Assembly (NCBI RefSeq): GCF_002198715.1
Contig: NZ_MWLK01000038.1
Span: forward strand, 1 to 64,000
Origin: Rhodomicrobium sp. R_RK_3
GTDB taxonomy: Bacteria > Pseudomonadota > Alphaproteobacteria > Rhizobiales > Rhodomicrobiaceae
DNA length: 64,000 nt
Reading direction: 5' to 3'
Shown: piece by piece, positions 1 through 64,000 of the stretch
How the letters are laid out: each line of letters begins with the position of its first letter
Numbering within the stretch: the stretch's first letter is position 1
Program-made: the position numbers and the translations under genes
Notes under the pieces: generated by a model
What the model saw: only the letters and a program-made list of their open reading frames with translations
What the model was told of the DNA's origin: nothing
Databases searched by the model: none

Positions 1-192
1 TGACGGCCGTCCGGGACGACGGGGAGAGGACCTTCGATACGCAAAGGTCTCCCATGGGAGAGGGAGTCTGGCTGCGGATTGGTTTGGTTGGAATCGTTAC
101 CGTTGGAACCGGACCTCGCTGAAAACCTCCGCGCGCGTTGCGATTTTCCGGCGAGCGCGCCATATGCGGCCCTGACGCCTGCCTCCAACCCG

Positions 193-816
193 ATGAAATG
201 CCAAATGACCGAAGACGCCCGGCTTTACGCCCCCTCCGCCGCCCGCAACCGCGAGCCGATCCTCAACGTGCTGCGGACCTATCTGCCGCAACGCGGCCTC
301 GTGCTGGAAATCGCCAGCGGTTCGGGCGAGCACGTCACATTTTTCGCGGCGGCAAGCCCTGCCGAACTGGTCTTCCAGCCGACTGATCTCGACGAAGCCG
401 CCAGGGCCAGCACCGACGCCTGGACCGCCGAACTCGGCCTTGCCAACATCCGCCCGGCCATCCCGCTCGACGCGGCGTCGGACGTCTGGCCGGTCGAGCG
501 CGCCGATGTCGTCGTCTGCATCAACATGATCCACATCTCGCCCTGGGACTCCGCCGTCGGCCTGGTGCGCGGCGCGGCGCGCGTGCTGCCGCCGGACGGC
601 GTGCTGTTCCTCTACGGCCCCTACCGCCGCGCGGACGTGCCCACCGCGCCGAGCAACGACGAGTTCGACCTCGACCTGAAGCGGCGCAATCCCGCCTGGG
701 GCCTGCGCGACCTCGAAGCGGTGGCGGCGGTGGCCAAGGAAAACGGCTTTGCGCCGCCCGTGGTCGTCGAGATGCCGTCGAACAATCTGTGCGTCATTTT
801 CCGCCGGACCGCATAG
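193..816 (+). CDS. DUF938 family SAM-dependent methyltransferase-like protein
   Basis: A 207-aa protein with a class I methyltransferase fold. The glycine-rich SAM-binding motif LEIASGSGEH is at residues 38-47 and is followed by QPTDLD near residue 62, where the acidic ribose-binding residue is expected. The opening LYAPSAARNREPIL and the later hydrophobic INMIHISPW segment are typical of DUF938, a family of unknown substrate. The frame stays open upstream to about position 79, but ATG 193 or ATG 205 (MTEDARLYAP) fits the normal family N-terminus. It stands alone between the window edge and a repeat-bearing gap, so context gives no clue to its substrate. Confidence 0.85.
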   Translation: MKCQMTEDARLYAPSAARNREPILNVLRTYLPQRGLVLEIASGSGEHVTFFAAASPAELVFQPTDLDEAARASTDAWTAELGLANIRPAIPLDAASDVWPVERADVVVCINMIHISPWDSAVGLVRGAARVLPPDGVLFLYGPYRRADVPTAPSNDEFDLDLKRRNPAWGLRDLEAVAAVAKENGFAPPVVVEMPSNNLCVIFRRTA

Positions 817-853
817 GCGGGATCGGCGGACGGATTTGAGGTACACTGCATCC

Positions 854-880
854 GAATCTCCTCGAAGGCGGGGATTCAGT
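854..880 (-). repeat. REP-like dispersed repeat, copy 1 (left arm of an inverted pair)
   Basis: On the minus strand this reads as a diverged form of the repeat core GGATTCCCGCYTTCGCGG. It faces copy 2 about 50 bp away in the opposite orientation, as in BIME-type pairs. It lies between the DUF938 gene and the 68-aa gene. Confidence 0.5.
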
Positions 881-924
881 CCGCCGCAGCATAGACGTCA
901 CGTCGCGAGCCGATCCAGCGCTCG

Positions 925-953
925 TGAATACCGGGTCCCGCCTTCGCGGCGAT
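925..953 (+). repeat. REP-like dispersed repeat, copy 2 (right arm)
   Basis: Contains GGGTCCCGCCTTCGCGG, close to the core seen at 2327-2353, and is inverted relative to copy 1 at 854-880. It ends about 40 bp before the start of the 68-aa gene, so the pair occupies most of that intergenic gap. Confidence 0.5.
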
Positions 954-993
954 TTCGGATACGAGAGAACGCATTGGTCTAGGAGAGATTTCG

Positions 994-1200
994 ATGGCGG
1001 AAACGGCGATCGACCGCGCCACCATGGCGCGTCTGGCCAAGGCGCTGGTCTTCATCTGCGGCGCCACTCATCCGACCACGGTCGCCCTCAAGACCGCCGC
1101 CGACAGCGGCTCCGAGCGCGACATCAAGGCGGCCCGCGCGCTGTTCCTGAAGCTCAAGCCCGGTGACCGCCAGGCAGCGCTGGCCATGATCGCGGACTGA
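994..1200 (+). CDS. small hypothetical protein, 68 aa
   Basis: A short, probably cytoplasmic and mostly helical protein beginning MAETAIDRATMARLAKAL. A clear Shine-Dalgarno (AGGAGAG) lies about 6 nt before the ATG, which supports real expression. There is no signal peptide, membrane segment or recognised domain. The C-terminal half (DIKAARALFLKLKPGDRQAA) is rich in Ala, Lys and Leu, as in small helical proteins. A GC-rich hairpin follows 67 bp after the stop. I do not recognise the family and the neighbours suggest no function. Confidence 0.65.
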   Translation: MAETAIDRATMARLAKALVFICGATHPTTVALKTAADSGSERDIKAARALFLKLKPGDRQAALAMIAD

Positions 1201-1266
1201 CGGCCCGGACGCCCAATCCCTCCCCCAGCGGCGCCTCTCGCCATGGAGGTCTGCATCTCATGCGTC

Positions 1267-1289
1267 GCCCCGGCCGTAAGAGCCGGGGC
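1267..1289 (+). terminator. GC-rich hairpin after the 68-aa gene
   Basis: GCCCCGGC (1267-1274) and GCCGGGGC (1282-1289) form a perfect 8-bp stem with a 7-nt loop. No T-tract follows, so it may be an inefficient or strand-neutral terminator between the converging 68-aa gene and the TetR gene. Confidence 0.4.
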
Positions 1290-1409
1290 CGACTCGCATC
1301 ACCGCGTGCCGCAGCGGCTCACCGCTTTGCGGCGTCCGGGACAACGGGAGGCAGAAGCATTGCCCGCTTTACAGGCGCGCAACCCTCAGCCAGCTTGCCG
1401 GGGAGTCTC

Positions 1410-2024
1410 CTACCGGCTCACCGCCGCCATCGATGCGGTCGCGGGGCGGAGGTCGTCGATCCAGGCGCGGAGCTGGGCAAGCTCGCGGCCGACGAATTCG
1501 GGGTCGCGGAAGGTGGCGCCGAGCAGCGTGATGCCCTCGATGCGCAAAAGCATATGCTGGCCGAGCTGCGCCGGGTCGCCCGGCACATGGGCGGCGCGCA
1601 TCTGCTGGGTGAACCATTCCGCCAGCCGCCGCAGCACCACCGCCGCCTTCGGCAGCAGACTGTCCTTGCCCTTGGCCAGCTCCAGGCAGAGCGAGCCGTG
1701 CGGGCAGCCATAAAGCACCAGCTCGCCGGTGTCGGCGAAGAGGGCGGTAAGGAAATTGTTCAGCCGCTGCAGCGGGTCGGGCGAGGAGACGTCGAGCTGT
1801 TCGAGCTGCACGTCCAGCACCTGCATCCGGCCGGCGATGACAGCTTCAAGCAGCTCGTCCTTGCTCTTGAAATAGTAATAGATATTGCCTTTGGGGACAC
1901 CGGAATCTTCCGCCAAATCCTGGAAGGATGTGGTTTCGAAGCCGCGCGTCAGGAATAGTTTCGTCGCTGCTGCAACAAGGTCGGAGCGATTGTCGGCGCC
2001 CTTTGAATACATGCTTTTGACCAT
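1410..2024 (-). CDS. TetR/AcrR family transcriptional regulator
   Basis: A 204-aa repressor-type regulator. The N-terminal helix-turn-helix covers roughly residues 10-55 and contains the hallmark segment DSGVPKGNIYYYFKSKDELL. The C-terminal ligand domain has the YGCPHGSLCLELAK segment common in TetR proteins of Proteobacteria; its two cysteines could be redox- or electrophile-sensitive, though this is only inference. ATG 2024 (MVKSMYSKGAD) is preferred over a longer frame whose N-terminus is unusually rich in Arg and Cys; MYSKGAD (2012) is also possible. No obvious target gene is divergent, and the upstream gap holds a REP-like pair. The neighbour trpC is transcribed in the same direction but is unrelated. 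Confidence 0.88.
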   Translation of the reverse strand: MVKSMYSKGADNRSDLVAAATKLFLTRGFETTSFQDLAEDSGVPKGNIYYYFKSKDELLEAVIAGRMQVLDVQLEQLDVSSPDPLQRLNNFLTALFADTGELVLYGCPHGSLCLELAKGKDSLLPKAAVVLRRLAEWFTQQMRAAHVPGDPAQLGQHMLLRIEGITLLGATFRDPEFVGRELAQLRAWIDDLRPATASMAAVSR

Positions 2025-2246
2025 CGATATTCCGGAAAGATAGCGTCGGCACGTCCGCCGTTTCTCCAAAATTAAGGCGATTGTTTAAATTTGCAAGCGC
2101 CGTCTTCGCCCGGCGGCTGTGACGTGACGCTGCGGCCCCGTAGCAAACACCGAGGACGGACGGTTGCGGACCGCGGGCGAGGGCAGGCCGGCCGGGATCT
2201 GCTCTGGCCGGTGCTGGCGTACTGGGTATAGGAACCAGAGCTTGCT

Positions 2247-2272
2247 CTTCCCCGCGAAGGCTGGGATCCAGT
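2247..2272 (-). repeat. REP-like dispersed repeat, copy 3 (left arm)
   Basis: On the minus strand this reads CTGGATCCCAGCCTTCGCGG followed by GGAAG, a close match to the dispersed core. It is inverted relative to copy 4 and about 55 bp from it. The gap 2025-2409 between the TetR gene and trpC holds this pair and no plausible gene. Confidence 0.55.
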
Positions 2273-2326
2273 AAAGGGCAAAGTCAGCCGCAATTCTCTG
2301 CCGCAATTACGACCGCTGCGGCGTAA

Positions 2327-2353
2327 TGGATTCCCGCTTTCGCGCGAATGACA
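2327..2353 (+). repeat. REP-like dispersed repeat, copy 4 (right arm)
   Basis: Reads TGGATTCCCGCTTTCGCG then CGAATGACA, the best preserved copy in the window. With copy 3 it makes an inverted pair just downstream of the trpC stop at 2410, where it could also limit read-through. Confidence 0.6.
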
Positions 2354-2409
2354 AGGGCGGGGGTAGCGATCTGTTGCCGTCTACACAAATTCATCTTTCT
2401 CCGAAACTT

Positions 2410-3204
2410 TCAGACCTCGCCGATCAACTGCCGCGTCGCGGCGGCAACGTCGGCCTGGCGCATAAGACTTTCGCCGACCAGGAAGCAGCCGATGCCGGCC
2501 CGGCCGAGGCGCACGATGTCGGCATTGGCGAAAATGCCGCTCTCGGAAATCACGATGCGCTCATCCGGGATCTTCGCCGCGAGCTTTTCCGAGACCTCGA
2601 GGCTCGTCTCGAAGCTGCGCAGGTCGCGGTTGTTGATGCCGATCAGCTTGCCGTCGAGGGTGAGTGCGCTATCGAGTTCGGCCTCGTCATGCACCTCGAT
2701 CAGCGCGTCCATGCCGAGATCGCGCGCGGTCCCGATCAGGCGGCGGGCATCGGCATCGTCGATGGCGGCCATGATGATCAAAATGCAATCCGCGCCGAGC
2801 GCCCGCGCCTCAAAAACCTGATAGGGCTCGAACATAAAATCTTTGCGCAGCACAGGCAGTCCGGAGGCTTCGCGCGCGGCGGTGAGATATTCGGGCTTGC
2901 CCTGGAAGGAGGGGCCATCGGTCAAAACCGAGAGGCAGGTGGCGCCCCCTGCGGCATAGGCGCGGGCGAGCGCCGGCGGATCGAAATCCTCACGGATCAG
3001 CCCCTTCGACGGGCTCGCCTTCTTGATCTCGGCGATCAGGGCGGTGCGGCGCTCGCCGAGGCGCTTCTCAATGGCCGCCGCGAAGCTGCGCACGGGCGGG
3101 GCGGCGGCGGCGCGCCGCTCGACCTCCGCTTGCGGCACCGCGAGCTTGGCGGCCGCGATTTCCTCGCGCTTATAGCGCTCGATTTTGGCGAGGATGTTGC
3201 TCAT
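2410..3204 (-). CDS. trpC: indole-3-glycerol phosphate synthase
   Basis: A 264-aa TIM-barrel enzyme that converts CdRP to indole-3-glycerol phosphate in tryptophan biosynthesis. Family landmarks are clear: [20 protein letters not shown] at the start, [12 protein letters not shown] (substrate phosphate and catalytic Lys region), [53 protein letters not shown] and [13 protein letters not shown] 3204 gives the standard N-terminus. The usual partners trpD and trpF are not adjacent. It lies 176 bp downstream of groL in the same direction; a hairpin just after groL suggests it is not simply the last gene of the monooxygenase operon. Confidence 0.97.
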
Positions 3205-3340
3205 CGTCGATCGTCCATCTGCTGAAATCGCGTCCGTCTTAGCACAGGCGCCGTCGACGTCCATCGTCTGCGGGCGATGCTACCCGAATATTCCGGATCG
3301 CCCGGGACGCGCTACGACCGTAACGATGCCGCTATGTCGC

Positions 3341-3376
3341 AAGGGGTGGCGCGGCAATGCGCCAGCCACGCCCTTG
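3341..3376 (-). terminator. hairpin just downstream of the operon-associated groL
   Basis: TGGCGC (3347-3352) pairs with GCGCCA (3359-3364), and flanking AAGGG and CCCTT can extend the stem with a bulge. It begins about 5 nt after the groL stop and is followed by no long T-tract. It probably marks the end of the monooxygenase operon before trpC. Confidence 0.4.
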
Positions 3377-3380
3377 GCCG

Positions 3381-5018
3381 TTACGCCCGGCCGAGCTTTT
3401 CCGCGCCGCCGCCGAGCGCGGGCCCGGCGGTGGGGTCGAAATCCTCGGGCTGCTTGGCGATCAGCGTGTCGGTGGTCAGGATCAGCCCGGCGACCGAGGC
3501 GGCGTTGCGCAGCGCGGTGGTCGCGACCTTGACCGGGTCCATGATCCCGGCTGTGGCGAGATCGAGCAACTCGCCGGTCCTCGCATCGAGGCCGACCGCG
3601 CCCTTGGCCTTCTGCACCCGCTTCAATTGCGCTGCGGCGTCCAGGCCGCAATTGCGCGCGATGGTCAAGAGCGGCTGGGCGAGCGCGCATTGCAGCAGCT
3701 CGACGCCGGTGCGGGTGCTGCCCGTTTGGCGGCCGATCAGCTCATCAAGCTCAGGCGCGATCCGCACCAGCGCGGTGCCGCCGCCGGGAACCACGCCCTC
3801 GGCGATGGCGGCGCGGGTCGCATTGATGGCGTCCTCGATCAATTGCAGCCGCCGCTTCTGCTCGACGGGCGTCGCGCCGCCGGCAAGAATCACCGCCGTG
3901 CCGCCCGACAGCTTGGCCAGCCGCTCCTGGAACTTGTCGCGCTCGATATTTTCCGGCGCGGCCTCCCATTGCCGCGTCACCTGCTCGCGGCGGGCGGCGA
4001 TGGCGATTTCGTCGCCCTCGCCGGCGGTAATGAGCGTGCGGTTGGCCGAGATGCGGACCTGCCGCGCGCCGCCGAGATCGGCGAGCTGAACCTGATCGAC
4101 CCTGCCGCCGAGATCGCGGGCGATGACGCGGCCGCCGGTCGCGATGGCGATGTCTTCCAGCATTGCCTTGCGCCAATGGCCATATTCGGGCGGGTTGATC
4201 GCGGCGATGGGCCGCTTGCTGGTCTCGCGCCGGGTGAGCAGATGGATCACCGCGCCGGGCGCGATGTCCTCGGCGATGATGAGCAGCGGGCGCTTGGCCT
4301 TCTCCGACAGCGCCAGCGCGGCGGCGAGTTCGTCCGGGCCGCCGATCTTGTGATCGGTGAGAAGGATCAGCGGGTGGTCGAGCACCACCTGCATCCGCTC
4401 GACATCGGTGACCATGTGGTGAGAGAGATAGCTGCGGTCGAAGGCCATGCCGTCGATGATCTCCAGCGCGGTATCGACGCCGACGCCGAATTGCACATCG
4501 ACGATGCCGTCCGCGCCGACGCGGGCAAAGGCTTCCGCCACCATGGCGCCGAGCCGTTCGTCATTCGCCGCGATGCTGGCCACGGCGCGCGCCTGTTCCG
4601 GCCCGTCCAGGTCGCGCGCGGAGCGGTTCAGCGCGGCGATGGCGGCTTCGGTGCCGATGGCGAGCCCTTCGACCAGTTCGACCGCATTGGCGCCCTTGGC
4701 GATGGCGGCGAGGCCCTGCTGCACGAGCGCATCCGCCAAGAGCGTCGCGGTGGTGGTGCCGTCACCCGCCACCTCGTTGGTCTGGCGCGAGACTTCGCGC
4801 ACGACCTGTACGCCCATATTCTCGAACGGGTCTTCCAGCTCGATTTCGGCGGCGATGCTGACGCCGTCGCGCGACACGATGGGCGAGCCGATGGGGCGGT
4901 CCATGAAGGCGTTCATGCCGCGCGGGCCGAGCGTGCCGCGCAGGGCGCGGGCCAGTTTCGCCACGCCCCGTCCGAGCGCTTCGCGGGCGGCTTCGTCGTG
5001 CAGCAGCATTTTCGGCAT
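3381..5018 (-). CDS. GroEL-like chaperonin dedicated to the diiron monooxygenase
   Basis: A 545-aa group I chaperonin. It has LGPRGMNAFMD, the ATP-site motif AGDGTTTAT (Asp86) and GIMDPVKVATTALRNAASVAG near the C-terminus. It is diverged from housekeeping GroEL: the N-terminus is MPKMLLHDEAAREAL, and the tail ends GGGAEKLGRA without Gly-Gly-Met repeats. There is no groES beside it. In actinobacterial propane/acetone monooxygenase clusters a GroEL-like protein (MimG) is needed for functional hydroxylase, so a role in folding PrmA is the natural reading. A strong Shine-Dalgarno (GGAGG) precedes the ATG and the gap to the upstream DUF59 gene is 24 bp, consistent with one operon. Confidence 0.93.
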   Translation of the reverse strand: MPKMLLHDEAAREALGRGVAKLARALRGTLGPRGMNAFMDRPIGSPIVSRDGVSIAAEIELEDPFENMGVQVVREVSRQTNEVAGDGTTTATLLADALVQQGLAAIAKGANAVELVEGLAIGTEAAIAALNRSARDLDGPEQARAVASIAANDERLGAMVAEAFARVGADGIVDVQFGVGVDTALEIIDGMAFDRSYLSHHMVTDVERMQVVLDHPLILLTDHKIGGPDELAAALALSEKAKRPLLIIAEDIAPGAVIHLLTRRETSKRPIAAINPPEYGHWRKAMLEDIAIATGGRVIARDLGGRVDQVQLADLGGARQVRISANRTLITAGEGDEIAIAARREQVTRQWEAAPENIERDKFQERLAKLSGGTAVILAGGATPVEQKRRLQLIEDAINATRAAIAEGVVPGGGTALVRIAPELDELIGRQTGSTRTGVELLQCALAQPLLTIARNCGLDAAAQLKRVQKAKGAVGLDARTGELLDLATAGIMDPVKVATTALRNAASVAGLILTTDTLIAKQPEDFDPTAGPALGGGAEKLGRA

Positions 5019-5042
5019 GGCGCGTCCTCCGGGCGGTTTTGG

Positions 5043-5810
5043 TTACGAGTGGGGGCGTTGCGATTTCAGCGGTGTGGTGGTGTCGAACTCGTAGCGCGCG
5101 GCGAGCAGGCCGGAGCAGAGCGCGCCGTTGAACTCGGCGTTGACGCGCACGCTGCGCAGGCGCTTGAGATGCGCGGCGAAGTCGGCTGGCGCGAGCGGTT
5201 GGCCCTCGGTGGTGACGAAGGCGAGGGCGTCGGCGGCGAGCGGCCCGGCGGCGTCGCGGCGTTCGAGATAGCGGGTGCGGGCGAGCGCGCCTGCCTCGTC
5301 GAGCGTGAGCGCGTCCAGTTCGGAGAGCGTCATCCGCGCCAGCGCATCCGGGGCAAAGCCGAGGTCGCGCAGATGCAGCAGCATCGCCTCCTGCCGCCGC
5401 TGGAACGCCTTCAGCAGGAAGATGCGCCTGACATCATCGAGGTTTCCGTCGGCCTCCTCGCCGAACGTATCGGCGAAGGAGCAGCCTTGCGCCATGCCGC
5501 GATTGATGGTCTCGGCATACATATGCTCGTCGAGCACCACCGAGACGGCGCTGACCCAGGGCAGCGCCGCGACCGCCGCGCGCATGTCGTCGGCCATCAT
5601 GAAAGCGAAATTCGGCGCGCACCAATAGGTCGGCAGGCGGAAGCGGATGCCGACGCGGCCATCCTCGCCGAGCGTGACGGCGCTGACGAACTTCATCTCC
5701 GTCACCGAGCGGTCGAGCTCGGGGTCGGTCACGCGCGAAAGGCTGTCCCACACCTCGGCAAGTCTTGAGGCATGGCTCATCGCTCCGGCGGAAGCTGGCT
5801 GCGTCGGCAT
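5043..5810 (-). CDS. DUF59/MIP18-type metal-sulfur assembly protein of the monooxygenase operon
   Basis: A 255-aa protein. The first 110 residues are a DUF59/MIP18 domain (VTDPELDRSVTEMKFV, then RLPTYWCAPNFAFMMADDM with a single conserved Cys), a fold linked to iron-sulfur maturation. The remaining 145 residues are helical and unassigned. Proteins of this design accompany propane monooxygenase genes, so a role in diiron or reductase cofactor assembly is likely but unproven. ATG 5810 (MPTQPAS) follows GGGAG at good spacing; an in-frame TTG lies two codons upstream. It starts 13 bp after the amidohydrolase stop. Confidence 0.88.
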   Translation of the reverse strand: MPTQPASAGAMSHASRLAEVWDSLSRVTDPELDRSVTEMKFVSAVTLGEDGRVGIRFRLPTYWCAPNFAFMMADDMRAAVAALPWVSAVSVVLDEHMYAETINRGMAQGCSFADTFGEEADGNLDDVRRIFLLKAFQRRQEAMLLHLRDLGFAPDALARMTLSELDALTLDEAGALARTRYLERRDAAGPLAADALAFVTTEGQPLAPADFAAHLKRLRSVRVNAEFNGALCSGLLAARYEFDTTTPLKSQRPHS

Positions 5811-5823
5811 CGTCAAGCTCCCG

Positions 5824-6828
5824 TCAGGCGGCGCGTTTCAGCTTGGCCTTCTGCGCATCGACGTCGATGCCGTAGAGCCGCGCCGCATTCAGGCCGAGGA
5901 TTTTCTTTTTCGCCTGCATGGTCAGCGGCACGCCCGTCTCCTTGACCACATCATCCGGCAGCTCGAAGGCCATGAACCGGTCGACGATCCATTTCGGCGT
6001 CCAGATGCCGTAGTCGCTGCCGTAGAGGATCTTGTCCTCGCCGACCCAGAACAGCAGCTCCGAGATCACATGCGCGAAATAGCCCGGGCGCGTGTGGATG
6101 AAGGGCAGGGCGACGGCGAGGCCGGCATAGACATTGGTCTCCTGCGTGGCGATCCAGCAGAAATCATCGAGGCGCGGCAGGCCGCAATGCTCGACGATGA
6201 AATTGAGGTCCTGGAACGACGTCGCAACGTCATCGACATCGGCGACGTCGAAGGCATCGCGGTTGAGGGGGATGATGGTCGGCCCCTTATGCACATGGAT
6301 GTTCCGGATGCCGAGCTTCTGCGCCTCTTCGAGGAAGCGGTAGCTCTCCTTGTCGGAGAGCTTGTAGCCCTTGGACTCGCCGCGCCATTCCGCCGTGTAG
6401 AGCTTGGCGCCGGTGATGTTGTATTTTTCCTTCAGCTCATGCATGTGCTCCAGCCCCTTCGTCCCGTCGCGCGGGTCGAAGGCGCCGTTCAGGATGAAGC
6501 GGTCGGGGTGGGTCTTCTTCAGCTCGGCATTGCGCTCGGTGGTGTTGAACCCGGATTTATAGAAGTCGGTGAGATATGTCGGCTGCAAAATCGCCATGTC
6601 GTCATAGCCGCGCACGAACAGGTCGTCATACATGGTGCGGGCGTCGTATTTCTCGAATTTCTCCTTCGGCCACCGCTCCTCCGGCGGGCTGAGATTGGTG
6701 TGATAGGCAAAGAAGCAGTCGATGAACTGCTTGCCGTGGATGTTCTTCTGATTGGCCGGGCTGCCGTCCCAGAAATGGGTGTGCCCGTCGATGACGAAGA
6801 TTTCCTCGCCCGTCTTGGTCCTGAACAT
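5824..6828 (-). CDS. amidohydrolase-2 family protein in the propane monooxygenase operon
   Basis: A 334-aa TIM-barrel metal-dependent hydrolase or decarboxylase-like protein. The metal-binding HxH occurs in DGHTHFWDGS (residues 14-23); later landmarks are VHKGPTIIPL, FIVEHCGLPRLDDF and LYGSDYGIW (the catalytic-Asp region). A strong Shine-Dalgarno (GAGGAGGAG) precedes ATG 6828. An amidohydrolase at this place is conserved in propane monooxygenase clusters. Its reaction is unknown; it may act on an oxidation product or help hydroxylase maturation. The neighbouring gaps are 39 and 13 bp, so it is cotranscribed. Confidence 0.9.
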   Translation of the reverse strand: MFRTKTGEEIFVIDGHTHFWDGSPANQKNIHGKQFIDCFFAYHTNLSPPEERWPKEKFEKYDARTMYDDLFVRGYDDMAILQPTYLTDFYKSGFNTTERNAELKKTHPDRFILNGAFDPRDGTKGLEHMHELKEKYNITGAKLYTAEWRGESKGYKLSDKESYRFLEEAQKLGIRNIHVHKGPTIIPLNRDAFDVADVDDVATSFQDLNFIVEHCGLPRLDDFCWIATQETNVYAGLAVALPFIHTRPGYFAHVISELLFWVGEDKILYGSDYGIWTPKWIVDRFMAFELPDDVVKETGVPLTMQAKKKILGLNAARLYGIDVDAQKAKLKRAA

Positions 6829-6867
6829 CGTCTCCTCCTCCTCGCCCTTGATTTTTTCTTGCGCCCG

Positions 6868-7227
6868 CTATTGCCCGATATACTGGAAGGCGTCCTCCAT
6901 CCGGCCGAACAGCACCACGGTCTCGTCGTCGACCATGACCATCCGGCCGTAATGGGTGGAGGTGGAAATCTCGAACAGATGCGGGGTCATTTCGCGCCCT
7001 AGCTCCTGGCTGATCTCGGGCATGCTGAAGACGAGCTTGCCCCGGCCGTCGATGCGGATCATCGCCGGCAGGTAGGTGACGATGACGCCCGGGTTGCGGC
7101 CCATCACCTCGGCGATGACGCGCGCCTCGACGCTGTCGTTCATGGTGATGCCGCACTCGTCGGAAATGGTCTCCTCGAACTGCACGTCCTTCATCGATTT
7201 GAAGATGCTGGTCTGCGCCTGGGACAT
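6868..7227 (-). CDS. prmD: propane monooxygenase coupling (effector) protein
   Basis: A 119-aa MmoB/DmpM family protein. Such proteins are cofactor-free and bind the hydroxylase near the diiron site to tune oxygen activation and electron transfer. Features include VQFEETISDECGITMNDSVE, ARVIAEVMGRNPGVIVTYLP and a C-terminal MVMVDDETVVLFGRME segment. Start ATG 7227 (MSQAQTSIF) is chosen because GGAG lies upstream and the two earlier Met codons give no better site. The order alpha, reductase, beta, coupling protein matches prmABCD and differs from the mmoXYBZDC order of soluble methane monooxygenase. Confidence 0.93.
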   Translation of the reverse strand: MSQAQTSIFKSMKDVQFEETISDECGITMNDSVEARVIAEVMGRNPGVIVTYLPAMIRIDGRGKLVFSMPEISQELGREMTPHLFEISTSTHYGRMVMVDDETVVLFGRMEDAFQYIGQ

Positions 7228-7259
7228 GGTCGGCTCCATCAATAGGGGTTTCGGGGCGC

Positions 7260-8357
7260 TCAGTTCGCCAAGCCGCCGGCCGGGTTCAATCCGATCTCGG
7301 AACAGATCGCGCCGACCCGGCTCTTGGCCTTGGCCAGCGCCTCCTGGAAGGTTGCGACCTTCACGCGCGGCTGCGACCAGATCGGCTGCAGGTTGTTGGC
7401 GGCGTCGAGCGCCAGCGCGCCATATTTGCCGAGCCAGCTCGAGAAGATGCCCCTGTTGTACTCGCCATATTGCGGGTCGGTGACGAGCAGGTTGATCAGC
7501 TCGACCGTGTTGGCCAGGTTACGCTCGTAATCCGCCTCCGCCGCCGAGACGACGGCGGGCGTGACGAAATCATTCTGCGCGGCGGCAAGCTGCATGACGA
7601 AGCCGGAGCGGAACAACTCGCCCACCAGCGGCTCGAAAACGATGTTCACGGCAAAATACTGCTCGAGATAATCTGACGCCCCCATGATCGACTCGATCAG
7701 CTTGCGCGTCGCCTGCCAGGTGGGGTCTTCGAGCCAATGCTTCTTGCCGGCGGCGGTGTCGAAGCCCGGGATGTCCAGCGCGATCTCGCTGAGATAGAGC
7801 GTGAGATCCTGGGCGAAGCGCAGCTTGTAGGAGGAATTGGTCAGGATCGCATTGTTGATCATCTGGGTGTAGCCGTAGCGCTGCGCCTGCATGGTCGCCG
7901 TGCCGAGGCCGAATTCGGCGTGCTTGTAAGCGCCGAGGTGATCCTGCAGCACCTTCACCCACGCCTTGTCGAAGCGGGCGGTCGCGCCGGATTTGCGGCC
8001 ATTGGCGATGACGTTCTGCACCATGCCGCAGATGGTCGATTGCCGCTGGTAATGGGTGCGCTCCCATTCCTCGTCGACGGCGCGAAACTTGTGCCAGTCA
8101 GCGCTTTTGACCTTGGTCCAGTCCTTGGAATAGGTCGGCGTGCCATCGGGGAAATTGATGATCCAGTCCTGGAGCAGGTAGCGCTCCGGATCGGGCTGCA
8201 CATCGACGGTCATGTCCTCGTAATGCGTCGCCTTGCGGCCCTTCGGCTCAAAGTAATTATATTTGCGGCTTTCCGAGCCGGCGAAGGAGGCGGCGCCCGC
8301 CGCGCCCGACTTGGTGGGGCTGGCGGTGTTGCTGTCAGGCTTCTGCTGGGCACCCAT
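7260..8357 (-). CDS. prmC: propane monooxygenase hydroxylase, beta (small) subunit
   Basis: A 365-aa subunit of the soluble diiron hydroxylase. It has the same ferritin-like helical fold as the alpha subunit but no metal ligands. Recognisable segments are RKYNYFEPKGRKATHYEDM, YLLQDWIINFPDGTPTY and DLTLYLSEIALDIPGF. ATG 8357 (MGAQQKPDS) sits behind AGGGAGGT; a longer reading frame adds 11 residues without support. It lies 36 bp after prmB and 32 bp before prmD. Confidence 0.93.
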   Translation of the reverse strand: MGAQQKPDSNTASPTKSGAAGAASFAGSESRKYNYFEPKGRKATHYEDMTVDVQPDPERYLLQDWIINFPDGTPTYSKDWTKVKSADWHKFRAVDEEWERTHYQRQSTICGMVQNVIANGRKSGATARFDKAWVKVLQDHLGAYKHAEFGLGTATMQAQRYGYTQMINNAILTNSSYKLRFAQDLTLYLSEIALDIPGFDTAAGKKHWLEDPTWQATRKLIESIMGASDYLEQYFAVNIVFEPLVGELFRSGFVMQLAAAQNDFVTPAVVSAAEADYERNLANTVELINLLVTDPQYGEYNRGIFSSWLGKYGALALDAANNLQPIWSQPRVKVATFQEALAKAKSRVGAICSEIGLNPAGGLAN

Positions 8358-8393
8358 CGTGACCTCCCTGGTGGTTCTGGTTGTTGGCACTCG

Positions 8394-9443
8394 CTAGCTG
8401 CTGGGCTGGGTGAACTTGTCGAAATGGATGTTGAACGGCTCGACGCCGGCCATCTGCAGGACCGGCAGCACCGCGTCGATCATCGCGGGAGGACCGCAGG
8501 CATAGGCGTCGATCTCGCCGCCGAGCTGCGCCGTGGCGAGATAGCGGCGCACGGTCTCGTGGATGAAGCCGCGCTCGCCATGCCAGCCCTCGGGCGGGGC
8601 ATCGGAAAGCGCGGGGATGAAGCGGAAGTCGTCGAGGCCGCGCGCAATGGCGGCGAATTCTTCGAGGTAGAACAGGTCGGCGGCGGTGCGCGCGCCGTAG
8701 AAGAAGCGGACGGGGCGCTGCTCGCCGCTCTCGATATGGTCGGCGAGCATCGACCAGAGCGGCGACATGCCCGAGCCGCCGCCGATCAGCAGCATCGGAC
8801 CGGGCCGCGCCTCGCGGCGGAAGCAGGTGCCGTAGGGGCCTTTGGCGGTGAGCCGGTCGCCGGGTTTCAGGCCGCCGTCGAGGCGCGCGGAAAAGGCGCC
8901 ATCCGGGTATTTCTTGATGATGAAGCTCAGCACTTCGGGCGAACTCGGCGCACTCGACATGGAGAAGGAGCGCGTGATCGCGGGCGTGTCCCCGGTCGCG
9001 GGAATGGTCAGATCGACATACTGCCCCGCCCAGAACTTTAGCGGTGCTTCAATAGCGACTTCCAAGAGCCGGATGTCCTGCGTCAGCGGCGACACCGCGC
9101 GCACTTCCGCCTCGTATGAGCGCACCGGGATCGAGCGGCGCAGCAGATCCTCGTCGAAATTCAGCAGCTCGACGATCAGATCGCTATAGGCGTGCGTCCG
9201 GCACAGGAGCACGTGATCCGTCTCCTTCTCGTAATCCGGCAGCGCAAAGGTCGAATATTTCATCAGCTCGATGTCGCCCTCGACGAGCAGCGACTTGCAG
9301 CTTCCGCACTGGCCCTCCTTGCAGCCATGCATCAGCGCGATGCCCTGGCGGAAGGCGGCTTCCAGCACGGTTTCGCCCTCCTCGACATCCATCTCGATGC
9401 CGACCGGTTCCAGCCTGACCGTGTGCATGTGCTTGAGCGGCAT
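8394..9443 (-). CDS. prmB: propane monooxygenase reductase
   Basis: A 349-aa NAD(P)H oxidoreductase that passes electrons to the hydroxylase. The N-terminal plant-type [2Fe-2S] domain has Cys41, Cys46, Cys49 and Cys81 (GCKEGQCGSC). The FAD-binding motif RSFSMSS starts at residue 158 and the nucleotide site is LLIGGGSGMSPLW near 218. GGAAGG precedes ATG 9443. The gene is separated from prmA by 74 bp that hold a strong hairpin, the largest gap between prmA and the end of the operon, which would let hydroxylase message exceed reductase message. Confidence 0.94.
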   Translation of the reverse strand: MPLKHMHTVRLEPVGIEMDVEEGETVLEAAFRQGIALMHGCKEGQCGSCKSLLVEGDIELMKYSTFALPDYEKETDHVLLCRTHAYSDLIVELLNFDEDLLRRSIPVRSYEAEVRAVSPLTQDIRLLEVAIEAPLKFWAGQYVDLTIPATGDTPAITRSFSMSSAPSSPEVLSFIIKKYPDGAFSARLDGGLKPGDRLTAKGPYGTCFRREARPGPMLLIGGGSGMSPLWSMLADHIESGEQRPVRFFYGARTAADLFYLEEFAAIARGLDDFRFIPALSDAPPEGWHGERGFIHETVRRYLATAQLGGEIDAYACGPPAMIDAVLPVLQMAGVEPFNIHFDKFTQPSS

Positions 9444-9478
9444 TCAGGACAGCCTTCCAACCAGAGCAGGAACCGGCG

Positions 9479-9508
9479 TTTGCGGGGAGCGCCCGTGCCC
9501 CCCGCAAA
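9479..9508 (-). terminator. intercistronic hairpin between prmA and prmB
   Basis: TTTGCGGGG (9479-9487) and CCCCGCAAA (9500-9508) form a perfect 9-bp stem with a 12-nt loop, starting 9 nt after the prmA stop. It lacks a T-tract, so it is better read as a message-stabilising or attenuating element than as a full terminator. Confidence 0.6.
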
Positions 9509-9517
9509 GCTTTCGCG

Positions 9518-11182
9518 TCAGATCGGCCGCATCGTGAAGCCCTTGCGGTATTCGGCGACGGCTTTCTCCCGGTCCTCGGGGCTCAAGGCGCGGATGCCGC
9601 GCAAGGGGCTCGCCAGCGTGTTGCCGCGCACATGGTCGAGCGTCCACATCTCCTTGTCGTCGAAGCGCAGATGCGGCTGCGGCACCAGCGTCTTGCCGTC
9701 GGGGCGGACGAAGCCGAGATCCTTGATGGCGTCGGCGAGGTCCCAGCCGTGGTAGCAGTCCTCCCATTCGCGCCGGCCGCTGAAGCGGCCCATGGCGGGC
9801 GTCGGGCGGCCCTCATACTCGGCGCCGAAGGCGACCTTATGCGTCCAGCGGCACTGGTCGGAGCAATAGGTGTAGAGCTTGCCGTCGACTTCGTCGGTGC
9901 ACATGTCCTCGCGGATCAGGCAGGGCACCATGCAGCTCCAGCAGCGATGCGGGTAGACATAGCCGCAATCGGTGTTGAACAGGATGTTCTGCTCGCCGGG
10001 ATGGCTGAGCTTCTCATACCATTTCCAGAAGGCGCCGAACTCGTTGTACCAGCCCGGATATTTGTGCTCGAACCACTCGAAGTCCTTCTCGGTCTGGGCC
10101 TCGATGCGCCAGAAATTCACCGGCCAGCCGACCGCGAAGAACTGCGCGGTCTTGTGGACGTAATTCTTCTTCACCAGCCGGTCCCAGGCCGCCGCGACGT
10201 CATCGTGATGGATCTTGATGCCGTATTTCTCCAGCGGCAGCATGTAGGTGCGGTAGTAGTCCTCATAGATCCAGCGATGCCACAGCTCGCTATAGGACTC
10301 CTTGCTTTTGTCGCGGTTGGTGGTGCCGTATTCGATGAAGGTGCCGATGGCGGCGTCGACGATGGCGTGGTTCTGCCAGAAGGCGTATCTCAGGTCGCGC
10401 TCGAGCAACTGATGGTTGGAAGGGTCGTTGATCATCGCCATCAGCATCGAATGGCCGTTGCCGATATGGCGGGATTCATCCGACTGCACCGACAGGAACA
10501 CCGTCGGCAGCGCGTAGTCGCCATTGCGGGCGGCCTCTGACGGCATGGCGACGAACAGCGTGTTGGTGAAGGCCGTTTCCGCGACCACTGTGAGGTAGAC
10601 ATTCGCCGCCGTGATGGCGTCGCCGGTCAAAAAGCCTTCGGCGAACTGGCGGCCGATGGTGGTCGCGTAGCACTTGCCGAAAGCGGCCTCGGTGATGTCG
10701 AAGCCGGCCGGATCGATGTAGTTCTCCATGTACCATTTCTTGAGGTTCATCTGGATGGTGGAGTGCCGGAACTCGTCGACCATCTGCATGGTGAAGCCGG
10801 TGCGCAGCTCCTCGCCGGGGGCGAGCCGCCCGACCATCGCCATCGAGCGCGCCGCCGAAATCTCCGGGAAGGGGATGATGGCGAGGAAGAGCTTCATCCA
10901 CTCGACCCAGCGCGGCTCGACATTGCGGAACATATCGCCGCGCAGCGCTGCATCGAGCGCGCCATAGACGCGGTTGTCCTTTTCCTCCTGCATCGGGAAA
11001 TAGGAGCGAAGCACCTGCTTCATCGGGTCTTTCGGGACTTTGGAAATCTTGTAGTCCGTGGGGAAGGTCATCGCCTCCTGGACATAGCTCGGCGTCCAGC
11101 CGAGATCGGCGACGCGGCTCGCGGCCTCACCGATGGAGATGCCCTTCTGCGCGGTGATCTTGTTCAGGGTCATGGGTGCCAT
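9518..11182 (-). CDS. prmA: propane monooxygenase hydroxylase, alpha (large) subunit
   Basis: A 554-aa catalytic subunit of a soluble diiron monooxygenase. All six iron ligands can be placed: Glu107, Glu137 and His140 (DEFRH), Glu202, Glu236 and His239 (DESRH). Their spacings (30, 65 and 34 residues between the Glu ligands) equal those of MmoX. Thr206 aligns with the active-site Thr213 of MmoX, and Gln144 replaces MmoX Cys151, as in non-methane members. ATG 11182 has AAGGAG 9 nt upstream; an in-frame TTG two codons earlier is less likely. The substrate is inferred from gene order prmABCD with ADH and GroEL partners, which is the propane 2-monooxygenase layout. Confidence 0.95.
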   Translation of the reverse strand: MAPMTLNKITAQKGISIGEAASRVADLGWTPSYVQEAMTFPTDYKISKVPKDPMKQVLRSYFPMQEEKDNRVYGALDAALRGDMFRNVEPRWVEWMKLFLAIIPFPEISAARSMAMVGRLAPGEELRTGFTMQMVDEFRHSTIQMNLKKWYMENYIDPAGFDITEAAFGKCYATTIGRQFAEGFLTGDAITAANVYLTVVAETAFTNTLFVAMPSEAARNGDYALPTVFLSVQSDESRHIGNGHSMLMAMINDPSNHQLLERDLRYAFWQNHAIVDAAIGTFIEYGTTNRDKSKESYSELWHRWIYEDYYRTYMLPLEKYGIKIHHDDVAAAWDRLVKKNYVHKTAQFFAVGWPVNFWRIEAQTEKDFEWFEHKYPGWYNEFGAFWKWYEKLSHPGEQNILFNTDCGYVYPHRCWSCMVPCLIREDMCTDEVDGKLYTYCSDQCRWTHKVAFGAEYEGRPTPAMGRFSGRREWEDCYHGWDLADAIKDLGFVRPDGKTLVPQPHLRFDDKEMWTLDHVRGNTLASPLRGIRALSPEDREKAVAEYRKGFTMRPI

Positions 11183-11219
11183 GTTCAAAACTCCTTCAAG
11201 GTCCGACTGCGCGCGGGCC

Positions 11220-11244
11220 GGCTGGAGGAACGAAGGCTCCAGCC
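11220..11244 (-). other. leader hairpin upstream of prmA
   Basis: GGCTGGAG (11220-11227) pairs with CTCCAGCC (11237-11244), an 8-bp stem with a 9-nt loop, ending about 38 nt before the prmA start. It may stabilise the prmA message or affect ribosome access. Confidence 0.45.
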
Positions 11245-11278
11245 CGCTTGGCGCGCGGATTCACGCTGTGTGATGCAT

Positions 11279-11340
11279 GCTACCGTCGGCATGCCCGACC
11301 TCTTCTCGAAGCTCGCACGCTACTGTCGGCGTGCCCGACC
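11279..11340. repeat. two 22-bp direct repeats upstream of prmA
   Basis: Copies at 11279-11300 and 11319-11340 differ at only two positions and are offset by 40 bp. Each contains the hairpin core GTCGGCRTGCCCGAC (5-bp stem, 5-nt loop). They lie between the 93-aa gene and prmA, where they could be RNA-processing or protein-binding sites. Confidence 0.7.
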
Positions 11341-11348
11341 AGCAGGCC

Positions 11349-11630
11349 TCAGCCCGGTTCCGCCCCGCCTTCATCGGAGCGCGGCCGGATCAGCGGCTTG
11401 CCTTCGGCGATGAAGCGCGCACACAAGAGCAGCGCGCCCATCGTGAAGTCCTTGCCGTGCGCCTTCAGCCCGGTATCGGCCACGAGGGCCAGGCGCACGA
11501 AGAAATCGTCCTTTAAGCGATCATCGCTCGTCAGCTCCGGCATCGGCTGGAAACCGGCGGCCGGCGGCGGTGCGTCTGGGGTTGCCGCCGCCGGCGCCAT
11601 TGCAGCCTGCCGGTTCCGTTTATTGCCCAT
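11349..11630 (-). CDS. uncharacterised 93-aa protein of the propane monooxygenase operon
   Basis: A small soluble protein beginning MGNKRNRQAAM. Residues 11-30 are an Ala/Pro-rich linker. The conserved-looking part is PELTSDDRLKDDFFVRLALV and then HGKDFTMGALLLCARFIAEG, predicted helical with one Cys. It starts 11 bp after the 113-aa gene stop and precedes prmA in the same direction, so it is very probably cotranscribed. I do not recognise a family. Its position suggests an accessory role in hydroxylase assembly, stability or regulation. Confidence 0.7.
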   Translation of the reverse strand: MGNKRNRQAAMAPAAATPDAPPPAAGFQPMPELTSDDRLKDDFFVRLALVADTGLKAHGKDFTMGALLLCARFIAEGKPLIRPRSDEGGAEPG

Positions 11631-11641
11631 CCAACTCTCCC

Positions 11642-11983
11642 CTATGCATGGCCCTGGCGCGGATCGCGCGTGGGCGGGGCCGCGCCATCCAATTCGGCCA
11701 GCATCCGGTCCAGCCATTCCCGCTCGACGGCGAATTTCTCGAGCTGCCGCGTGAGCAGCTCGAACTGCTTCGCCAAGCCTTCCGCCGCATCGCGCCGCGC
11801 CTCGGTCGCGTCCGGTGCGCCGGCGAGGCGCTTGGCGTGTTCCGCCTCGAGAGCCAGCCCGATCGACAGGCTCTCGAAATGCCGGCGCTTGGCGTCGATC
11901 TCCATCACCCTGAGAATCAGCCGGTTCCGCTCGGCGATGCGGGCTTCTTCCCGCGCATCGTCTCCGGGCGCGGGCGTCGTCAC
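11642..11983 (-). CDS. uncharacterised 113-aa coiled-coil protein of the propane monooxygenase operon
   Basis: A highly charged protein that looks almost wholly helical (LILRVMEIDAKRRHFESLS, then GLAKQFELLTRQLEKFAVER), with heptad-like spacing of Leu, Phe and Ile that suggests a coiled coil of about 80 residues. It has no signal peptide or Cys. The GTG start at 11983 overlaps the adh stop (GTGA), a translational-coupling arrangement, and the next gene begins 11 bp after its end. Function is unknown; it may be an assembly scaffold or regulatory partner. Confidence 0.72.
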   Translation of the reverse strand: MTTPAPGDDAREEARIAERNRLILRVMEIDAKRRHFESLSIGLALEAEHAKRLAGAPDATEARRDAAEGLAKQFELLTRQLEKFAVEREWLDRMLAELDGAAPPTRDPRQGHA

Positions 11984-13023
11984 GGGATCAGCACCGCTCG
12001 GCCCTTGATGCGGCCGTGATGCAAATCGTGCAGCGCCTCGTTCGCCTCGCTCAGCTTGTATTCGCGCGTCGCCAGATGCACCCGGCCGCGATCGGCCAGC
12101 GCCATCAGCTCAACCAGCTCGGCATAGGTGCCGACCAGATTGCCGACGATGGTCTTTTCCGAGGTGATCATGTCCATGGCCGGCAGGTCGATGCGGCCGC
12201 CATAGCCGACGATGTAATAGGCGCCGCCATTGCGGGTCATGGCGAGGCCGCGCGCGATGGCGTCCCCCTCGCCGACGAAATCGATGACGGCCTCGGCGCC
12301 CTTGCCTTTGGTCAGCTCCATGACGGCCGCAACCGGATCGGCCACGCCATTGATGAGGTGATGCGCCCCGCATTCCTCGGCCAGCTTGAGGGCGTTCTCC
12401 GAGCGGTCCACCACGATGATCTCGGCGGCGCAGAGCGCGCCCAGCACCTGGATGCCGATATGGCCGAGGCCGCCCGCGCCGATGACCACGGCATATTCGC
12501 CGGGCACCAGATGGCGCGAGGCCTTCTTGGCCGCGCGATAGGCGGTCAGCCCGGCATCGGTGTAGGGCGCAACATCCTTCGGCGCGAGGCTGCGGGGCAG
12601 TTTGATCAGCGCACGCTCGCCGGTCAGCAGATATTGCGCATAGCCGCCATTGGCATTGATGCCGGGAAAGCTGCTTTCGGCCGCGTGCATATCGTCGCCG
12701 CGGCGGCAGGCGAGGCAATGGCCGCTCGTCACCAGCGGATGGCAGATGACGGGATCGCCGACGCGCACGCTCGTCACCCCGCGCCCGATGGCCTCGACCC
12801 AGCCGGCATTCTCATGGCCCATGATGTAGGGGAGGGCGATGTCCACCTTGTCGCGCCAGATGCCCTCGACGATGTGCAGGTCCGTCCGGCAGACGCCCGC
12901 GCCGCCGACGCGCACGATGACGTCGGTGGCTTTCTTGATGACGGGATCGGCGACGTCCTCGAACTCCACGAAGCGGTCGGCGGCGAGCTGGGCGTCATAG
13001 CGGTGGAGGACGGCTGCTTTCAT
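11980..13023 (-). CDS. zinc-containing alcohol dehydrogenase of the propane pathway
   Basis: A 347-aa medium-chain dehydrogenase, first gene of the operon. It has the catalytic-zinc Cys in AGVCRTDLHIVEG, GHENAGWVEAIG, and the Rossmann motif VVIGAGGLGHIGIQVLGAL. The lobe that usually carries four structural-zinc cysteines reads GHCLACRRGDDMHAAESSF, with only two Cys. ATG 13023 (MKAAVLHRYDAQ) has GGGAG upstream; a longer frame adds 33 unsupported residues. In the pathway it should oxidise the secondary alcohol (propan-2-ol) to a ketone. A candidate sigma-54 promoter lies about 100 bp upstream. Confidence 0.93.
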   Translation of the reverse strand: MKAAVLHRYDAQLAADRFVEFEDVADPVIKKATDVIVRVGGAGVCRTDLHIVEGIWRDKVDIALPYIMGHENAGWVEAIGRGVTSVRVGDPVICHPLVTSGHCLACRRGDDMHAAESSFPGINANGGYAQYLLTGERALIKLPRSLAPKDVAPYTDAGLTAYRAAKKASRHLVPGEYAVVIGAGGLGHIGIQVLGALCAAEIIVVDRSENALKLAEECGAHHLINGVADPVAAVMELTKGKGAEAVIDFVGEGDAIARGLAMTRNGGAYYIVGYGGRIDLPAMDMITSEKTIVGNLVGTYAELVELMALADRGRVHLATREYKLSEANEALHDLHHGRIKGRAVLIP

Positions 13024-13118
13024 GGCGTCTTCGCTCCCATAAGTATTTTCCGCTATGATGCTCGGGCCTTCCGCTGTTCCCAGTTGAAAGCCCGGCGGCG
13101 TCCGGCTTCGGATGTATT

Positions 13119-13134
13119 CCAAGTTTCATGCCAA
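13119..13134 (-). promoter_or_regulatory. candidate sigma-54 (-24/-12) promoter for the adh-prm operon
   Basis: Minus-strand TTGGCATGAAACTTGG matches the consensus TTGGCACG-N4-TTGC at all defined -24 bases except C7 and ends TTGG instead of TTGC at -12. Spacing is correct. It would start transcription roughly 85 nt before the adh ATG, and the divergent gene encodes a sigma-54 activator. Confidence 0.6.
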
Positions 13135-13186
13135 ATTGAAATGCGCTGAAATATATATGGAATTTTCCGCCTGTGCCGCCGATCAC

Positions 13187-13224
13187 TGTTGTCTTTCGCA
13201 ACAATAGCCGGAACAAACTGTTGC
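13187..13224. promoter_or_regulatory. candidate upstream activator sites (TGTTG inverted repeats)
   Basis: TGTTG (13187-13191) faces CAACA (13199-13203), and GCAACA (13198-13203) faces TGTTGC (13219-13224); AACA (13212-13215) and TGTT (13219-13222) form a further pair. They lie about 50-90 bp upstream of the -24 element, a usual position for enhancer-binding proteins. The rest of 13024-13490 holds no convincing gene. Confidence 0.55.
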
Positions 13225-13490
13225 GTTTCTTCACAGTTATGGAGCAGTGCCAGGGCGCGACCTAGAAGCTGCTGGCCAGCATTCCGCGCGGATGCTACGA
13301 TCATATGCAAGAAACGCATGAAACGCCGCGCAACGGCGATGTCCGCCGGGCCTCACTCCACTCCGGCCTCGGCGCGACCTCGGAAGGAAACGTTCCGCGC
13401 TTCCCCCTTGTTTGTTGGGATCGTTTTTGACGGAAGCGCCTGTGACCATCGTCCAGCGACGGAACCGGCGGCCCCGGTTGGAGGCGCAGC

Positions 13491-15383
13491 ATGGGAATTA
13501 GCGACACGGCGGCTCTCAGGGCCCACGGCATCCTACAGAAGAAGGGCAAGCCCTCGGCCGAGCTGCTGTCCGCCGACATCTATCAGAGCTGGCAGCGCTG
13601 TCTCGCGCTCGGCCTCGATCCGCGCCGACCGCCCGCGCCCCGCATCGCCGAGGCGCCGAAGCTGCAAGCGGCGCGGGAGAAGAGCGGCCTCACGCGCAAG
13701 CTGGCGCTCGCCGAGTTGCATGGGCTGCATGAGCAATTCGCCGGCACCAGCTTCATGATCGCCTTCGCCGATGCCGACTGCCTGCTGCTCGACGTGTTCT
13801 CCGATCCCGATTTCATGACCACCGCCCGCGCCGCCGGTTTGCAGCCGGGCGGCGTCTGGTCGGAAGACGCCTGCGGCACCAACGCGCTCGGCTCAGCCGC
13901 CTTCGACCGGCGGCCGATGATCGTGCACGGCGCGGAGCATTTCTTCGTCAGCCACCTCGATTTGACCTGCATTGCCCATCCGGTGTTCTCGCCCGACGGC
14001 GCGCTGGCCGGCGTGATCGACGCCTCCTCCTATACGCGCTCGCGGCAATATCACACGCAGGTGCTGGTCCGCTTCGCCGCCACCCAGATCGAGAACGGCC
14101 TGTTCCGCGACCGCCACCGCGACGACAGCATCATCGCCTTCCACCACCGCAGCGAATATCTGAACAGCCTCACCGCAGGGCTGCTGGCGCTGCGCTCGGA
14201 TGGCTGCGTCGTCGGCGCGAACAAGGAGGCGCGCAGTTTTCTGCACGGCCGCTCCTTCGCCGAGCCCGCCGAGTTCGAAGCGGTGTTCGCCACCGGCTTC
14301 GACGCTGTCTTCCGCGACCTGCGCCAGCGCTCCCCGGTCCGGCTGAAGGACCGCGCGGGCGCGTCCTTCTTCGCCGTGCTGGACCCGCTGCACCGGCGCG
14401 AGAAGCCGCCGCCAATCGCCATCGGCAAAATCGCGGGCACGGTGAAGCCGGGCTTCGTCGCGGATGACGAGCGCGTCGCCACCATCGTCGCGCGCGTCGA
14501 GGCGGCGGCGGCGCGCAAGCTGCCGATCCTGATCCGGGGCGAGACCGGCACCGGCAAGGAGCTGCTCGCCCGCCATGCCCACACCGCGAGCGGACGCAAG
14601 GGCGCGTTCGTTCCGGTGAATTGCGCCGCGCTCCCCGACAGCCTGATCGAGGCCGAGCTGTTCGGCTATGCCGAGGGCGCATTCACCGGCGCGCGGCGCG
14701 GCGGCTCGCTGGGCCTTGTCTGCGAGGCGGATGGCGGCACGCTGTTCCTCGACGAAATCGGCGACCTGCCGATGCCGCTGCAAGCCGTGCTGCTGCGGCT
14801 GCTCGACGACTGGACCGTGCGCCCGATCGGCGGCCAGCGCCGGACGGTCGACGTGCAACTGGTCTCGGCGACCAACGTCAAGCTCGACGCCGCCATCGCC
14901 GCCGGGCGCTTCCGCTCCGATCTCCTCTACCGTATGAACACGCTCGAAGTGTCCCTGCCGAGCCTTGCCGGGCGCGGCGACATCGAGGCCATTGCCCGCC
15001 ATCTGCTGGCGAGCCACGCGCCGGGCTGCAAGCTCACCCAGGGCGCGGTCGAGCATCTGGCGAGCCATGACTGGCCCGGCAATATCCGCGAGCTGCGCAA
15101 TGAATTGCTGCGCGCCAGCCTCGGCGCCATCGACGGCGTCATCGACCGGCCGCTGATCGAAGCCGCCTGCGAGCGCCGCGCAGCAACGGTGGACCTCAAT
15201 GCGCCGGCCGCCGCCGAGGCCTCGCTGCGCGATCTGCGCAAGGAACGGGTGCGCGCGACGCTCGCCGAGACCGGCGGCAATATCAGCCTAGCGGCCCGCC
15301 GGCTCGGCGTATCTCGCAATACGGTCTACCGCATCATCGGGGCTGGCATCGGCGCTGCGGACGAGCCGGCCGACGCCGGTTAG
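13491..15383 (+). CDS. AcoR-like sigma-54 dependent activator of the monooxygenase operon
   Basis: A 630-aa enhancer-binding protein. Residues 1-60 (SADIYQSWQRCLALGLDP) are the AcoR-type N-terminus. A GAF-like sensor follows (about 65-200, with GGVWSEDACGTNALG). The AAA+ domain has Walker A GETGTGKE at 350 and the sigma-54 contact loop GAFTGA at 396-401, then GGTLFLDEIGDLP. A Fis-type helix-turn-helix (ETGGNISLAARRLGVSRNTV) closes the protein. It is divergent from the adh-prm operon, and regulators of this class (PrmR, MimR) control propane monooxygenase genes elsewhere. The effector probably binds the GAF region. The ATG follows a purine-rich stretch. Confidence 0.94.
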   Translation: MGISDTAALRAHGILQKKGKPSAELLSADIYQSWQRCLALGLDPRRPPAPRIAEAPKLQAAREKSGLTRKLALAELHGLHEQFAGTSFMIAFADADCLLLDVFSDPDFMTTARAAGLQPGGVWSEDACGTNALGSAAFDRRPMIVHGAEHFFVSHLDLTCIAHPVFSPDGALAGVIDASSYTRSRQYHTQVLVRFAATQIENGLFRDRHRDDSIIAFHHRSEYLNSLTAGLLALRSDGCVVGANKEARSFLHGRSFAEPAEFEAVFATGFDAVFRDLRQRSPVRLKDRAGASFFAVLDPLHRREKPPPIAIGKIAGTVKPGFVADDERVATIVARVEAAAARKLPILIRGETGTGKELLARHAHTASGRKGAFVPVNCAALPDSLIEAELFGYAEGAFTGARRGGSLGLVCEADGGTLFLDEIGDLPMPLQAVLLRLLDDWTVRPIGGQRRTVDVQLVSATNVKLDAAIAAGRFRSDLLYRMNTLEVSLPSLAGRGDIEAIARHLLASHAPGCKLTQGAVEHLASHDWPGNIRELRNELLRASLGAIDGVIDRPLIEAACERRAATVDLNAPAAAEASLRDLRKERVRATLAETGGNISLAARRLGVSRNTVYRIIGAGIGAADEPADAG

Positions 15384-15459
15384 CAACTTCGGCCAGGAAC
15401 TTGACTGCAACTCCAAGTGTTCTCCATAACCTGTCAACCCGCGTCTTGGGAGATCGGAA

Positions 15460-15846
15460 TTGCAGCAGACCGCACAGAGCCTTACCGGATATCGCTTTCT
15501 CGTCATCGAAGACGAGATGGTCCAGGCGCTGCGCACGGGCGAGATGCTGTCTGAAATGGGCGGCACCGTCAGCACCATCGCCTACGGCTACGAGCAGGCG
15601 CGCCAGGCGCTCGACCGCGACAATTTCGACTGCGCCATCCTGGATATCAATCTCAACGGCACGCTGACCTTTCCGATCGCCTCGCGTCTGCGCAGCCAGG
15701 GCACGCCCTTCGTGTTCTGCACCGCCTATGGCGCCGGCCTCGAAGTCTACCCGGATGCGGCCGAAACGCCTTGCGTCAACAAGCCGGTCAAGCCGGAAGA
15801 GCTGCGCGATGCGGTTCTCGCCGCGCTGCATGGCGGCAAGCGCTAA
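15460..15846 (+). CDS. single-domain response regulator
   Basis: A 128-aa stand-alone receiver. Acidic pocket Glu17/Asp18 (FLVIEDEMV), phosphoacceptor Asp62 (CAILDINLNG), Thr88 (FCTAY) and Lys108 (CVNKPVKPEE) are all present. There is no output domain, so it must signal by protein contact or act as a phosphate sink. The start is TTG 15460, chosen because GGGAG lies 7 nt upstream and no in-frame ATG exists before the receiver core. It follows the sigma-54 activator by 76 bp in the same direction. Similar receivers are common in Rhizobiales beside HWE kinases; one such kinase lies 8 kb downstream. Confidence 0.88.
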   Translation: MQQTAQSLTGYRFLVIEDEMVQALRTGEMLSEMGGTVSTIAYGYEQARQALDRDNFDCAILDINLNGTLTFPIASRLRSQGTPFVFCTAYGAGLEVYPDAAETPCVNKPVKPEELRDAVLAALHGGKR

Positions 15847-15926
15847 TTCCTATCTTTTAGATTTGAAGCAAACTGCGCCGAACCCAACGGCGTTGCTGGG
15901 CGTTGCCTCTGTTTAAGGAGGCCACC

Positions 15927-16103
15927 ATGCCACGAGAACTCATCGATACCGGCACCGACAAGCGCTATGTGCGGCGCAATGAAAAGGGCCAGTTCAAGGA
16001 AAGCGACGATGTCGGCAAGTCGCTCGCCGCCGACCGCCGCCAGCATGCCAAGACCGTCAGCAAGAAAGGCGAGGGCGACAAGGGCGACCGCAAGGCGAAG
16101 TAA
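15927..16103 (+). CDS. small conserved basic protein, 58 aa
   Basis: A very hydrophilic protein beginning MPRELIDTGTDKRYVRR, with a Lys/Gly/Asp-rich tail. The segment RRNEKGQFKESDDVGKSLAADRRQ is recognisable in many small proteobacterial proteins of unknown function. An AAGGAGG Shine-Dalgarno is ideally placed before ATG 15927, which is preferred over a longer frame starting at 15903. No signal peptide is seen, and the composition suggests an unfolded or nucleic-acid-associated protein. It is probably expressed as its own unit. Confidence 0.75.
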   Translation: MPRELIDTGTDKRYVRRNEKGQFKESDDVGKSLAADRRQHAKTVSKKGEGDKGDRKAK

Positions 16104-16172
16104 AGCCAAGCGCAGGGACGGCGAGCCGTACCATGCGCTGGTCGGCAGCGGCTAGTACCGCCGGCCGCGTTT

Positions 16173-16973
16173 CTACCGCGAAAACATCTCGGCATAGCGG
16201 AAACGCGAGCGGCCGATCAGCCAGACCGTATCGATGCCGAAAGAGTACAGCAGCAGCGCCAGGCCGGTCAGGCAGCATAGGCTTGCAGCCCAGCCCGGCA
16301 TGACCGGCGTCAAGGCCGCAACCAGCAAGGCGATTTGCACCACGCAGACCGCCTTGCGCCGCCAGCTCGGGAAGAGCGGACCCCCCAGCACCGGCCAGAT
16401 ATGGCTCGCCAGCCGGAAGACATAATAGATCAGCCCGTTCGCCAGTACCCAGGCGCCGACGATGCCGGCCTCCGTCAGCATCAGCGTCATCGCCATGACG
16501 AAGAGCGCATCCGTCTCGGTATCGAAGCGGGCGCCGAATTCGCTCGTCATTCTGCCCCGCCGCGCGATCCACCCGTCCGCGCCGTCGAGCAGCAGGGCGA
16601 TGATGGCGGCGGCGATCAGGTTCCACCGGAAGGCGGCATCGGTGAGCAGCCCGCCGCCCTCGGCCTGCTGCACCGCGAGGCCCACCAGCAGCACGCCGAA
16701 AGCCGCGCGGCTCAGCGTGATCGAGTTGGCGATGCCGAAATGGCGATGAGGCGCGTGAAGCCTCAGTCCGGCGTTCACCAGACAGGCCAGCAGCGCGAAC
16801 ACCGCCGCCGAAACCATCGTGCCGCGCCAGCTCAGCGGCATCAGCCCGAGCCCGATGATCGCCGCCCCGATCACGGCGAGTATGGCCAGCTCCAGCCCCG
16901 CTTCCAGCCGCACACGCGATGCGATAGGCCGCAAGGGGGTGGCATTCCGCCAATTTTCCGCATAATTTGCCAT
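16173..16973 (-). CDS. CDP-alcohol phosphatidyltransferase family membrane protein
   Basis: A 266-aa integral membrane enzyme of phospholipid synthesis. The family signature is complete: DGADGWIARRG, then EFGARFDTETD, giving four Asp in the D-x2-D-G-x2-A-R-x8-G-x3-D-x3-D pattern near residues 130-155. Several hydrophobic segments flank it (LELAILAVIGAAIIGLG, TMVSAAVFALLACLV and others). ATG 16973 (MANYAENWRN) is preferred over a longer frame. The acceptor alcohol cannot be told from sequence. It is convergent with the preceding 58-aa gene and divergent from the large kinase gene; the 293-bp gap 16974-17266 shows no gene. Confidence 0.87.
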   Translation of the reverse strand: MANYAENWRNATPLRPIASRVRLEAGLELAILAVIGAAIIGLGLMPLSWRGTMVSAAVFALLACLVNAGLRLHAPHRHFGIANSITLSRAAFGVLLVGLAVQQAEGGGLLTDAAFRWNLIAAAIIALLLDGADGWIARRGRMTSEFGARFDTETDALFVMAMTLMLTEAGIVGAWVLANGLIYYVFRLASHIWPVLGGPLFPSWRRKAVCVVQIALLVAALTPVMPGWAASLCCLTGLALLLYSFGIDTVWLIGRSRFRYAEMFSR

Positions 16974-17266
16974 GCCACTTCTACTCACTGGTGAATTTCG
17001 TCTTGGGACGAATGATGCTCCGGCCACGGATGTTCCCAAGAGCGCTTACGGGATCAGGCCAGGGCGAAACTGACGCGGCCCGTAAATTTCTTTGGAACCA
17101 AACTGGGGCCCGTGCGTTCCAGCTGGCTGGTTTTCTTCGGCCGCGGCCCGGCTTTCGGATCATCAGGCCCCCTGGGGCAAGGGCGTATTGTATTAGATCA
17201 TCAAATCTTGGCGGATCGGTGCCGACCGGGACGCCATGTCTCGTATGACCGGCAAGGGAGCCGTAA

Positions 17267-23566
<6,300 letters not shown>

Positions 23567-23584
23567 GCGGGGCGGCGGTAGTCG

Positions 23585-25492
23585 ATGAGCCTCGAAGGCC
23601 CCGTCAATATCCTGCTCGTCGATGACCAGCCGGCGAAACTGCTGGGCTATGAGGTCATCCTGCGCGATCTGGGCGAGAACCTGATCGCGGCGGGATCGGC
23701 GTCGGAGGCTTTGGCGTGCCTTCTCAAGAACGACGTCGCGGTCATCCTGATGGATGTCTGCATGCCGGAGCTCGACGGCTTCGAGCTGGTCAAGATGCTG
23801 CGCGAGCATCCGCGTTTCGAAAAGATCGCAGTGATCTTCATCTCCGCCATCCAGATGTCCGAACTCGATCTCGTGCGCGGCTATGAGACCGGCGCGGTGG
23901 ATTATCTGCCGGTGCCGGTCGTGCCGGAGATCTTGCGGGCGAAGGTGCGCATCTTCGTCGATCTGCACCGCAAGACCCGGGCGCTCGAACATTTCAACCG
24001 CGAGCTCGAGGAACGCGTCGCCACCCGCACCGCCGAGCTGACGGCATCGCTCGCCCAGCTTCGCGAGAGCGAGGAGCGGATGCGGCTCGCCAGCGAAGCC
24101 GCCGAATTCGGCACTTATGATTACAACGTGCCGCTCGACCGCTTCCATTATTCCGACAATCTCAAGTCCATGCTCGGCGTCGCGGCCGATGGCGACCTGA
24201 CGCTCAACGCCTTTCTCGACCTTATCCATCCCGAGGACCGCGAGACCGTGCAGCAGTGGATGCTGGCGCTGTGCGAAGGCCGCACCGAACGGCATGAGCA
24301 GGAATTCCGCGCCGTCGCGCCGGACGGCTCGGTGCGCTGGCTGCTCAATCGATGCGGCATCTTCCATTCGACCGACCCTGACGGCCGCCAGGACGACCGG
24401 CTGATGGGCACCATTCTCGACATCACCGACAGGAAGCAGGCCGAAGTCCGCCAGCGCCTGCTGATGGCCGAACTCGATCACCGCGTCAAGAACGTGCTGG
24501 CCAATGTCAGCGCCATCGCCCGGCTGTCGAAATCGCGCGCACTGTCGGTGCAGGATTTCGTCGACGCGCTGGACGGGCGCATCCAGGCCATGTCGCAGGC
24601 GCATAGCCTTCTGCAGCGCGGCAATTGGGACGGCGCCGACCTTGCCGATCTCGTCGATGCCCTTCTGAGCCCGTTCCGCTCCGCCGGCCACGGCAATATC
24701 CAGATCGAGGGCGATCCGCTGCGCCTCGGCCCGAAGGCGGCGCAGTCTCTGGCGCTGGTGCTGCATGAACTTGCGACCAACGCCGTCAAATATGGCGCAC
24801 TCTCGGTGCCCGGCGGCGCGATCCGGATATCCTGGCAGCGCATGGCCAATGGCGGCTCGGGCCGCGTCAAGCTGGCTTGGCGGGAGACCGGCGGACCAGC
24901 CGTCCGCGAGCCCGACCATATGGGTTTTGGCATGACCGTGCTGCGCGCCGCCGCCGCCGAGTTCGGCGCGACGCTGGATTGCGATTTCCGCGAGGAGGGG
25001 CTGATCTGCACGCTCGAAGGCGCGCTGGAGCAGAGGGGCGTCAAACTCCACGCGGCCGGGCAGAAGGCGCCGGGCAAGGTGGCGGTTGCCGCGCGGCCGG
25101 AGGCGATCGGCGAGGCCCTGCCGATGACGGGGCGGCGCATTCTCATCATCGAGGACGAGCCGCTGGTCGCGATGCAATTGCAGATCGAACTGGAGCGCGA
25201 GGGCCTTTGCGTCGTCGGCCCCGTCGGCAGCCTCGCCAAGGGGCTGGAGGCGGTGCTGAACGAGGATGTTGATGCGGCGCTCGTCGATGTCAGCCTCGGC
25301 CAGGACCTCAGCGTGCCGATCGCCGATCAACTGCTGATGCGGCGGATCCCATTCGCCTTCACCACCGGCTATACCGACATGGCCCTGCTGCCGACCCATC
25401 TGCAGACCATCGCGCGCATCAACAAGCCCTATGCCGCCGACGAAGTGCAGCGGCTGCTCGCCAACCTGCTGACCCCGCGGGCCGCCGAGTAG
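23585..25492 (+). CDS. REC-PAS-HWE histidine kinase-REC hybrid protein
   Basis: A 635-aa soluble signalling protein starting 18 bp after the giant kinase. An N-terminal receiver (ILLVDDQPAKLLGYE; Asp in VILMDVCMPELDG) is joined by a coiled coil (LEERVATRTAELTASLAQL) to a PAS/PAC domain (about 165-285, with IHPEDRE and GTILDITDRKQ). The HWE kinase core has ELDHRVKNVLANVSAIARL (phospho-His), LVLHELATNAVKYGALS and the WRE motif. A C-terminal receiver (RILIIEDEPLVAMQLQIELE; ALVDVSLG) ends the protein. Spacing predicts an operon with the giant kinase. HWE kinases often feed the alphaproteobacterial general stress response, but no phyR is in the window. Confidence 0.93.
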   Translation: MSLEGPVNILLVDDQPAKLLGYEVILRDLGENLIAAGSASEALACLLKNDVAVILMDVCMPELDGFELVKMLREHPRFEKIAVIFISAIQMSELDLVRGYETGAVDYLPVPVVPEILRAKVRIFVDLHRKTRALEHFNRELEERVATRTAELTASLAQLRESEERMRLASEAAEFGTYDYNVPLDRFHYSDNLKSMLGVAADGDLTLNAFLDLIHPEDRETVQQWMLALCEGRTERHEQEFRAVAPDGSVRWLLNRCGIFHSTDPDGRQDDRLMGTILDITDRKQAEVRQRLLMAELDHRVKNVLANVSAIARLSKSRALSVQDFVDALDGRIQAMSQAHSLLQRGNWDGADLADLVDALLSPFRSAGHGNIQIEGDPLRLGPKAAQSLALVLHELATNAVKYGALSVPGGAIRISWQRMANGGSGRVKLAWRETGGPAVREPDHMGFGMTVLRAAAAEFGATLDCDFREEGLICTLEGALEQRGVKLHAAGQKAPGKVAVAARPEAIGEALPMTGRRILIIEDEPLVAMQLQIELEREGLCVVGPVGSLAKGLEAVLNEDVDAALVDVSLGQDLSVPIADQLLMRRIPFAFTTGYTDMALLPTHLQTIARINKPYAADEVQRLLANLLTPRAAE

Positions 25493-25618
25493 GGCGCAAT
25501 CCGCTCTGCCCCCGCTTAATACGCCGAACTTGCTCCAAAACCCCGTCAGCCCTGCGCCAGCCGACTCGCCTAGGCGGTGCGGGCGGCCTTCGGTTCGCGA
25601 TCATGGATGAGGCTTGGC

Positions 25619-28102
25619 ATGACAGGGCGCAATGCGTTTGCTTCCAGGGGCAGACGGCGCTGGGCCGGGCTCGCTTTCCTCGCGCTGCTGCTCACCTGCG
25701 GCGAGGCAAGGGCGCAATGCGTGCTCATCCCGACGCCGGGCAATGACGTCTTCACCTGCTCGAGCGGCGTCAGCGGCTCGCTCACAGACCTCCAGGGCAA
25801 CAACACGCTGATCTTCCCGGCGCTCGGTACCGGCACCATCGCGGGCAACGTGCTGTTCGGCAATGGCAATGACCGCGTCGAGATGCATTCCGGCAGCATC
25901 ACCGGCACCGTCGATACGGGCGACGGCGCGGACAGTATCGAGATCAGCGCCGGGACCATTCTCGGCAGCGTCACGCAAGGCGCCGGCATCGACAGCTTCA
26001 TCATGACCGGCGGCCAGATCGCCTCGCTGTTCCAGGGCGACGGGCTCGACGTGTTCTTGATGTCCGGCGGCACCATTGTCGGCGCCTTCGAGGACGGCGA
26101 CGCCGCCGTGATGACCGGCGGCACCATCGGCCGCGTCGACATGAACCTGGCCAACAACGTCTTCAACATGTCGGGCGGCACCATCCTCGGCAATCTCGTC
26201 ACCGGCTTCGGCAATGACACGATCGGCCTGTCCGGCGGCTTGATCGGCGGCAATCTCAGCGTCAGCGGCGGCACCGATCTGGTCGCCATTTCCGGCGGCC
26301 GCATCGCCGGCGAAATCCGCATGAGCACCGGCAACGACGTGCTGCTCTGGGTGGATGGCGGCATCATCAACGGCGCCATCCTCATGGCCGGCGACAATGA
26401 CCGTGCCACGCTGCGCAATCTGAGCCTGGCCGAGACCTCCGCGACGCCGGTCATCGATGGCGGCACCGAGGCCGACACGCTCGTCCTCGACAACAGCAGC
26501 GCCGCCGGCGCGGGGCGCTTCATCAATTGGGAATCCATCGCGCTCACCCGCGATTCGGTCTGGACGCTTACCGGCAACGCCGTGCTCGGCGATGCCGGCA
26601 CCGGCACCGGCGTGATGGCCGTCGATGGCAGCAGCACCATGTTCGGCGGCGGCTTCGATGCGGGCGTCGCGCCGTTCATCGCCGGACAAATCGCCGTGCT
26701 GACCAATGCGGGCAGCATCAACCTGACCAATGCCGGCGGCGGCGGCGGCGACCGCTTCACCGTCTTCGGCAATTATATCGGCGCGGGCGGCACGCTGGTG
26801 CTCGACACGGTGCTGGCGGGAGACGGCGCGCCCTCCGACCGGCTGGTGATTTCGCAAGGCACGGCGACGGGCTGGACGCGGCTGACCATCGTCAATCGCG
26901 GCGGCGGCGGGGCACCGACCGTGGTCGACGGCATCGAGGTGGTCGAGGCCATCGGCGGCGCGACGACGGCGAACGGCGCTTTTTCCTTGAACCGGCCCGT
27001 CGCCGCCGGGGCGCTCGAATATTTCCTGTTCAAGGGCGGCGTCACGCCCGGCACCGGCCAGAACTGGTATTTGCGCTCCTCCCTCGTCGCCGGTCCGATC
27101 GCCGCGCCCGGCACGCCGTTCCTGCCGCGCGGCGGCGGCGAGGCGATCCCGCTCTACCGGCTCGAAGTCCCCGTCTATTCCGCACTGTCCGCGCTCGCGC
27201 GCGAGCTGACCCGTTCGGCCGTCGGCACCTTCCACGAGCGGCGCGGCGATCAATTCCTGGCTGGGGACGACCCGTCCGGCCGCGCAAGCTGGGGGCGGAT
27301 CTTTGGCGAGCGCAGCAGGCAGAGCTGGTCCGGCACGGTCGATCCGCGCTTTGACGGCACCATCGCCGGGTTTCAGGCCGGCCACGATCTCGCCCGCTGG
27401 GATCTCGGACAGGCGGGCTTGGCGCGCGCCGGTTTCCTCGCCGGTCAGGCGCGGCTGCGCGGTGATGTCAATGGCGACGCGCTCGCCCGCCGCGATGTCG
27501 ATGCGGGCGACGTCAAGCTGACCGGCAACAGTTTCGGCGGCTATTGGACCCAGATGGGACAGCCGGGCTGGTATGTCGAAGCCGTCGGCATGGCGACCGC
27601 ATTGGACGCCGACGCCCATTCCCGCCGCAATTTCGGCATCGGCACCGATGGCAGCGGCGGGCTGTTCAGCCTGGAAGGCGGCTATCCGGTCGGCGTCGGC
27701 TTCGGCTGGGTGCTGGAGCCGCAGGCGCAAGTCATCTGGCAGGATCTTTCGCTCGACGACACTTCGGACCCGTTCGCGCGCATCGGCTTCAGTCCGTCCG
27801 ACGGCTGGACCGGCCGCATCGGCTCACGGCTCAGCGGCGGCTTCGGCTTCGCCGGACTGCTGGTGCGCCCGCATGTCGAGATCAATTTCTGGAAGGATTT
27901 TGCCTCGCGCAGCAAGGTCACGTTCGACAGCGACGCCATCGTCGCGGACAGCCAGGCTCCCGCCTTCGAAGTCGGCGGCGGTCTGTCGGTCGCCCTCGGC
28001 GGCGGCGTCAGCCTCTACGGCACCGCCGACTACCTCACCGGCCTCGGTGAGGATGAGCGCGAAGCCTATGGCGGCAATCTCGGATTGCGCGTGGTTTGGT
28101 GA
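25619..28102 (+). CDS. autotransporter (type V secretion) outer-membrane protein
   Basis: An 827-aa secreted protein. The N-terminus has Arg-rich RNAFASRGRRRW, hydrophobic AGLAFLALLLTC and a signal-peptidase site at ARA-Q. The passenger (about 40-540) consists of beta-helix turns such as MTGGTIGRV, SGGTILGNL and SGGLIGGNL, roughly every 20 residues. The last 270 residues form an autotransporter beta-barrel (RASWGRIFGERS) ending in an aromatic residue (GLRVVW). No catalytic motif is visible in the passenger, so adhesion or surface structure is likelier than an enzyme. ATG 25619 follows GAGG; ATG 25607 or GTG 25577 are alternatives. A palindromic repeat lies just downstream. Confidence 0.88.
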   Translation: MTGRNAFASRGRRRWAGLAFLALLLTCGEARAQCVLIPTPGNDVFTCSSGVSGSLTDLQGNNTLIFPALGTGTIAGNVLFGNGNDRVEMHSGSITGTVDTGDGADSIEISAGTILGSVTQGAGIDSFIMTGGQIASLFQGDGLDVFLMSGGTIVGAFEDGDAAVMTGGTIGRVDMNLANNVFNMSGGTILGNLVTGFGNDTIGLSGGLIGGNLSVSGGTDLVAISGGRIAGEIRMSTGNDVLLWVDGGIINGAILMAGDNDRATLRNLSLAETSATPVIDGGTEADTLVLDNSSAAGAGRFINWESIALTRDSVWTLTGNAVLGDAGTGTGVMAVDGSSTMFGGGFDAGVAPFIAGQIAVLTNAGSINLTNAGGGGGDRFTVFGNYIGAGGTLVLDTVLAGDGAPSDRLVISQGTATGWTRLTIVNRGGGGAPTVVDGIEVVEAIGGATTANGAFSLNRPVAAGALEYFLFKGGVTPGTGQNWYLRSSLVAGPIAAPGTPFLPRGGGEAIPLYRLEVPVYSALSALARELTRSAVGTFHERRGDQFLAGDDPSGRASWGRIFGERSRQSWSGTVDPRFDGTIAGFQAGHDLARWDLGQAGLARAGFLAGQARLRGDVNGDALARRDVDAGDVKLTGNSFGGYWTQMGQPGWYVEAVGMATALDADAHSRRNFGIGTDGSGGLFSLEGGYPVGVGFGWVLEPQAQVIWQDLSLDDTSDPFARIGFSPSDGWTGRIGSRLSGGFGFAGLLVRPHVEINFWKDFASRSKVTFDSDAIVADSQAPAFEVGGGLSVALGGGVSLYGTADYLTGLGEDEREAYGGNLGLRVVW

Positions 28103-28133
28103 GGGACCGAACAGCGGCCTCTAACCCTTTTGC

Positions 28134-28157
28134 CATACCCGCGAAAGCGGGAATGAC
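28134..28157. repeat. REP-like palindromic repeat, copy 5
   Basis: CCCGC-GAAA-GCGGG flanked by ATA and AATGAC matches the conserved half of the element at 2327-2353. It lies between the convergent autotransporter and AraC genes and may act as a two-way terminator. Confidence 0.6.
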
Positions 28158-28184
28158 ATCGGAGGGGAGGCGGCGGCGGTCTCC

Positions 28185-29180
28185 TCAGCCCAGGCTCCGG
28201 TGATAGGCCGTCGGGGTCTGGCCGGTGGCGCGGCGGAAGGCGGCGCTGAAGGAACTGGTCTCGCTGAAGCCAAGCCGCAAGCCGATCTCGGTCACCGTGA
28301 TGGCCGGGTCGGCCAGCAGCGCCTTGGCGTGTTCGACGCGCCGGGTGCTGTGGTAACGGTGGGGCGGCACGCCGAAGGATTGCTTGAAGGCGCGGCAGAA
28401 ATAATGCGGGCTGAGGCGAACCAGCCGCGCCAGCGTCAGCAGCGGGATCGGCTCGGCCAGATGTTCCTCGATATAGGCGGCGGCGACGCGCTGCTGCCAG
28501 GCGGCGAGCCCGCCCTTGACGGGGCCTTCGCCCTGCCGGGCCTCGCGTCCGAGGCGAATGAGCTCATGCGCGAGCACGGTGCCGAGCGCTTCGAAATAGG
28601 GCCGCTCTTCCGGCGTCGGATTCTCGATCAGCCGCTTCAGCTTCAGCGCCGTCTCCCATAGCGCCCGGTCCTCGAAGAACAGGCGCGGGACAAGGACCTC
28701 GTCGGCGTCGAAATCGGCAAGGCCCCGCAAGTTGGCGGGATCGAAATAGAAATAGGTGAGCTGGACCGGCGTGCGGGGCTGCTGCCATTCGTAATAATGA
28801 TGGCCGGCGGGGACGAAGGTGAGCTTGCCGCCCTGGTCGCGCAATTTTGACGGAGCGAGCCCATCGAGGCAGGTTTCGCCGTCATCGCGGGCGCCGCGCT
28901 CACATAGAACGAGCAGGTGAAGCGGCGCATGGAAGCGGCGCTCGATGCGCCTGCGGCCGCTGGACTGGACGATCTCCGCCGCAAATCCCTGGCCGGCGAC
29001 CACGCGGCGCTCGACCAGATCGGACGGGCGGATCTCGACGGTGCGCATCGAGCCGGCGGCGCGCGTCTGCGGCAATTGCGGATTGGCGGCCTTCTCCCAG
29101 ATCGGGTCGGCAGCCAGGGGCTGGTGGGGTTCCGGGCCGAAATCGGCTTGAGACATCGCGTCTGAATGCGGGTCGAACAT
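28185..29180 (-). CDS. AraC family transcriptional regulator
   Basis: A 331-aa regulator. The C-terminal hundred residues hold both AraC helix-turn-helix motifs: IPLLTLARLVRLSPHYFCRA followed by FKQSFGVPPHRY, and ITVTEIGLRLGFSETSSFSA followed by FRRATGQTPTAYHRS. The N-terminal part resembles a cupin-like effector domain (FVPAGHHYYEWQQP). It is convergent with the autotransporter gene and divergent in spacing from the small secreted-protein gene, so its target is unclear. ATG 29180 gives the longest plausible product; no strong Shine-Dalgarno distinguishes it from the later MSQADFG. Confidence 0.9.
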   Translation of the reverse strand: MFDPHSDAMSQADFGPEPHQPLAADPIWEKAANPQLPQTRAAGSMRTVEIRPSDLVERRVVAGQGFAAEIVQSSGRRRIERRFHAPLHLLVLCERGARDDGETCLDGLAPSKLRDQGGKLTFVPAGHHYYEWQQPRTPVQLTYFYFDPANLRGLADFDADEVLVPRLFFEDRALWETALKLKRLIENPTPEERPYFEALGTVLAHELIRLGREARQGEGPVKGGLAAWQQRVAAAYIEEHLAEPIPLLTLARLVRLSPHYFCRAFKQSFGVPPHRYHSTRRVEHAKALLADPAITVTEIGLRLGFSETSSFSAAFRRATGQTPTAYHRSLG

Positions 29181-29361
29181 GCTGACTATCCTCGGGCCTG
29201 ATGACCTGCGCTAATCGCGGTCCTTCATGATCCAAGGTTTTGAGATGGGGTTGGCAGGCGCGCGGCTCGATTGCACAAGGGTGTGACGGGCCTATACCTA
29301 AGATTTCGCTGCCGGTCGGAACTTTTTGCCAAGAGGCTGAAGGCGTTAGCCGGAAAGGGGT

Positions 29362-29387
29362 CCGAGCGGGACCAGAGCCCCGCTCGG
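29362..29387 (-). terminator. hairpin downstream of the Gly/His-rich protein gene
   Basis: CCGAGCGGG (29362-29370) and CCCGCTCGG (29379-29387) form a perfect 9-bp stem with an 8-nt loop, starting 10 nt after the stop of the 74-aa gene on the minus strand. The following bases read ACCCCTTTCC, a weak T-tract. Confidence 0.6.
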
Positions 29388-29396
29388 TGGATTCGA

Positions 29397-29621
29397 TCAA
29401 TAGCAGACGTAACGGTGGCCAGGGACGCGGTAGCAATCGTCGTAGCCCCAATAATCGTCGTAGAAGCCGAAGCCGTCGCCACCGCCAAAATTGCGGAAGC
29501 CATGGCCATGGAATCCGCGGCCGCCGTGAAAGCCGCCGCCGCCATGAGCGAACGCGTCGGTCTGAAGTCCAGTGCTCAAGGCCAGGCAGGCCAGCACGAT
29601 CATCACTCTTTTCAACACCAC
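29397..29621 (-). CDS. small secreted Gly/His/Tyr-rich protein, 74 aa
   Basis: The N-terminus is a signal peptide (VMIVLACLALSTGLQTDAFA, cleavage after AFA). The mature 49 residues are low-complexity: HGGGGFHGGRGFHGHGF, then acidic and aromatic residues and two Cys (YDDCYRVPGHRYVCY). Such proteins are frequent in Rhizobiales and lack known function; the His and Asp content could bind metal. AAGGAG lies just before the GTG start codons at 29621 and 29618. A terminator-like hairpin follows, so it is probably a monocistronic gene. The 282-bp gap to the RND adaptor gene shows nothing else. Confidence 0.78.
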   Translation of the reverse strand: MVLKRVMIVLACLALSTGLQTDAFAHGGGGFHGGRGFHGHGFRNFGGGDGFGFYDDYWGYDDCYRVPGHRYVCY

Positions 29622-29903
29622 ACTCTCCTTAGGGATGCTTGTCGCATCTCAGTTGGGTTCATTCTGGAGTCCGGAGCGCCTGCCGCGGGCGCATTTGAGC
29701 TGCTGATTCAGGCCGTCACCGTCTCCGGTTATATGAAATGTGGGGTGCGGAAACCGCAGGTCTTCAGCGATCTTGCTGTCATTGGCTCGATGCTGCGCAA
29801 TTCCTGTCGACCGTCCAAAAACGGGCATTTCGGCGGCACCACCCCTGCCGAAGCGGGCCAAGCTGCGCCGAGCGTCGCGACAAAAAAACGAGGGCAAGCG
29901 AGG

Positions 29904-31307
29904 CTATTTGGCCTCCGAAGCGACCTTCTCGGCCGGAGCGCCCTCGGCCGGGGCCGCTTCCACCCGCATGCCGTCGCGAATGCCGACGGGCGGCGACAGA
30001 ATGATGGTGTCCCCAGGATTGAGCCCGGCGCGGATCTCGAGCTTGGCGCCATCGTCCCGGAGTACGTCCAACGATCGCAGCCGCGCCACGCCATCGTCGA
30101 AGACGGCCGCACTGAGGCCCTTCTCGTCGAAGATCACCGCCTGCGACGGGATGATGATGGTCGGCCGCAGGCGCGGCACAGACAGTTTGACGGTGCAATA
30201 GACGCCGGCCCGCAGCGCGTCATCGGCATTGTCGATGTCGACTTCGGTCAGCAGCGTGCGCGTGCCCGCCTGCAGCGATCCGGCATTGCGGGCGATCTTG
30301 CCCTTGAAGATCCGGCCCGGCTGTTCGGGGACGGTCACCTCGGCCTCGTCGCCATCCTTGATGTTGAAGACGGCGTCCTGCGGCACATAGACCAGCACGC
30401 GCAGGACATTGGTGCGGTCCATGGTGAACATCGAGGTGCCCGACGAGATGTCCGCCGTGACCAGGCTGCCGGTGTCGATCTGGCGGCTCGTCACCACGCC
30501 GTCGAAGGGCGCGACGACATTTTCGAACTTGGTCAGTTCCTCCAGCCGTGCGACGGCGGCCTGCTGTACCTTGAGATTGGCCTGGGCGACGCTGAGCGCC
30601 GCTTCCTGGGCCCGATAGGTCAGCCGGTCGACATCACCCTGCTGCTTGGTGTTCCAGCCCTCGGTCACGAGCTTGGCGGTGCGCTTGTTGGTGACGTCGG
30701 CGAGCTCAAGATTGGCCTGCGCCTGATCGATGGTGGCCTGGAGCTGGACGACCTGCGCCCGCGCTTGGATCAGTTGCTGGTCGAGGTCCGGGGCGGCGAT
30801 GATGGCCAGCGTGTCGCCCGCCTTCACCTTGCTGCCGATATCGACGACGCGCTTGGAGACATAGCCGGTCGCGCGGGCGAAGATGACGGCGCTGTCGAAG
30901 GCCTGGGTGGTGCCCGGCAGGGAGAAGGTGCGCGGAGCGGTGACCGATTCCACGGCGCTGGTGCGCACGATCGGCACGGCCGCCTGCTGCTGTTGCTGCG
31001 TGTCGACGGCTGCGGCGCTGCGCTCCATTTTGCCCCAGACGCCGTAGCCGACCGCCAGGGCCAGCGCCAACAGCGCGAAGAGGCCGACGCCGCGGACGAC
31101 GCCCTTCGGCGGCGGCGCGGGCTCGGGTTCCACCATAGGCGCGTTGCCGTTCTGGCCGTTGCCCGATTGCGCTGTCTGCCCATTCTCGGTCTTCGCATGC
31201 TGCGCCGCCTCGGATTGCGCCTTCCGGTCGCGGTCGGCCTTCGCGGTCTCATCCGTTCCGGCTTGAGGGGGCTGACCCGATTCCGGGCCGGGAGCGTCGC
31301 GGTTCAT
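29904..31307 (-). CDS. RND efflux system periplasmic adaptor
   Basis: A 467-aa membrane fusion protein. One transmembrane helix (VGLFALLALALAVGYGVWG, about 73-91) anchors it. The periplasmic part has lipoyl, hairpin and barrel domains: FARATGYVSKRVVDIGSKVK, ADVTNKRTAKLVTEGWNTKQ and FDGVVTSRQIDTGSLV. The first 70 residues are an unusual cytoplasmic extension rich in Gln, Asn and Pro. It overlaps the permease stop and start by 4 bp (ATGA), so both are cotranslated. It probably works with the downstream-coupled RND permease; no outer-membrane channel gene is nearby, so a TolC-type partner must be shared. Confidence 0.92.
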   Translation of the reverse strand: MNRDAPGPESGQPPQAGTDETAKADRDRKAQSEAAQHAKTENGQTAQSGNGQNGNAPMVEPEPAPPPKGVVRGVGLFALLALALAVGYGVWGKMERSAAAVDTQQQQQAAVPIVRTSAVESVTAPRTFSLPGTTQAFDSAVIFARATGYVSKRVVDIGSKVKAGDTLAIIAAPDLDQQLIQARAQVVQLQATIDQAQANLELADVTNKRTAKLVTEGWNTKQQGDVDRLTYRAQEAALSVAQANLKVQQAAVARLEELTKFENVVAPFDGVVTSRQIDTGSLVTADISSGTSMFTMDRTNVLRVLVYVPQDAVFNIKDGDEAEVTVPEQPGRIFKGKIARNAGSLQAGTRTLLTEVDIDNADDALRAGVYCTVKLSVPRLRPTIIIPSQAVIFDEKGLSAAVFDDGVARLRSLDVLRDDGAKLEIRAGLNPGDTIILSPPVGIRDGMRVEAAPAEGAPAEKVASEAK

Positions 31308-34300
31308 GTTGTCTGTCCTTCAGGTAAATCGCCGATCTCCTCGGGCGGCTTGGCTTCGAACCGGCCGATGAGCGAGTAGAGATAGGGGACGAAGAGCAAG
31401 GTCGTGATCGTGCCGACGATGACGCCGCCGATCACCGCCCGGGCGAGAACCGCGTTCTGCTCCTCGCCGGGAGCGCCGAGCGCCATCGGGATCATGCCGA
31501 CGATCATGGCGCCCGCCGTCATTAGGACGGGGCGGATTCTGGTGCGTCCGGCCTGCAGGGCGGCATCGAAGGCGCTCGCCCCTTGCTGGCGCAATTCGCG
31601 GGCGAAGGAGACGAGCAGGATCGAATTGGCCGAGGCGACGCCGATCGACATGATCGCCCCCATCAGCGATGGGACGCTGAGCGCGGTGCCGGTGACCAAC
31701 AGCATCAGCAGAATGCCGGCGCCGGCTCCCGGAAGCGCCAGGATCACCGCGAGCGGGTCGAGGAAGCTCTGGAAGTTCACCACCATCAGCAGGTAGACGA
31801 AGACCGCCGCGAAGATCAGGCCGATGGTCAGCTCGGCGAAGGCGAGGTTCATGCTCTCGATCTGTCCGCGCACGACGAAGCGGTTGCCCGGCTTCAATTG
31901 CGGCTGCAACTCGGCAACGATCTGGTTCACCGATTTGGCGACGGCGCCCAGATCGCTGTCCTGGGTGCTGGCATAGACGTCGTAGACTTGCTGGATGTTC
32001 GACTGATTGTAGACCGACTGCACCGGGCGCCGTTCCATCGTGGCGACATTGCTCAAGGGATTGGGAATCGGGATCGGCGAGGAGGCATCGGGCGTGGTGC
32101 TGGCGAGCGGCGTGTTGTTGAGCTCGTCGAGGCTGCTGATCCGGTATTCGGGCGTCTGCACCGCGAGATAATACGGCGTGCCATTGGCCGGATCGGTCCA
32201 GAAATTCGGCGAGACCTGTTCGGACGAGCTCAGGCTCGTATTGAGGTCGCTGACCACGGCGTTGACGTTCAGGCCGAGCTGCTGGGCGCGCAAGCGGTCG
32301 ATATTGTAATAAAGCGAGGGCGCGTCGAGCTCCTGCTGCAGATGCACGTCGACGAGGCCGGGAACCGCCGCCATCTTCTGCTGGAGCTGCTTGGCGAGCT
32401 TCTTATTGCCTTCCGCGTCATAGCCGACGATCTGGATGTCGAGCTGGGACGGCACGCCGAAATTCAGGATCTGGGTGACGAGGTCCGCCGGCTGAAAATA
32501 GAAGATCAGGTCCGGGAACGCCTTGGTCAGCTCGCGCCGGAGCCGCTTGACATATTCGGCCGTCGGCCGGTGGCCCTCCTTCAGCGAAATCAGGATCTGC
32601 CCGTCATTGACGCCGATGGTGGTGCCGTCGGTGAAGGCAAGGTTATAGGTCCGGGCGGGAAGGCCGATATTGTCCAGGATCAGGCCGAGATCCTTCTTGG
32701 GGATCTGCGTGCGGATCTTGTCCTCGACCTTCTGGAAAATCGCCTCGGTGGTCTCGATCCGGGTCCGCGCCGGCGCCCGGACGTGGAGCTGGATCAGCCC
32801 GCCATCGACCTGCGGGAAGAAATCGGTGCCGACCGTGTAGGCCATGGCCACCGCCCCGGCGATGACGCAGGCTGCCACCAGCGGCATGATGATGTGCCGG
32901 CGCAGCAGCCCCGACAGCACCCAGCCATAGCCATCGCGGAAGCGGTCGAAGGCGCGGTTGAAGCGGTCGTGGAACCGGCTCATCACACTGGTCTGGCCGG
33001 CATCGTGGGCGGCCTGCTCGCCGCGCAGCAAGAGGCGGATGATGATCGGCGTCAGCGTTCGCGAGATCGTGTAGGACGCCAGCATCGCAAAGACCACGGC
33101 GAGTCCGAGCGGGGTGAACAGATAGCGCGCCGCCCCTTGCAGGAAGAATACCGAAACGAAGACGCTGCAGATGGCGAGCGTCGAAACCAGCGTGGGCAGT
33201 GCGATGCCGGCCGAGCCGTTCAGCACCGCCTGGTCGAACGGCATCTTCTCCTCGAACAGCCGGTAGGTGTTCTCGATGGCGACGGTGGAATCGTCGACCA
33301 GGATACCGACGGCCAGCGCCAGTCCTCCGAGCGTCATGGTGTTGATGGTCTGGCCGAGCGCCGAGAGCACGGCGAGCGAGGTCAGGATGGAGAGCGGGAT
33401 CGACACCATGACGATCAGAGTCGAGCGCCAGGAGCCGAGGAACAAAAGGATCATCAGCGCGGTCAGGCCGGCGGCGATGGCGCCTTCGCTGAGAACGCTG
33501 TCGATGGCTTGCTGGACGAAGACGGACTGGTCGAACAACAGGTCGATATTCATACCCGGCGGCGCGGCGGCCTTGATCTCGGGCAGAGCGGCCTTGACAC
33601 GGTTGACGACGTCGAGCGTCGAGGCGTCGCCGTTCTTGATGATGGTCAGCAGCACCGCGCGGCGCCCCTCCGAGCGGACGATGTTCTGCTGCACCGCCCA
33701 GCCGTCGCGCACATGCGCCACGTCGCTCAGCTTGACCGTGGTCGGCCCGACCTGACGCACCGGCATCTGGTTGAGCGCATCGATGGTCGGCGCCGATGTG
33801 TTGACGCTGACGATGTACTGCTTGTCGCCGATCTTCACGTCGCCCGATGGCAGCGTCAGGCTTTGCGCGTTGACCGCGTTGACGACGTCGCTCGGCGAGA
33901 TGCCGTTGGCGCGGAGCGCGGCCGGATCGAGATCCACCATGATCTGGCGGTATTTGCCGCCATAGGGCGTCGGCAGCGTGATGCCCTGGATCGGCGCCAG
34001 CGCCTGGCGCAGCCGGTAGATGCCGTAATCATAGAGCTGCTGCTCGTTCATCCGGTCGGAGGTGAGGCTGAGCTGGAGCACCGGCACGCTGGAGGCGTTG
34101 AACTGCACCACGATCGGCGGCTGGATGCCGGGCGGCAGCAGCGCCCGGATGGCGTTGCTCGCCGAGACGATCTGGGTGATGGCCAGATCGATATTCACAT
34201 TGGGCTGGAAATACACCTTGATGACGGAGATGCCCGAAAAGGTCTGCGCCTCCATGTTCTTGATGTCGTTGACGTTGGCGCTGATGGCATATTGGCTGTA

Positions 34301-34495
34301 GGTGGTGACGCGGGCGTCCATCTCTTTCGGGGTGAGGCCGGTCTCCTGCCAGATGATGGTGACGACGGGGATGTTGATGCTGGGAAAGATGTCCTTCGGC
34401 GTGTTCAGGATGGAGCTGATGCCCATGAACAGCATCGCTAGCGCCATCACGTAGAATGTGTGCGGATAGCGCAATGCAAACCGGACGAGGCCCAT
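31304..34495 (-). CDS. RND family efflux transporter permease
   Basis: A 1063-aa inner-membrane proton-driven pump of the AcrB/MexF superfamily. It has the N-terminal helix (FALRYPHTFYVMALAMLF), the large periplasmic loops (SNAIRALLPPGIQPPIVVQF), and helix 4 GGLALAVGILVDDSTVAIEN, whose Asp pair carries protons. The duplicated second half includes LMGAIMSIGVASANSILLVS. The length is normal for the family. It is the first gene of a two-gene operon with the adaptor. The substrate cannot be read from sequence. Upstream 34496-34766 contains no gene I can support. Confidence 0.94.
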   Translation of the reverse strand: MGLVRFALRYPHTFYVMALAMLFMGISSILNTPKDIFPSINIPVVTIIWQETGLTPKEMDARVTTYSQYAISANVNDIKNMEAQTFSGISVIKVYFQPNVNIDLAITQIVSASNAIRALLPPGIQPPIVVQFNASSVPVLQLSLTSDRMNEQQLYDYGIYRLRQALAPIQGITLPTPYGGKYRQIMVDLDPAALRANGISPSDVVNAVNAQSLTLPSGDVKIGDKQYIVSVNTSAPTIDALNQMPVRQVGPTTVKLSDVAHVRDGWAVQQNIVRSEGRRAVLLTIIKNGDASTLDVVNRVKAALPEIKAAAPPGMNIDLLFDQSVFVQQAIDSVLSEGAIAAGLTALMILLFLGSWRSTLIVMVSIPLSILTSLAVLSALGQTINTMTLGGLALAVGILVDDSTVAIENTYRLFEEKMPFDQAVLNGSAGIALPTLVSTLAICSVFVSVFFLQGAARYLFTPLGLAVVFAMLASYTISRTLTPIIIRLLLRGEQAAHDAGQTSVMSRFHDRFNRAFDRFRDGYGWVLSGLLRRHIIMPLVAACVIAGAVAMAYTVGTDFFPQVDGGLIQLHVRAPARTRIETTEAIFQKVEDKIRTQIPKKDLGLILDNIGLPARTYNLAFTDGTTIGVNDGQILISLKEGHRPTAEYVKRLRRELTKAFPDLIFYFQPADLVTQILNFGVPSQLDIQIVGYDAEGNKKLAKQLQQKMAAVPGLVDVHLQQELDAPSLYYNIDRLRAQQLGLNVNAVVSDLNTSLSSSEQVSPNFWTDPANGTPYYLAVQTPEYRISSLDELNNTPLASTTPDASSPIPIPNPLSNVATMERRPVQSVYNQSNIQQVYDVYASTQDSDLGAVAKSVNQIVAELQPQLKPGNRFVVRGQIESMNLAFAELTIGLIFAAVFVYLLMVVNFQSFLDPLAVILALPGAGAGILLMLLVTGTALSVPSLMGAIMSIGVASANSILLVSFARELRQQGASAFDAALQAGRTRIRPVLMTAGAMIVGMIPMALGAPGEEQNAVLARAVIGGVIVGTITTLLFVPYLYSLIGRFEAKPPEEIGDLPEGQTT

Positions 34496-34766
34496 CAGTC
34501 AGCTCCAACATGGCACCGGCAGGGGCGCCAGGGGCGTCACCTGCTTTGGAAGACGATCACTTTGGGCAATTTGGCGCGGCCGAAGCCCCGCGATGCTCGG
34601 CTTGCGCCGGCGGAATAGCTAGCCCTGTCGTCACCGGGATAAGGGAGGGAGTGGGGCAGGGCGCTTGTCCGGATTTGCAGCGTTTAGGGCAATCTTGCTG
34701 CAATGCGGCGTGAGCCTTTGGCTGCGACGTTTTGTCTCTTAAAAACAAAGTCTTGTGCGATAAAGC

Positions 34767-35023
34767 TCAGCCTGGTCGCGCGCCGAGCTGGCGCTCGAAG
34801 GCCAGCGCCTCCTCCTCGATCCGCTCGGCATTGGCCAGCACCGCCGCGCCTTCGTCGGTCAGTACCAAGCCTTTTCCGGTGCGCTGAAACAGCGTCTGGC
34901 CGACCGCCCGCTCCAGCGCCGCAGACGCCGCCCCATGGTCGGCTGGCACAATTTCCGCGCTGCCGCGCCGAGAGTGCCTTCCCGGGCAATGGCGAGGAAA
35001 ATCCGGAAATCGCTCGATTCCAT
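34767..35023 (-). pseudogene. decayed LysR-type regulator (N-terminal fragment, frameshifted)
   Basis: One frame encodes MESSDFRIFLAIAREGTLG and AARKL, a typical LysR start. It loses two or three residues before QPTMGRRLR, then shifts frame by a missing base near 34928. The second frame continues ALERAVGQTLFQRTGKGL and VLTDEGAAVL, then stops after about 30 more residues. The 200-residue effector domain is absent. It is divergent from the quinone oxidoreductase gene, which it may once have regulated. A sequencing error could explain the frameshift but not the missing C-terminus. Confidence 0.75.
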
Positions 35024-35118
35024 CGCGCACCCATCCAAACGGAATGGAAATCGTGCAGTAACATTGGTTCGCAAACCAGTCTAAAAACGCGATCTGAAGG
35101 GCAGCATCGAGGGTCATT

Positions 35119-36123
35119 ATGCTTAGCGATGAATTGATGCAGGCGGCACTGCTGGAGGCCTATGGGGCGCCTCTGCGGCTGGCGCCATTTCCCCGCCCGC
35201 AAGCGGAGGCGGGACAGGTGCTGGTCAGGATCAGAACCAGCGGTGTCAATCCGCTGGACCTCAAGATCCAGGCCGGGGCGGCGGCCCACGCCAAGCAGCC
35301 CGCACCGGCCGTGCTGGGCATCGACATGGCGGGGATCGTCGAAGCGGTGGGCCCCGGCGTGACCGGCTTCAAGGCCGGCGATGCGGTCTACGGGATGACC
35401 GGCGGCGTCGGCGGCCTGCAAGGTTCGTTGGCGGCATTCGCCGCGGTGGATGCCCGCCTGCTGGCGGCCAAACCGGACGCGATCGGCTGGCGCGAGGCGG
35501 CGGCGCTGCCTTTGTCCTTCATCACCGCGTGGGAAGGGCTGGTCGACCGCGCGGGCGTCCAGGCTGGCCAGACGGTGCTGGTGCAGGGCGGCGCGGGCGG
35601 CGTCGGCCATATAGCGGTGCAGCTTGCGCGCGCCTTGGGGGCGAAGGTCTTCGCCGTCGATTCCGCCGAGAAGGCGGGCTTCCTCGCGCGCCTCGGTGCC
35701 AGCGCGATCGATCGCGCCAGGATGGTCGCGGATTATGTCGACGAGCATACTGGCGGGCGAGGGTTCGACATCGTCTACGACACGGTCGGCGGGGCGGTGC
35801 TGGATGCCTCGTTCCAGGCGGTGCGCCGCTTCGGCCATGTGGTGAGCTGCCTCGGCTGGGGCACGCACGCGCTCGCCCCGCTCTCCTTCCGCGCCGCGAC
35901 CTATTCCGGCGTCTTCACCCTGCTGCCGCTGCTGACCGGCGAGGGCCGCGAGCACTTTGGCGAGATCATGCGCGAAGCGACCCGCCTGGTCGAAGCCGGC
36001 GGGATCGTGCCGCAGCTCGATCCCCGCCGTTTCACCTTGCAAACCGTCGAGCAGGCTTATGACGCCATCAGGGCGCGCTCGGCCACCGGCAAGCTCGTCA
36101 TCGATATCGGCGCGCCCGGCTAG
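35119..36123 (+). CDS. zinc-free NADPH:quinone oxidoreductase (MDR family)
   Basis: A 334-aa medium-chain reductase of the QOR branch. It has VRIRTSGVNPLDLKIQAG, GIDMAGIVEAVGPGV, the nucleotide motif VLVQGGAGGVGHIAVQLARA and a late ARSATGKLVIDI tail. The catalytic-zinc cysteine and structural-zinc lobe are missing, as expected for this branch. It probably reduces quinones or activated alkenes using NADPH. ATG 35119 has GAGGG upstream; ATG 35137 (MQAALLEAYG) would also give a full domain. Its stop overlaps the convergent aldehyde oxidoreductase gene by 4 bp. Confidence 0.92.
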   Translation: MLSDELMQAALLEAYGAPLRLAPFPRPQAEAGQVLVRIRTSGVNPLDLKIQAGAAAHAKQPAPAVLGIDMAGIVEAVGPGVTGFKAGDAVYGMTGGVGGLQGSLAAFAAVDARLLAAKPDAIGWREAAALPLSFITAWEGLVDRAGVQAGQTVLVQGGAGGVGHIAVQLARALGAKVFAVDSAEKAGFLARLGASAIDRARMVADYVDEHTGGRGFDIVYDTVGGAVLDASFQAVRRFGHVVSCLGWGTHALAPLSFRAATYSGVFTLLPLLTGEGREHFGEIMREATRLVEAGGIVPQLDPRRFTLQTVEQAYDAIRARSATGKLVIDIGAPG

Positions 36124-38333
36124 TCACGGCGCAGCTTGTCGATGGTGATCGGCAGGTCGCGGACACGCTTTCCCGTGGCGTGATAGACGGCATTGGCGAT
36201 GGCCGCCGCGACGCCGACAATGCCGATCTCGCCGACGCCCTTGATGCCCATCGGGTTGATGGTGGCGTCCGGCTCGTCGACGAAGAAGCAGTTGATGTCG
36301 TAAATGTCGGCATTCACCGGCATATGATACTCGCCCAGATTGGCGTTCATGATGCGGCCGAAGCGGTGATCGGTCAGCGTCTCCTCGTGCAGCGCCATGC
36401 CGATGCCCCAGACCACCCCGCCCAGGAGCTGGCTATGCGCCGTCTTGGTGTTGAGGATGCGCCCCGCCGCGGCCGCACTGACCACCCGCGTGACACGGAT
36501 GACGCCGATCTGCTCGTCCACCCTCACCTCGACGAAGACCGCCGAATGGGTGTTGCGCGCATATTTGCCGTCGTCCTTGACCGGCGCGGCGGCTTTCTGG
36601 TCGATGCGGTCCAGCTTGCCGGCGCGCATCACATCGGCGATCGGGATCGCGCGCGAGGCGTCCTTCTTGCTGACGATCTTGCCGTCCGCGAGCATGACGT
36701 CCTTCGGCTTGGCGTCCGCGAGCGGCGAATCCGGCATTGTCTTGGTCACGCCGAGCAGCGTCTTGCGGATGGCCTCGGCGGTCGTGGCGATGGAGTTGGC
36801 GACCGAGGCCGCAAGCCATGACCCGCCCTCGACCGGGGATTCCGACAGGGTCGAATCGCCGAGCTTGATGCTGACATTATCGATCGGCAGGCCGAGCATG
36901 TCGGCGGCGACCTGGGCCATGATGGTATAGGTGCCGGTGCCGATGTCGGAGGTGGCGGAACTGACTTCGGCATGTCCGTTGGCCGTCATCACGATGCGGA
37001 CGGTGAGCGGCATTTGCAGCGCTTCCCAGACGCCCGTCGCCATGCCCCATCCCACCAGTTCGCTGCCGTCGCGCATCGAGCGCGGCTCGGGGTTCCGCTT
37101 CTCCCAGCCGAAAGCCGCCGCGCCCTGGCGGTAGCATTCGCGCAGCTTCTTGCTGCTATAGGGTCGGTCGGCATTTTGCTCGCGGTCCGAATAGGTGACG
37201 AAGCGGAGCTGCAACGGGTCCATCTTCAGCGCGACGGCCAGCTCGTCCATGGCGCATTCGAGCGCGTAGACGCCGGAGGCGGCGCCAGGGGCGCGCATGT
37301 CGCTCGGCGTTGAGACGTCGAGCTTGGCCAGCTTGTGACTGTAGCGGGTATTGCCGCATTTATAGAGCTGGTCCGCCCAGGCGACGTCGTTGCGGTTGAA
37401 GTCCTCATATTCGGAGGTCTGGGCGATGGCCTCGTGCATGACGGCCTCCAGCGGACCGAGCGCCTTCGCCCCGAGCGCCAGATGCTCGATGGTCGCCGGG
37501 CGGTAGCTGAGCCCGTACATTTGCGGGCGCGTCAGCACGAGGCGCACCGAGCGCTCGAGCGCCCGCGCCGCGATCACCGCCAGCGCCACCTGAAATTGCG
37601 GCCGCAGGCCCGAGCCGAACGCGCCGCCGACATAGGGCGACACCACCTTCAAATCGTCCGGCTTCATGCCGAAGACGCTGACGAGATAGCGCTGCACATT
37701 CTGCACGCCCTGCGTCTTGTCGTAGACGGTCAGCTTGCCGTCGCCTTCCCAGGTGACGGTGGTGGCGAACAGCTCCATCGGGTTGTGATACTCGGTCGGG
37801 ATGAAATAGTCGGCTTCGTGGCGCACTTCGGCCGCGGCGAAAGCCGCCTCGGCGTCGCCCCGCGGCCGCGACGGCCGCTCGACTTCATGCGCCGTGTCGC
37901 GCTGCTCGAGCAGATCGGTGACAAAGGGGTCTTCGATATATTCGACGCGCACCAGCGAGGCGGCGAAGCGCGCAATATCGGCATCCGCCGCCACCACTAC
38001 GGCGACGGGCTGCCCGTTGAACTTGATCTCATCGTCATAGAGCGGCCGATAGGGCGAGCCCTCGGCGGCCACATCGTCCTTGTAGGCTTTGTCGCGGCTC
38101 GCCATCGTCGGACGGTTCTTGTGGGTGATGACGTCGATCACGCCGGCGACGCGCATGGCCTCGCTGGCGTCGATCTTGGCGATGCGCCCCTTGGTGATGG
38201 TCGAGGTCACGAGGCTGGCGTGAGCGAGGCCGGGCGCATTGAACTCGGCGGCGTATTTCGCCGCGCCGGTCACTTTGGCGTGGCCGTCGATGCGCGAGGT
38301 CGGGGTGCCGATATAAGCTGCCATGGCGGTCAC
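36120..38333 (-). CDS. paoC: molybdopterin-binding subunit of a PaoC-like aldehyde oxidoreductase
   Basis: A 737-aa xanthine-oxidase family catalytic subunit that binds the molybdenum cofactor. It has RIDGHAKVTGAAKYAAEF, the cofactor-binding VSPYVGGAFGSGLRPQ, RAPGAASGVYALECAMDELA, SPVEGGSWLAASVANSI and the active-site Glu702 in GVGEIGIVG. The length matches PaoC rather than the larger xanthine dehydrogenases. It overlaps the FAD-subunit gene by 4 bp. The substrate is probably aromatic or aliphatic aldehydes, by family inference. No dedicated XdhC/PaoD chaperone is present next to it. Confidence 0.93.
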   Translation of the reverse strand: MTAMAAYIGTPTSRIDGHAKVTGAAKYAAEFNAPGLAHASLVTSTITKGRIAKIDASEAMRVAGVIDVITHKNRPTMASRDKAYKDDVAAEGSPYRPLYDDEIKFNGQPVAVVVAADADIARFAASLVRVEYIEDPFVTDLLEQRDTAHEVERPSRPRGDAEAAFAAAEVRHEADYFIPTEYHNPMELFATTVTWEGDGKLTVYDKTQGVQNVQRYLVSVFGMKPDDLKVVSPYVGGAFGSGLRPQFQVALAVIAARALERSVRLVLTRPQMYGLSYRPATIEHLALGAKALGPLEAVMHEAIAQTSEYEDFNRNDVAWADQLYKCGNTRYSHKLAKLDVSTPSDMRAPGAASGVYALECAMDELAVALKMDPLQLRFVTYSDREQNADRPYSSKKLRECYRQGAAAFGWEKRNPEPRSMRDGSELVGWGMATGVWEALQMPLTVRIVMTANGHAEVSSATSDIGTGTYTIMAQVAADMLGLPIDNVSIKLGDSTLSESPVEGGSWLAASVANSIATTAEAIRKTLLGVTKTMPDSPLADAKPKDVMLADGKIVSKKDASRAIPIADVMRAGKLDRIDQKAAAPVKDDGKYARNTHSAVFVEVRVDEQIGVIRVTRVVSAAAAGRILNTKTAHSQLLGGVVWGIGMALHEETLTDHRFGRIMNANLGEYHMPVNADIYDINCFFVDEPDATINPMGIKGVGEIGIVGVAAAIANAVYHATGKRVRDLPITIDKLRRD

Positions 38334-39346
38334 CGGATCTTCTTGCTGGATTGCGATTGCGGCGTGCCGTTGGCCGCCTGGGTCAGCGTGCGGATGATGG
38401 CGCGCCGGGCGAGATCGATCTTGAAGGCATTATGCTCGAAGCCCTTGGCGCCACTCAGCACGATGTCCGCCGCCTTGGCGAAGCTGGCCTCATTGGCGGG
38501 CTGTCCGGCGAGCGCGGCTTCCGCCGCCTCGACCCGCCAGGGCTTGTGCGCGACGCCTCCGAGCGCCAGCCGTGCTTCCTTGACGGCCTCGCCGTCCATC
38601 TCCAGCGCGGCGGCGACCGAGACCAGCGCGAAGGCGTAGGACAGCCGGTCGCGGATCTTCAGATAGCTGTGATTCTTGGCGAAACCCTGAGGCGGAAGCT
38701 CGATGGCGGTGATGATTTCGTTCGGTTCGAGATTGTTGTCGCGCTCCGGCGTGTCGCCGGGCAGGCGGTGGAAGTCGGCGAAAGCCATGGTGCGCTCGCC
38801 CCCTGGCCCCATCACCCGCACCGTCGCCTCGAGTGCCGCGAGCGCGATGCTCATGTCGGAGGGATAGACGGCGATGCAGCTTTCGCTGGTGCCGAGAATG
38901 GCGTGCATGCGGTTGAGGCCCTCGATGGCCGAACAGCCGCTGCCCGGCTCGCGCTTATTGCAGGGCGTCGCGATGTCATAGAAGTAGTAGCAGCGCGTCC
39001 GCTGCATCAGGTTGCCGCCGGTCGAGGCCATGTTGCGCAATTGCTGCGAGGCGCCGGCCATGATGGCGCTGGCAAGCAGCGGATAGCGGCTCTCGACCAG
39101 CGGGTGATAGGCAAGGTCGGTGTTCGGCACCAGCGCGCCGATGCGCAGGCCGCCATCGGGAGTTTCCTCGACGCTCTTCAGCGGCAGGCGGGAAATGTCG
39201 ATCAGCCGGCTCGGCTGTTCGACGTCGCTCTTCATCAGGTCGAGCAGATTGGTGCCGCCGGCGATGAACCGCGCCCTCGGGTCGGCCGCGATCTGGCGCA
39301 CGGCGTCGGCCACTTCATTGGGGCGCGCATATTGGAAATTGATCAT
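38330..39346 (-). CDS. paoB: FAD-binding subunit of a PaoB-like aldehyde oxidoreductase
   Basis: A 338-aa flavin subunit. The FAD site FIAGGTNLLDLM is near residue 28 and ASTGGNLMQRTRC near 107. Cys119, Cys129, Cys138 and Cys157 (RCYYFYDIATPCNKREPGSG segment) lie where PaoB-type subunits hold an extra [4Fe-4S] cluster that ordinary xanthine dehydrogenases lack. ATG 39346 (MINFQYARPNE) overlaps the stop of the iron-sulfur subunit gene (ATGA); a longer frame upstream is only overlap with that gene. It moves electrons from the iron-sulfur subunit towards the acceptor. Confidence 0.92.
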   Translation of the reverse strand: MINFQYARPNEVADAVRQIAADPRARFIAGGTNLLDLMKSDVEQPSRLIDISRLPLKSVEETPDGGLRIGALVPNTDLAYHPLVESRYPLLASAIMAGASQQLRNMASTGGNLMQRTRCYYFYDIATPCNKREPGSGCSAIEGLNRMHAILGTSESCIAVYPSDMSIALAALEATVRVMGPGGERTMAFADFHRLPGDTPERDNNLEPNEIITAIELPPQGFAKNHSYLKIRDRLSYAFALVSVAAALEMDGEAVKEARLALGGVAHKPWRVEAAEAALAGQPANEASFAKAADIVLSGAKGFEHNAFKIDLARRAIIRTLTQAANGTPQSQSSKKIR

Positions 39347-39873
39347 GAATTGCCACCCATTGCGGACATGGCCTGCTGGATCGCGGCGACGATGTTGGGG
39401 TAGGCGCCGCAGCGGCAGATATTGCCGCTCATCAATTCGCGGATTTCCTCGGCCGTGTGCGCCTTGCCTTCGGCGAGCAGTCCCGCCGCCGAGCAGATCT
39501 GGCCCGGGGTGCAGTAGCCGCATTGGAAGGCGTCATGGTCGATGAAGGCCTGCTGCAGCGCATGCAGCTTGCCGTCGGCCATCAGGCCCTCGATGGTCGT
39601 CACCTCGGAGCCGTCCTTCATGACCGCCAGCGTCAGGCAGCTATTGACGCGGCGCCCGTCGACCAGAACGGTGCAGGCGCCGCACTGGCCGTGGTCGCAC
39701 CCCTTTTTCGTGCCGGTGAGGTCGAGAGTGTCGCGCAGAAGGTCGAGCAAACTCGTCCATGGCGCAATCTGGAGCTGCTTTAAGTCTCCATTGATCTTCA
39801 AGGAAACTTTGATTTTTGGGGGGGTGGGTATGGATTCGCTGATCGGCCGTGTTGCTTCGATCGTGCGCACCAT
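39343..39873 (-). CDS. paoA: [2Fe-2S] subunit of a PaoA-like aldehyde oxidoreductase
   Basis: A 176-aa subunit with two [2Fe-2S] clusters: Cys59, Cys64, Cys67 and Cys79 (GCDHGQCGACTVL), and Cys118, Cys121, Cys153 and Cys155 (CGYCTPGQICSA, CRCGAYPNI). E. coli PaoA carries a Tat signal, but ATG 39873 (MVRTIEATRPISE) with GGAGA upstream gives no signal peptide, so the complex is probably cytoplasmic here. A longer frame adds 92 residues of unlikely composition. It is the first gene of a three-gene overlapping operon. Confidence 0.92.
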   Translation of the reverse strand: MVRTIEATRPISESIPTPPKIKVSLKINGDLKQLQIAPWTSLLDLLRDTLDLTGTKKGCDHGQCGACTVLVDGRRVNSCLTLAVMKDGSEVTTIEGLMADGKLHALQQAFIDHDAFQCGYCTPGQICSAAGLLAEGKAHTAEEIRELMSGNICRCGAYPNIVAAIQQAMSAMGGNS

Positions 39874-40069
39874 TAGCGTTCTCCGCGTGATGACGAACTC
39901 ATCCGTGCCTTTTAGCTTCCGTCCGTTGCGCGAGGCTGGCGGAAGAGGCGGTGGACCATGGGAGCGCCGGTGAGAGAGGAACCCGGCTGGAGTACGGCCA
40001 TGGTTGGCTCTTGTCTGAACGCCAAGGTTGCGACGCGGTTCCGCCTGCGCGCCAAAGGCGCTGACGTCG

Positions 40070-41437
40070 CTAGAGGTCGTTGACCTTGATATAGCGCTCC
40101 AGCCGCTTCCGCTCGCCTTCGGCGGCATGATAGTGGCCTTCCAGGACATGGTAGGCTTCCGCGAGGCGCTTGCCTTCGCCTTCCAGCTTTTGGTACGCTG
40201 CCACGAGCCGCCGGCGTTCCTTCTCCATCGCGGCCTGGACGGGATCGGGGTGGAAGATGCTCGTCCGCGCGGCCGGCATGGCGGCGGGAGGCTGGCGGGC
40301 GAGTTCGGCGACGATCAGCCGGGTGCGGGCCCAAAGCTGGCGATCGGTGTCGAAGACGGTGAGATATTTGCGCCAGTTGGCATAGGCCAGCCGGTAGAGC
40401 TCATCCGGGTCATCCAGCAGGCGCCGCAAGCTGGCGACGGTCCGGTCCAGGTCGAAATCCAGCAGGATGAAATCCTCGCCCGGCGTGAGGGACGGGTTGA
40501 GCTCGAGCGGATCGTTGATGCAGTTCAGGACGCCGCGGCAGCCGGCCTCGATGCAGGCGCCGGTCGGGAAGCCGTCGAAGGCGCCCGGCGCCAGAACATG
40601 GGGCCGGTTGACGGAAATGATGGCGTCCATCGACGCATAGAAGCTGGCGAAGAAATCGCTGGGCTGCCTGCCGTGGAAGACGAATTGCGCCTCCGCGCCG
40701 CCCAGCGCGATATCGCCGGCGCCGTAATTCCCAACGACATGAAACCGCAGCCGGGGATCGCCGGAGGCCAGGGCGGTGGCGATGCGGACGAATTCGTCAT
40801 AGCCCTTCGAGACGAGGTCGCCGGCATATTTATGCGCGACGAAGCAGAGATCGAGCGTGTCCTTCTGGCGGCCGAATTGCTGCTTGTCGCGGTGGAAGTC
40901 GAAATCGCCACGGCTCTCGAAGACGCCGCCGAAAACCAGCGCGATCCGGGCCGGATCGCAGCCGAAGCGTGAGATCAGATAGTCCTTCGTGACCTTTTGC
41001 GTGGCGATGATCTTGCGGCACAAGGGAGAGGCGACGATCGGAAGCAGCTTGGCGTCGGACTCCGCCTGGTCGAGCCCGAAGCCGCCGCCCGGATAGAGCT
41101 GAAAGATGAATGGCAGCTCGAGCGCCTCGAAAAACGGCAGCAGCGCCGACGCGTTGGCGAGGAAGGTGACATAGGCGAGGCGGCCATTGGCGGCGGAGCC
41201 ATCGCCGAACGGCACGATCCTGGCCTTGAGCGCCGGATCGAGTTTGAGCGCCTCGAGGGCTGCCGCGAAACGCTGATCGCGGTCGCGCGGATGCTGCTCG
41301 GTGGAGACGATCTTGGCGTCGAAGAACGACAGGTAATGGCCGTATTCCAGGTTGCGGAACGGCGAGTATCCCGTGGGAAGGCTGTCGTCGAATATGAGCA
41401 GGTCGGCGTGATGTCCCGCCGCATCGGTGTTCTGCAA
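40070..41437 (-). CDS. GT-B type glycosyltransferase-like protein with C-terminal coiled coil
   Basis: A 455-aa protein. The middle resembles a family 1 glycosyltransferase (LDLCFVAHKYAGDLVSKGYD, FHVVGNYGAGDIALG, GAFDGFPTGACIEAGCRGVL, where the Glu matches the usual EA-rich nucleotide-sugar region). Residues 395-455 are a charged coiled coil (EGEGKRLAEAYHVLEGHYH). The start is TTG 41437, since GGAGG lies 7 nt upstream; a GTG at 41515 would add an Arg-rich stretch of little merit. It is the last gene of the glycan island on this strand, 86 bp after a methyltransferase. Sugar donor and acceptor are unknown. Confidence 0.75.
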   Translation of the reverse strand: MQNTDAAGHHADLLIFDDSLPTGYSPFRNLEYGHYLSFFDAKIVSTEQHPRDRDQRFAAALEALKLDPALKARIVPFGDGSAANGRLAYVTFLANASALLPFFEALELPFIFQLYPGGGFGLDQAESDAKLLPIVASPLCRKIIATQKVTKDYLISRFGCDPARIALVFGGVFESRGDFDFHRDKQQFGRQKDTLDLCFVAHKYAGDLVSKGYDEFVRIATALASGDPRLRFHVVGNYGAGDIALGGAEAQFVFHGRQPSDFFASFYASMDAIISVNRPHVLAPGAFDGFPTGACIEAGCRGVLNCINDPLELNPSLTPGEDFILLDFDLDRTVASLRRLLDDPDELYRLAYANWRKYLTVFDTDRQLWARTRLIVAELARQPPAAMPAARTSIFHPDPVQAAMEKERRRLVAAYQKLEGEGKRLAEAYHVLEGHYHAAEGERKRLERYIKVNDL

Positions 41438-41523
41438 AGCTACGCCTCCGCACAATTTCCCGGAAGCGCGACCCGCGTCCCGGCGCCCGCGGCATCTCCA
41501 TGCCCGCTTGCTCACCCCGGCCT

Positions 41524-42297
41524 TTAGCCGGTGAGCGCGATATCCTTGGCGCGGAACGACGGGATCCAGCGCATGGATGGTTGCACGACATTATGATGGT
41601 AGGAGCCCAGCAGCTCGACCGGGATTTCCACCGTATTGGCCCCGGAGGCGAGCAGGCCGGCGCCGAGCCGGTCGATCAGCGGTGACGAGGGCCGGTTGGA
41701 AAAATAGAAATCCGACCATTCGGAAGCGGACAGCACGATCGGATAGATCTTGTTGCGCTTGGCGAATGTCAGCACGGCCGGAATGACGCCGATATTCTGC
41801 AGCGAGGCGGTTTGCGACTCGCAGAAATCATTGCAGATGAAGAGGCCGCCCGGACTGAGCTTGGGGAACCAGAGATTGAGGTCGCGCAGCACATATTCAT
41901 AGGTGTGGCTGCCATCGAGATAGATGACGTCGAGGGAGGCGTCGGCGAACCGGCTTGCGGCCTCGGCAATGTCGAGCCGCAGCACCTGCACCGATGGGTC
42001 GCCGCGAAAGCGCTCCATCACCTTGGCATAGGCCGCCTGCAAGGATTTGTCCGGGTTGCCGCCAAAATAATCCTTGAAAATGGAGCGGATATGCCTGGAT
42101 TGCGGCGCCGTTTCCAGGACGAAATCATATTTCGCGTAATCCCAATGGTCGATCAGCGTCAGCCGGCCGGGATTGAGGACGCGGCGGCAATGGTCGGAAA
42201 ACGCGCCCTCGAAGACGCCGAGCTCGACCATGGTCGAGACCGCGCCGGGGCCGATGAATTCGATCAGCGCATGCCGATCCGCAAATGCAATAATCAT
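41524..42297 (-). CDS. class I SAM-dependent methyltransferase (family 24 / CmcI-like)
   Basis: A 257-aa methyltransferase. The SAM motif is VELGVFEGAFSDHCRRVL, with LIDHWDYAKY after it, and the metal-binding-like segment LDVIYLDGSHTYEYVLRDL followed by SPGGLFICNDF. This set is typical of family 24 enzymes found in polysaccharide and surface-glycan clusters, where they methylate sugars. ATG 42297 (MIIAFADRHALIEF) is preferred to a longer Cys/Arg-rich frame. It sits directly upstream of the glycosyltransferase. The gap to the divergent methyltransferase (42298-42577) holds no gene. Confidence 0.87.
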   Translation of the reverse strand: MIIAFADRHALIEFIGPGAVSTMVELGVFEGAFSDHCRRVLNPGRLTLIDHWDYAKYDFVLETAPQSRHIRSIFKDYFGGNPDKSLQAAYAKVMERFRGDPSVQVLRLDIAEAASRFADASLDVIYLDGSHTYEYVLRDLNLWFPKLSPGGLFICNDFCESQTASLQNIGVIPAVLTFAKRNKIYPIVLSASEWSDFYFSNRPSSPLIDRLGAGLLASGANTVEIPVELLGSYHHNVVQPSMRWIPSFRAKDIALTG

Positions 42298-42577
42298 GCG
42301 GCACAATCTATGCGTGCGCTTCGCGCATGCCAAGCGCACATCCAGGCGAGGCCAAACTTATCCACGGGCGCAACGGTTTTGCGCGCCGGGGGCGCGGGGC
42401 GTGCGTGAAGGCTTGTCAATTCGTGGCGCCCGCGCATTGCAACCACAGGTTTTGCTTGGTAATCATGCCGCCTGCGAATTTAGAGCCTTGGGCGGAGCAG
42501 GCGGCGACCCCTGCCGCGGCCGTTCGGGCGATTTGCACTTGGCCTGCACGATTTCCCTTGAGCGCGAGGACACAGTT

Positions 42578-43363
42578 TTGAGCTTTACCGCCCACAACAT
42601 CAGGCTTCCCGACGGACGCGAGACCTTCCCGGAAATCGGATATCTGGTCGCGGACAGCACCTGGATGAAGGCGGCGGCGCGGGTGCTGAGGGTCGTCTAT
42701 GGCGAGGCGCTGCCGGAGAAATCGATCGCGGATCTGGGCTGTCTGGAGGGCGGCTACACCGCCGAGTTCTCGCGCATGGGGATGCGGGCCGTGGGCATCG
42801 AAGTCCGGCAGGCGAATTTCGAAAATTGCCAGCGCGTGCGCCAGGAGCTCGGGCTGCCGAATCTGGATTTCAAAAAGGACGACGTCTGGAATCTGGCCGA
42901 ATATGGCCAGTTCGACGCGATGTTCTGCTGCGGGCTGCTCTATCATCTGGACCAGCCGGCAAAGTTCATTCGTCTGATGGCGGACCATGCGCGCGGGGTC
43001 GTCATCATCAACACCCATTATGCGGTCGAGAAGGAGAGCGCGGTGTTCAAGCTGTCGCCGCTCACCGAGAATGAGGGACTGCCGGGCAAATGGTATGCCG
43101 AGCACAATGCCGAGTCCGAAAGCGAGATCGAGGCATTCAAATGGACGAGCTGGATGAACAAACTGTCCTTCTGGCTGACCAAGCCGGCGATCCTGCAAAC
43201 ACTGCAGGATTGCGGCTTCGATCTGGTCTTCGAGCAGTCGGACTGGCTGCATGACGGCATCCGGCCCTCGATGGAGGGCGGCTATTACAGCACCCATCAT
43301 CGCGGCATGTTCGTCGGCATCCGGTCGGCGGAGATTCAGCGCGCGGCCGCCGGCCGCCGGTAA
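42578..43363 (+). CDS. class I SAM-dependent methyltransferase
   Basis: A 261-aa methyltransferase. The SAM-binding region is IADLGCLEGGYTAEFSRMG, then VGIEVRQANFENC and FDAMFCCGLLYHLDQPAKFI. It is the only plus-strand gene in the glycan island and probably modifies a glycan or lipid. The start is TTG 42578 with GAGG upstream; the frame is open further upstream but no site there has a ribosome-binding sequence. Its 3-prime end overlaps the convergent acyltransferase gene by 28 bp. Confidence 0.82.
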   Translation: MSFTAHNIRLPDGRETFPEIGYLVADSTWMKAAARVLRVVYGEALPEKSIADLGCLEGGYTAEFSRMGMRAVGIEVRQANFENCQRVRQELGLPNLDFKKDDVWNLAEYGQFDAMFCCGLLYHLDQPAKFIRLMADHARGVVIINTHYAVEKESAVFKLSPLTENEGLPGKWYAEHNAESESEIEAFKWTSWMNKLSFWLTKPAILQTLQDCGFDLVFEQSDWLHDGIRPSMEGGYYSTHHRGMFVGIRSAEIQRAAAGRR

Positions 43364-44511
43364 AGCGCGGCCAGCGCCCGCCGAGCGGCCGGCACCGCGG
43401 CATTCAGCATTCCGACCCACCAGCCGTCGAACCGCATCAGCGGGTAGGCGACAAGGCACACGACCAGCGCGGTCGGCGCATAGAGGACGAGGGCCAGCCA
43501 GAGCGGCGGCACTTTTGCGCCCGCCAGAATGCACATCCATGACGTGAACGAGCACAGCACGAAGACGTGCAGGAGATAGAAGGGGAAGGACATTCCACCG
43601 AGAAAAGCGCCGAGCCTTCCGGAGAGCAGCGCGCGAAGCCCCGGATGGTAGAGCGCGACGCTCATGAAGCACATGGCGGCGACATTTTGGATGATGACCC
43701 AGGCCCAAAGCTGCGTGCCGGCCGGCAGCGTAGCGGCCCAGCCCCAGAGGCCGGCAGGGTCGAGCAGGTTGTAGGAAAATAGCACGAGGCCGAGTGAAAC
43801 GAGCCCGATGGCAAGCCAATTGGCCATGCTGGCATCGCGGCCATATCTTTCATGCAGCAAACAGAAGATCATGCCGAGAGGAAAGCAGCTCAGATAGGGG
43901 TGATGGGCAGCGGCGGCGGCGGCAACGACCGCGAGCAGCAGCAGCGGCAGCCGCAGGCAGATCACGAGGGCCATCGCAAAGGTGACGAAGCTGCCGATCA
44001 GTTCCCAGTGCATCGTCCAAAGCACTTCGTTGAATTTGGGCGCGCTGCCGAGAAACGCCCAGAAGGAGGCTTCCTGCAGCACCCCGCCGATGTTTTCCGC
44101 GTGCCGGCCATAGCCCCTTAGCAGGAACGGCAGGTAGGGCTCGCTGCCCGCAATCACCTGTGCGGGTCTTGGAAAAGCCCCGCTTACGGCCCCGAAAATA
44201 TAGGCGAAGCCGGCTAGGAGCACAGGCCCGGCGAGGCGCGGCCAGCGCTTGATGGCGGCGTCGGCGATGTCCAAAACGCGGCCGCTTCTGAGCGGGCGGC
44301 GGCTCAGCACGAAGCCGGAGAGCACGAAAAACACGATGACGGCAGCGGAGCCATTGAAGAGGGTATAAAACGGCGTGCCGTTGGCGCTTCGCTCCAAGCC
44401 CGGCGCGAAATTGCGGAAGAAATGGCCGGTGAAGACGATGAATGCCGCCGCGCCGCGGATCGCGTCGAGCCCGGTTACTTTGTCCGAGGGGGATGTCCGC
44501 GGCCGGTCCAC
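43336..44511 (-). CDS. acyltransferase family 3 membrane protein
   Basis: A 391-aa integral membrane O-acyltransferase. The family motif GLDAIRGAAAFIVFTGHFFR contains the catalytic-type His, with FFVLSGFVLSRR following. About ten hydrophobic helices are visible. Such enzymes transfer acetyl or succinyl groups to exopolysaccharide or lipopolysaccharide sugars, which fits the surrounding glycan genes. It starts 12 bp after the glycosyltransferase stop, so it is the next gene of the same operon. Confidence 0.9.
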   Translation of the reverse strand: MDRPRTSPSDKVTGLDAIRGAAAFIVFTGHFFRNFAPGLERSANGTPFYTLFNGSAAVIVFFVLSGFVLSRRPLRSGRVLDIADAAIKRWPRLAGPVLLAGFAYIFGAVSGAFPRPAQVIAGSEPYLPFLLRGYGRHAENIGGVLQEASFWAFLGSAPKFNEVLWTMHWELIGSFVTFAMALVICLRLPLLLLAVVAAAAAAHHPYLSCFPLGMIFCLLHERYGRDASMANWLAIGLVSLGLVLFSYNLLDPAGLWGWAATLPAGTQLWAWVIIQNVAAMCFMSVALYHPGLRALLSGRLGAFLGGMSFPFYLLHVFVLCSFTSWMCILAGAKVPPLWLALVLYAPTALVVCLVAYPLMRFDGWWVGMLNAAVPAARRALAALYRRPAAAR

Positions 44512-44523
44512 GAAGGCGCCTGC

Positions 44524-45723
44524 TCAGCCGCTGGGATCGGGTTTGGCTTCGCCGGGGCGCATCATCGCATAAAGGCCTCGCAACTGGCGGCCGAGTCTCA
44601 GAATTTCCCGCTTGACCTTGTGTTGGAATTGCAGCGGCGCCCGCCTGCTCTGGACCAGCGGCGCCTGCGGGCCCAGTCTCGCGATGGCGCCGATGCGCGC
44701 CAGCACGGAGCATTCGCCGGCCGTGAAATCGCCCTCGGTCCGGCCCCGCAGCCAGGGGCTCTCGATGCCGCGAAGCAGATGGAAATCGACCATGGTGAAG
44801 CCGTAGCTGGCCCAGGCCGCCCTGCCGGCGTCGGTGTCCAGCAGCCGCATGCACATGTCGTTGGCGACCCAGGAGGCAATCGGCGAGATCGCGCCGGTCA
44901 TCGACCACAGGTAAAGCGCTTTCTCGACGGCGAGATCGTAGCGCGGGTCGCTCGGCGGCAGCCGCGAGCCGAAGGCCAGGAAGAAGTCGCTGGCGGACAT
45001 CGACTGCATGAATTCGGAGAAGATGTCGAAGAACTCGTTGCGGTCGCGCGTCGAGGCGGCGGGGGAGGGCGCGCTGGTATTGTCGTGGATGCGAAAGCGG
45101 ACGAGCTTTTCATCGAGCACATGGATCTCGGCGCGCCTCACGATGGCGAGCCACATCTTGTAATCGGGCAGTTGCCGCAATCGATTGTCGTAGAGGCCGG
45201 CGCTGTCATAGAGGCTCTTGCGGATCAGCACGGAGGGGTGGCAGAAGCAATTGCCGCCTTCCAGCAGCCGTCGCATCCAGGCATGGCGCGACCGGTTCTC
45301 CACCCGGAAAACATCGCCGTGGCCGCCGCCCTTGTCGCCCAGTTCCTCGCTATATTTGCCGATCCAGGAAACGTTGGTGAAGACCGCGCCGATATTGGGA
45401 TCGGATATGAGCCAGGGGAGCTGCCGCTCCAGCTTGGCGGGCTCCCACAGATCGTCGGAATTGCAGATCGCGATCAGGGGACAGCGCGCGGCCCGGATGC
45501 CGATATTGAGGCTCTCGCTGCCGCCGGCATTGCGGTCGAGCGCGATGATCTTGATGCGCGGATCGTCCAGCCCGCGCAGCCGCGTCAGGCTGTCGTCGGA
45601 GGAGGCGTCCTCGACGACGATGATCTCGGCGACGGGATGGGTCTGGTTGAGAACGCTGGCGACCGCGTCCAGGACGTAGGGCGCGTGATTATAGGACGGC
45701 ACGATCACCGAAATCTCAGGCAT
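44524..45723 (-). CDS. family 2 glycosyltransferase
   Basis: A 399-aa GT-A enzyme. The first 230 residues form the catalytic domain: ISVIVPSYNHAPYVLDAVAS, VVEDASSDDSLTRL and the metal-binding CNSDDLWEPAKLERQ. The last 170 residues are an unassigned helical region. ATG 45723 (MPEISVIVPSYNH) has a strong GGGAGG site and overlaps the preceding glycosyltransferase by 8 bp; the longer frame runs antisense-like through that gene. It probably adds one sugar to a surface polysaccharide. Confidence 0.92.
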   Translation of the reverse strand: MPEISVIVPSYNHAPYVLDAVASVLNQTHPVAEIIVVEDASSDDSLTRLRGLDDPRIKIIALDRNAGGSESLNIGIRAARCPLIAICNSDDLWEPAKLERQLPWLISDPNIGAVFTNVSWIGKYSEELGDKGGGHGDVFRVENRSRHAWMRRLLEGGNCFCHPSVLIRKSLYDSAGLYDNRLRQLPDYKMWLAIVRRAEIHVLDEKLVRFRIHDNTSAPSPAASTRDRNEFFDIFSEFMQSMSASDFFLAFGSRLPPSDPRYDLAVEKALYLWSMTGAISPIASWVANDMCMRLLDTDAGRAAWASYGFTMVDFHLLRGIESPWLRGRTEGDFTAGECSVLARIGAIARLGPQAPLVQSRRAPLQFQHKVKREILRLGRQLRGLYAMMRPGEAKPDPSG

Positions 45724-46489
45724 TTGCGACCTCCCGGCGGAGCGCATCAGCACGGCGGCCGATATTTTGAGAATAGCGCGCGGGCAGATGCGTCTGCATC
45801 GCCAGCAATGTCTCCAGCGTCTTCGAAATCTTGCGGCCCCGGTCGAGCGAGGACCAAGCGCCATTGGGCGAGATGTGATAGGTCGAGAGCACGGCGGGGA
45901 AAAAATCCATGCCGAGCCCCCTGGCGGCCATGATGGTGTTGACCATCCAATCGTAGCCAAAGCTTTCCTGCGTGTCGGCGAGGATGTCCCGGAACACGGA
46001 GGTCTTGTAGAAGCAATTGGTGAAGGAGGCGGGGTAGTTTTCCTCGATCAGATCGAAGGCGGAGAGCCTGGAATAGCGCTCCGGATGGAGCTGCGCGGCG
46101 CCGAGCCGGTAGCGGCCGCCGTCCCGGATCAGGAACCGGTTGAAGCAGGACGGGGCTTCCGAGCGGGCGAGAAAAGCGGCGAGGATTTGCAGCCGCGTGT
46201 TCGAGGTCCAGACGTCGTCGGCCTCGAGCGGGGCGACGAAGGCGCTGTCGCAGAGGTCGAGCAGCTTCCGGTAATTGCCCATCACGCCGAGATTGGCGGG
46301 GTTGACGAGCAGTTCGATATTGTCGTGGCGGGCCGCCCAGGCGGCGGCCTTTTCGGCGGAGCGGTCGGTCGAGGCGTCGTCGCAGATCAGCACGCGGATG
46401 TCGCGGAAGATCGATTGCCGGACGACGGAGTCGACGGCCGCGTCCAGGGTCTGCTCATTGTTGTAGACGGGGATAATGACGGTGATCAT
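45716..46489 (-). CDS. family 2 glycosyltransferase
   Basis: A 257-aa GT-A enzyme with ITVIIPVYNNEQTLDAAVDS at the start, VLICDDASTDRSAEKAAAW and the metal-binding PLEADDVWTSNTRLQ. Its ATG overlaps the stop of the aminotransferase gene (ATGA), so synthesis of the amino sugar and its transfer are genetically coupled. The short length means the catalytic domain is almost the whole protein. Donor sugar unknown. Confidence 0.92.
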   Translation of the reverse strand: MITVIIPVYNNEQTLDAAVDSVVRQSIFRDIRVLICDDASTDRSAEKAAAWAARHDNIELLVNPANLGVMGNYRKLLDLCDSAFVAPLEADDVWTSNTRLQILAAFLARSEAPSCFNRFLIRDGGRYRLGAAQLHPERYSRLSAFDLIEENYPASFTNCFYKTSVFRDILADTQESFGYDWMVNTIMAARGLGMDFFPAVLSTYHISPNGAWSSLDRGRKISKTLETLLAMQTHLPARYSQNIGRRADALRREVANA

Positions 46490-47592
46490 CTGACATTGGT
46501 GCCCAGAACGGCCCTCAGCACGGCGGCGATATTCTCGACGTCGGCGCCGCTCACGCCGCTGTGGAACGGGAGCGCGAGCACGTCGCGGCTGGCCTGGCGC
46601 GCAACCGGGATCGCGGCGTCCTGCGGATGGCTGTAGCCGAAGGAGACGTCGCTGGTGAGAGGGTAGAAATATTTCCTGGCGAGGATGCCGCGCAGCTTGA
46701 GCTGGGCCTGGGCATGGTCGCGCAAATGCACGCGGTCGGCGTCGAAACGGATGATGTAGTAGATATCGGTCGCGCTGTCCTCCGGGCCGGGGAAGAGGGA
46801 GATGCCGGCAAGATCGGCAAAGACGCTGTTATAAAGCAGGCGCAATTGCGAGCGGGCGCGCCCCTCCTCGCCGATCTTGTCGAGGACCGCGAGCCCCATG
46901 GCGGCGGACAGCTCGGACATCTTGGCGTTGGTGCCGCATTGGGTGATCGAATCCTCCGATTCGATGCCGAAATTGCGGAGGCCGCGCAGCTTCTCGGCGA
47001 GCGCCGAACTCGACGTCTCGATGGCGCCGCCCTCGCCCGTGTGGAACATCTTGGTGGCGTGGAAACTATAGGCGACGGCATTGCCGAACTGTCCGATGGG
47101 CGTGCCCCGGAAGGCGGCGTTGAAGGAATGCGCGGCGTCGTAGACGACGGCGAGGGCATGTTTGTCGGCGATCTTCTGGATGGCGTCGACATCGCAGATG
47201 CGGCCATAGACATGCACGCCCATGATCGCCTCGGTGCGCGGGGTGATCGCGGCTTCGATCCGGGCGGGATCGATGGTCAGATTATGCGGATCGATATCGA
47301 CGAAGACCGGCTGCGCGCCGGCCCAGACGATGGCGTGCGTGGTGGCGCAGAAGGTGAAGGGCGTGGTGATGACTTCGCCCTTCACGCCGAGCCCCTGCAG
47401 GGCCAGTTGCAGCGCGATGGTGCCGTTGCTGACCAGGATCAGATTGCGCGCCGCGACCAGCTCCCGCAGACGCAGTTCCAGCAGGGAGAGCAGCGGCCCG
47501 TTATTGGTGAAGCGGCGTTCCGCGAAGGCGATGCGCAAATAGCTGGTGAAGCGCTCGAAATCGGGGACGATGGGCTGGGAAACGGTCAGCAT
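46486..47592 (-). CDS. DegT/DnrJ/EryC1/StrS sugar aminotransferase (PglE-like)
   Basis: A 368-aa PLP enzyme that aminates a nucleotide-linked keto sugar. The PLP lysine is Lys181 (YSFHATKMFHTGEGGA) and Asp152 (YDAAHSF) contacts the pyridine nitrogen. VSNGTIALQLALQGLG forms the phosphate site. It overlaps the N-acyltransferase gene by 7 bp upstream and the glycosyltransferase by 4 bp downstream. The pair with a NeuD/PglD-type acyltransferase suggests a 4-amino-4,6-dideoxy sugar that is then N-acylated. The dehydratase that makes the keto sugar is not in the window. Confidence 0.92.
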   Translation of the reverse strand: MLTVSQPIVPDFERFTSYLRIAFAERRFTNNGPLLSLLELRLRELVAARNLILVSNGTIALQLALQGLGVKGEVITTPFTFCATTHAIVWAGAQPVFVDIDPHNLTIDPARIEAAITPRTEAIMGVHVYGRICDVDAIQKIADKHALAVVYDAAHSFNAAFRGTPIGQFGNAVAYSFHATKMFHTGEGGAIETSSSALAEKLRGLRNFGIESEDSITQCGTNAKMSELSAAMGLAVLDKIGEEGRARSQLRLLYNSVFADLAGISLFPGPEDSATDIYYIIRFDADRVHLRDHAQAQLKLRGILARKYFYPLTSDVSFGYSHPQDAAIPVARQASRDVLALPFHSGVSGADVENIAAVLRAVLGTNVR

Positions 47593-48230
47593 TTGGCTTG
47601 CCCCATCGGCCGGGCCGGCACGCCGACCACCGTGCTTCCCGCCGCGACATCCCGGATGACGACCGCGCCCGCCCCGACGACGGACTTCCTGCCGACGGTG
47701 ATCGGCCGCTCGGCGGTGCCGTTCATGATGGTGGCGCCGGTGCCGAGAAAGACTTCATCCTCGACGCGGACGCGCCCGGCCAGGGTGCAGCCCGGCGAGA
47801 TGCTGACGAAATCGCCGATCCGGCTTTCATGCGAGATGGTCGAGCCGAGATTGACGATGGTGCCCCGGCCGAGCGTCACCTCCGCCGATATGCAGCAGCC
47901 GGCGAGCACCTGGACGCCGGGCGCCGGCGCGAAATCATAGGCAACGAACGCGCGCGAACTGACGAAGGCGCTTTCCTCGCCGATCCGGCTCTCGATGGCG
48001 CGGGTGATGCGGAGCCGCTGCGACGGGTCGCCCACCGCGATCAGCCAATTGGCCTTCGGATGGCGGCGGCAGGCGGTCTCGAAATCGAGCACGTCGAAAC
48101 CGGCCTGCTGGCGCCCGGACTCGAAATCGTCGACAAGGCAGAGCACGCCGTCCCGGCCGAAATCAAAGATGAGCTGGGCCAGGAGGTCCTTCGCATGGCC
48201 GCCCGCGCCGTAAATACAAAATCGATTCAC
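47586..48230 (-). CDS. NeuD/PglD-family sugar N- or O-acyltransferase
   Basis: A 214-aa left-handed beta-helix acyltransferase. The N-terminal nucleotide-sugar domain begins FCIYGAGGHAKDLLAQ. The hexapeptide repeats include the catalytic pair His134-Glu135 (LGSTISHESRIGD), which matches the His-Asp/Glu catalytic site of PglD-type enzymes, and the end is GVPARPMGQ. It should acylate the amino sugar made by the coupled aminotransferase. The start is GTG 48230, which lacks a strong Shine-Dalgarno. A small palindrome lies 54 bp upstream. Confidence 0.9.
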   Translation of the reverse strand: MNRFCIYGAGGHAKDLLAQLIFDFGRDGVLCLVDDFESGRQQAGFDVLDFETACRRHPKANWLIAVGDPSQRLRITRAIESRIGEESAFVSSRAFVAYDFAPAPGVQVLAGCCISAEVTLGRGTIVNLGSTISHESRIGDFVSISPGCTLAGRVRVEDEVFLGTGATIMNGTAERPITVGRKSVVGAGAVVIRDVAAGSTVVGVPARPMGQAKC

Positions 48231-48283
48231 TTCGGTTAATTCGCCTTGCCGAGTTTTAAGCAGATTTTGCCCATGAAACTTGC

Positions 48284-48300
48284 CGCAACCTTAAGTTGCG
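48284..48300. promoter_or_regulatory. palindrome upstream of the glycan operon
   Basis: CGCAAC-CTTAA-GTTGCG, a perfect 6-bp inverted repeat 54 bp before the acyltransferase start, in the 148-bp gap after the type I adaptor gene. It could be an operator or a leader hairpin. Confidence 0.4.
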
Positions 48301-48378
48301 AAATGCGGGGCCGCAATCCCTTTTGCGTAGCACGGCGCCGCATGGCGATGCGACTCAGTGGAAATCCCTACGCGGGTC

Positions 48379-49716
48379 TCAATCTTCGCGGAAGGCGCGC
48401 GCGAACTGGTCGGTCAGCGGCTTCGACAGATAGGAGAGCACGGTGCGCATATGCGTCTGGAGGTGGGCTTCAGCCGGCATGCCCGGCACGAGCTGCAAAC
48501 CCTTCAGCCGGGCGATCTCGGCGTCGGAGATGGCGATGCGGATGGCATAATAGGTCTGGCCGGTGCGGCTGTCGCGGGTGACGTCGGCGGCGATGACGCG
48601 GACCGAGCCGTTGAGGCGCGGCGTCGCATTGTGGTCGAAGGCGGAGAAGCGGATCTGCACGTCCTGGCCGAGGCGGACCAGGTCGATGCTCTGCGGCGGC
48701 ACGCGCGCCTCGATGGACAGCCCCTCGGCCTGCGGCACGATCAGCATCAGCGTCTCGCCGGGGCCGATGACGCCGCCGACCGTCTGCACCGCGAGCTGAT
48801 GCACGATGCCCGATTGCGGCGCGCGGATCTCGGCGCGGCGATAGGTGTCCTCCGCCGAGATCCGGCGTTCCATCAGCTCGCCGAAGCGGGCGTCGATGTC
48901 GCGCAGGTCGCGCAGCACCTCGGTGTGCAGATCCTGGTCGATCTGGATGATCTTCAGTTCGGTCTCGGCGATCTTGCCCTTGGCCTGGGCGATCGAGGAG
49001 ATGATCTGGCCCTTTTCGCCCTCGAGGCGGGTGGCGTCGCGGCGCATGGAGGTGACCCGGCTCATCGGCAGCAGGTTGCGCGCGTAAAGGCTCTCAACGC
49101 CGCGCAGCTCGTCGTGAATGAAGGCGATCTCCTGGGCCTTGGCGTTACGCTGGGCCTCCAGGCCCTTCACCTCCTCGAAGAATTGCGCGATGCGCTCGCG
49201 AAGCTGGCCCTCCTGTCCGGCGCGGGCGGCGCGGCGCGCCTCGAACAGCTTCAGCTCGCCCGCGATCAGGCGCGCGACATTGCCGGCGCCGGCGCGGCTG
49301 GTGAGGTCCTCCGGGAAGGTCACGGCGGCGGCGCCGTCCTGTTCGGCGAGCAGCCTTGCCCGGCGGCCGGCCAGTTCGTCGAGCGTGTTGGTCACCATGG
49401 CCAGATTGGCCCCGGTCAGCGTGTCGTCGAGGCGGATCAGCACCGCGCCGGCTTCGACATGGTCGCCGTCGCGGACATTGAGCTTGGAGACGATGCCGCC
49501 GATCTGGTGCTGGACCTTCTTCACGTCGGTCTCGACGATCACCGCCGCCGGGGCGATGACGGCGCCGGCGAGCGTCGCGGTCGCCGCCCAGCCGCCGATG
49601 CCGATGACCAGCAGGGCGAGCAGCAGGCAGCCGAGCTGGACGTGACGCCTGATCGCGGCGCTGCTCGCGTTGCGGCGGCTGGCGGATGCGGGCGCTGCGA
49701 GGATGGCGGGGCTCAT
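48379..49716 (-). CDS. type I secretion membrane fusion protein (HlyD/PrsE family)
   Basis: A 445-aa periplasmic adaptor. One transmembrane helix (LGCLLLALLVIGIGGWAATA, about 29-48) is followed by a lipoyl half-motif (VQHQIGGIVSKLNVRDGDHV), a long coiled coil (about 110-280) and the closing barrel (RAEIRAPQSGIVHQLAV). It links the inner-membrane ABC exporter to a TolC-like channel. It overlaps the ABC gene by 4 bp (ATGA). The pair probably exports the adjacent RTX protein. Confidence 0.93.
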   Translation of the reverse strand: MSPAILAAPASASRRNASSAAIRRHVQLGCLLLALLVIGIGGWAATATLAGAVIAPAAVIVETDVKKVQHQIGGIVSKLNVRDGDHVEAGAVLIRLDDTLTGANLAMVTNTLDELAGRRARLLAEQDGAAAVTFPEDLTSRAGAGNVARLIAGELKLFEARRAARAGQEGQLRERIAQFFEEVKGLEAQRNAKAQEIAFIHDELRGVESLYARNLLPMSRVTSMRRDATRLEGEKGQIISSIAQAKGKIAETELKIIQIDQDLHTEVLRDLRDIDARFGELMERRISAEDTYRRAEIRAPQSGIVHQLAVQTVGGVIGPGETLMLIVPQAEGLSIEARVPPQSIDLVRLGQDVQIRFSAFDHNATPRLNGSVRVIAADVTRDSRTGQTYYAIRIAISDAEIARLKGLQLVPGMPAEAHLQTHMRTVLSYLSKPLTDQFARAFRED

Positions 49717-51545
49717 GCCTTGCGCCTCGATGCGGCCTCGGCCAGCGCGCCGCCATCCGGCAGCGAGGGCGCGGGTTTCGACGCCGGCTTGAGGGTCTGG
49801 CGCAGCACTTCCGCCTTGAGGCCGAAATATTGCAGCGTGCCTTCGCTCATCACGGCGACCAGATCGAGGGCGGCGATGGCGCTCGGCCGGTGCGTCACCA
49901 CGATGATGATGCCGCCGCGCTCCATGACGCCGCGAATGGCCACGGTCAGCGCGTCCTCGCCTTCGGTGTCGAGATTGGCGCTCGGCTCATCGAGCACGAT
50001 CAGGAACGGGTCGCCGTAGAAGGCGCGGGCAAGGCCGATGCGCTGGCGCTGACCGCTGGAGAGCGCGCCGCCCTCGGGGCCGATGCGGGTCTCATAGCCC
50101 TGTGGCAGCATCAGGATCATCTTGTGGACATTGACGGCCTGGGCGGCCTTGAAGATCGCGGCGGGGTCGGCGGCGGGATCGAAGCGGGCGATGTTTTCCG
50201 CGATAGTGCCGTCGAACAGCGCCGGGTCCTGGGGCAGGTGGCCGATATGGCGGCCGATCTGGGAGGGATGCCATTGGTCGAGCGTGGCGCCGTCCAGCCG
50301 CACGGTGCCGCGCAGCAGCGGCCAGGCGCCGACGATGGCGCGCAGCAGCGTCGATTTCCCCGCCGCGCTCTGGCCGATCACTCCGAGCCCTTGCCCGGCC
50401 TTGAGGCGGAAGCTGACATTCTGGATCAGCGGCTCGGTCAGGCCGGGGGCGCTGGCCGCCACGGCGTCGAGCGTGAGGCCCTGCGTCGGGGCGGGGAGCG
50501 GCATTGGCATCGGCTTCACCGCGGCGAAGGGCGAGCGCAGCAGCGTTTCGAGGCGGGCGATGGCCTGCCGGGCGGCGAGGAAGGATTTCCAATGGCTGAT
50601 GGCGGTGTCGATCGGCGCGAGCGCGCGCGAGGAGGTGATCGAGGAGGCGATGATGGCGCCTGCCGAGACATCGCCCTTGATGACGAGATAGGCGCCAGTC
50701 GCCAGGATTGCCGATTGCAGGAAGCTGCGGAAGACTTTCGCCACCGAGCCGAAGCCGCCGGAGACATCGCTCGCCGCCTGCTGGGCGGTGAGATGGCGCT
50801 CGCTCGCCGCCAGCCAGCGTTCGACCATGCGGTCGGCGAAGCCCATGCTGTGCAGCACCTCGGCGTTCTTGCGGCCCTCGGCGGCGAGCCCGGCGCGGTG
50901 CTGGCCGTGCGCCGTCGCATCGGCGGTCGAGGCGCGCGAGAGATGGTCGGTGAGGAAGGTCAGGATGAGCAGCAGGACGACGCCGCCGGTGGCGATGAGG
51001 CCGAGCAGCGGGTGCAGCAGATAGACGAAGATCAAATAAATCGGGATCCAGGGCAGGTCGAAGATGGCGGCCGGCCCGGGCCCCGAGAGGAAGCCGCGCA
51101 CCGTGTCGAGATCGCGGATCGGCTGCAAGCCATCGCCCGAGGCCGTCATGCGCAGCGGCAGCCCGAGCACGGCGCGGTAGGTGCGCTCGCCGAAGCTCTC
51201 GTCGACGCGGGAGGCGACGCGCACCAGGAGCCGCGAGCGGATCACGTCGAAGCCGGCCTGGAACAGGAACAGCCCCGCGACGACGACGGTCAGGGCGACG
51301 AGGGTCGGCACGCTCTGGCTCGGCAGCACGCGGTCATAGACCTGGAGCATGAACAGTGAGCCGGTCAGCGCCAGCAGGTTGATGATGCCGGAGAAGGCCG
51401 CGATGCCGAGAAAGGCGCCGCGCATCGAGGACAGGACGGTGCGGATCGAGGCCGCCTGCGCGCTCGGCGCGGGCGGATCAGCGTTCGCCCCATGGCCGCG
51501 CCTGGAGAGGAAGGTCCAGCACGATCGAAAAAACCGTCTCATCAT
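49713..51545 (-). CDS. type I secretion ABC exporter (PrsD/HlyB family)
   Basis: A 610-aa fused membrane and ATPase protein. The membrane domain starts near residue 35 (IAAFSGIINLLALTGSLFML) and has the PrtD-type YDRVLPSQSVPTLVALT. The ATPase has Walker A GVIGQSAAGKSTLLRAI, signature LSSGQRQRIGLARAF and Walker B FLIVLDEPSANLD. There is no N-terminal C39 peptidase, so cargo is not cleaved. ATG 51545 (MMRRFFRSC) is weakly supported; the frame is open another 49 codons upstream. A hairpin separates it from the RTX gene upstream. Confidence 0.92.
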   Translation of the reverse strand: MMRRFFRSCWTFLSRRGHGANADPPAPSAQAASIRTVLSSMRGAFLGIAAFSGIINLLALTGSLFMLQVYDRVLPSQSVPTLVALTVVVAGLFLFQAGFDVIRSRLLVRVASRVDESFGERTYRAVLGLPLRMTASGDGLQPIRDLDTVRGFLSGPGPAAIFDLPWIPIYLIFVYLLHPLLGLIATGGVVLLLILTFLTDHLSRASTADATAHGQHRAGLAAEGRKNAEVLHSMGFADRMVERWLAASERHLTAQQAASDVSGGFGSVAKVFRSFLQSAILATGAYLVIKGDVSAGAIIASSITSSRALAPIDTAISHWKSFLAARQAIARLETLLRSPFAAVKPMPMPLPAPTQGLTLDAVAASAPGLTEPLIQNVSFRLKAGQGLGVIGQSAAGKSTLLRAIVGAWPLLRGTVRLDGATLDQWHPSQIGRHIGHLPQDPALFDGTIAENIARFDPAADPAAIFKAAQAVNVHKMILMLPQGYETRIGPEGGALSSGQRQRIGLARAFYGDPFLIVLDEPSANLDTEGEDALTVAIRGVMERGGIIIVVTHRPSAIAALDLVAVMSEGTLQYFGLKAEVLRQTLKPASKPAPSLPDGGALAEAASRRKA

Positions 51546-51665
51546 TGGCCGGGCGAACGCGTTGAGAAGCGAAAATGAGCGGCCGGGCTTGGCCGGTTGG
51601 ACTGACCGGCCGCCTCCAAGGCGTAGGCTCTCGAAAACCGGCGCCGGACTTGCCAGGGCGCTCCG

Positions 51666-51698
51666 GCCAAGGCGGGATGCATCCGATCCCACCTTGGC
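51666..51698 (-). terminator. hairpin between the RTX gene and its exporter
   Basis: On the minus-strand RNA, positions 51698-51686 pair with 51678-51666 as a 13-bp stem with one G-U pair and a 7-nt loop, starting about 10 nt after the RTX stop. There is no T-tract. It probably lowers read-through so that cargo message exceeds exporter message. Confidence 0.6.
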
Positions 51699-51707
51699 AT
51701 TTCCGGT

Positions 51708-54275
51708 CTAAACAATCAGGAAATCGTCATGCGTCATTTGCGGGGCGTCCGTTAACACCGCCACGAGCTGGACCTTCTGATCGCCGCGGCCATCCGCGTC
51801 CCATAACAGGCGCCCGTTGGAGGTGTCGTAAAGCAGCGAGGGGCCGGTCGTGGTCGTGTAGGCTGCATTATTGGCGTAGAGCGGGACGTGGAAGGCGCTT
51901 TCGAAATGCACCGCCTGCCCCGGCGCGAGGCCGAAGCCGCTCGCCGAAAGCAGGATCTTGTCCTGGCCGGGCGTGAAGTCGGTGATGGTGTCTCCGGCTT
52001 CGGCGGGGGAGGCGAAGTAGAAGCCGTCCTTGCCGGCTCCGCCGGTGAGGGCGTCCTTCCAGGCGCCGCCGTCGAGCCAGTCGTCGCCCGCGCCGCCGAC
52101 CAGCGTGTCCATCTTGATGCCGCCGCTCAGCCGGTCGTTGCCGAGCCCGCCCTCGAGCCGGTTTTCGCCGTCATTGCCGGTCAGCGTGTCGCCAAAAGCG
52201 GTGCCGGTGAGGTTCTCGACGCCGAGATAGCGGTCCCCGGCGGCGCTGCCGGCATTCTTGCTGCTGTCGAGCAGATTGGCGACCGCCGCCACGTCCGAGC
52301 CCGCATAGGTGACGGTGTCGAAGCCGTTGAAGCCGTTCATGGTGTCGGCGCCGAGGCCGCCGCTCATCAGATCGTTGCCGTCGCCGCCATTGATCTGGTC
52401 GTCGCCCGCGCCGCCGACCAGCAGATCGTCGCCCGCCCCGCCATTGAGCCGGTCGGCTCCGGCATTGCCGTAGATCTGGTTGTTGGCGGCGTCGCCATTG
52501 ATGGTGTCATCGCCCGCGCCTCCGTTGAAGGTGCTGGCGGTGGCGATATGGGCATAGTTGAAGGGGTTCGGATCGACCGGCGGTGCGACGGGGTCGGGCG
52601 CCCAGAGGTCGGTGTGGAAACTTGCCTCGCCGAGCGCGGCGGCATTGCTGTTCTGCAAGGTCGCGAGCGTGACAAAGCTGTTGCCGCCGCCGTCCTGATC
52701 GAGCTGCACCTGCACGTTGCTTCCGTCCTGGACGAAGCGCGCATAGCCGTCGCCGATCACATCGACGTCGCCCCAGTTCAGCCGCGCGGACATCACCGAA
52801 AGATCGATGAGATCGCCGCCCGCGCCGGCCTGGAAGTCGGTGATGACGTCGCCGCCCTCCTGCGCGCTGTGGAAGGCGAAGCGGTCCTGGTCGGCGCCGC
52901 CGGTGAGCACGTCCGTGCCCAGGCCGCCCCAAACATAATCGGCGCCCGCCGCGCCGTTGATCGTATCGTTGCCCTTGCCGCCCAAAAGCAGATCGTTGCC
53001 CGCCGTGCCGGTGATCAGGTCGTCGGGATTGGCCAAGGCGCGGACATAGGTGGTGTCGGTGACGGTGACGGCGGCGGCGGTCGCCAGATTGCCGGCGTCG
53101 TAGGATTCGAAGGTGGAATGCGCGATGGTGTTGTTCAGCGGATGCTCAATCCCGATGGTCGAATAGGATTGGGTCTCCCTCAGCGCGATGTGGTCGAGGT
53201 CGATGCCACGGGCGTCTTCGTGCCCCCATTCGTAAAAGGCGACGCCGCGCGCGTTGCCCGCGCCGCCGCTGTCCGTCATGGAGCCGTCGATGCCGCGCGC
53301 CATCAGGAAGCCATGGCTGTCGAAGGCCATGACATTGTCGAAGCTGCCATTCACGGTTTCCGAATGCCACGTCCAGGCGAAATTGCGCGTGCCATAGGCG
53401 ACGCTGTCGGAGACGTCCATGCCGATATCGGCGCCGAAATTGGAGATATAGGCTTTGCCGGCGGCGACCGGGATGCCGTTGGCGTCGGCCGCGTGGGTGA
53501 CGTTCTGGGCGTAAAGGCCCTGCACGGTCGTGCCCGTCGAGCTCAGCGAGTGGACCGCGACGCCCTGAATGGCGCCGTCGGCCATGTTGATGACCGAGAG
53601 GTCGTGCACGACAGCGTTGACGCCGTTGACGACGCTGACCGCCATGCCGACACCATCGTGGATGGCGAGATTGTCGAGATGCGAATTGATGGTGTCGCGG
53701 AATTCGACCAGCGAGGGCGTGGAGTTGAAATTGCGGGTGTCGCCGATGATTTCGCCGTTCTTGACGGTGAACTCGCCGCTCTGAAAGCCGGCGGCGCGGA
53801 CATTGGTCTGGTAATGCGACTGATCGATCAGCGCGCCCTTGAAGGTCACGACATTGCCGGTGATCGAAGTGATCTGCATCGCCTGGCCCATGAAGGAGCC
53901 GGGCTCGGTGATCTTGTCGCCCGGCAGCAGATCGTCCGAGACCACCTTGACCCAGCCGCCGACCGCCAGCGCCGCCGGCGGCGCGCCGTAGGCAATCGTG
54001 GTATTGCCCTGCGCGTCGAGGCCGACGCCGACATGCTCGGCGGTGGTTTGCTGGCCTTTCGCCGTGATGACGCCGACGGCTCCGACCTGTTGCAGGGTCG
54101 AGCCGTTCAGGTCCAGCGTGATATCGCGGTTCTGCACGTTGACCGTGAGCCCGCGGCTGATCGCGACGGTCTGATTCTCGGCCAGAATGATGGTGGTGCC
54201 TGTTTGCGCGGTCGCCAGCGCCTGGATGATGTCGGCCTCGGTCGCACCGGAGGCAAGACGGATTTCCTGTACCAA
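51708..54275 (-). CDS. secreted beta-helix/RTX protein, probable polysaccharide-active enzyme
   Basis: An 855-aa protein without an N-terminal signal peptide. Residues 1-420 form a right-handed beta-helix of the pectate-lyase superfamily (TTIILAENQTVAISRGLTVN, LDLNGSTLQQVG, NGEIIGDTRNF, NSHLDNLAIHDGVG). RTX calcium repeats follow in clusters near 425-470, 580-640 and 690-750 (GTAGNDLLLGGKGNDTING; GGAGDDQINGGDGNDLMSGG). The C-terminal 100 residues (DTITDFTPGQDKILLSASGF) match type I secretion tails. Modular lyases and mannuronan epimerases share this design. The start is TTG 54275 behind GAGGAG. It is next to its probable exporter. Confidence 0.9.
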   Translation of the reverse strand: MVQEIRLASGATEADIIQALATAQTGTTIILAENQTVAISRGLTVNVQNRDITLDLNGSTLQQVGAVGVITAKGQQTTAEHVGVGLDAQGNTTIAYGAPPAALAVGGWVKVVSDDLLPGDKITEPGSFMGQAMQITSITGNVVTFKGALIDQSHYQTNVRAAGFQSGEFTVKNGEIIGDTRNFNSTPSLVEFRDTINSHLDNLAIHDGVGMAVSVVNGVNAVVHDLSVINMADGAIQGVAVHSLSSTGTTVQGLYAQNVTHAADANGIPVAAGKAYISNFGADIGMDVSDSVAYGTRNFAWTWHSETVNGSFDNVMAFDSHGFLMARGIDGSMTDSGGAGNARGVAFYEWGHEDARGIDLDHIALRETQSYSTIGIEHPLNNTIAHSTFESYDAGNLATAAAVTVTDTTYVRALANPDDLITGTAGNDLLLGGKGNDTINGAAGADYVWGGLGTDVLTGGADQDRFAFHSAQEGGDVITDFQAGAGGDLIDLSVMSARLNWGDVDVIGDGYARFVQDGSNVQVQLDQDGGGNSFVTLATLQNSNAAALGEASFHTDLWAPDPVAPPVDPNPFNYAHIATASTFNGGAGDDTINGDAANNQIYGNAGADRLNGGAGDDLLVGGAGDDQINGGDGNDLMSGGLGADTMNGFNGFDTVTYAGSDVAAVANLLDSSKNAGSAAGDRYLGVENLTGTAFGDTLTGNDGENRLEGGLGNDRLSGGIKMDTLVGGAGDDWLDGGAWKDALTGGAGKDGFYFASPAEAGDTITDFTPGQDKILLSASGFGLAPGQAVHFESAFHVPLYANNAAYTTTTGPSLLYDTSNGRLLWDADGRGDQKVQLVAVLTDAPQMTHDDFLIV

Positions 54276-54464
54276 AGTGTCTCCTCAAACTCATGGATGA
54301 GGCGGGACGCGGCTGGCCTCGTGCCAGGGGACCCGCACATTGTGAGCGTCAGAATTGACGTGGATAGCGGCGTGCCGGCGGGTCAGCCGATGCGTAATGC
54401 ATGGTGCCGGACGCGAGCGCTGCGGGCGCGGCGAATGCACCGGCCCTCGTATTGAGGAGGATAA

Positions 54465-54641
54465 ATGAAAGTTTTAGAAAATAAAACTGATCGCTGTGTC
54501 TTTAGTTATTGGAGGATTGTACAAGAGCCTCGACTTGGCTTGCCGCAACTAACGAATTGGGAATGTTTGGCGAGACTGGGAATTTATTGCAGCCGGGGGC
54601 GCAGGCCGGGGCGGCAGCCGCTCGCTGGCGAGCAGGCATAA
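54465..54641 (+). CDS. possible small protein, 58 aa
   Basis: A short frame beginning MKVLENKTDRCVFSYW with a near-perfect ribosome-binding site (GAGGAGG, 4-5 nt before the ATG). Its TAA stop abuts the first arm of a strong terminator. The first 30 codons are AT-rich, unlike neighbouring genes, and the last 15 are Arg/Gly-rich. Three Cys are present; there is no signal peptide or recognised family. The 583-bp gap 54276-54858 otherwise holds only the upstream region of the RTX gene. The alternative is that the AT-rich stretch is promoter DNA for the divergent RTX gene. Confidence 0.35.
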   Translation: MKVLENKTDRCVFSYWRIVQEPRLGLPQLTNWECLARLGIYCSRGRRPGRQPLAGEQA

Positions 54642-54670
54642 AAAAAGCCGCCTTCATGGGACGGCTTTTT
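54642..54670. terminator. bidirectional rho-independent terminator
   Basis: AAAAAGCCG (54642-54650), an 11-nt loop and CGGCTTTTT (54662-54670) form a classical hairpin with A and T tracts on both sides. It can end the 58-aa frame on the plus strand and the DUF1624 gene (stop at 54859) on the minus strand. Part of the loop, CCTTCATGGGACGG, is repeated almost exactly at 54699-54712. Confidence 0.88.
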
Positions 54671-54858
54671 ATCGCGGCCTCGATTCGCTTTCGCATTGCC
54701 TTCATGGGGCGGTGCTCCGGCCGGTTCGAGGAAACCCGCGCTCGCGACTGAGGCCACCCTATTCAGCGTTCGCGCTCGGGTCAACTGCCTGCGGCCGTTT
54801 GTTTTTCATGGTGGCCCTAGGGCAACTGCGCGAGATCGGGTGGGCGCGGACACCCGGC

Positions 54859-56076
54859 TCAGAGATAGGCGAGCCACCAGCGGGACGACCGGCGCTTGAC
54901 CCCCGCATACCAGCGCGCCGCCGGGTAGAGCAGGGCCACGATCAGCAGCCAGAAGGCATAGGTCCCGCCAAGTCCGAAGCCCCAGTGCAGGGCGAGAATC
55001 TGCTCGCGATTGGCCAGCGGGTTTTGAAACACGGACGCCGGCATGCCCATGGCCAGGCCGATCAGCAAACTGATCGCCCGCCCGATGTAGAGATGCAGGA
55101 CATAGGCGAAGAGCGGCACCCGCCCGAATGTCAGCAGGAGATTCGCGGCCGGGCCGCGCAGCCGGTCGAGGGCGGCCGCCAGCGGAAGCGAGATGCCAAG
55201 CATCAGCAGCACATAATCGAGCGAGGGCGGGTATTTCGAGACATTGATGAAGGACAGGACGGTGAACAGTTCGCTGGTCTGCGCGGCCCAGGGCTTCGGG
55301 TCTCCATAGAGATTGACGGTACGCAGAACGGCGAACAGGGCAAACGCCCCCAGGCCCAGCGCTGTGAGGCTCCGGCGCCGCGCCGCCGGCTCCTGCTTAA
55401 AGACGAAACCGAGGCCGTAACCCAGGCACATGATTCCGAACCAGGGCACGAACGGATAGGTGACGGTGCCCGGAGCGACCGCGAGCGGGCCCGGCTTCAG
55501 CGCCAGCGTCCAAAGCACCTGGGGCACGCCGAGAGCGGCCGGATCGAGCGGCGTCAGTAAGCCGTGGCCGGCGACGATGACCGCGCCGAGCGCCAGCACC
55601 GCCGCCTGCGGCAGGCGGATCACGGCGGCAAGGAGGATCATCGAGACGCCGATGGCCCAGATCACCTGCAGGAAGGCGAAGGGCCATGCGAGGAAAAATG
55701 CGAAGGAGACCACGGTGATCTCCACCGCGATCAGCCAGAGCCCCCGCGTTACGAGAAACGGTCCCAGCCGCCGGCCGCTGCTGCCATTGACGCGCTGGAG
55801 ATAGACGGAGACGCCGGCGAGAAAGACGAAGGTCGGCGCGCAGATATGCGTGATCCAGCGGGTCAGGAACAAGGCCGGCGTCGTCTTTTCGAGATCCGTC
55901 GCGCTGAAGGCGATCGCCTGATAGTGGAAGAAATCGCGCGTGTGATCGAGCACCATCAGCACGATCATCGCGCCGCGCAGCAGGTCGATGATGTGCAGAC
56001 GCTGCGCGGCTACGCGCGCATCTTGGGGGTCCGCCATTGGCTTGGCGGGGGCGTGCAGTGCGTCGGCCTCGAGCAT
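54859..56076 (-). CDS. DUF1624 (heparan-glucosaminide N-acetyltransferase-like) membrane protein
   Basis: A 405-aa integral membrane protein. The opening RLHIIDLLRGAMIVLMVLDH with TRDFFHYQ is the DUF1624/HGSNAT signature; the Asp and His residues there are conserved in the family. About ten hydrophobic helices follow, including ITHICAPTFVFLAGVSVYL and PLFAYVLHLYIGRAISLLIG. The bacterial family is thought to move acyl groups across the membrane onto sugars, by analogy with HGSNAT. ATG 56076 (MLEADALHAP) has GGGAG upstream. It stands alone, ending before a terminator. Confidence 0.88.
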   Translation of the reverse strand: MLEADALHAPAKPMADPQDARVAAQRLHIIDLLRGAMIVLMVLDHTRDFFHYQAIAFSATDLEKTTPALFLTRWITHICAPTFVFLAGVSVYLQRVNGSSGRRLGPFLVTRGLWLIAVEITVVSFAFFLAWPFAFLQVIWAIGVSMILLAAVIRLPQAAVLALGAVIVAGHGLLTPLDPAALGVPQVLWTLALKPGPLAVAPGTVTYPFVPWFGIMCLGYGLGFVFKQEPAARRRSLTALGLGAFALFAVLRTVNLYGDPKPWAAQTSELFTVLSFINVSKYPPSLDYVLLMLGISLPLAAALDRLRGPAANLLLTFGRVPLFAYVLHLYIGRAISLLIGLAMGMPASVFQNPLANREQILALHWGFGLGGTYAFWLLIVALLYPAARWYAGVKRRSSRWWLAYL

Positions 56077-56268
56077 AGTCAATCGTCTCCCGTCTGATCA
56101 CGGGCTGCGAGGAAAGCAGCAGAGTCAGGCGTGGGCGCTCAAAGTTTCACTGCGATGACAGGGTTGGGCCGGGGCGTTACAGCCGTAGTTCGGCGGCCGG
56201 CGCGCTTGCGGGAGGGAGAGCGCACGGATCGCGTCGGTGCTCTCGATCAGCACCGCGCAGGGCGCTGC

Positions 56269-56703
56269 CTAAGCGTCCGGCGCGACGGTGCCCTTGCGGA
56301 TGATGACGTTGCCGTAGAACAGGCGTTCGCCCGTTGCGACCACCAGGAAGGCCTGCTTCGCCAGCTCGTAAAACGCAAAGCGCTCGACCAGTTTGAGCGC
56401 CACCCGGTCGTTGACCGCCGCCACTTCGGCCCGGATGACATCGTGCGCGGGCATGTTCTGCTCCGGCTGCCCGATGACTTCCATGCCGATGACCGGGCCG
56501 GGCTCGTCCTCGTCGATGGGCAGGACGCTCAGAATGGCGCCGAGCGCGCGCTTCAGGTCGGCGGCCTCCATGTTGACGAGGCGCTGCGCGACCGTGGCGG
56601 CGGGAAAGCTTCCGTCCGCGATGACGATGGTGTCGCCGTGGCCCATGGCGCGCAGGCCGTGCAGCAAGTCCGCGCTCAGGATGGGATCGATGCCGATGAG
56701 CAT
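56269..56703 (-). CDS. RbsD/FucU-type sugar mutarotase
   Basis: A 144-aa mutarotase that interconverts anomers of a free sugar. It has MLIGIDPILSADLLHGLRAM, GHGDTIVIADGSFPA (the catalytic His-Asp segment) and the C-terminal FAFYELAKQAFLVVATGERL with FYGNVI. This pattern is closer to FucU than RbsD. ATG 56703 sits behind AGGAGA; the longer open frame is an overlap with the DUF1349 gene. It is the last of three genes transcribed with the aldo/keto reductase, consistent with catabolism of a fucose-like sugar. Confidence 0.92.
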   Translation of the reverse strand: MLIGIDPILSADLLHGLRAMGHGDTIVIADGSFPAATVAQRLVNMEAADLKRALGAILSVLPIDEDEPGPVIGMEVIGQPEQNMPAHDVIRAEVAAVNDRVALKLVERFAFYELAKQAFLVVATGERLFYGNVIIRKGTVAPDA

Positions 56704-56726
56704 ATGCGTGTCTCCTATGTCGGCGC

Positions 56727-57314
56727 TCAGGTCAGGTCGTGCAGCGCGTTGGTGGTCGGCGGGCCGCAGCGGAAGTCGGAGAAGGCGGCGATGAAACCGG
56801 CGCGCTCGGGGCTCGCCGCCATCGGTCCGACGCGATAGGCGTCGGCGGCCGGGAAGGGGGCGAGGCGGAGCAGGGGCCAGAACACGCCGTCGAGCGAGGC
56901 TTGGACCCGGATGCTGCCGCCCGCCACCGTCACCCGGAGCCGGATGTCGGAGAGGTCGCCGGCAAGATCGGTGACGGACCAGTCGGAGCGGCCATCGGTG
57001 ACGACGGTGCTGAGGAACAGGCGGCCATCGGTCAACTCGCATCCGGTCTTCACCCAGCGGCGCTCGTCCAGCCGGACCATCAGCCCGGCCTGGTCGTACA
57101 GCGTCTCGTATTGTCCGCGCACCCTGATTTCGGCGGTGAAGCCGCTGCCTTGCGCGAATTGCAGGCAGTGGCCGGAATCACGCGTGAAGCCGTAATAGGT
57201 GTCGCGCCAGAAATCGGTCTTTGCGTCGGTCGCGACCGTCAGCACGCCATCGGCGAACGATGCGCTGCTCGGGCGGTTCAGCCAAGTACCGCCGTCCAGG
57301 GAAACCCTTTCCAT
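56727..57314 (-). CDS. DUF1349 domain protein
   Basis: A 195-aa beta-sandwich (concanavalin-like) protein. It has the DUF1349 pattern TDFWRDTYYGFTRDSGH, DQAGLMVRLDERRWVKTGCE and SVVTDGRSDWS-like strands, ending RVGPMAASPERAGFIAAFSD. The function is unknown; the fold suggests glycan binding. There is no signal peptide. It lies between the mutarotase (23 bp) and the aldo/keto reductase (12 bp), so it belongs to the same sugar-catabolic operon. GAGG precedes ATG 57314. Confidence 0.88.
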   Translation of the reverse strand: MERVSLDGGTWLNRPSSASFADGVLTVATDAKTDFWRDTYYGFTRDSGHCLQFAQGSGFTAEIRVRGQYETLYDQAGLMVRLDERRWVKTGCELTDGRLFLSTVVTDGRSDWSVTDLAGDLSDIRLRVTVAGGSIRVQASLDGVFWPLLRLAPFPAADAYRVGPMAASPERAGFIAAFSDFRCGPPTTNALHDLT

Positions 57315-57326
57315 CACCAGCCTCGC

Positions 57327-58319
57327 TCAATCATTGGCTACCGGCGCCTTTGGGTCGAGGAGACCCTGCCGCTTGAGATCATCCCATAGCGCGGCCGGGA
57401 TGGGCTGCTGGAAGAGGTCAAAATTCTCGTCCAGCTCGGCGACCGAGCGGGCGCCGGTCAGGACCGACGCGATCGCCGGATGCGCGGCGGGGAACTGGAT
57501 CGCCGCCGCCTTCAGCGAGACGCCATGGTCGCGGCAGACCTCCTGCAGCCGGAGCGCACGGGCGATCAGCGCCGGAGCCGCATCCTCGTAATTATACTTC
57601 GCCCCCGCGTCCGGGTTGGCCAGGATGCCGCTGTTATAGACGCCGCCGGCAAAGACGGAGATGCCCTTCTCCACGCAGAGCGGCAGGAAGCTGTCCAGCG
57701 CCGTTTGCTCGAGCAGGCTGTAGCGGCCCGCCAGCAGGAAGCAGTCGAAGACGCCGTCGCGGGCAAAGCGGGTCAGCATCTCATGCTGGTTCATGCCCGC
57801 GCCGACCGCCTTCACAACGCCATCGGCACGCAGCCGGTCGAGGGCGCGATAGGCGCCGCCGATGGCCGCCTCGTAATGATCGTCCGGGTCGTGAATATGC
57901 AGGATGTCGATTCGGTCGAGCCCGAAGCGCTCCAGGCTCTCGTCGAAGGAGCGCATCACGCCGTCATAGCTAAAATCGAAAACCGGGCGCTCCGAGGGCG
58001 TGCCTTTGTAATAGGCGTCCTCGCCGGTGGGCGCGTCGGGAATGCGCAGCAGTCGGCCGACCTTGGTCGCCAGAACGAAGCTGTCGCGGGGCTTCGTGCG
58101 CAGGAATGCGCCGAGCCGGCGCTCGGCCAGGCCGTTGCCATATTGCGGAGCGGTGTCGAAGAAGCGGATGCCGAGCGCCCAGGCGCGTTCGAGCGTTTCG
58201 AGCGCCTGCGCCTCCCCGACCGGGGTGAACAATCCGCCGAGCGGCGCTGTCCCCAGGCCGAGCGCCGGAACGGTTACGGAGGTTGAGCCGACCTGCGTCG
58301 GACGTGTGGTTTCTGGCAC
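57327..58319 (-). CDS. aldo/keto reductase (L-fucose / D-threo-aldose dehydrogenase-like)
   Basis: A 330-aa TIM-barrel oxidoreductase. LGLGTAPLGGLFTPVGEAQA, FFDTAPQYGNGLAERRLGAF (catalytic Asp and Tyr), LATKVGRLL (catalytic Lys) and LHIHDPDDHYE (catalytic His) fit the bacterial aldose-dehydrogenase branch. It probably oxidises a free sugar to a lactone using NAD(P)+. The start is GTG 58319 behind GGGAGAGAG; a much longer upstream frame runs antisense through the binding-protein gene and is ignored. It is the first gene of the left-pointing operon. Confidence 0.93.
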   Translation of the reverse strand: MPETTRPTQVGSTSVTVPALGLGTAPLGGLFTPVGEAQALETLERAWALGIRFFDTAPQYGNGLAERRLGAFLRTKPRDSFVLATKVGRLLRIPDAPTGEDAYYKGTPSERPVFDFSYDGVMRSFDESLERFGLDRIDILHIHDPDDHYEAAIGGAYRALDRLRADGVVKAVGAGMNQHEMLTRFARDGVFDCFLLAGRYSLLEQTALDSFLPLCVEKGISVFAGGVYNSGILANPDAGAKYNYEDAAPALIARALRLQEVCRDHGVSLKAAAIQFPAAHPAIASVLTGARSVAELDENFDLFQQPIPAALWDDLKRQGLLDPKAPVAND

Positions 58320-58338
58320 TGTCTCTCTCCCTTGCCCT

Positions 58339-58353
58339 GCGCAAAAAATGCGC
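58339..58353. promoter_or_regulatory. inverted repeat near the aldo/keto reductase start
   Basis: GCGCA-AAAAA-TGCGC, a perfect 5-bp inverted repeat 20 bp upstream of the aldo/keto reductase start, within the shared divergent gap. It could be part of the same control region as the palindrome at 58374-58396. Confidence 0.35.
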
Positions 58354-58373
58354 TGATCCTCAAAAAAATCAAT

Positions 58374-58396
58374 AAATTTTTCGCATACGAAAATTT
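58374..58396. promoter_or_regulatory. AT-rich palindromic operator candidate in the divergent promoter region
   Basis: TTTTCG-CATA-CGAAAA is a perfect 6-4-6 palindrome (58378-58393), extended by AA and TT after one mismatch. It is in the 210-bp gap between the aldo/keto reductase operon and the ABC transporter operon, in an AT-rich stretch that is the obvious promoter zone. The XRE-cupin regulator in the right operon is the likely binder. Confidence 0.6.
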
Positions 58397-58529
58397 CTTG
58401 CTGAAAGGTTAATAGTTTGTCATCCTGCCGGTCGTGATTGCAAAAGTCGAAAATCGTTTCGAGCCACGAAACGGGCGCCGGTTGCGATCGCGATCCAAGT
58501 TGAGAGTATCGGGTATGGGGGAGAGTGTG

Positions 58530-59567
58530 GTGAACAGACGATATGCGATCGGTGCATTGCTCGGCGGCATCGCGGCCTTGGCGGCTCCAACTTTCGGCCT
58601 TCAGGCGGCCGAGCGCGAATTGCGGGTGCTGACCTGGGAAGGCTATGCCGACGAGCCCTGGGTGAAGGCGTTCGAGGCCAAGACCGGCGCCAAGGTGAAG
58701 GTCAGCTACACCGGCAGCGTGGACGAAATTTTTGCCAAAATGAACGCGTCCGCCGGCAAGGATTTCGACGTCATCGCCATCGAGACCTCCTCCTATAAGC
58801 GGCTGGTGCAGGAAAAGCTGATTAAGCCCCTGGACAAGGCCAAGATCCCCAATCTGGCAAACCTGTCGCCGGCCTTCCAAAGCGTTTTCTCCATCGTCTT
58901 CGATGGCAAGCTCTACGCGGCGCCCTTCGCCTGGGGATCGATCCCGCTGATCTACGACAAGAAGGCATTCCCGGTTGCGCCGACGAGCTGGTCCGTCCTT
59001 TGGGACGACAAATATAAGGGTCGCATCATCGCCATGGACGACGCGACCAACGCCATCGTCACCACGGCGCTGGCGCTCGGCCTCAAGGATCCGTTCAACC
59101 TCGACGCCGCCCAGCTTGCCCAGGTCAAGGCCAAGCTGCTGGCCCAGAAACCCTATGTCTCGACCTATTATGCCGGCTTCGACGACGGGGTCAGCATTTT
59201 CGCGCAAGGCGGCATCGACCTGATGATGTCGATGGGCGAGCCGCAGGCGCCGATGCTGGCGAAAAAGGGCATCGATGTCGGCCTGACCATCCCGAAGGAA
59301 GGCGCCATCGGCTGGATCGACTGCTGGGCCATCAGCGTCGGCGTGCGCGACTCCGATCTCGCCCATGCCTGGATCGACGCGATGCTCGACCGGAAGGTCG
59401 GCACCTATATCAGCGAGAAGACCGGCTACGGCAACACCACCGACGCCGAGGCGAACGCCAAGATCGGCCTCGACTATGCGGATAAGCTGGTGTTCCTGCA
59501 GGCGCCCGAGGACCAGGCCAAGCGCATCGACCTGTGGAACGAGGTCAAGGCAACGCCCGTCCAGTGA
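58530..59567 (+). CDS. PotD-type ABC transporter substrate-binding protein
   Basis: A 345-aa periplasmic protein of the spermidine/putrescine-binding superfamily. The signal peptide is NRRYAIGALLGGIAALAAPT with a cleavage site at LQA-AE; the twin Arg suggests possible Tat export. The mature start ERELRVLTWEGYADEPWVKA and the later GWIDCWAISVGVRDSDLAHA are typical. GTG 58530 has GGGGGAG 6 nt upstream; ATG 58515 is a weaker alternative. Residues for polyamine carboxylate contacts cannot be judged here, and the neighbourhood suggests a sugar-derived or amine ligand. First gene of the right operon. Confidence 0.9.
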   Translation: MNRRYAIGALLGGIAALAAPTFGLQAAERELRVLTWEGYADEPWVKAFEAKTGAKVKVSYTGSVDEIFAKMNASAGKDFDVIAIETSSYKRLVQEKLIKPLDKAKIPNLANLSPAFQSVFSIVFDGKLYAAPFAWGSIPLIYDKKAFPVAPTSWSVLWDDKYKGRIIAMDDATNAIVTTALALGLKDPFNLDAAQLAQVKAKLLAQKPYVSTYYAGFDDGVSIFAQGGIDLMMSMGEPQAPMLAKKGIDVGLTIPKEGAIGWIDCWAISVGVRDSDLAHAWIDAMLDRKVGTYISEKTGYGNTTDAEANAKIGLDYADKLVFLQAPEDQAKRIDLWNEVKATPVQ

Positions 59568-60685
59568 GCACCGTGCCCGATCCGCAGCAAAACCAGGCCA
59601 GAGCCCGCGTCATCGAGATGGTCGGCGTCGGCAAACGCTATGGCAATGTCGAGGTGCTGAAGCCGGTCGACCTGTCGATCGAGGATGGGGAGTTTCTCAC
59701 CATCCTCGGTCCCTCCGGCTCCGGCAAGACCACGATCATCCGCATGATCGGCGGCTTTACCCGGCCGACCAGCGGCCGCATCCTGCTCGACGGCCGCGAC
59801 ATCGTGGACCAGCCGATCTTCGACCGGCCCTTCAACACCGTGTTCCAGGATTACGCGCTGTTCCCGCACATGTCGGTGGCCAAGAACATCGCCTATGGGC
59901 TGATGGTGCGCGGCCGGCCCAAGGCCGAGATCAGCCGGAAGGTCGCGGAGGCGCTCGCCGTCGTCGATCTCTCCGACAAGGCCGCGCGCTATCCGGCGGA
60001 CCTCAGCGGCGGACAGCGCCAGCGCGTCGCCCTGGCACGTGCGATCATCTGCGAGCCGCGGGTCGTGCTGCTCGACGAGCCGCTGGCGGCGCTGGACGCC
60101 GAGCTGCGCCGCAGCATGCGCGATTTCCTCAAGGATTTGCAGCGGCGGATCCGGACGACCTTCATCTTCATCACCCACGACCAGGACGAGGCGATCTCCA
60201 TCTCCGACCGCATCGTGGTGATGGACCACGGCCGGGTCGAACAGGTCGGGACGCCGGAGGAGATCTACTACCACCCCAAGAGCGTGTTCGTGGCGAAGTT
60301 CTTCGGGGAAAGCAATCTGCTGGCGGGCGGCGTCACCGCGCTTGCCGGGACCGATGCCGTCATAGAGAGCGCCCTGGGAACGCTGACCAAGCCCGGCCAT
60401 GCGGGACTGAATGCCGGAACCGCCGTCACCCTGGCGGCGCGGCCGGAGAGCTTCCGGCTGGTCGCTGGCGACGGGCCGCGTGCGGGGGAATGCGACGTGT
60501 CGGGAACGGTCGAGGCGATCACCTTCCTCGGCGCGACCTCGCAGCTTGTGGTCGGCATCGCCGGTGCGCCGGGGGAAACGATCAAGGTCCGGGCGGCGAC
60601 GAAGGAGATCAGCGGCAAGCTCGCCGTTGGCGACAGCCTGACGGTCGCCTGGACGCCCGCCGACATTTCGGTGCTGGCAGGATGA
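59564..60685 (+). CDS. PotA-type ABC transporter ATPase
   Basis: A 373-aa ATPase of the importer. Walker A GPSGSGKTT is at residues 49-57, the Q-loop lies in FQDYALFPHMSVAKNIAYGL, the signature is LSGGQRQRVALARAI, Walker B LLDEPLAALD and the switch His is in FITHDQDEAI. A C-terminal TOBE-like regulatory domain covers about 290-373. The start is GTG 59564, overlapping the binding-protein stop (GTGA). It forms one operon with the two permeases. Confidence 0.95.
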   Translation: MSTVPDPQQNQARARVIEMVGVGKRYGNVEVLKPVDLSIEDGEFLTILGPSGSGKTTIIRMIGGFTRPTSGRILLDGRDIVDQPIFDRPFNTVFQDYALFPHMSVAKNIAYGLMVRGRPKAEISRKVAEALAVVDLSDKAARYPADLSGGQRQRVALARAIICEPRVVLLDEPLAALDAELRRSMRDFLKDLQRRIRTTFIFITHDQDEAISISDRIVVMDHGRVEQVGTPEEIYYHPKSVFVAKFFGESNLLAGGVTALAGTDAVIESALGTLTKPGHAGLNAGTAVTLAARPESFRLVAGDGPRAGECDVSGTVEAITFLGATSQLVVGIAGAPGETIKVRAATKEISGKLAVGDSLTVAWTPADISVLAG

Positions 60686-61578
60686 GTACCACCGCCAACC
60701 CGCTTCCGCATCGGCGCGCAACGTTCGGCGGCATCAGGTGCACCATGACCGAAGCCCTGGTCGCGGTCGCCGTCTACGGCGTGCCGGCGGTGCTGATCCT
60801 TGCGCCAATGGTGACCTTCCTGCTCTACAGCTTTTGGTCTGTGCAGGACGGCCGGCTCTCGCGCGAGCTGACGCTGGTGAACTACGCAACCTTCCTCAGC
60901 AATCCCAGCTACCGCAGCGTCTTCCTCGGCACGCTGCAACTCACGGCGACAGTCGCCGCCATCGGCTTGGTGCTCGGCTACGTCATCGCCTATCTGATCT
61001 GGCGCGTGCGGAGCAGCCTGCGCTATTTCCTGTTGCTGTTCAGCGTCATCCCGCTTTCGATGAGCTATATCGTCAAGATCTACGCGATGCGCAGCATCCT
61101 CGGCTACAATGGCTTCCTGAACTCGGCCTTGCTGGCGGCGGGACTGATCAGCGAGCCGAGTAAGCTGTTTCTCTTCAATCAGACCTCTGTGATGATTACG
61201 ATGGCCGTCATCTATCTGCCCTACGCGATCCTGCCGATCTTCCTGTCGCTCGAACGGATACCGCTCTCGCTCATCGCCGCCTCCGCCGATCTCGGGGCGC
61301 GGCCGGGCCAGACGTTTCGGCGCGTCGTGCTGCCGATGAGCCTGCCGGGGTCGATTGTCGGGGCGCTGTTCGTGATGGTGATCGCGCTGGGCGACTTCCT
61401 GACGCCGCAGATGGTCGGCGGCAACCAGGGCTTCACCTTCGGGCGGGCCATCTGGAGCCAGTTCGGCATGGCCTTCAACTGGCCGTTCGGCACGGCGCTG
61501 GCCGTCGTGCTGCTCCTCGCCTCGCTCGCCATCATGGCCGTGGCGGGCGCCATCTCCAGCCGGGCGCGGGTGCGATGA
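60682..61578 (+). CDS. PotB-type ABC transporter permease
   Basis: A 298-aa inner-membrane permease with about six transmembrane helices (VYGVPAVLILAPMVTFLLYS; ATVAAIGLVLGYVIAYLIW). The cytoplasmic EAA loop reads SLIAASADLGARPGQTFRRV. ATG 60682 overlaps the ATPase stop (ATGA). It pairs with the next permease to form the channel. Confidence 0.94.
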   Translation: MSTTANPLPHRRATFGGIRCTMTEALVAVAVYGVPAVLILAPMVTFLLYSFWSVQDGRLSRELTLVNYATFLSNPSYRSVFLGTLQLTATVAAIGLVLGYVIAYLIWRVRSSLRYFLLLFSVIPLSMSYIVKIYAMRSILGYNGFLNSALLAAGLISEPSKLFLFNQTSVMITMAVIYLPYAILPIFLSLERIPLSLIAASADLGARPGQTFRRVVLPMSLPGSIVGALFVMVIALGDFLTPQMVGGNQGFTFGRAIWSQFGMAFNWPFGTALAVVLLLASLAIMAVAGAISSRARVR

Positions 61579-62378
61579 CGCGGTTCGAACGCCTGACATT
61601 GACACTGCTTTGGGCGGTCGCCGGCCTCGCCTTCGTCGCGATGTACGGACCGGCGCTGCTCGTCGTCACGCTGTCCTTTTTCCGGATCGACCGGCAGCGG
61701 GTGGACTGGTCCAGCTTCTCCTTCGACGCCTATGCGGGCCTCGCCGGCAATCACGACATCGTCGCCGCGCTCACCAACACGCTGATCGTCGGCTTCTCCG
61801 CCGTCACCTGCGCGCTGCTCATCGCCGTCGGCCTCGCTTTTTACATGCATGTCGAATCCCGGCGCGGGCAGCGCTTCGTCGAATTCATGATTTTCCTGCC
61901 CTTCATCCTGCCCGCGATCATCACCGGCGTTTCGCTGCTGATCGCCTTTCGCGAGGCCGGCATCGAGCGCGGGCTCCTGACCGTCATCGTCGGCCACATC
62001 GTGATCATCATCGCCATCATCTACCGGATGGTGATGACCCGGCTGGAAAGCCTCGAGCGGAGCCAGCTCGAAGCCTCGCTCGACCTCGGCGCCACCAAGA
62101 TGCAGACCTTCCGCTATGTCGTGGTGCCGCAACTGGCCTCCGCCATGGTGACGAGCGCACTGCTCGCCTTCACCCTGAGTTTCGACGAGACGCTGGTGAC
62201 CTTCTTCCTGGTCGGCGGCGAGATGACCTTGCCCATCCGCCTCTGGGCGATGGTGCGCGTCGGCTTCACGCCGGAAATCAATGCGCTGGTCGCGGTGGTG
62301 CTGCTGATGACGACGTGCCTCGCAACCGTCGGCGCCCTGTCGCTCAAGCGCCTGGTTCGGATACCGGTCCATGGCTGA
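61575..62378 (+). CDS. PotC-type ABC transporter permease
   Basis: A 267-aa inner-membrane permease. Hydrophobic helices include LTLLWAVAGLAFVAMYGPAL and VIVGHIVIIIAIIYRMVM; the EAA loop is QLEASLDLGATKMQTFRYVV. It overlaps the previous permease by 4 bp and the regulator gene by 8 bp, which makes the operon continuous. It should form the heterodimeric channel with the PotB-type subunit. Confidence 0.94.
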   Translation: MTRFERLTLTLLWAVAGLAFVAMYGPALLVVTLSFFRIDRQRVDWSSFSFDAYAGLAGNHDIVAALTNTLIVGFSAVTCALLIAVGLAFYMHVESRRGQRFVEFMIFLPFILPAIITGVSLLIAFREAGIERGLLTVIVGHIVIIIAIIYRMVMTRLESLERSQLEASLDLGATKMQTFRYVVVPQLASAMVTSALLAFTLSFDETLVTFFLVGGEMTLPIRLWAMVRVGFTPEINALVAVVLLMTTCLATVGALSLKRLVRIPVHG

Positions 62379-63090
62379 GAAAGCATCCCCCACCCGCCGC
62401 GCGGCGCCCGAGACCTCGATGTCCGAGGATGCGCAGCATATCGGCAAATTGCTGCGCGAGCGGCGCGCGCACCACAATTGGACGCTGGCGGACGTCGCCC
62501 GCATGACCGGGATATCCGTCTCGACGCTGTCGAAGATCGAGAACGGCCTGCTCTCGCCGACCTATGACAAGATCTTGCAGCTTTGCCGCGGCTTGAATGT
62601 CGAAGTCGCCGATCTGCTGGAGCCGAAAGTGCCGAGCGAGCGGCCCGAAGTGGTGCTGGCCCGGCGCAGCGTCAGCCGCCAGTTCGAGGGGCAGCGGATC
62701 GACACCAGCCATTACTCCTATTCCTATCTTTGCTCGGACGTGGCGCATAAGCGGATCATCCCGATCTACATCGATGTCCGCGCCACGAACCGCGAGCAGA
62801 TGGGCGAGCTGACCTCGCATGTGGGCGAGGAATATATCCTCGTCATCGCGGGGCGGGTGCGCATCTACAGCGAATATTACGAGGAGATCGAGCTCGAAGC
62901 CGGGGATTCGATCTATATCGACAGCACCATGAAGCACGGCTTCATGTCGGTCGGCCATGCCAGCAGCCGGCTCCTGGTCACCTGCTCCAGCGCCACGCCG
63001 AACCTTGCCCAGACCTTGCGGGAAATCCTCAAGGCCAAGGCGGCGCGCGAGCGCGGATTGTCGATGGAGCCGGGGAGGGACGAGGAATGA
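62371..63090 (+). CDS. XRE-family transcriptional regulator with cupin sensor domain
   Basis: A 239-aa regulator. The helix-turn-helix is at about 25-80 (LLRERRAHHNWTLADVARM, TGISVSTLSKIENGLLSPT). The C-terminal cupin (about 130-215, with GELTSHVGEEYILVIAGRVR and AGDSIYIDSTMKHGFMSV) is the ligand sensor. It lies inside the operon between the permease and the SDR gene with overlaps on both sides, so it probably regulates its own operon and the divergent one, through the palindrome at 58374-58396. Confidence 0.93.
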   Translation: MAEKASPTRRAAPETSMSEDAQHIGKLLRERRAHHNWTLADVARMTGISVSTLSKIENGLLSPTYDKILQLCRGLNVEVADLLEPKVPSERPEVVLARRSVSRQFEGQRIDTSHYSYSYLCSDVAHKRIIPIYIDVRATNREQMGELTSHVGEEYILVIAGRVRIYSEYYEEIELEAGDSIYIDSTMKHGFMSVGHASSRLLVTCSSATPNLAQTLREILKAKAARERGLSMEPGRDEE

Positions 63091-63854
63091 CATCGCCATT
63101 CGATTTGACCGGCAAGGTCGCGCTCGTCACCGGCGGCAATGGCGGCATCGGCCTCGCCATCGCGGAGGGGCTCGGCCAGGCGGGCTGCGCGGTTGCGATC
63201 GCGGGGCGGAACCCGGGCAAGAACGCAGCGGCGCTGGCCGCGTTGACCGCGCAGGGCATCCGGGCGGCGGCAAGCATCGCCGACGTCGTCGAGGAAGCGG
63301 AGTGCCGGCGGCTTGTCGGCGAGACGCTGGACCGGTTCGGCCGCCTCGACATCCTCGTCAACAATGCCGGGACCAACATCCGCAAGCAGCCGCAGGACTA
63401 CAGCGCCGCCGAGTTCCGCCTGCTGATCGACATCAACCTGACCAGCACGTTCATGATGGCCACCGCCGCCTATCCGGCCATGCGCGACGCGGGCGGCGGC
63501 AAGATCATCAATATCGGCTCGATGACCTCTCTGTTCGGCGCCTCCTTCGCCGCGCCTTACGGGGCCAGCAAGGGCGGCGTCGTCCAATTGACCAAGGCGC
63601 TGGCGAGCGCCTGGGCCAGGGATGGCATCCAGGTCAATGCCATCCTGCCCGGCTGGATCGACACCGACCTGACCCGCCAGGGCGACGGCATCACGCCCGA
63701 ATTGCGCGAGCGCATCCAGGCCCGCACCCCGGCCGGTCGCTGGGGCCAGCCGGGCGATCTCGCGGGCGCGGCCGTGTTCCTCGCCAGCGCCGACTCCGAC
63801 TTCGTCACCGGCACCGCAATTCCCGTCGACGGGGGCTACTCCGCCCAGGGCTGA
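63087..63854 (+). CDS. short-chain dehydrogenase/reductase (SDR)
   Basis: A 255-aa classical SDR. The cofactor motif is TGGNGGIGLAIAEG (15-28), NNAG is at 92-95, and the catalytic set is Ser145, Tyr158 and Lys162 (YGASKGG). The nearest-looking relatives are gluconate or 2-deoxygluconate dehydrogenases, so it probably oxidises a hydroxyl of a sugar or sugar acid. It overlaps the regulator by 4 bp and precedes a DegT-type aminotransferase, which suggests keto-sugar chemistry. Confidence 0.93.
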   Translation: MTSPFDLTGKVALVTGGNGGIGLAIAEGLGQAGCAVAIAGRNPGKNAAALAALTAQGIRAAASIADVVEEAECRRLVGETLDRFGRLDILVNNAGTNIRKQPQDYSAAEFRLLIDINLTSTFMMATAAYPAMRDAGGGKIINIGSMTSLFGASFAAPYGASKGGVVQLTKALASAWARDGIQVNAILPGWIDTDLTRQGDGITPELRERIQARTPAGRWGQPGDLAGAAVFLASADSDFVTGTAIPVDGGYSAQG

Positions 63855-63892
63855 CCTTCACAGCTTTCCTGCACTTCACAAAGAGCGTCACC

Positions 63893-64000
63893 ATGTCAGA
63901 GCTTGCGATCGACGGCGGCAGCCCGGTCATCAAAGATCCCCTTCCCAGCATCCGCAACGCCTCCGGCCGCTCCATCGGCGCCGAGGAGATGGCAGAGCTT
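63893..64000 (+). CDS. DegT/DnrJ/EryC1/StrS aminotransferase (N-terminal fragment, runs off the window)
   Basis: Only 36 codons are visible, beginning MSELAIDGGSPV and continuing PLPSIRNASGRSIGAEEM. This opening is typical of StrS-type PLP aminotransferases. The ATG follows AAAGAG at plausible spacing and lies 38 bp after the SDR stop, so it should be the next gene of the operon. A catabolic role, taking the amino group from an aminosugar or aminocyclitol or acting with the SDR, is possible but cannot be judged from this fragment. Confidence 0.7.
   Translation, partial: MSELAIDGGSPVIKDPLPSIRNASGRSIGAEEMAEL

Follow-up and report, generated by a model that had tools for sequence, protein, structure and literature searches.

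Layout of the operon

The window, by which we mean the whole 64,000-nucleotide stretch analysed from Rhodomicrobium sp. R_RK_3, carries ten genes on its minus strand, running from position 13023 to 3381 in the order adh-h1-h2-prmA-prmB-prmC-prmD-amidohydrolase-DUF59-groEL. This ten-gene set of a soil-type bacterium is a complete propane-monooxygenase-type operon, and all ten reading frames are intact. Pfam families recovered every gene named in a preliminary description of the locus on that strand, together with the canonical prmA-B-C-D order (alpha subunit, reductase, beta subunit, coupling protein) that it had reported.

The first gene, adh (11980..13023), encodes a zinc-dependent medium-chain alcohol dehydrogenase (PF08240/PF00107) whose best solved relative is the alcohol dehydrogenase 1h2b (E 5.9e-99); the secondary alcohol dehydrogenase 2xaa also matches (E 1.3e-48). 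The adh frame (11980-13122) extends back as far as a TTG at 13122, which is probably too early, and the start is likely at 13023 (MKAAVLHRYD). The GTG start of h1 (11642..11983; 113 aa, coiled-coil-like as judged by eye) overlaps the adh stop. For h2 (11349..11630; 93 aa, with a conserved core of about 60 residues at 11352-11543), the start was refined by eye to the ATG at 11630, preceded by GGGGAG, so that h2 does not overlap h1. The prmA frame (9518-11188) was likewise refined by eye, to the ATG at 11182, preceded by AAGGAG. The hydroxylase alpha subunit, PrmA (9518..11182; PF02332), is followed by the 2Fe-2S/FAD/NAD reductase PrmB (8394..9443; PF00111, PF00970, PF00175), the hydroxylase beta subunit PrmC (7260..8390; Phenol_Hydrox, PF02332, E 3e-77) and the coupling/effector protein PrmD (6868..7242; MmoB_DmpM, PF02406). 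The remaining genes encode an Amidohydrolase-2 family protein (5824..6828; Amidohydro_2, PF04909, E 8e-49), a DUF59/MIP18-like protein with a helical C-terminal part (5043..5816; FeS_assembly_P, PF01883) and, last, a prmG/mimG-type GroEL paralog (3381..5018; Cpn60, PF00118). A divergent sigma-54-dependent activator with GAF, AAA+ and Fis HTH domains (13491..15383, plus strand; PF01590, PF00158, PF02954) was missing from the earlier gene list.

Accessory genes were surveyed in 88 prm loci: the best 80 of 317 relatives, six plasmid loci (L008-L013), L014 and the window. Since 80 of these loci are the best 80 of 317 relatives, the counts describe close relatives. On this basis, a GroEL was found in 84/88 loci, an amidohydrolase relative in 81/88, a DUF59 protein in 79/88 and an ADH in 78/88; h1 homologs were present in 59/88 and h2 homologs in 74/88, with h2 elsewhere in the genome in 10 more. 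Three odd gene orders may be artefacts because order was read from stop-to-stop frames. We also searched 397 genomes of the same order, a sample that overlaps in genomes with the phylum sample; the handles G406/G405 denote the same genomes as G044/G351. The alphaproteobacterial host proposed earlier was upheld: the same-order genome G351 gave a match at coordinates identical to those of G405 (L067), which is Bradyrhizobium sp. STM 3843.

Family and substrate of the monooxygenase

PrmA contains two E-x-x-H diiron motifs and two further glutamates. All six ligands (E109, E139, H142, E204, E238 and H241) are kept in 13/13 rows compared and are invariant in alignment A2. Identity is about 63% to actinobacterial PrmA/MimA-type copies (63-64% to two Rhodococcus plasmid copies) and 25-40% to rows of other diiron types. 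In a 96-row tree made by a quick method, with no Gordonia, RHA1 or M. smegmatis sequences among its rows and with long deep branches flagged as unsafe, the window PrmA falls into a clade of 86 rows, and two Rhodococcus rows form the sister group of this clade (SH-aLRT 99-100). The tree was anchored on Rhodococcus L013, identified through its PrmD, which scores 177.3 bits against NCBIfam MimD (NF045941; cut-off 150). This phylogeny, suggested beforehand as a check, groups PrmA with PrmA/MimA and not with groups I-IV or VI. Together with the Pfam families and ligand columns, it identifies the enzyme as Group V (PrmABCD), as had been proposed, and by its sequence PrmA is a member of the large proteobacterial branch of the Group V soluble diiron monooxygenases.

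The sMMO cluster (mmoXYBZDC-G-R) likewise combines a diiron hydroxylase, a dedicated GroEL and sigma-54 regulation (in part from PMC7994243), but sMMO-type alpha subunits are only 31-33% identical to the window PrmA, and a Pfam scan found no gamma-subunit family (MmoZ type) among the ten operon proteins, which speaks against sMMO (group III). The actinobacterial clusters (prmABCD of Gordonia TY-5 and Rhodococcus RHA1/BCP1; mimABCD of Mycobacterium) share the A-B-C-D order. PMC4428276 describes a conserved metal-dependent hydrolase, metal-sulfur cluster biosynthetic enzyme, alcohol dehydrogenase and GroEL in such clusters, with a Fis-family regulator in some. The window differs from them in having adh first rather than after the DUF59 gene and in carrying h1 and h2. 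Proteobacterial prm clusters (Bradyrhizobium sp. BTAi1 and relatives, Caballeronia, Mesorhizobium, Rhodobacterales) have the same gene set as the window and PrmA up to 92% identical. Bradyrhizobium-type loci also match it in order, including h1-h2 without WD40, whereas others have h1 and h2 separated by a WD40 gene, have a divergent cassette, or have adh after groEL. The Methylocella PrMO shares prmABCD, groEL and a sigma-54 regulator, with the M. tundrae PrmA 79% identical; unlike the window, the M. tundrae plasmid record (searched as a plasmid alone) has no h2 or DUF59 match, and its 23.7-kb locus has no amidohydrolase or adh relative. The operon is a further member of the known Group V kind, whose core layout has already been published.

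The window PrmD scores 112.8 bits against the MimD model, under the cut-off of 150 and unlike the actinobacterial clusters, so the name 'propane 2-monooxygenase' cannot be transferred. This score is also consistent with an enzyme of the same family whose physiological substrate is something other than propane, such as acetone, a phenol-like compound or some other small volatile, and which would not sustain growth on propane. Many carriers among the best 80 of 317 relatives are rhizobia, Burkholderiales and Rhodobacterales, groups that are not known to use propane. According to PMC8394569, acetone metabolism also depends on related Mim/Prm enzymes, and phenol is among the compounds that they can oxidise. 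However, the Group V members studied to date have been linked to propane, according to PMC11057499 and PMC9213486, and the operon retains an alcohol dehydrogenase. We therefore regard a non-propane substrate as possible but rather unlikely, and infer that the substrate is a short alkane. For the Methylocella silvestris enzyme, PMC7364539 gives mainly 1-propanol as product. A search of the genome for PF08882 (acetone carboxylase gamma) gave no match; the controls gave none either.

Gene content, family, paralog divergence, conservation and co-occurrence are established at the sequence level, and from them we consider it highly probable that the locus is a sigma-54-activated proteobacterial Group V monooxygenase operon that works as follows. 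Electrons from NADH would pass through the FAD and 2Fe-2S centres of PrmB to the diiron hydroxylase PrmA-PrmC, which PrmD would gate, and the alcohol dehydrogenase of the operon would then act on the alcohol product. Folding of the hydroxylase would fall to the specialised GroEL, the DUF59 protein would serve its maturation, and h1 and h2 would be the remnant here of a conserved h1-WD40-h2 cassette.

Candidate promoter, putative maturation proteins and possible mobility

The leading position of adh had been called unusual, but it is ordinary: in 49/88 loci, the best 80 of 317 relatives included, an ADH (at least 45% identity) precedes prmA on its strand. In the same set it lies downstream of prmA in 26/88 and upstream on the opposite strand in 3/88, and none was found in 10/88, some of which are cut by contig ends.

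A candidate sigma-54 (-24/-12) promoter, TTGGCATGAAACTTGGA, lies on the minus strand at 13118..13134, with two mismatches and a poor -12 element. By itself this site is not above chance, as scanning the whole window yielded 31 matches, fewer than the mean of 60 for shuffled sequence. Canonical sigma-54 sites are found 80-87 bases upstream of adh in 10/10 relatives (L015-L024), and in the divergent loci examined (L014 left out) such a site points toward prmA in 22/26 and toward the h1/h2 cassette in 1/26. Transcription of the operon would accordingly be activated through sigma-54. An inverted repeat at 13198-13224 was rejected as an activator site because its exact pattern occurs in the window only. 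An Rfam search at the gathering threshold and a tRNA scan found nothing in the window.

The operon GroEL is 40.9% and 41.3% identical to the genome's two other GroELs, has an altered binding site and lacks a GGM tail. At the positions matching Y203/F204, His occurs in 79/82 sequences and Met in 81/82; the window has His-Met, in contrast to Tyr-Met in the actinobacterial loci L012/L013. No GroES-like ORF was seen in the 88 loci (best 80 of 317 relatives included). These features mark the protein as a specialised paralog of the MimG/PrmG type, distinct from the housekeeping copies, and its position adjoining the monooxygenase genes bears out the dedicated GroEL described earlier. A MimG-type GroEL has been reported as needed for active hydroxylase in mycobacterial enzymes (PMC7994243). 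In the DUF59 protein, Cys66 and Cys234 are invariant (46 sequences). Its model has a CIAO2/MIP18-type fold: with VIA-align, the best matches came from CIAO1-CIAO2B chains (Z 11.3-11.6 over 109-121 residues). Its family suggests that it probably aids assembly of the metal centre.

The claim that the operon is a transferable unit stands in part. Close PrmA is patchy in the order (21/397 genomes), only 1/7 other genomes of the family gave a match, at 32%, and a plasmid-only collection holds 20 records with PrmA of at least 60% identity; alpha- and betaproteobacterial rows are also intermixed in the PrmA tree. On the other hand, GC content over the operon (0.61-0.68) is near that outside it (0.64-0.69, first 30 kb), no tRNA gene lies in the window, and no integrase or transposase was found among nine neighbouring proteins scanned.

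The small genes h1 and h2

What the locus adds to a known enzyme type is its two small undescribed genes. Pfam gave no match for the window h2 at E up to 1, and there is no Pfam family for h2. Homology to a known small subunit was rejected, as the Pfam matches of other members are scattered (E 0.03 or worse). The protein is predicted to be a helical hairpin (AlphaFold pLDDT 86.8), and the best Foldseek match in the PDB has an E of 6.6, which is evidence of neither novelty nor kinship. A literature search covering few subscription papers found none combining propane monooxygenase with WD40. According to its legend, Figure 5 of PMC9213486 shows clusters with hypothetical genes, which may or may not include h1/h2.

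Across relatives, h2 is commonly the last gene of an h1-WD40-h2 cassette. Both h1 and h2 are usually linked to the cluster, meaning that co-occurrence partly reflects linkage, and the two genes could be incidental neighbours riding along with the prm island without serving the enzyme. One genome (G193) has PrmA without h2, and neither three prm plasmid records nor the Azospirillum plasmid, searched as plasmid sequences alone, gave an h2 match. However, among the 397 genomes of the order, h2 and close PrmA each occur in 21 and together in 20, and h2 is retained across three layouts (same strand ahead of prmA, divergent, and downstream of groEL). It also evolves under purifying selection (median dN/dS 0.095-0.33). 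Together these points make mere hitchhiking unlikely. For h1, median dN/dS is 0.20-0.24 in three clades of relatives. No h2 was found in ten sampled genomes having only other diiron monooxygenases.

The window cluster lacks the WD40 gene and its h2 is somewhat diverged, being the weakest of 74 profile matches (from 88 loci including the best 80 of 317) and differing at S10 and M25, both of them nearly invariant elsewhere. Taken with the poor -12 element, this could mean that the operon is decaying, with a weakened promoter, a lost WD40 gene and a drifting h2. Decay is most improbable, as all frames and diiron ligands are kept, and the ten nearest Bradyrhizobium-type loci (L015-L024) also lack WD40, yet their promoters look canonical.

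The fold of the DUF59 model, whose top matches are CIAO1-CIAO2B chains, and a match of the WD40 profile to CIAO1 (E 9.5e-18) raise the idea that the two proteins act together as a bacterial analogue of the CIA targeting complex of eukaryotes (CIAO1 plus CIAO2) and supply the enzyme with iron or Fe-S. While attractive in fold, this was rejected as a general model since the partners are not linked: WD40 and h2 are retained in G760, G397 and G398, which have no DUF59-profile match, and the window genome gives only partial, weak WD40 matches (best 34.7 bits). Thirteen chains outscore CIAO1 against the WD40 profile and no common C-terminal client motif was seen, making such a complex very doubtful.

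Most likely, h2 is a factor that helps to assemble or control the Prm enzyme. In loci with a divergent cassette, sigma-54 sites mostly face prmA and seldom the cassette, a bias that fits such a factor better than a stoichiometric subunit. More tentatively, h2, with h1 and usually WD40, may be a dedicated accessory that the Group V propane monooxygenases of proteobacteria require: an undescribed small helical, low-amount factor assembling or restraining PrmA-PrmC, possibly with the specialised GroEL.

Outside their hosts, soluble diiron monooxygenases are difficult to produce as active enzymes, and the lack of helper proteins is often suspected as the cause. Occurring with one such enzyme across alpha- and betaproteobacteria, and in none of the sampled genomes that have only other diiron monooxygenases, h2 is a concrete candidate for a helper of this kind. 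The carriers are diverse, with many Bradyrhizobium, Mesorhizobium, Caballeronia and Rhodobacterales among them, and this bears on the possible extent of the oxidation of short alkanes or related gases in soils and the sea.

Gene content and context of the operon

The propane-monooxygenase-type gene set claimed in the preliminary description was located in full. Ten genes, adh-h1-h2-prmA-prmB-prmC-prmD-amidohydrolase-DUF59-groEL, lie head to tail on the minus strand from 13023 to 3381; h1 and h2 are small undescribed genes that elsewhere flank a WD40 gene in an h1-WD40-h2 cassette. The window spans bases 1-64,000 of a 94-kb contig from a 5.79-Mb genome (99.5% complete), whose two Phenol_Hydrox family matches both fall inside the operon, with none elsewhere. 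Starts refined by eye place adh at 13023 (the MKAAVL methionine), h2 at ATG 11630 (preceded by GGGGAG) and prmA at ATG 11182 (preceded by AAGGAG), while h1 begins at a GTG overlapping the adh stop, all on the minus strand. Because trpC (indole-3-glycerol phosphate synthase; 2410-3264, minus strand) comes next, 116 bases past groEL on the same strand, the operon adjoins a housekeeping gene. Divergent from the operon (13491-15383, plus strand) is an activator of the sigma-54-dependent class, which carries GAF, AAA+ and Fis-type domains. Farther out, a 2099-residue open frame (17267-23566, plus strand) contains about a dozen similar repeats, then histidine-kinase- and receiver-like sequence; judged by translation alone, it looks like a poly-HAMP hybrid kinase.

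A scan of genome contigs gave 317 relatives, of which the best 80 (81-92% identity) were pooled with eight other loci, the window included. Across these 88 loci, relatives of the amidohydrolase (81), DUF59 protein (79), GroEL (84) and ADH (78) were detected, some misses being contig ends. adh-first placement, previously called unusual, did not prove so: in 49 of the 88 loci adh precedes prmA on the same strand, in 26 it follows, in 3 it lies upstream on the opposite strand and in 10 it was not found. Passages of PMC4428276 describe actinobacterial Group V clusters with the same accessory set, genes common to them and the window operon, and in PMC9213486 the legend to Figure 5 names an amidohydrolase, an iron-sulfur cluster assembly protein and a chaperone. 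Since the accessory set recurs in relatives and in published clusters, the operon is of an already known kind.

Some loci differ in layout. The plasmid locus of Rhodococcus aetherivorans BW2 (L012) has relatives of prmA, amidohydrolase, DUF59, adh and groEL; none of prmB, prmC or prmD was found in its 23-kb locus. On Paracoccus aminophilus pAMI4 (L011; 6834-8096 and 13934-14863), the h2/WD40 cassette has an annotated RNA polymerase sigma-54 factor gene as its neighbour, and prmB and prmC are separated by an IS5-like transposase gene. A leaner type, prmABCD-groEL-regulator, occurs in L010, L149 and L151, where the stretches examined lack relatives of the amidohydrolase, DUF59, adh and h2; the first two come from plasmid records and the third from a 10-kb contig, and the remaining genes may lie elsewhere.

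Assignment of the enzyme

All six PrmA diiron ligands (E109, E139, H142, E204, E238, H241) are in place. Window PrmA shares 92% identity with that of Bradyrhizobium BTAi1 (L016), 79% with Methylocella tundrae (L010) and 63-64% with the two plasmid-borne Rhodococcus copies (L013, L012). Against outgroup rows it reaches 38-40% for Rhodococcus ruber YYL, Mycobacterium dioxanotrophicus and Nocardioides JS614, 31-33% for a pair of sMMO type and 25% for Xanthobacter Py2. In a 96-row tree, made by a quick method and with long, flagged deep branches, the window falls within an 86-row clade of Proteobacteria and a single Mycobacterium-labelled record. Alphaproteobacterial rows are intermixed with betaproteobacterial ones, as expected if the cluster moves. 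The PrmA and layout of L029, a record named Mycobacterium sp. KBS0706, sit inside the proteobacterial clade; the record may be misnamed, or its contig of foreign origin.

The PrmD of one Rhodococcus copy scores 177.3 against the cut-off of 150 for the NCBIfam MimD equivalog, which anchors the group. Window PrmD scores 112.8, under the cut-off, so from its sequence the enzyme is filed as Group V and not as a proven propane 2-monooxygenase. Group V prmA genes lie on Rhodococcus plasmids in L012 and L013 (63-64% to the window), in contrast to the set described in part of PMC11057499, where all group 5 prmA genes are chromosomal. For the Methylocella silvestris enzyme, a passage of PMC7364539 gives 1-propanol as main product. 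The enzyme part should, by analogy, behave like known Group V enzymes.

Accessory proteins and regulation

The source genome encodes two further GroELs, 76% identical to each other and 41% to the operon copy; near each of the two lies a GroES-like ORF. At the sites matching E. coli Y203/F204, residues that act in client and GroES binding, the housekeeping GroELs read PYF whereas the operon copy reads HHM. Among 82 GroEL sequences from the loci, the His is found in 79 and the Met in 81; the copies without that His are two from Rhodococcus and that of M. dioxanotrophicus. The GGM tail is swapped for another end (DPTAGPALGGGAEKLGRA in the window copy), with GGM near the C-terminal end in 2/82, and a GroES search across the 88 loci (best 80 of 317 plus eight) found none.

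The DUF59 protein was modelled over all 257 residues (mean pLDDT 91.6), and its N-terminal part shows the DUF59 fold. Its best VIA-align matches are chains from CIAO1-CIAO2B entries, taken as CIAO2B by length (Z 11.3-11.6; rmsd 3.4-7.2 over 109-121 residues), and bacterial DUF59 proteins hold the top Foldseek ranks. Across 46 sequences, the cysteines C66 and C234 never vary. Family membership supports a putative role in metal-centre assembly, and no more.

h1, which by eye looks like a coiled coil, and the WD40 protein each occur in 59/88 loci (best 80 of 317 plus eight). The WD40 gene is absent from the window and from all ten nearest Bradyrhizobium-type loci (L015-L024), and the source genome gave partial matches only (best 34.7 bits). 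A CIA-like WD40-DUF59 complex was set aside because three genomes (G760, G397, G398) retain WD40 and h2 without a DUF59-profile match, and the window has DUF59 without WD40.

Each of the ten loci L015-L024 has a canonical sigma-54 site 80-87 bases upstream of adh. The window's candidate (13134-13118, minus strand; TTGGCATGAAACTTGGA) has two mismatches, with GG instead of GC at -12. The whole-window scan gave 31 matches, fewer than the shuffle mean of 60, so the candidate is backed only by its position and by the sites in the relatives.

Occurrence and conservation of h2

h2 homologs were found in 74 of the 88 loci (best 80 of 317 plus eight) with a profile built up from window h2, itself the weakest of the 74 hits. 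Median length is 62 residues from nearest-ATG starts, with AGGAGG-like sites upstream in many. K11, F33, G36 and A42 are invariant in a 54-sequence alignment, in which window h2 deviates at two of seven nearly invariant positions (S10, M25). h2 is the final cassette member in 70 of the 73 loci holding it and another member.

For the 14 loci without a nearby h2, the search was extended to 11 whole genomes and three plasmid records. h2 lay elsewhere in 10 of the 11 genomes, the sole miss being a 2.6-Mb metagenome bin, and was not found on the three plasmid records. Of 12 distal or separated places examined, 10 have a WD40 relative immediately ahead of h2 and 8 sit behind a sigma-54 regulator and groEL. 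The cassette is opposite in strand to prmA in 27 loci. Since, in the 26 examinable, a consensus sigma-54 site faces prmA in 22 and the cassette in one, these cassettes are probably outside prm promoter control, although the lack of a consensus match does not prove it.

Among 397 same-order genomes, h2 and close PrmA (E at most 1e-150) each occur in 21 and are found together in 20 (hypergeometric 1.8e-31, a value that ignores relatedness and linkage). The exceptions are G193, with PrmA but no h2, and G214, which lacks close PrmA and whose h2 is a remnant interrupted by three stops. In a 398-genome phylum sample, h2 was found in six, four with close PrmA. Of the other two, G706 (L150, 7648-9955) has a decaying prm cluster, in which a broken prmA, in pieces in two frames with stops, lies beside h2 and a WD40 fragment; the 27-residue match in G635 (E 4.7e-5) is probably chance. 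h2 was absent from ten genomes with only other diiron monooxygenases, and likewise not found in G007 and G034.

Median dN/dS of h2 is 0.095, 0.25 and 0.33 in three clades, well under 1 (PrmA, 0.02-0.04). Window h2 matched no Pfam family, and other members gave scattered weak matches only. The model predicts two helices (6-29 and 31-47; mean pLDDT 86.8), with no convincing match in the PDB. Taken together, co-occurrence, selection, retention through rearrangement and separate promoters suggest that h2 may be an assembly or control factor.

Follow-up and report, generated by a model that had tools for sequence, protein, structure and literature searches.

Two small proteins encoded between the alcohol dehydrogenase gene and prmA of a Rhodomicrobium monooxygenase cluster, a coiled-coil protein (cc) and a 93-residue protein (s93), are, as judged from sequence comparison, almost certainly members of an accessory family tied to prm, the proteobacterial group V-type (propane/MimABCD-type) monooxygenases. 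In related genomes they stand at either end of a larger module of variable make-up with the composition cc-[CobW]-[WD40]-s93, sometimes supplemented with a protein of ca. 155 amino acids. Their actual job may well be maturation of the enzyme, i.e. assembly or iron loading, a role to which we assign about an even chance on the comparative evidence given below.

The genes are located in the window, which is the complete stretch of 64,000 nucleotides that was analysed, and are arranged on the minus strand in the order adh-cc-s93-prmA-reductase-prmC-prmD-amidohydrolase-PaaD-like-groEL. The features, listed in this order after the divergent activator gene, are:

13491..15383, plus strand: divergent sigma-54 activator with GAF, AAA+ and Fis HTH domains
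13118..13133, minus strand: candidate degenerate -24/-12 (sigma-54) promoter TGGCATGAAACTTGGA, upstream of adh
11980..13023, minus strand: adh, alcohol dehydrogenase of the zinc type, probably starting with the ATG at 13023
11642..11983, minus strand: cc, 113 aa, stop codon included in the coordinates, GTG start
11349..11630, minus strand: s93, 93 aa, stop codon included in the coordinates, ATG start
11275..11340, no strand assigned: 26-nt direct repeat, two copies, in the s93-prmA gap
9518..11188, minus strand: prmA, diiron hydroxylase large subunit
8394..9443, minus strand: monooxygenase reductase
7260..8390, minus strand: prmC, hydroxylase small subunit
6868..7242, minus strand: prmD, coupling protein resembling MimD (112.8 bits, cut-off 150)
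5824..6828, minus strand: amidohydrolase of the cluster
5043..5816, minus strand: iron-sulfur assembly protein with a PaaD-like N-terminal domain (PF01883)
3381..5018, minus strand: cluster-encoded GroEL, in the position of MimG

Both small reading frames of the preliminary description are present between adh and prmA, as are the GTGA overlap and the short distance between them: the cc GTG at 11983 overlaps the adh stop codon (11982-11980), the cc stop codon TAG occupies 11644-11642, and s93 follows after a gap of 11 bp with the sequence AGGGGAG just 5' of its ATG at 11630. The mechanically called adh frame extends to a TTG at 13122. An alternative s93 frame of 122 aa starts at 11717, and since the conserved core begins only near residue 33 of the 93-aa form, the start of s93 at 11630 is a provisional assignment. 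From the s93 end (11349) to the start of prmA there are 160 bp, and the two repeats in this gap, which are 88% alike with a start-to-start distance of 40 nt, form a possible regulatory element. The A-reductase-C-D gene order together with the amidohydrolase, iron-sulfur assembly and groEL genes identifies the cluster as a group V soluble diiron monooxygenase cluster, a label taken from the literature on prmABCD (PMC9213486). The PrmA protein is 80-92% identical to PrmA of a large alpha- and betaproteobacterial set and clusters with Bradyrhizobium, Rhodopseudomonas and others (95% SH-aLRT). The PrmA of a record titled Mycobacterium sp. KBS0706 (L048) groups with Inquilinus limosus (99% support), and this record is probably misnamed or mixed. 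Elsewhere in the window (17267-23566, plus strand) a hybrid histidine kinase-like frame of 2099 aa carries a long array of near-identical repeats that resemble HAMP units, after which come the kinase and receiver parts.

Several lines of evidence show that cc and s93 are more than chance reading frames, namely homologues at the same locus position, HMM hits and low pN/pS values, and on these sequence criteria each is a real, constrained protein family. Homologues of s93 occur at the equivalent position in most prm loci, and within five clades the pN/pS is 0.11-0.31. The alignment of 69 s93 sequences has four invariant columns and a core of ca. 50 aa, at about residues 33-80, with the consensus SKDxFFxxLxxxAxxMIxxHGKDFAMGxLxLxARFIAEGK, for which a version with fewer open positions reads SKDxFFxxLGxxAxxMIAAHGKDFAMGALVLAARFIAEGK. 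AlphaFold predicts a two-helix hairpin (residues 35-58 and 60-76, pLDDT about 97) flanked by sequence-variable tails of low confidence. The cc protein is predicted to be a longer antiparallel two-helix coiled-coil hairpin (helices 8-55 and 61-100), with pN/pS of 0.19-0.45. HMMs built from s93-adjacent cc proteins recover the WD40-adjacent cc proteins and vice versa; when the cc-family HMMs were run against all loci, 34,138 reading frames in total, those cross-hits that are among the matches listed were frames in the module position, the tag 'other' in this search denoting frames that had simply not been labelled beforehand. The cc protein of the window matches the WD40-type cc HMM with an E-value of 0.0017 against the same background of 34,138 reading frames.

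The preliminary description recognised no family for either protein, and the Pfam and NCBIfam scans agree: neither window protein gives a match above cut-off, and 68 further s93 homologues show no consistent Pfam family. Scattered weak Pfam hits in the cc/s93 set, for example YscO, Abi_C and ImpA_N, were not taken as family assignments. The s93 profile found nothing below an E-value of 0.79 among PDB sequences, and PDB fold searches gave no significant match for s93 and no match with E <0.001 for cc; generic helical hairpins (Rad50, prefoldin, Vipp1/PspA) all appeared as matches to cc with E >=0.001 and were taken as uninformative. Both proteins share with those of the DmpK/PHK/MmoD type that they are small, operon-encoded and co-occur with a monooxygenase, while curated family models of the DmpK/PHK type and MmoD type match neither. 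There is also no family match to the known kinds of gamma subunit (MmoZ, DmpO, TmoB), and the s93 and cc alignments display no conserved set of Cys/His metal ligands. In NCBI annotation these small proteins are called 'hypothetical protein' or lack annotation altogether, and a search of the open-licence literature retrieved no publication on the module.

The tie to the monooxygenase is evident from co-occurrence. Of the 397 genomes compared within the order, 21 have prmA (called at E below 1e-100) and 21 have s93; the two sets share 20 genomes and cover the same 13 genera (Fisher P about 2e-31, a value that ignores phylogeny). Each of the two exceptions appears to be an artefact, of assembly or of decay: the genome with prmA and without s93 (G192) has its prm contig ending inside the gene for the ~155-aa module protein, and the one with s93 and without prmA (G214) holds a stop-riddled s93 remnant. 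A class-level sample had s93 in two genomes, both with prmA; another genome of this sample (G423) has a close PrmA (78%) but no s93, and in three others all hydroxylases are distant, at 33-35% identity. Across 98 prm loci of at least 9 kb, in which a few genomes are counted twice, s93 is present in 87. Six of the other 11 have s93 elsewhere in the genome or record, often just past the fetched flank, one is cut by a contig end, and four lack s93. The apparent losses in Bradyrhizobium L093/L096, Azohydromonas L089 and CB82 were a matter of flank length. The protein was not found in the plasmid records of Azospirillum, Methylocella tundrae and Rhodococcus, or in genome G423; from these four absences it follows that the enzyme type can probably work without s93, which is thus not universal for it. 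The cluster of Rhodococcus JS3073 is without the module. Skermanella has s93 downstream of groEL, so that the Azospirillum-Methylocella branch is mixed; between these two genes an 88-aa hypothetical protein is encoded (L168:11406-11672), which has no Pfam match and is unlike cc in appearance. Of 13 plasmid records with s93, a prmA match was detected in 11, the other two being Rhizobium CB3171, which carries no annotation, and a Phyllobacterium plasmid, where the s93 region is flanked by transposases and looks like a remnant. The prm clusters of Shinella HZN7 (L170) and Phyllobacterium zundukense (L167) are apparently broken by IS elements with the module left behind. Conversely, s93 is kept in clusters that have no nearby adh, amidohydrolase, PaaD-like gene, CobW, WD40 or cc, and prmABCD is always there. 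Conservation next to prm genes in related genomes, which had been set beforehand as a test of the accessory proposal, is thereby strongly borne out.

The organisation of the module varies between relatives, in which CobW and WD40 were identified by Pfam. The window form adh-cc-s93-prmA is the commonest arrangement, found in full in 21 of the 98 loci, and an ATGA/GTGA overlap of adh and cc is possible in eight further loci. The arrangement adh-cc-cobW-WD40-s93-prmA occurs in 12/98 loci, mostly from Burkholderiaceae, and nine further loci have adh-cobW-WD40-s93 without a recognised cc. Mesorhizobium-type loci carry a divergent [~155 aa]-cc-WD40-s93 set, and in a clade comprising L093, L096, CB82, G050, G087 and G351 the module lies directly downstream of the sigma-54 activator gene on the same strand. 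Although the preliminary description regarded the two proteins as inserted between adh and prmA, these loci show them to be the ends of a larger variable module instead of a local insertion. Many relatives have a CobW GTPase, a WD40 beta-propeller or both between cc and s93; the window cluster contains no CobW/G3E GTPase and no WD40 gene, and the genome has no WD40 orthologue, giving only a distant hit with E 9e-7. The third, unnamed family of ca. 155 aa stands first in the module of Mesorhizobium-type clusters and of some from Bradyrhizobium (L158:8815-9273, L161:5748-6218, L098:6965-7438 and others) and has the motif GESQxxLxxHFxxFI ... HPxIxxFxExHA; it has no Pfam or NCBIfam match and no relative in the genome of the window.

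A link to metals comes from paralogs of the CobW-WD40 pair. With the profile of the prm-linked WD40 proteins, a second, paralogous WD40 gene was detected in 9 of 11 genomes tested other than that of the window (E 1e-65 to 1e-75), and in all seven regions fetched it adjoins a CobW homologue that is 45-52% identical to the prm-linked CobW. These pairs are located outside prm clusters, at L185:552-5235 (Bradyrhizobium BTAi1) and in L186-L191, and the BTAi1 pair has genes for an ABC ATPase, an ABC-3 permease and ZnuA as neighbours, a zinc-uptake transporter locus. Prokaryotic members of COG0523 subfamily 5 were reported to cluster with WD40 genes and znuABC, and the activator of Fe-type nitrile hydratase is a COG0523 protein as well (Haas et al. 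2009, PMC2770081). Since the CobW-WD40 pair exists apart from prm as a metal-trafficking unit, its presence in prm clusters suggests metal loading, and we infer that the full module may be a metal-delivery or assembly device. As the window is without CobW and WD40, the metal argument applies here indirectly, by kinship.

The cc and s93 families travel with prmABCD-groEL, with s93 as the near-invariant element, and with cc coupled to adh and both genes located just before prmA, the proteins would be made together with their client. In a maturation scheme, CobW, where present, would handle the metal, the WD40 protein and the cc hairpin would provide a scaffold, and s93 would be an adaptor contacting the newly folded hydroxylase, perhaps its small subunit, and would act alongside the cluster-encoded GroEL and the PaaD-like protein so that the enzyme becomes loaded with iron. 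In the window adaptor and hairpin alone remain, so the iron would come from the general cell supply. In its most specific form the proposal is tentative and has odds well below even in our judgement: a machine of CobW(G3E), WD40 and coiled coil could insert iron into a carboxylate-bridged diiron monooxygenase, with s93 as its client-specific adaptor, and, as part of the same joint reading, many alphaproteobacteria including the present strain could have a stripped-down version with adaptor and coiled coil alone. We know of no diiron enzyme with GTPase-driven metallocentre assembly. Precedents for accessory factors exist, as mimABCD depends on MimG, and PHK is reported to give phenol hydroxylase a higher affinity for iron (PMC7570240).

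The candidate -24/-12 site upstream of adh in the window matches at 10/12 positions with a changed -12 element and is by itself not above chance, and there is no good sigma-54 site upstream of prmA; in relatives, a good -24/-12 site precedes adh in 61/72 loci, against about one expected from shuffles. In the adh-cc-s93-prmA arrangement cc and s93 are therefore probably co-induced with the enzyme. Divergent modules have a sigma-54 site in only 2/27 cases. This, together with the modules behind the activator gene, makes a stoichiometric subunit less likely and leaves room for a role in regulation.

The main rival is regulation: cc and s93, joined in relatives by WD40, CobW and the ~155-aa protein, would make up a signalling module that keeps the sigma-54 activator under control or detects metal or substrate and tunes expression of the cluster, in the way that the coiled-coil protein PspA restrains PspF. 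We consider this rather unlikely, even though the rarity of the promoter in divergent modules implies that co-induction with the enzyme is not needed, the module follows the activator gene in the clade mentioned above, and cc and s93 evolve at a much higher rate than the enzyme subunits, as judged from pN/pS. The commonest arrangements, that of the window included, place the genes in the catabolic operon before prmA and away from the regulator; Azospirillum and Methylocella clusters have the same activator type without s93; and the Pfam/NCBIfam scans detect no DNA-binding domain in cc or s93.

It is improbable that the hydroxylase contains s93 (or cc) in stoichiometric amounts as an additional subunit, in place of a gamma subunit not encoded in the cluster. 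The near-perfect co-occurrence with prmA and the position of s93 directly upstream of prmA in most loci fit such a role, and so does its divergence, which after control for other cluster genes correlates positively with that of prmC only (0.35; 0/300 taxon permutations as high), a co-variation that falls to 0.14 without Burkholderiales and is a weak hint at most. Against this, s93 is divergent or distant from prmA without a shared sigma-54 promoter in many relatives, unlike the fixed order prmA-reductase-prmC-prmD, it has a pN/pS about 4-30 times as high as prmA, and it is absent from the Rhodococcus record. The earlier wording 'undescribed assembly, stability or regulatory subunits' hence stands as far as undescribed, monooxygenase-tied proteins conserved beside prm are concerned, whereas 'subunit' is its least likely element, because the module can diverge from prmA, then without a sigma-54 promoter, and is missing from the JS3073 cluster. 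Of the options named there, assembly or maturation fits best.

A module that supplies zinc to the zinc-type alcohol dehydrogenase of the cluster is still harder to sustain: COG0523-WD40 pairs are zinc-linked (PMC2770081) and adh lies next to cc, with an overlap in the window and possibly in eight relatives, but module or s93 also occur in clusters without a detected nearby adh (e.g. L081, L083, L094, L101, L151-L153, L156 and Skermanella L168), and the divergence of s93 and adh is not positively correlated. Hitch-hiking of frames without a role for the enzyme, persisting because the often plasmid-borne, horizontally moved clusters are transferred as a unit, is very improbable in view of the purifying selection on both proteins and the retention of s93 despite its reshuffled position and the gain and loss of neighbours.

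Among known systems, PHK/DmpK, too, is small and non-catalytic and has its gene together with those of a soluble diiron monooxygenase, but it belongs to another enzyme group and another gene module, and s93 and cc have no Pfam match above cut-off. MmoD of soluble methane monooxygenase is likewise a small operon-encoded protein, one that binds the hydroxylase; no relationship of s93 or cc to it is detectable in the NCBIfam/Pfam scans. MimG is an accessory factor needed by an active enzyme of the same type, and the window too has a cluster groEL; cc and s93, however, differ from this chaperonin in being very small predicted helical hairpins, and they occur along with GroEL instead of replacing it. 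COG0523 subfamily 5 with WD40 by znuABC resembles the module in that the cc-s93 interval of relatives holds a CobW-WD40 pair paralogous to the non-prm pair, with the difference that the prm-linked version adds cc and s93, and that CobW and WD40 either were lost from the window or were never there. Soluble diiron monooxygenases, which oxidise gaseous alkanes, are sought after for bioremediation and biocatalysis, but are hard to make in foreign hosts. As a near-constant companion of one enzyme branch, located beside metal-chaperone genes in relatives, s93 is an immediate candidate for a maturation factor missed so far.
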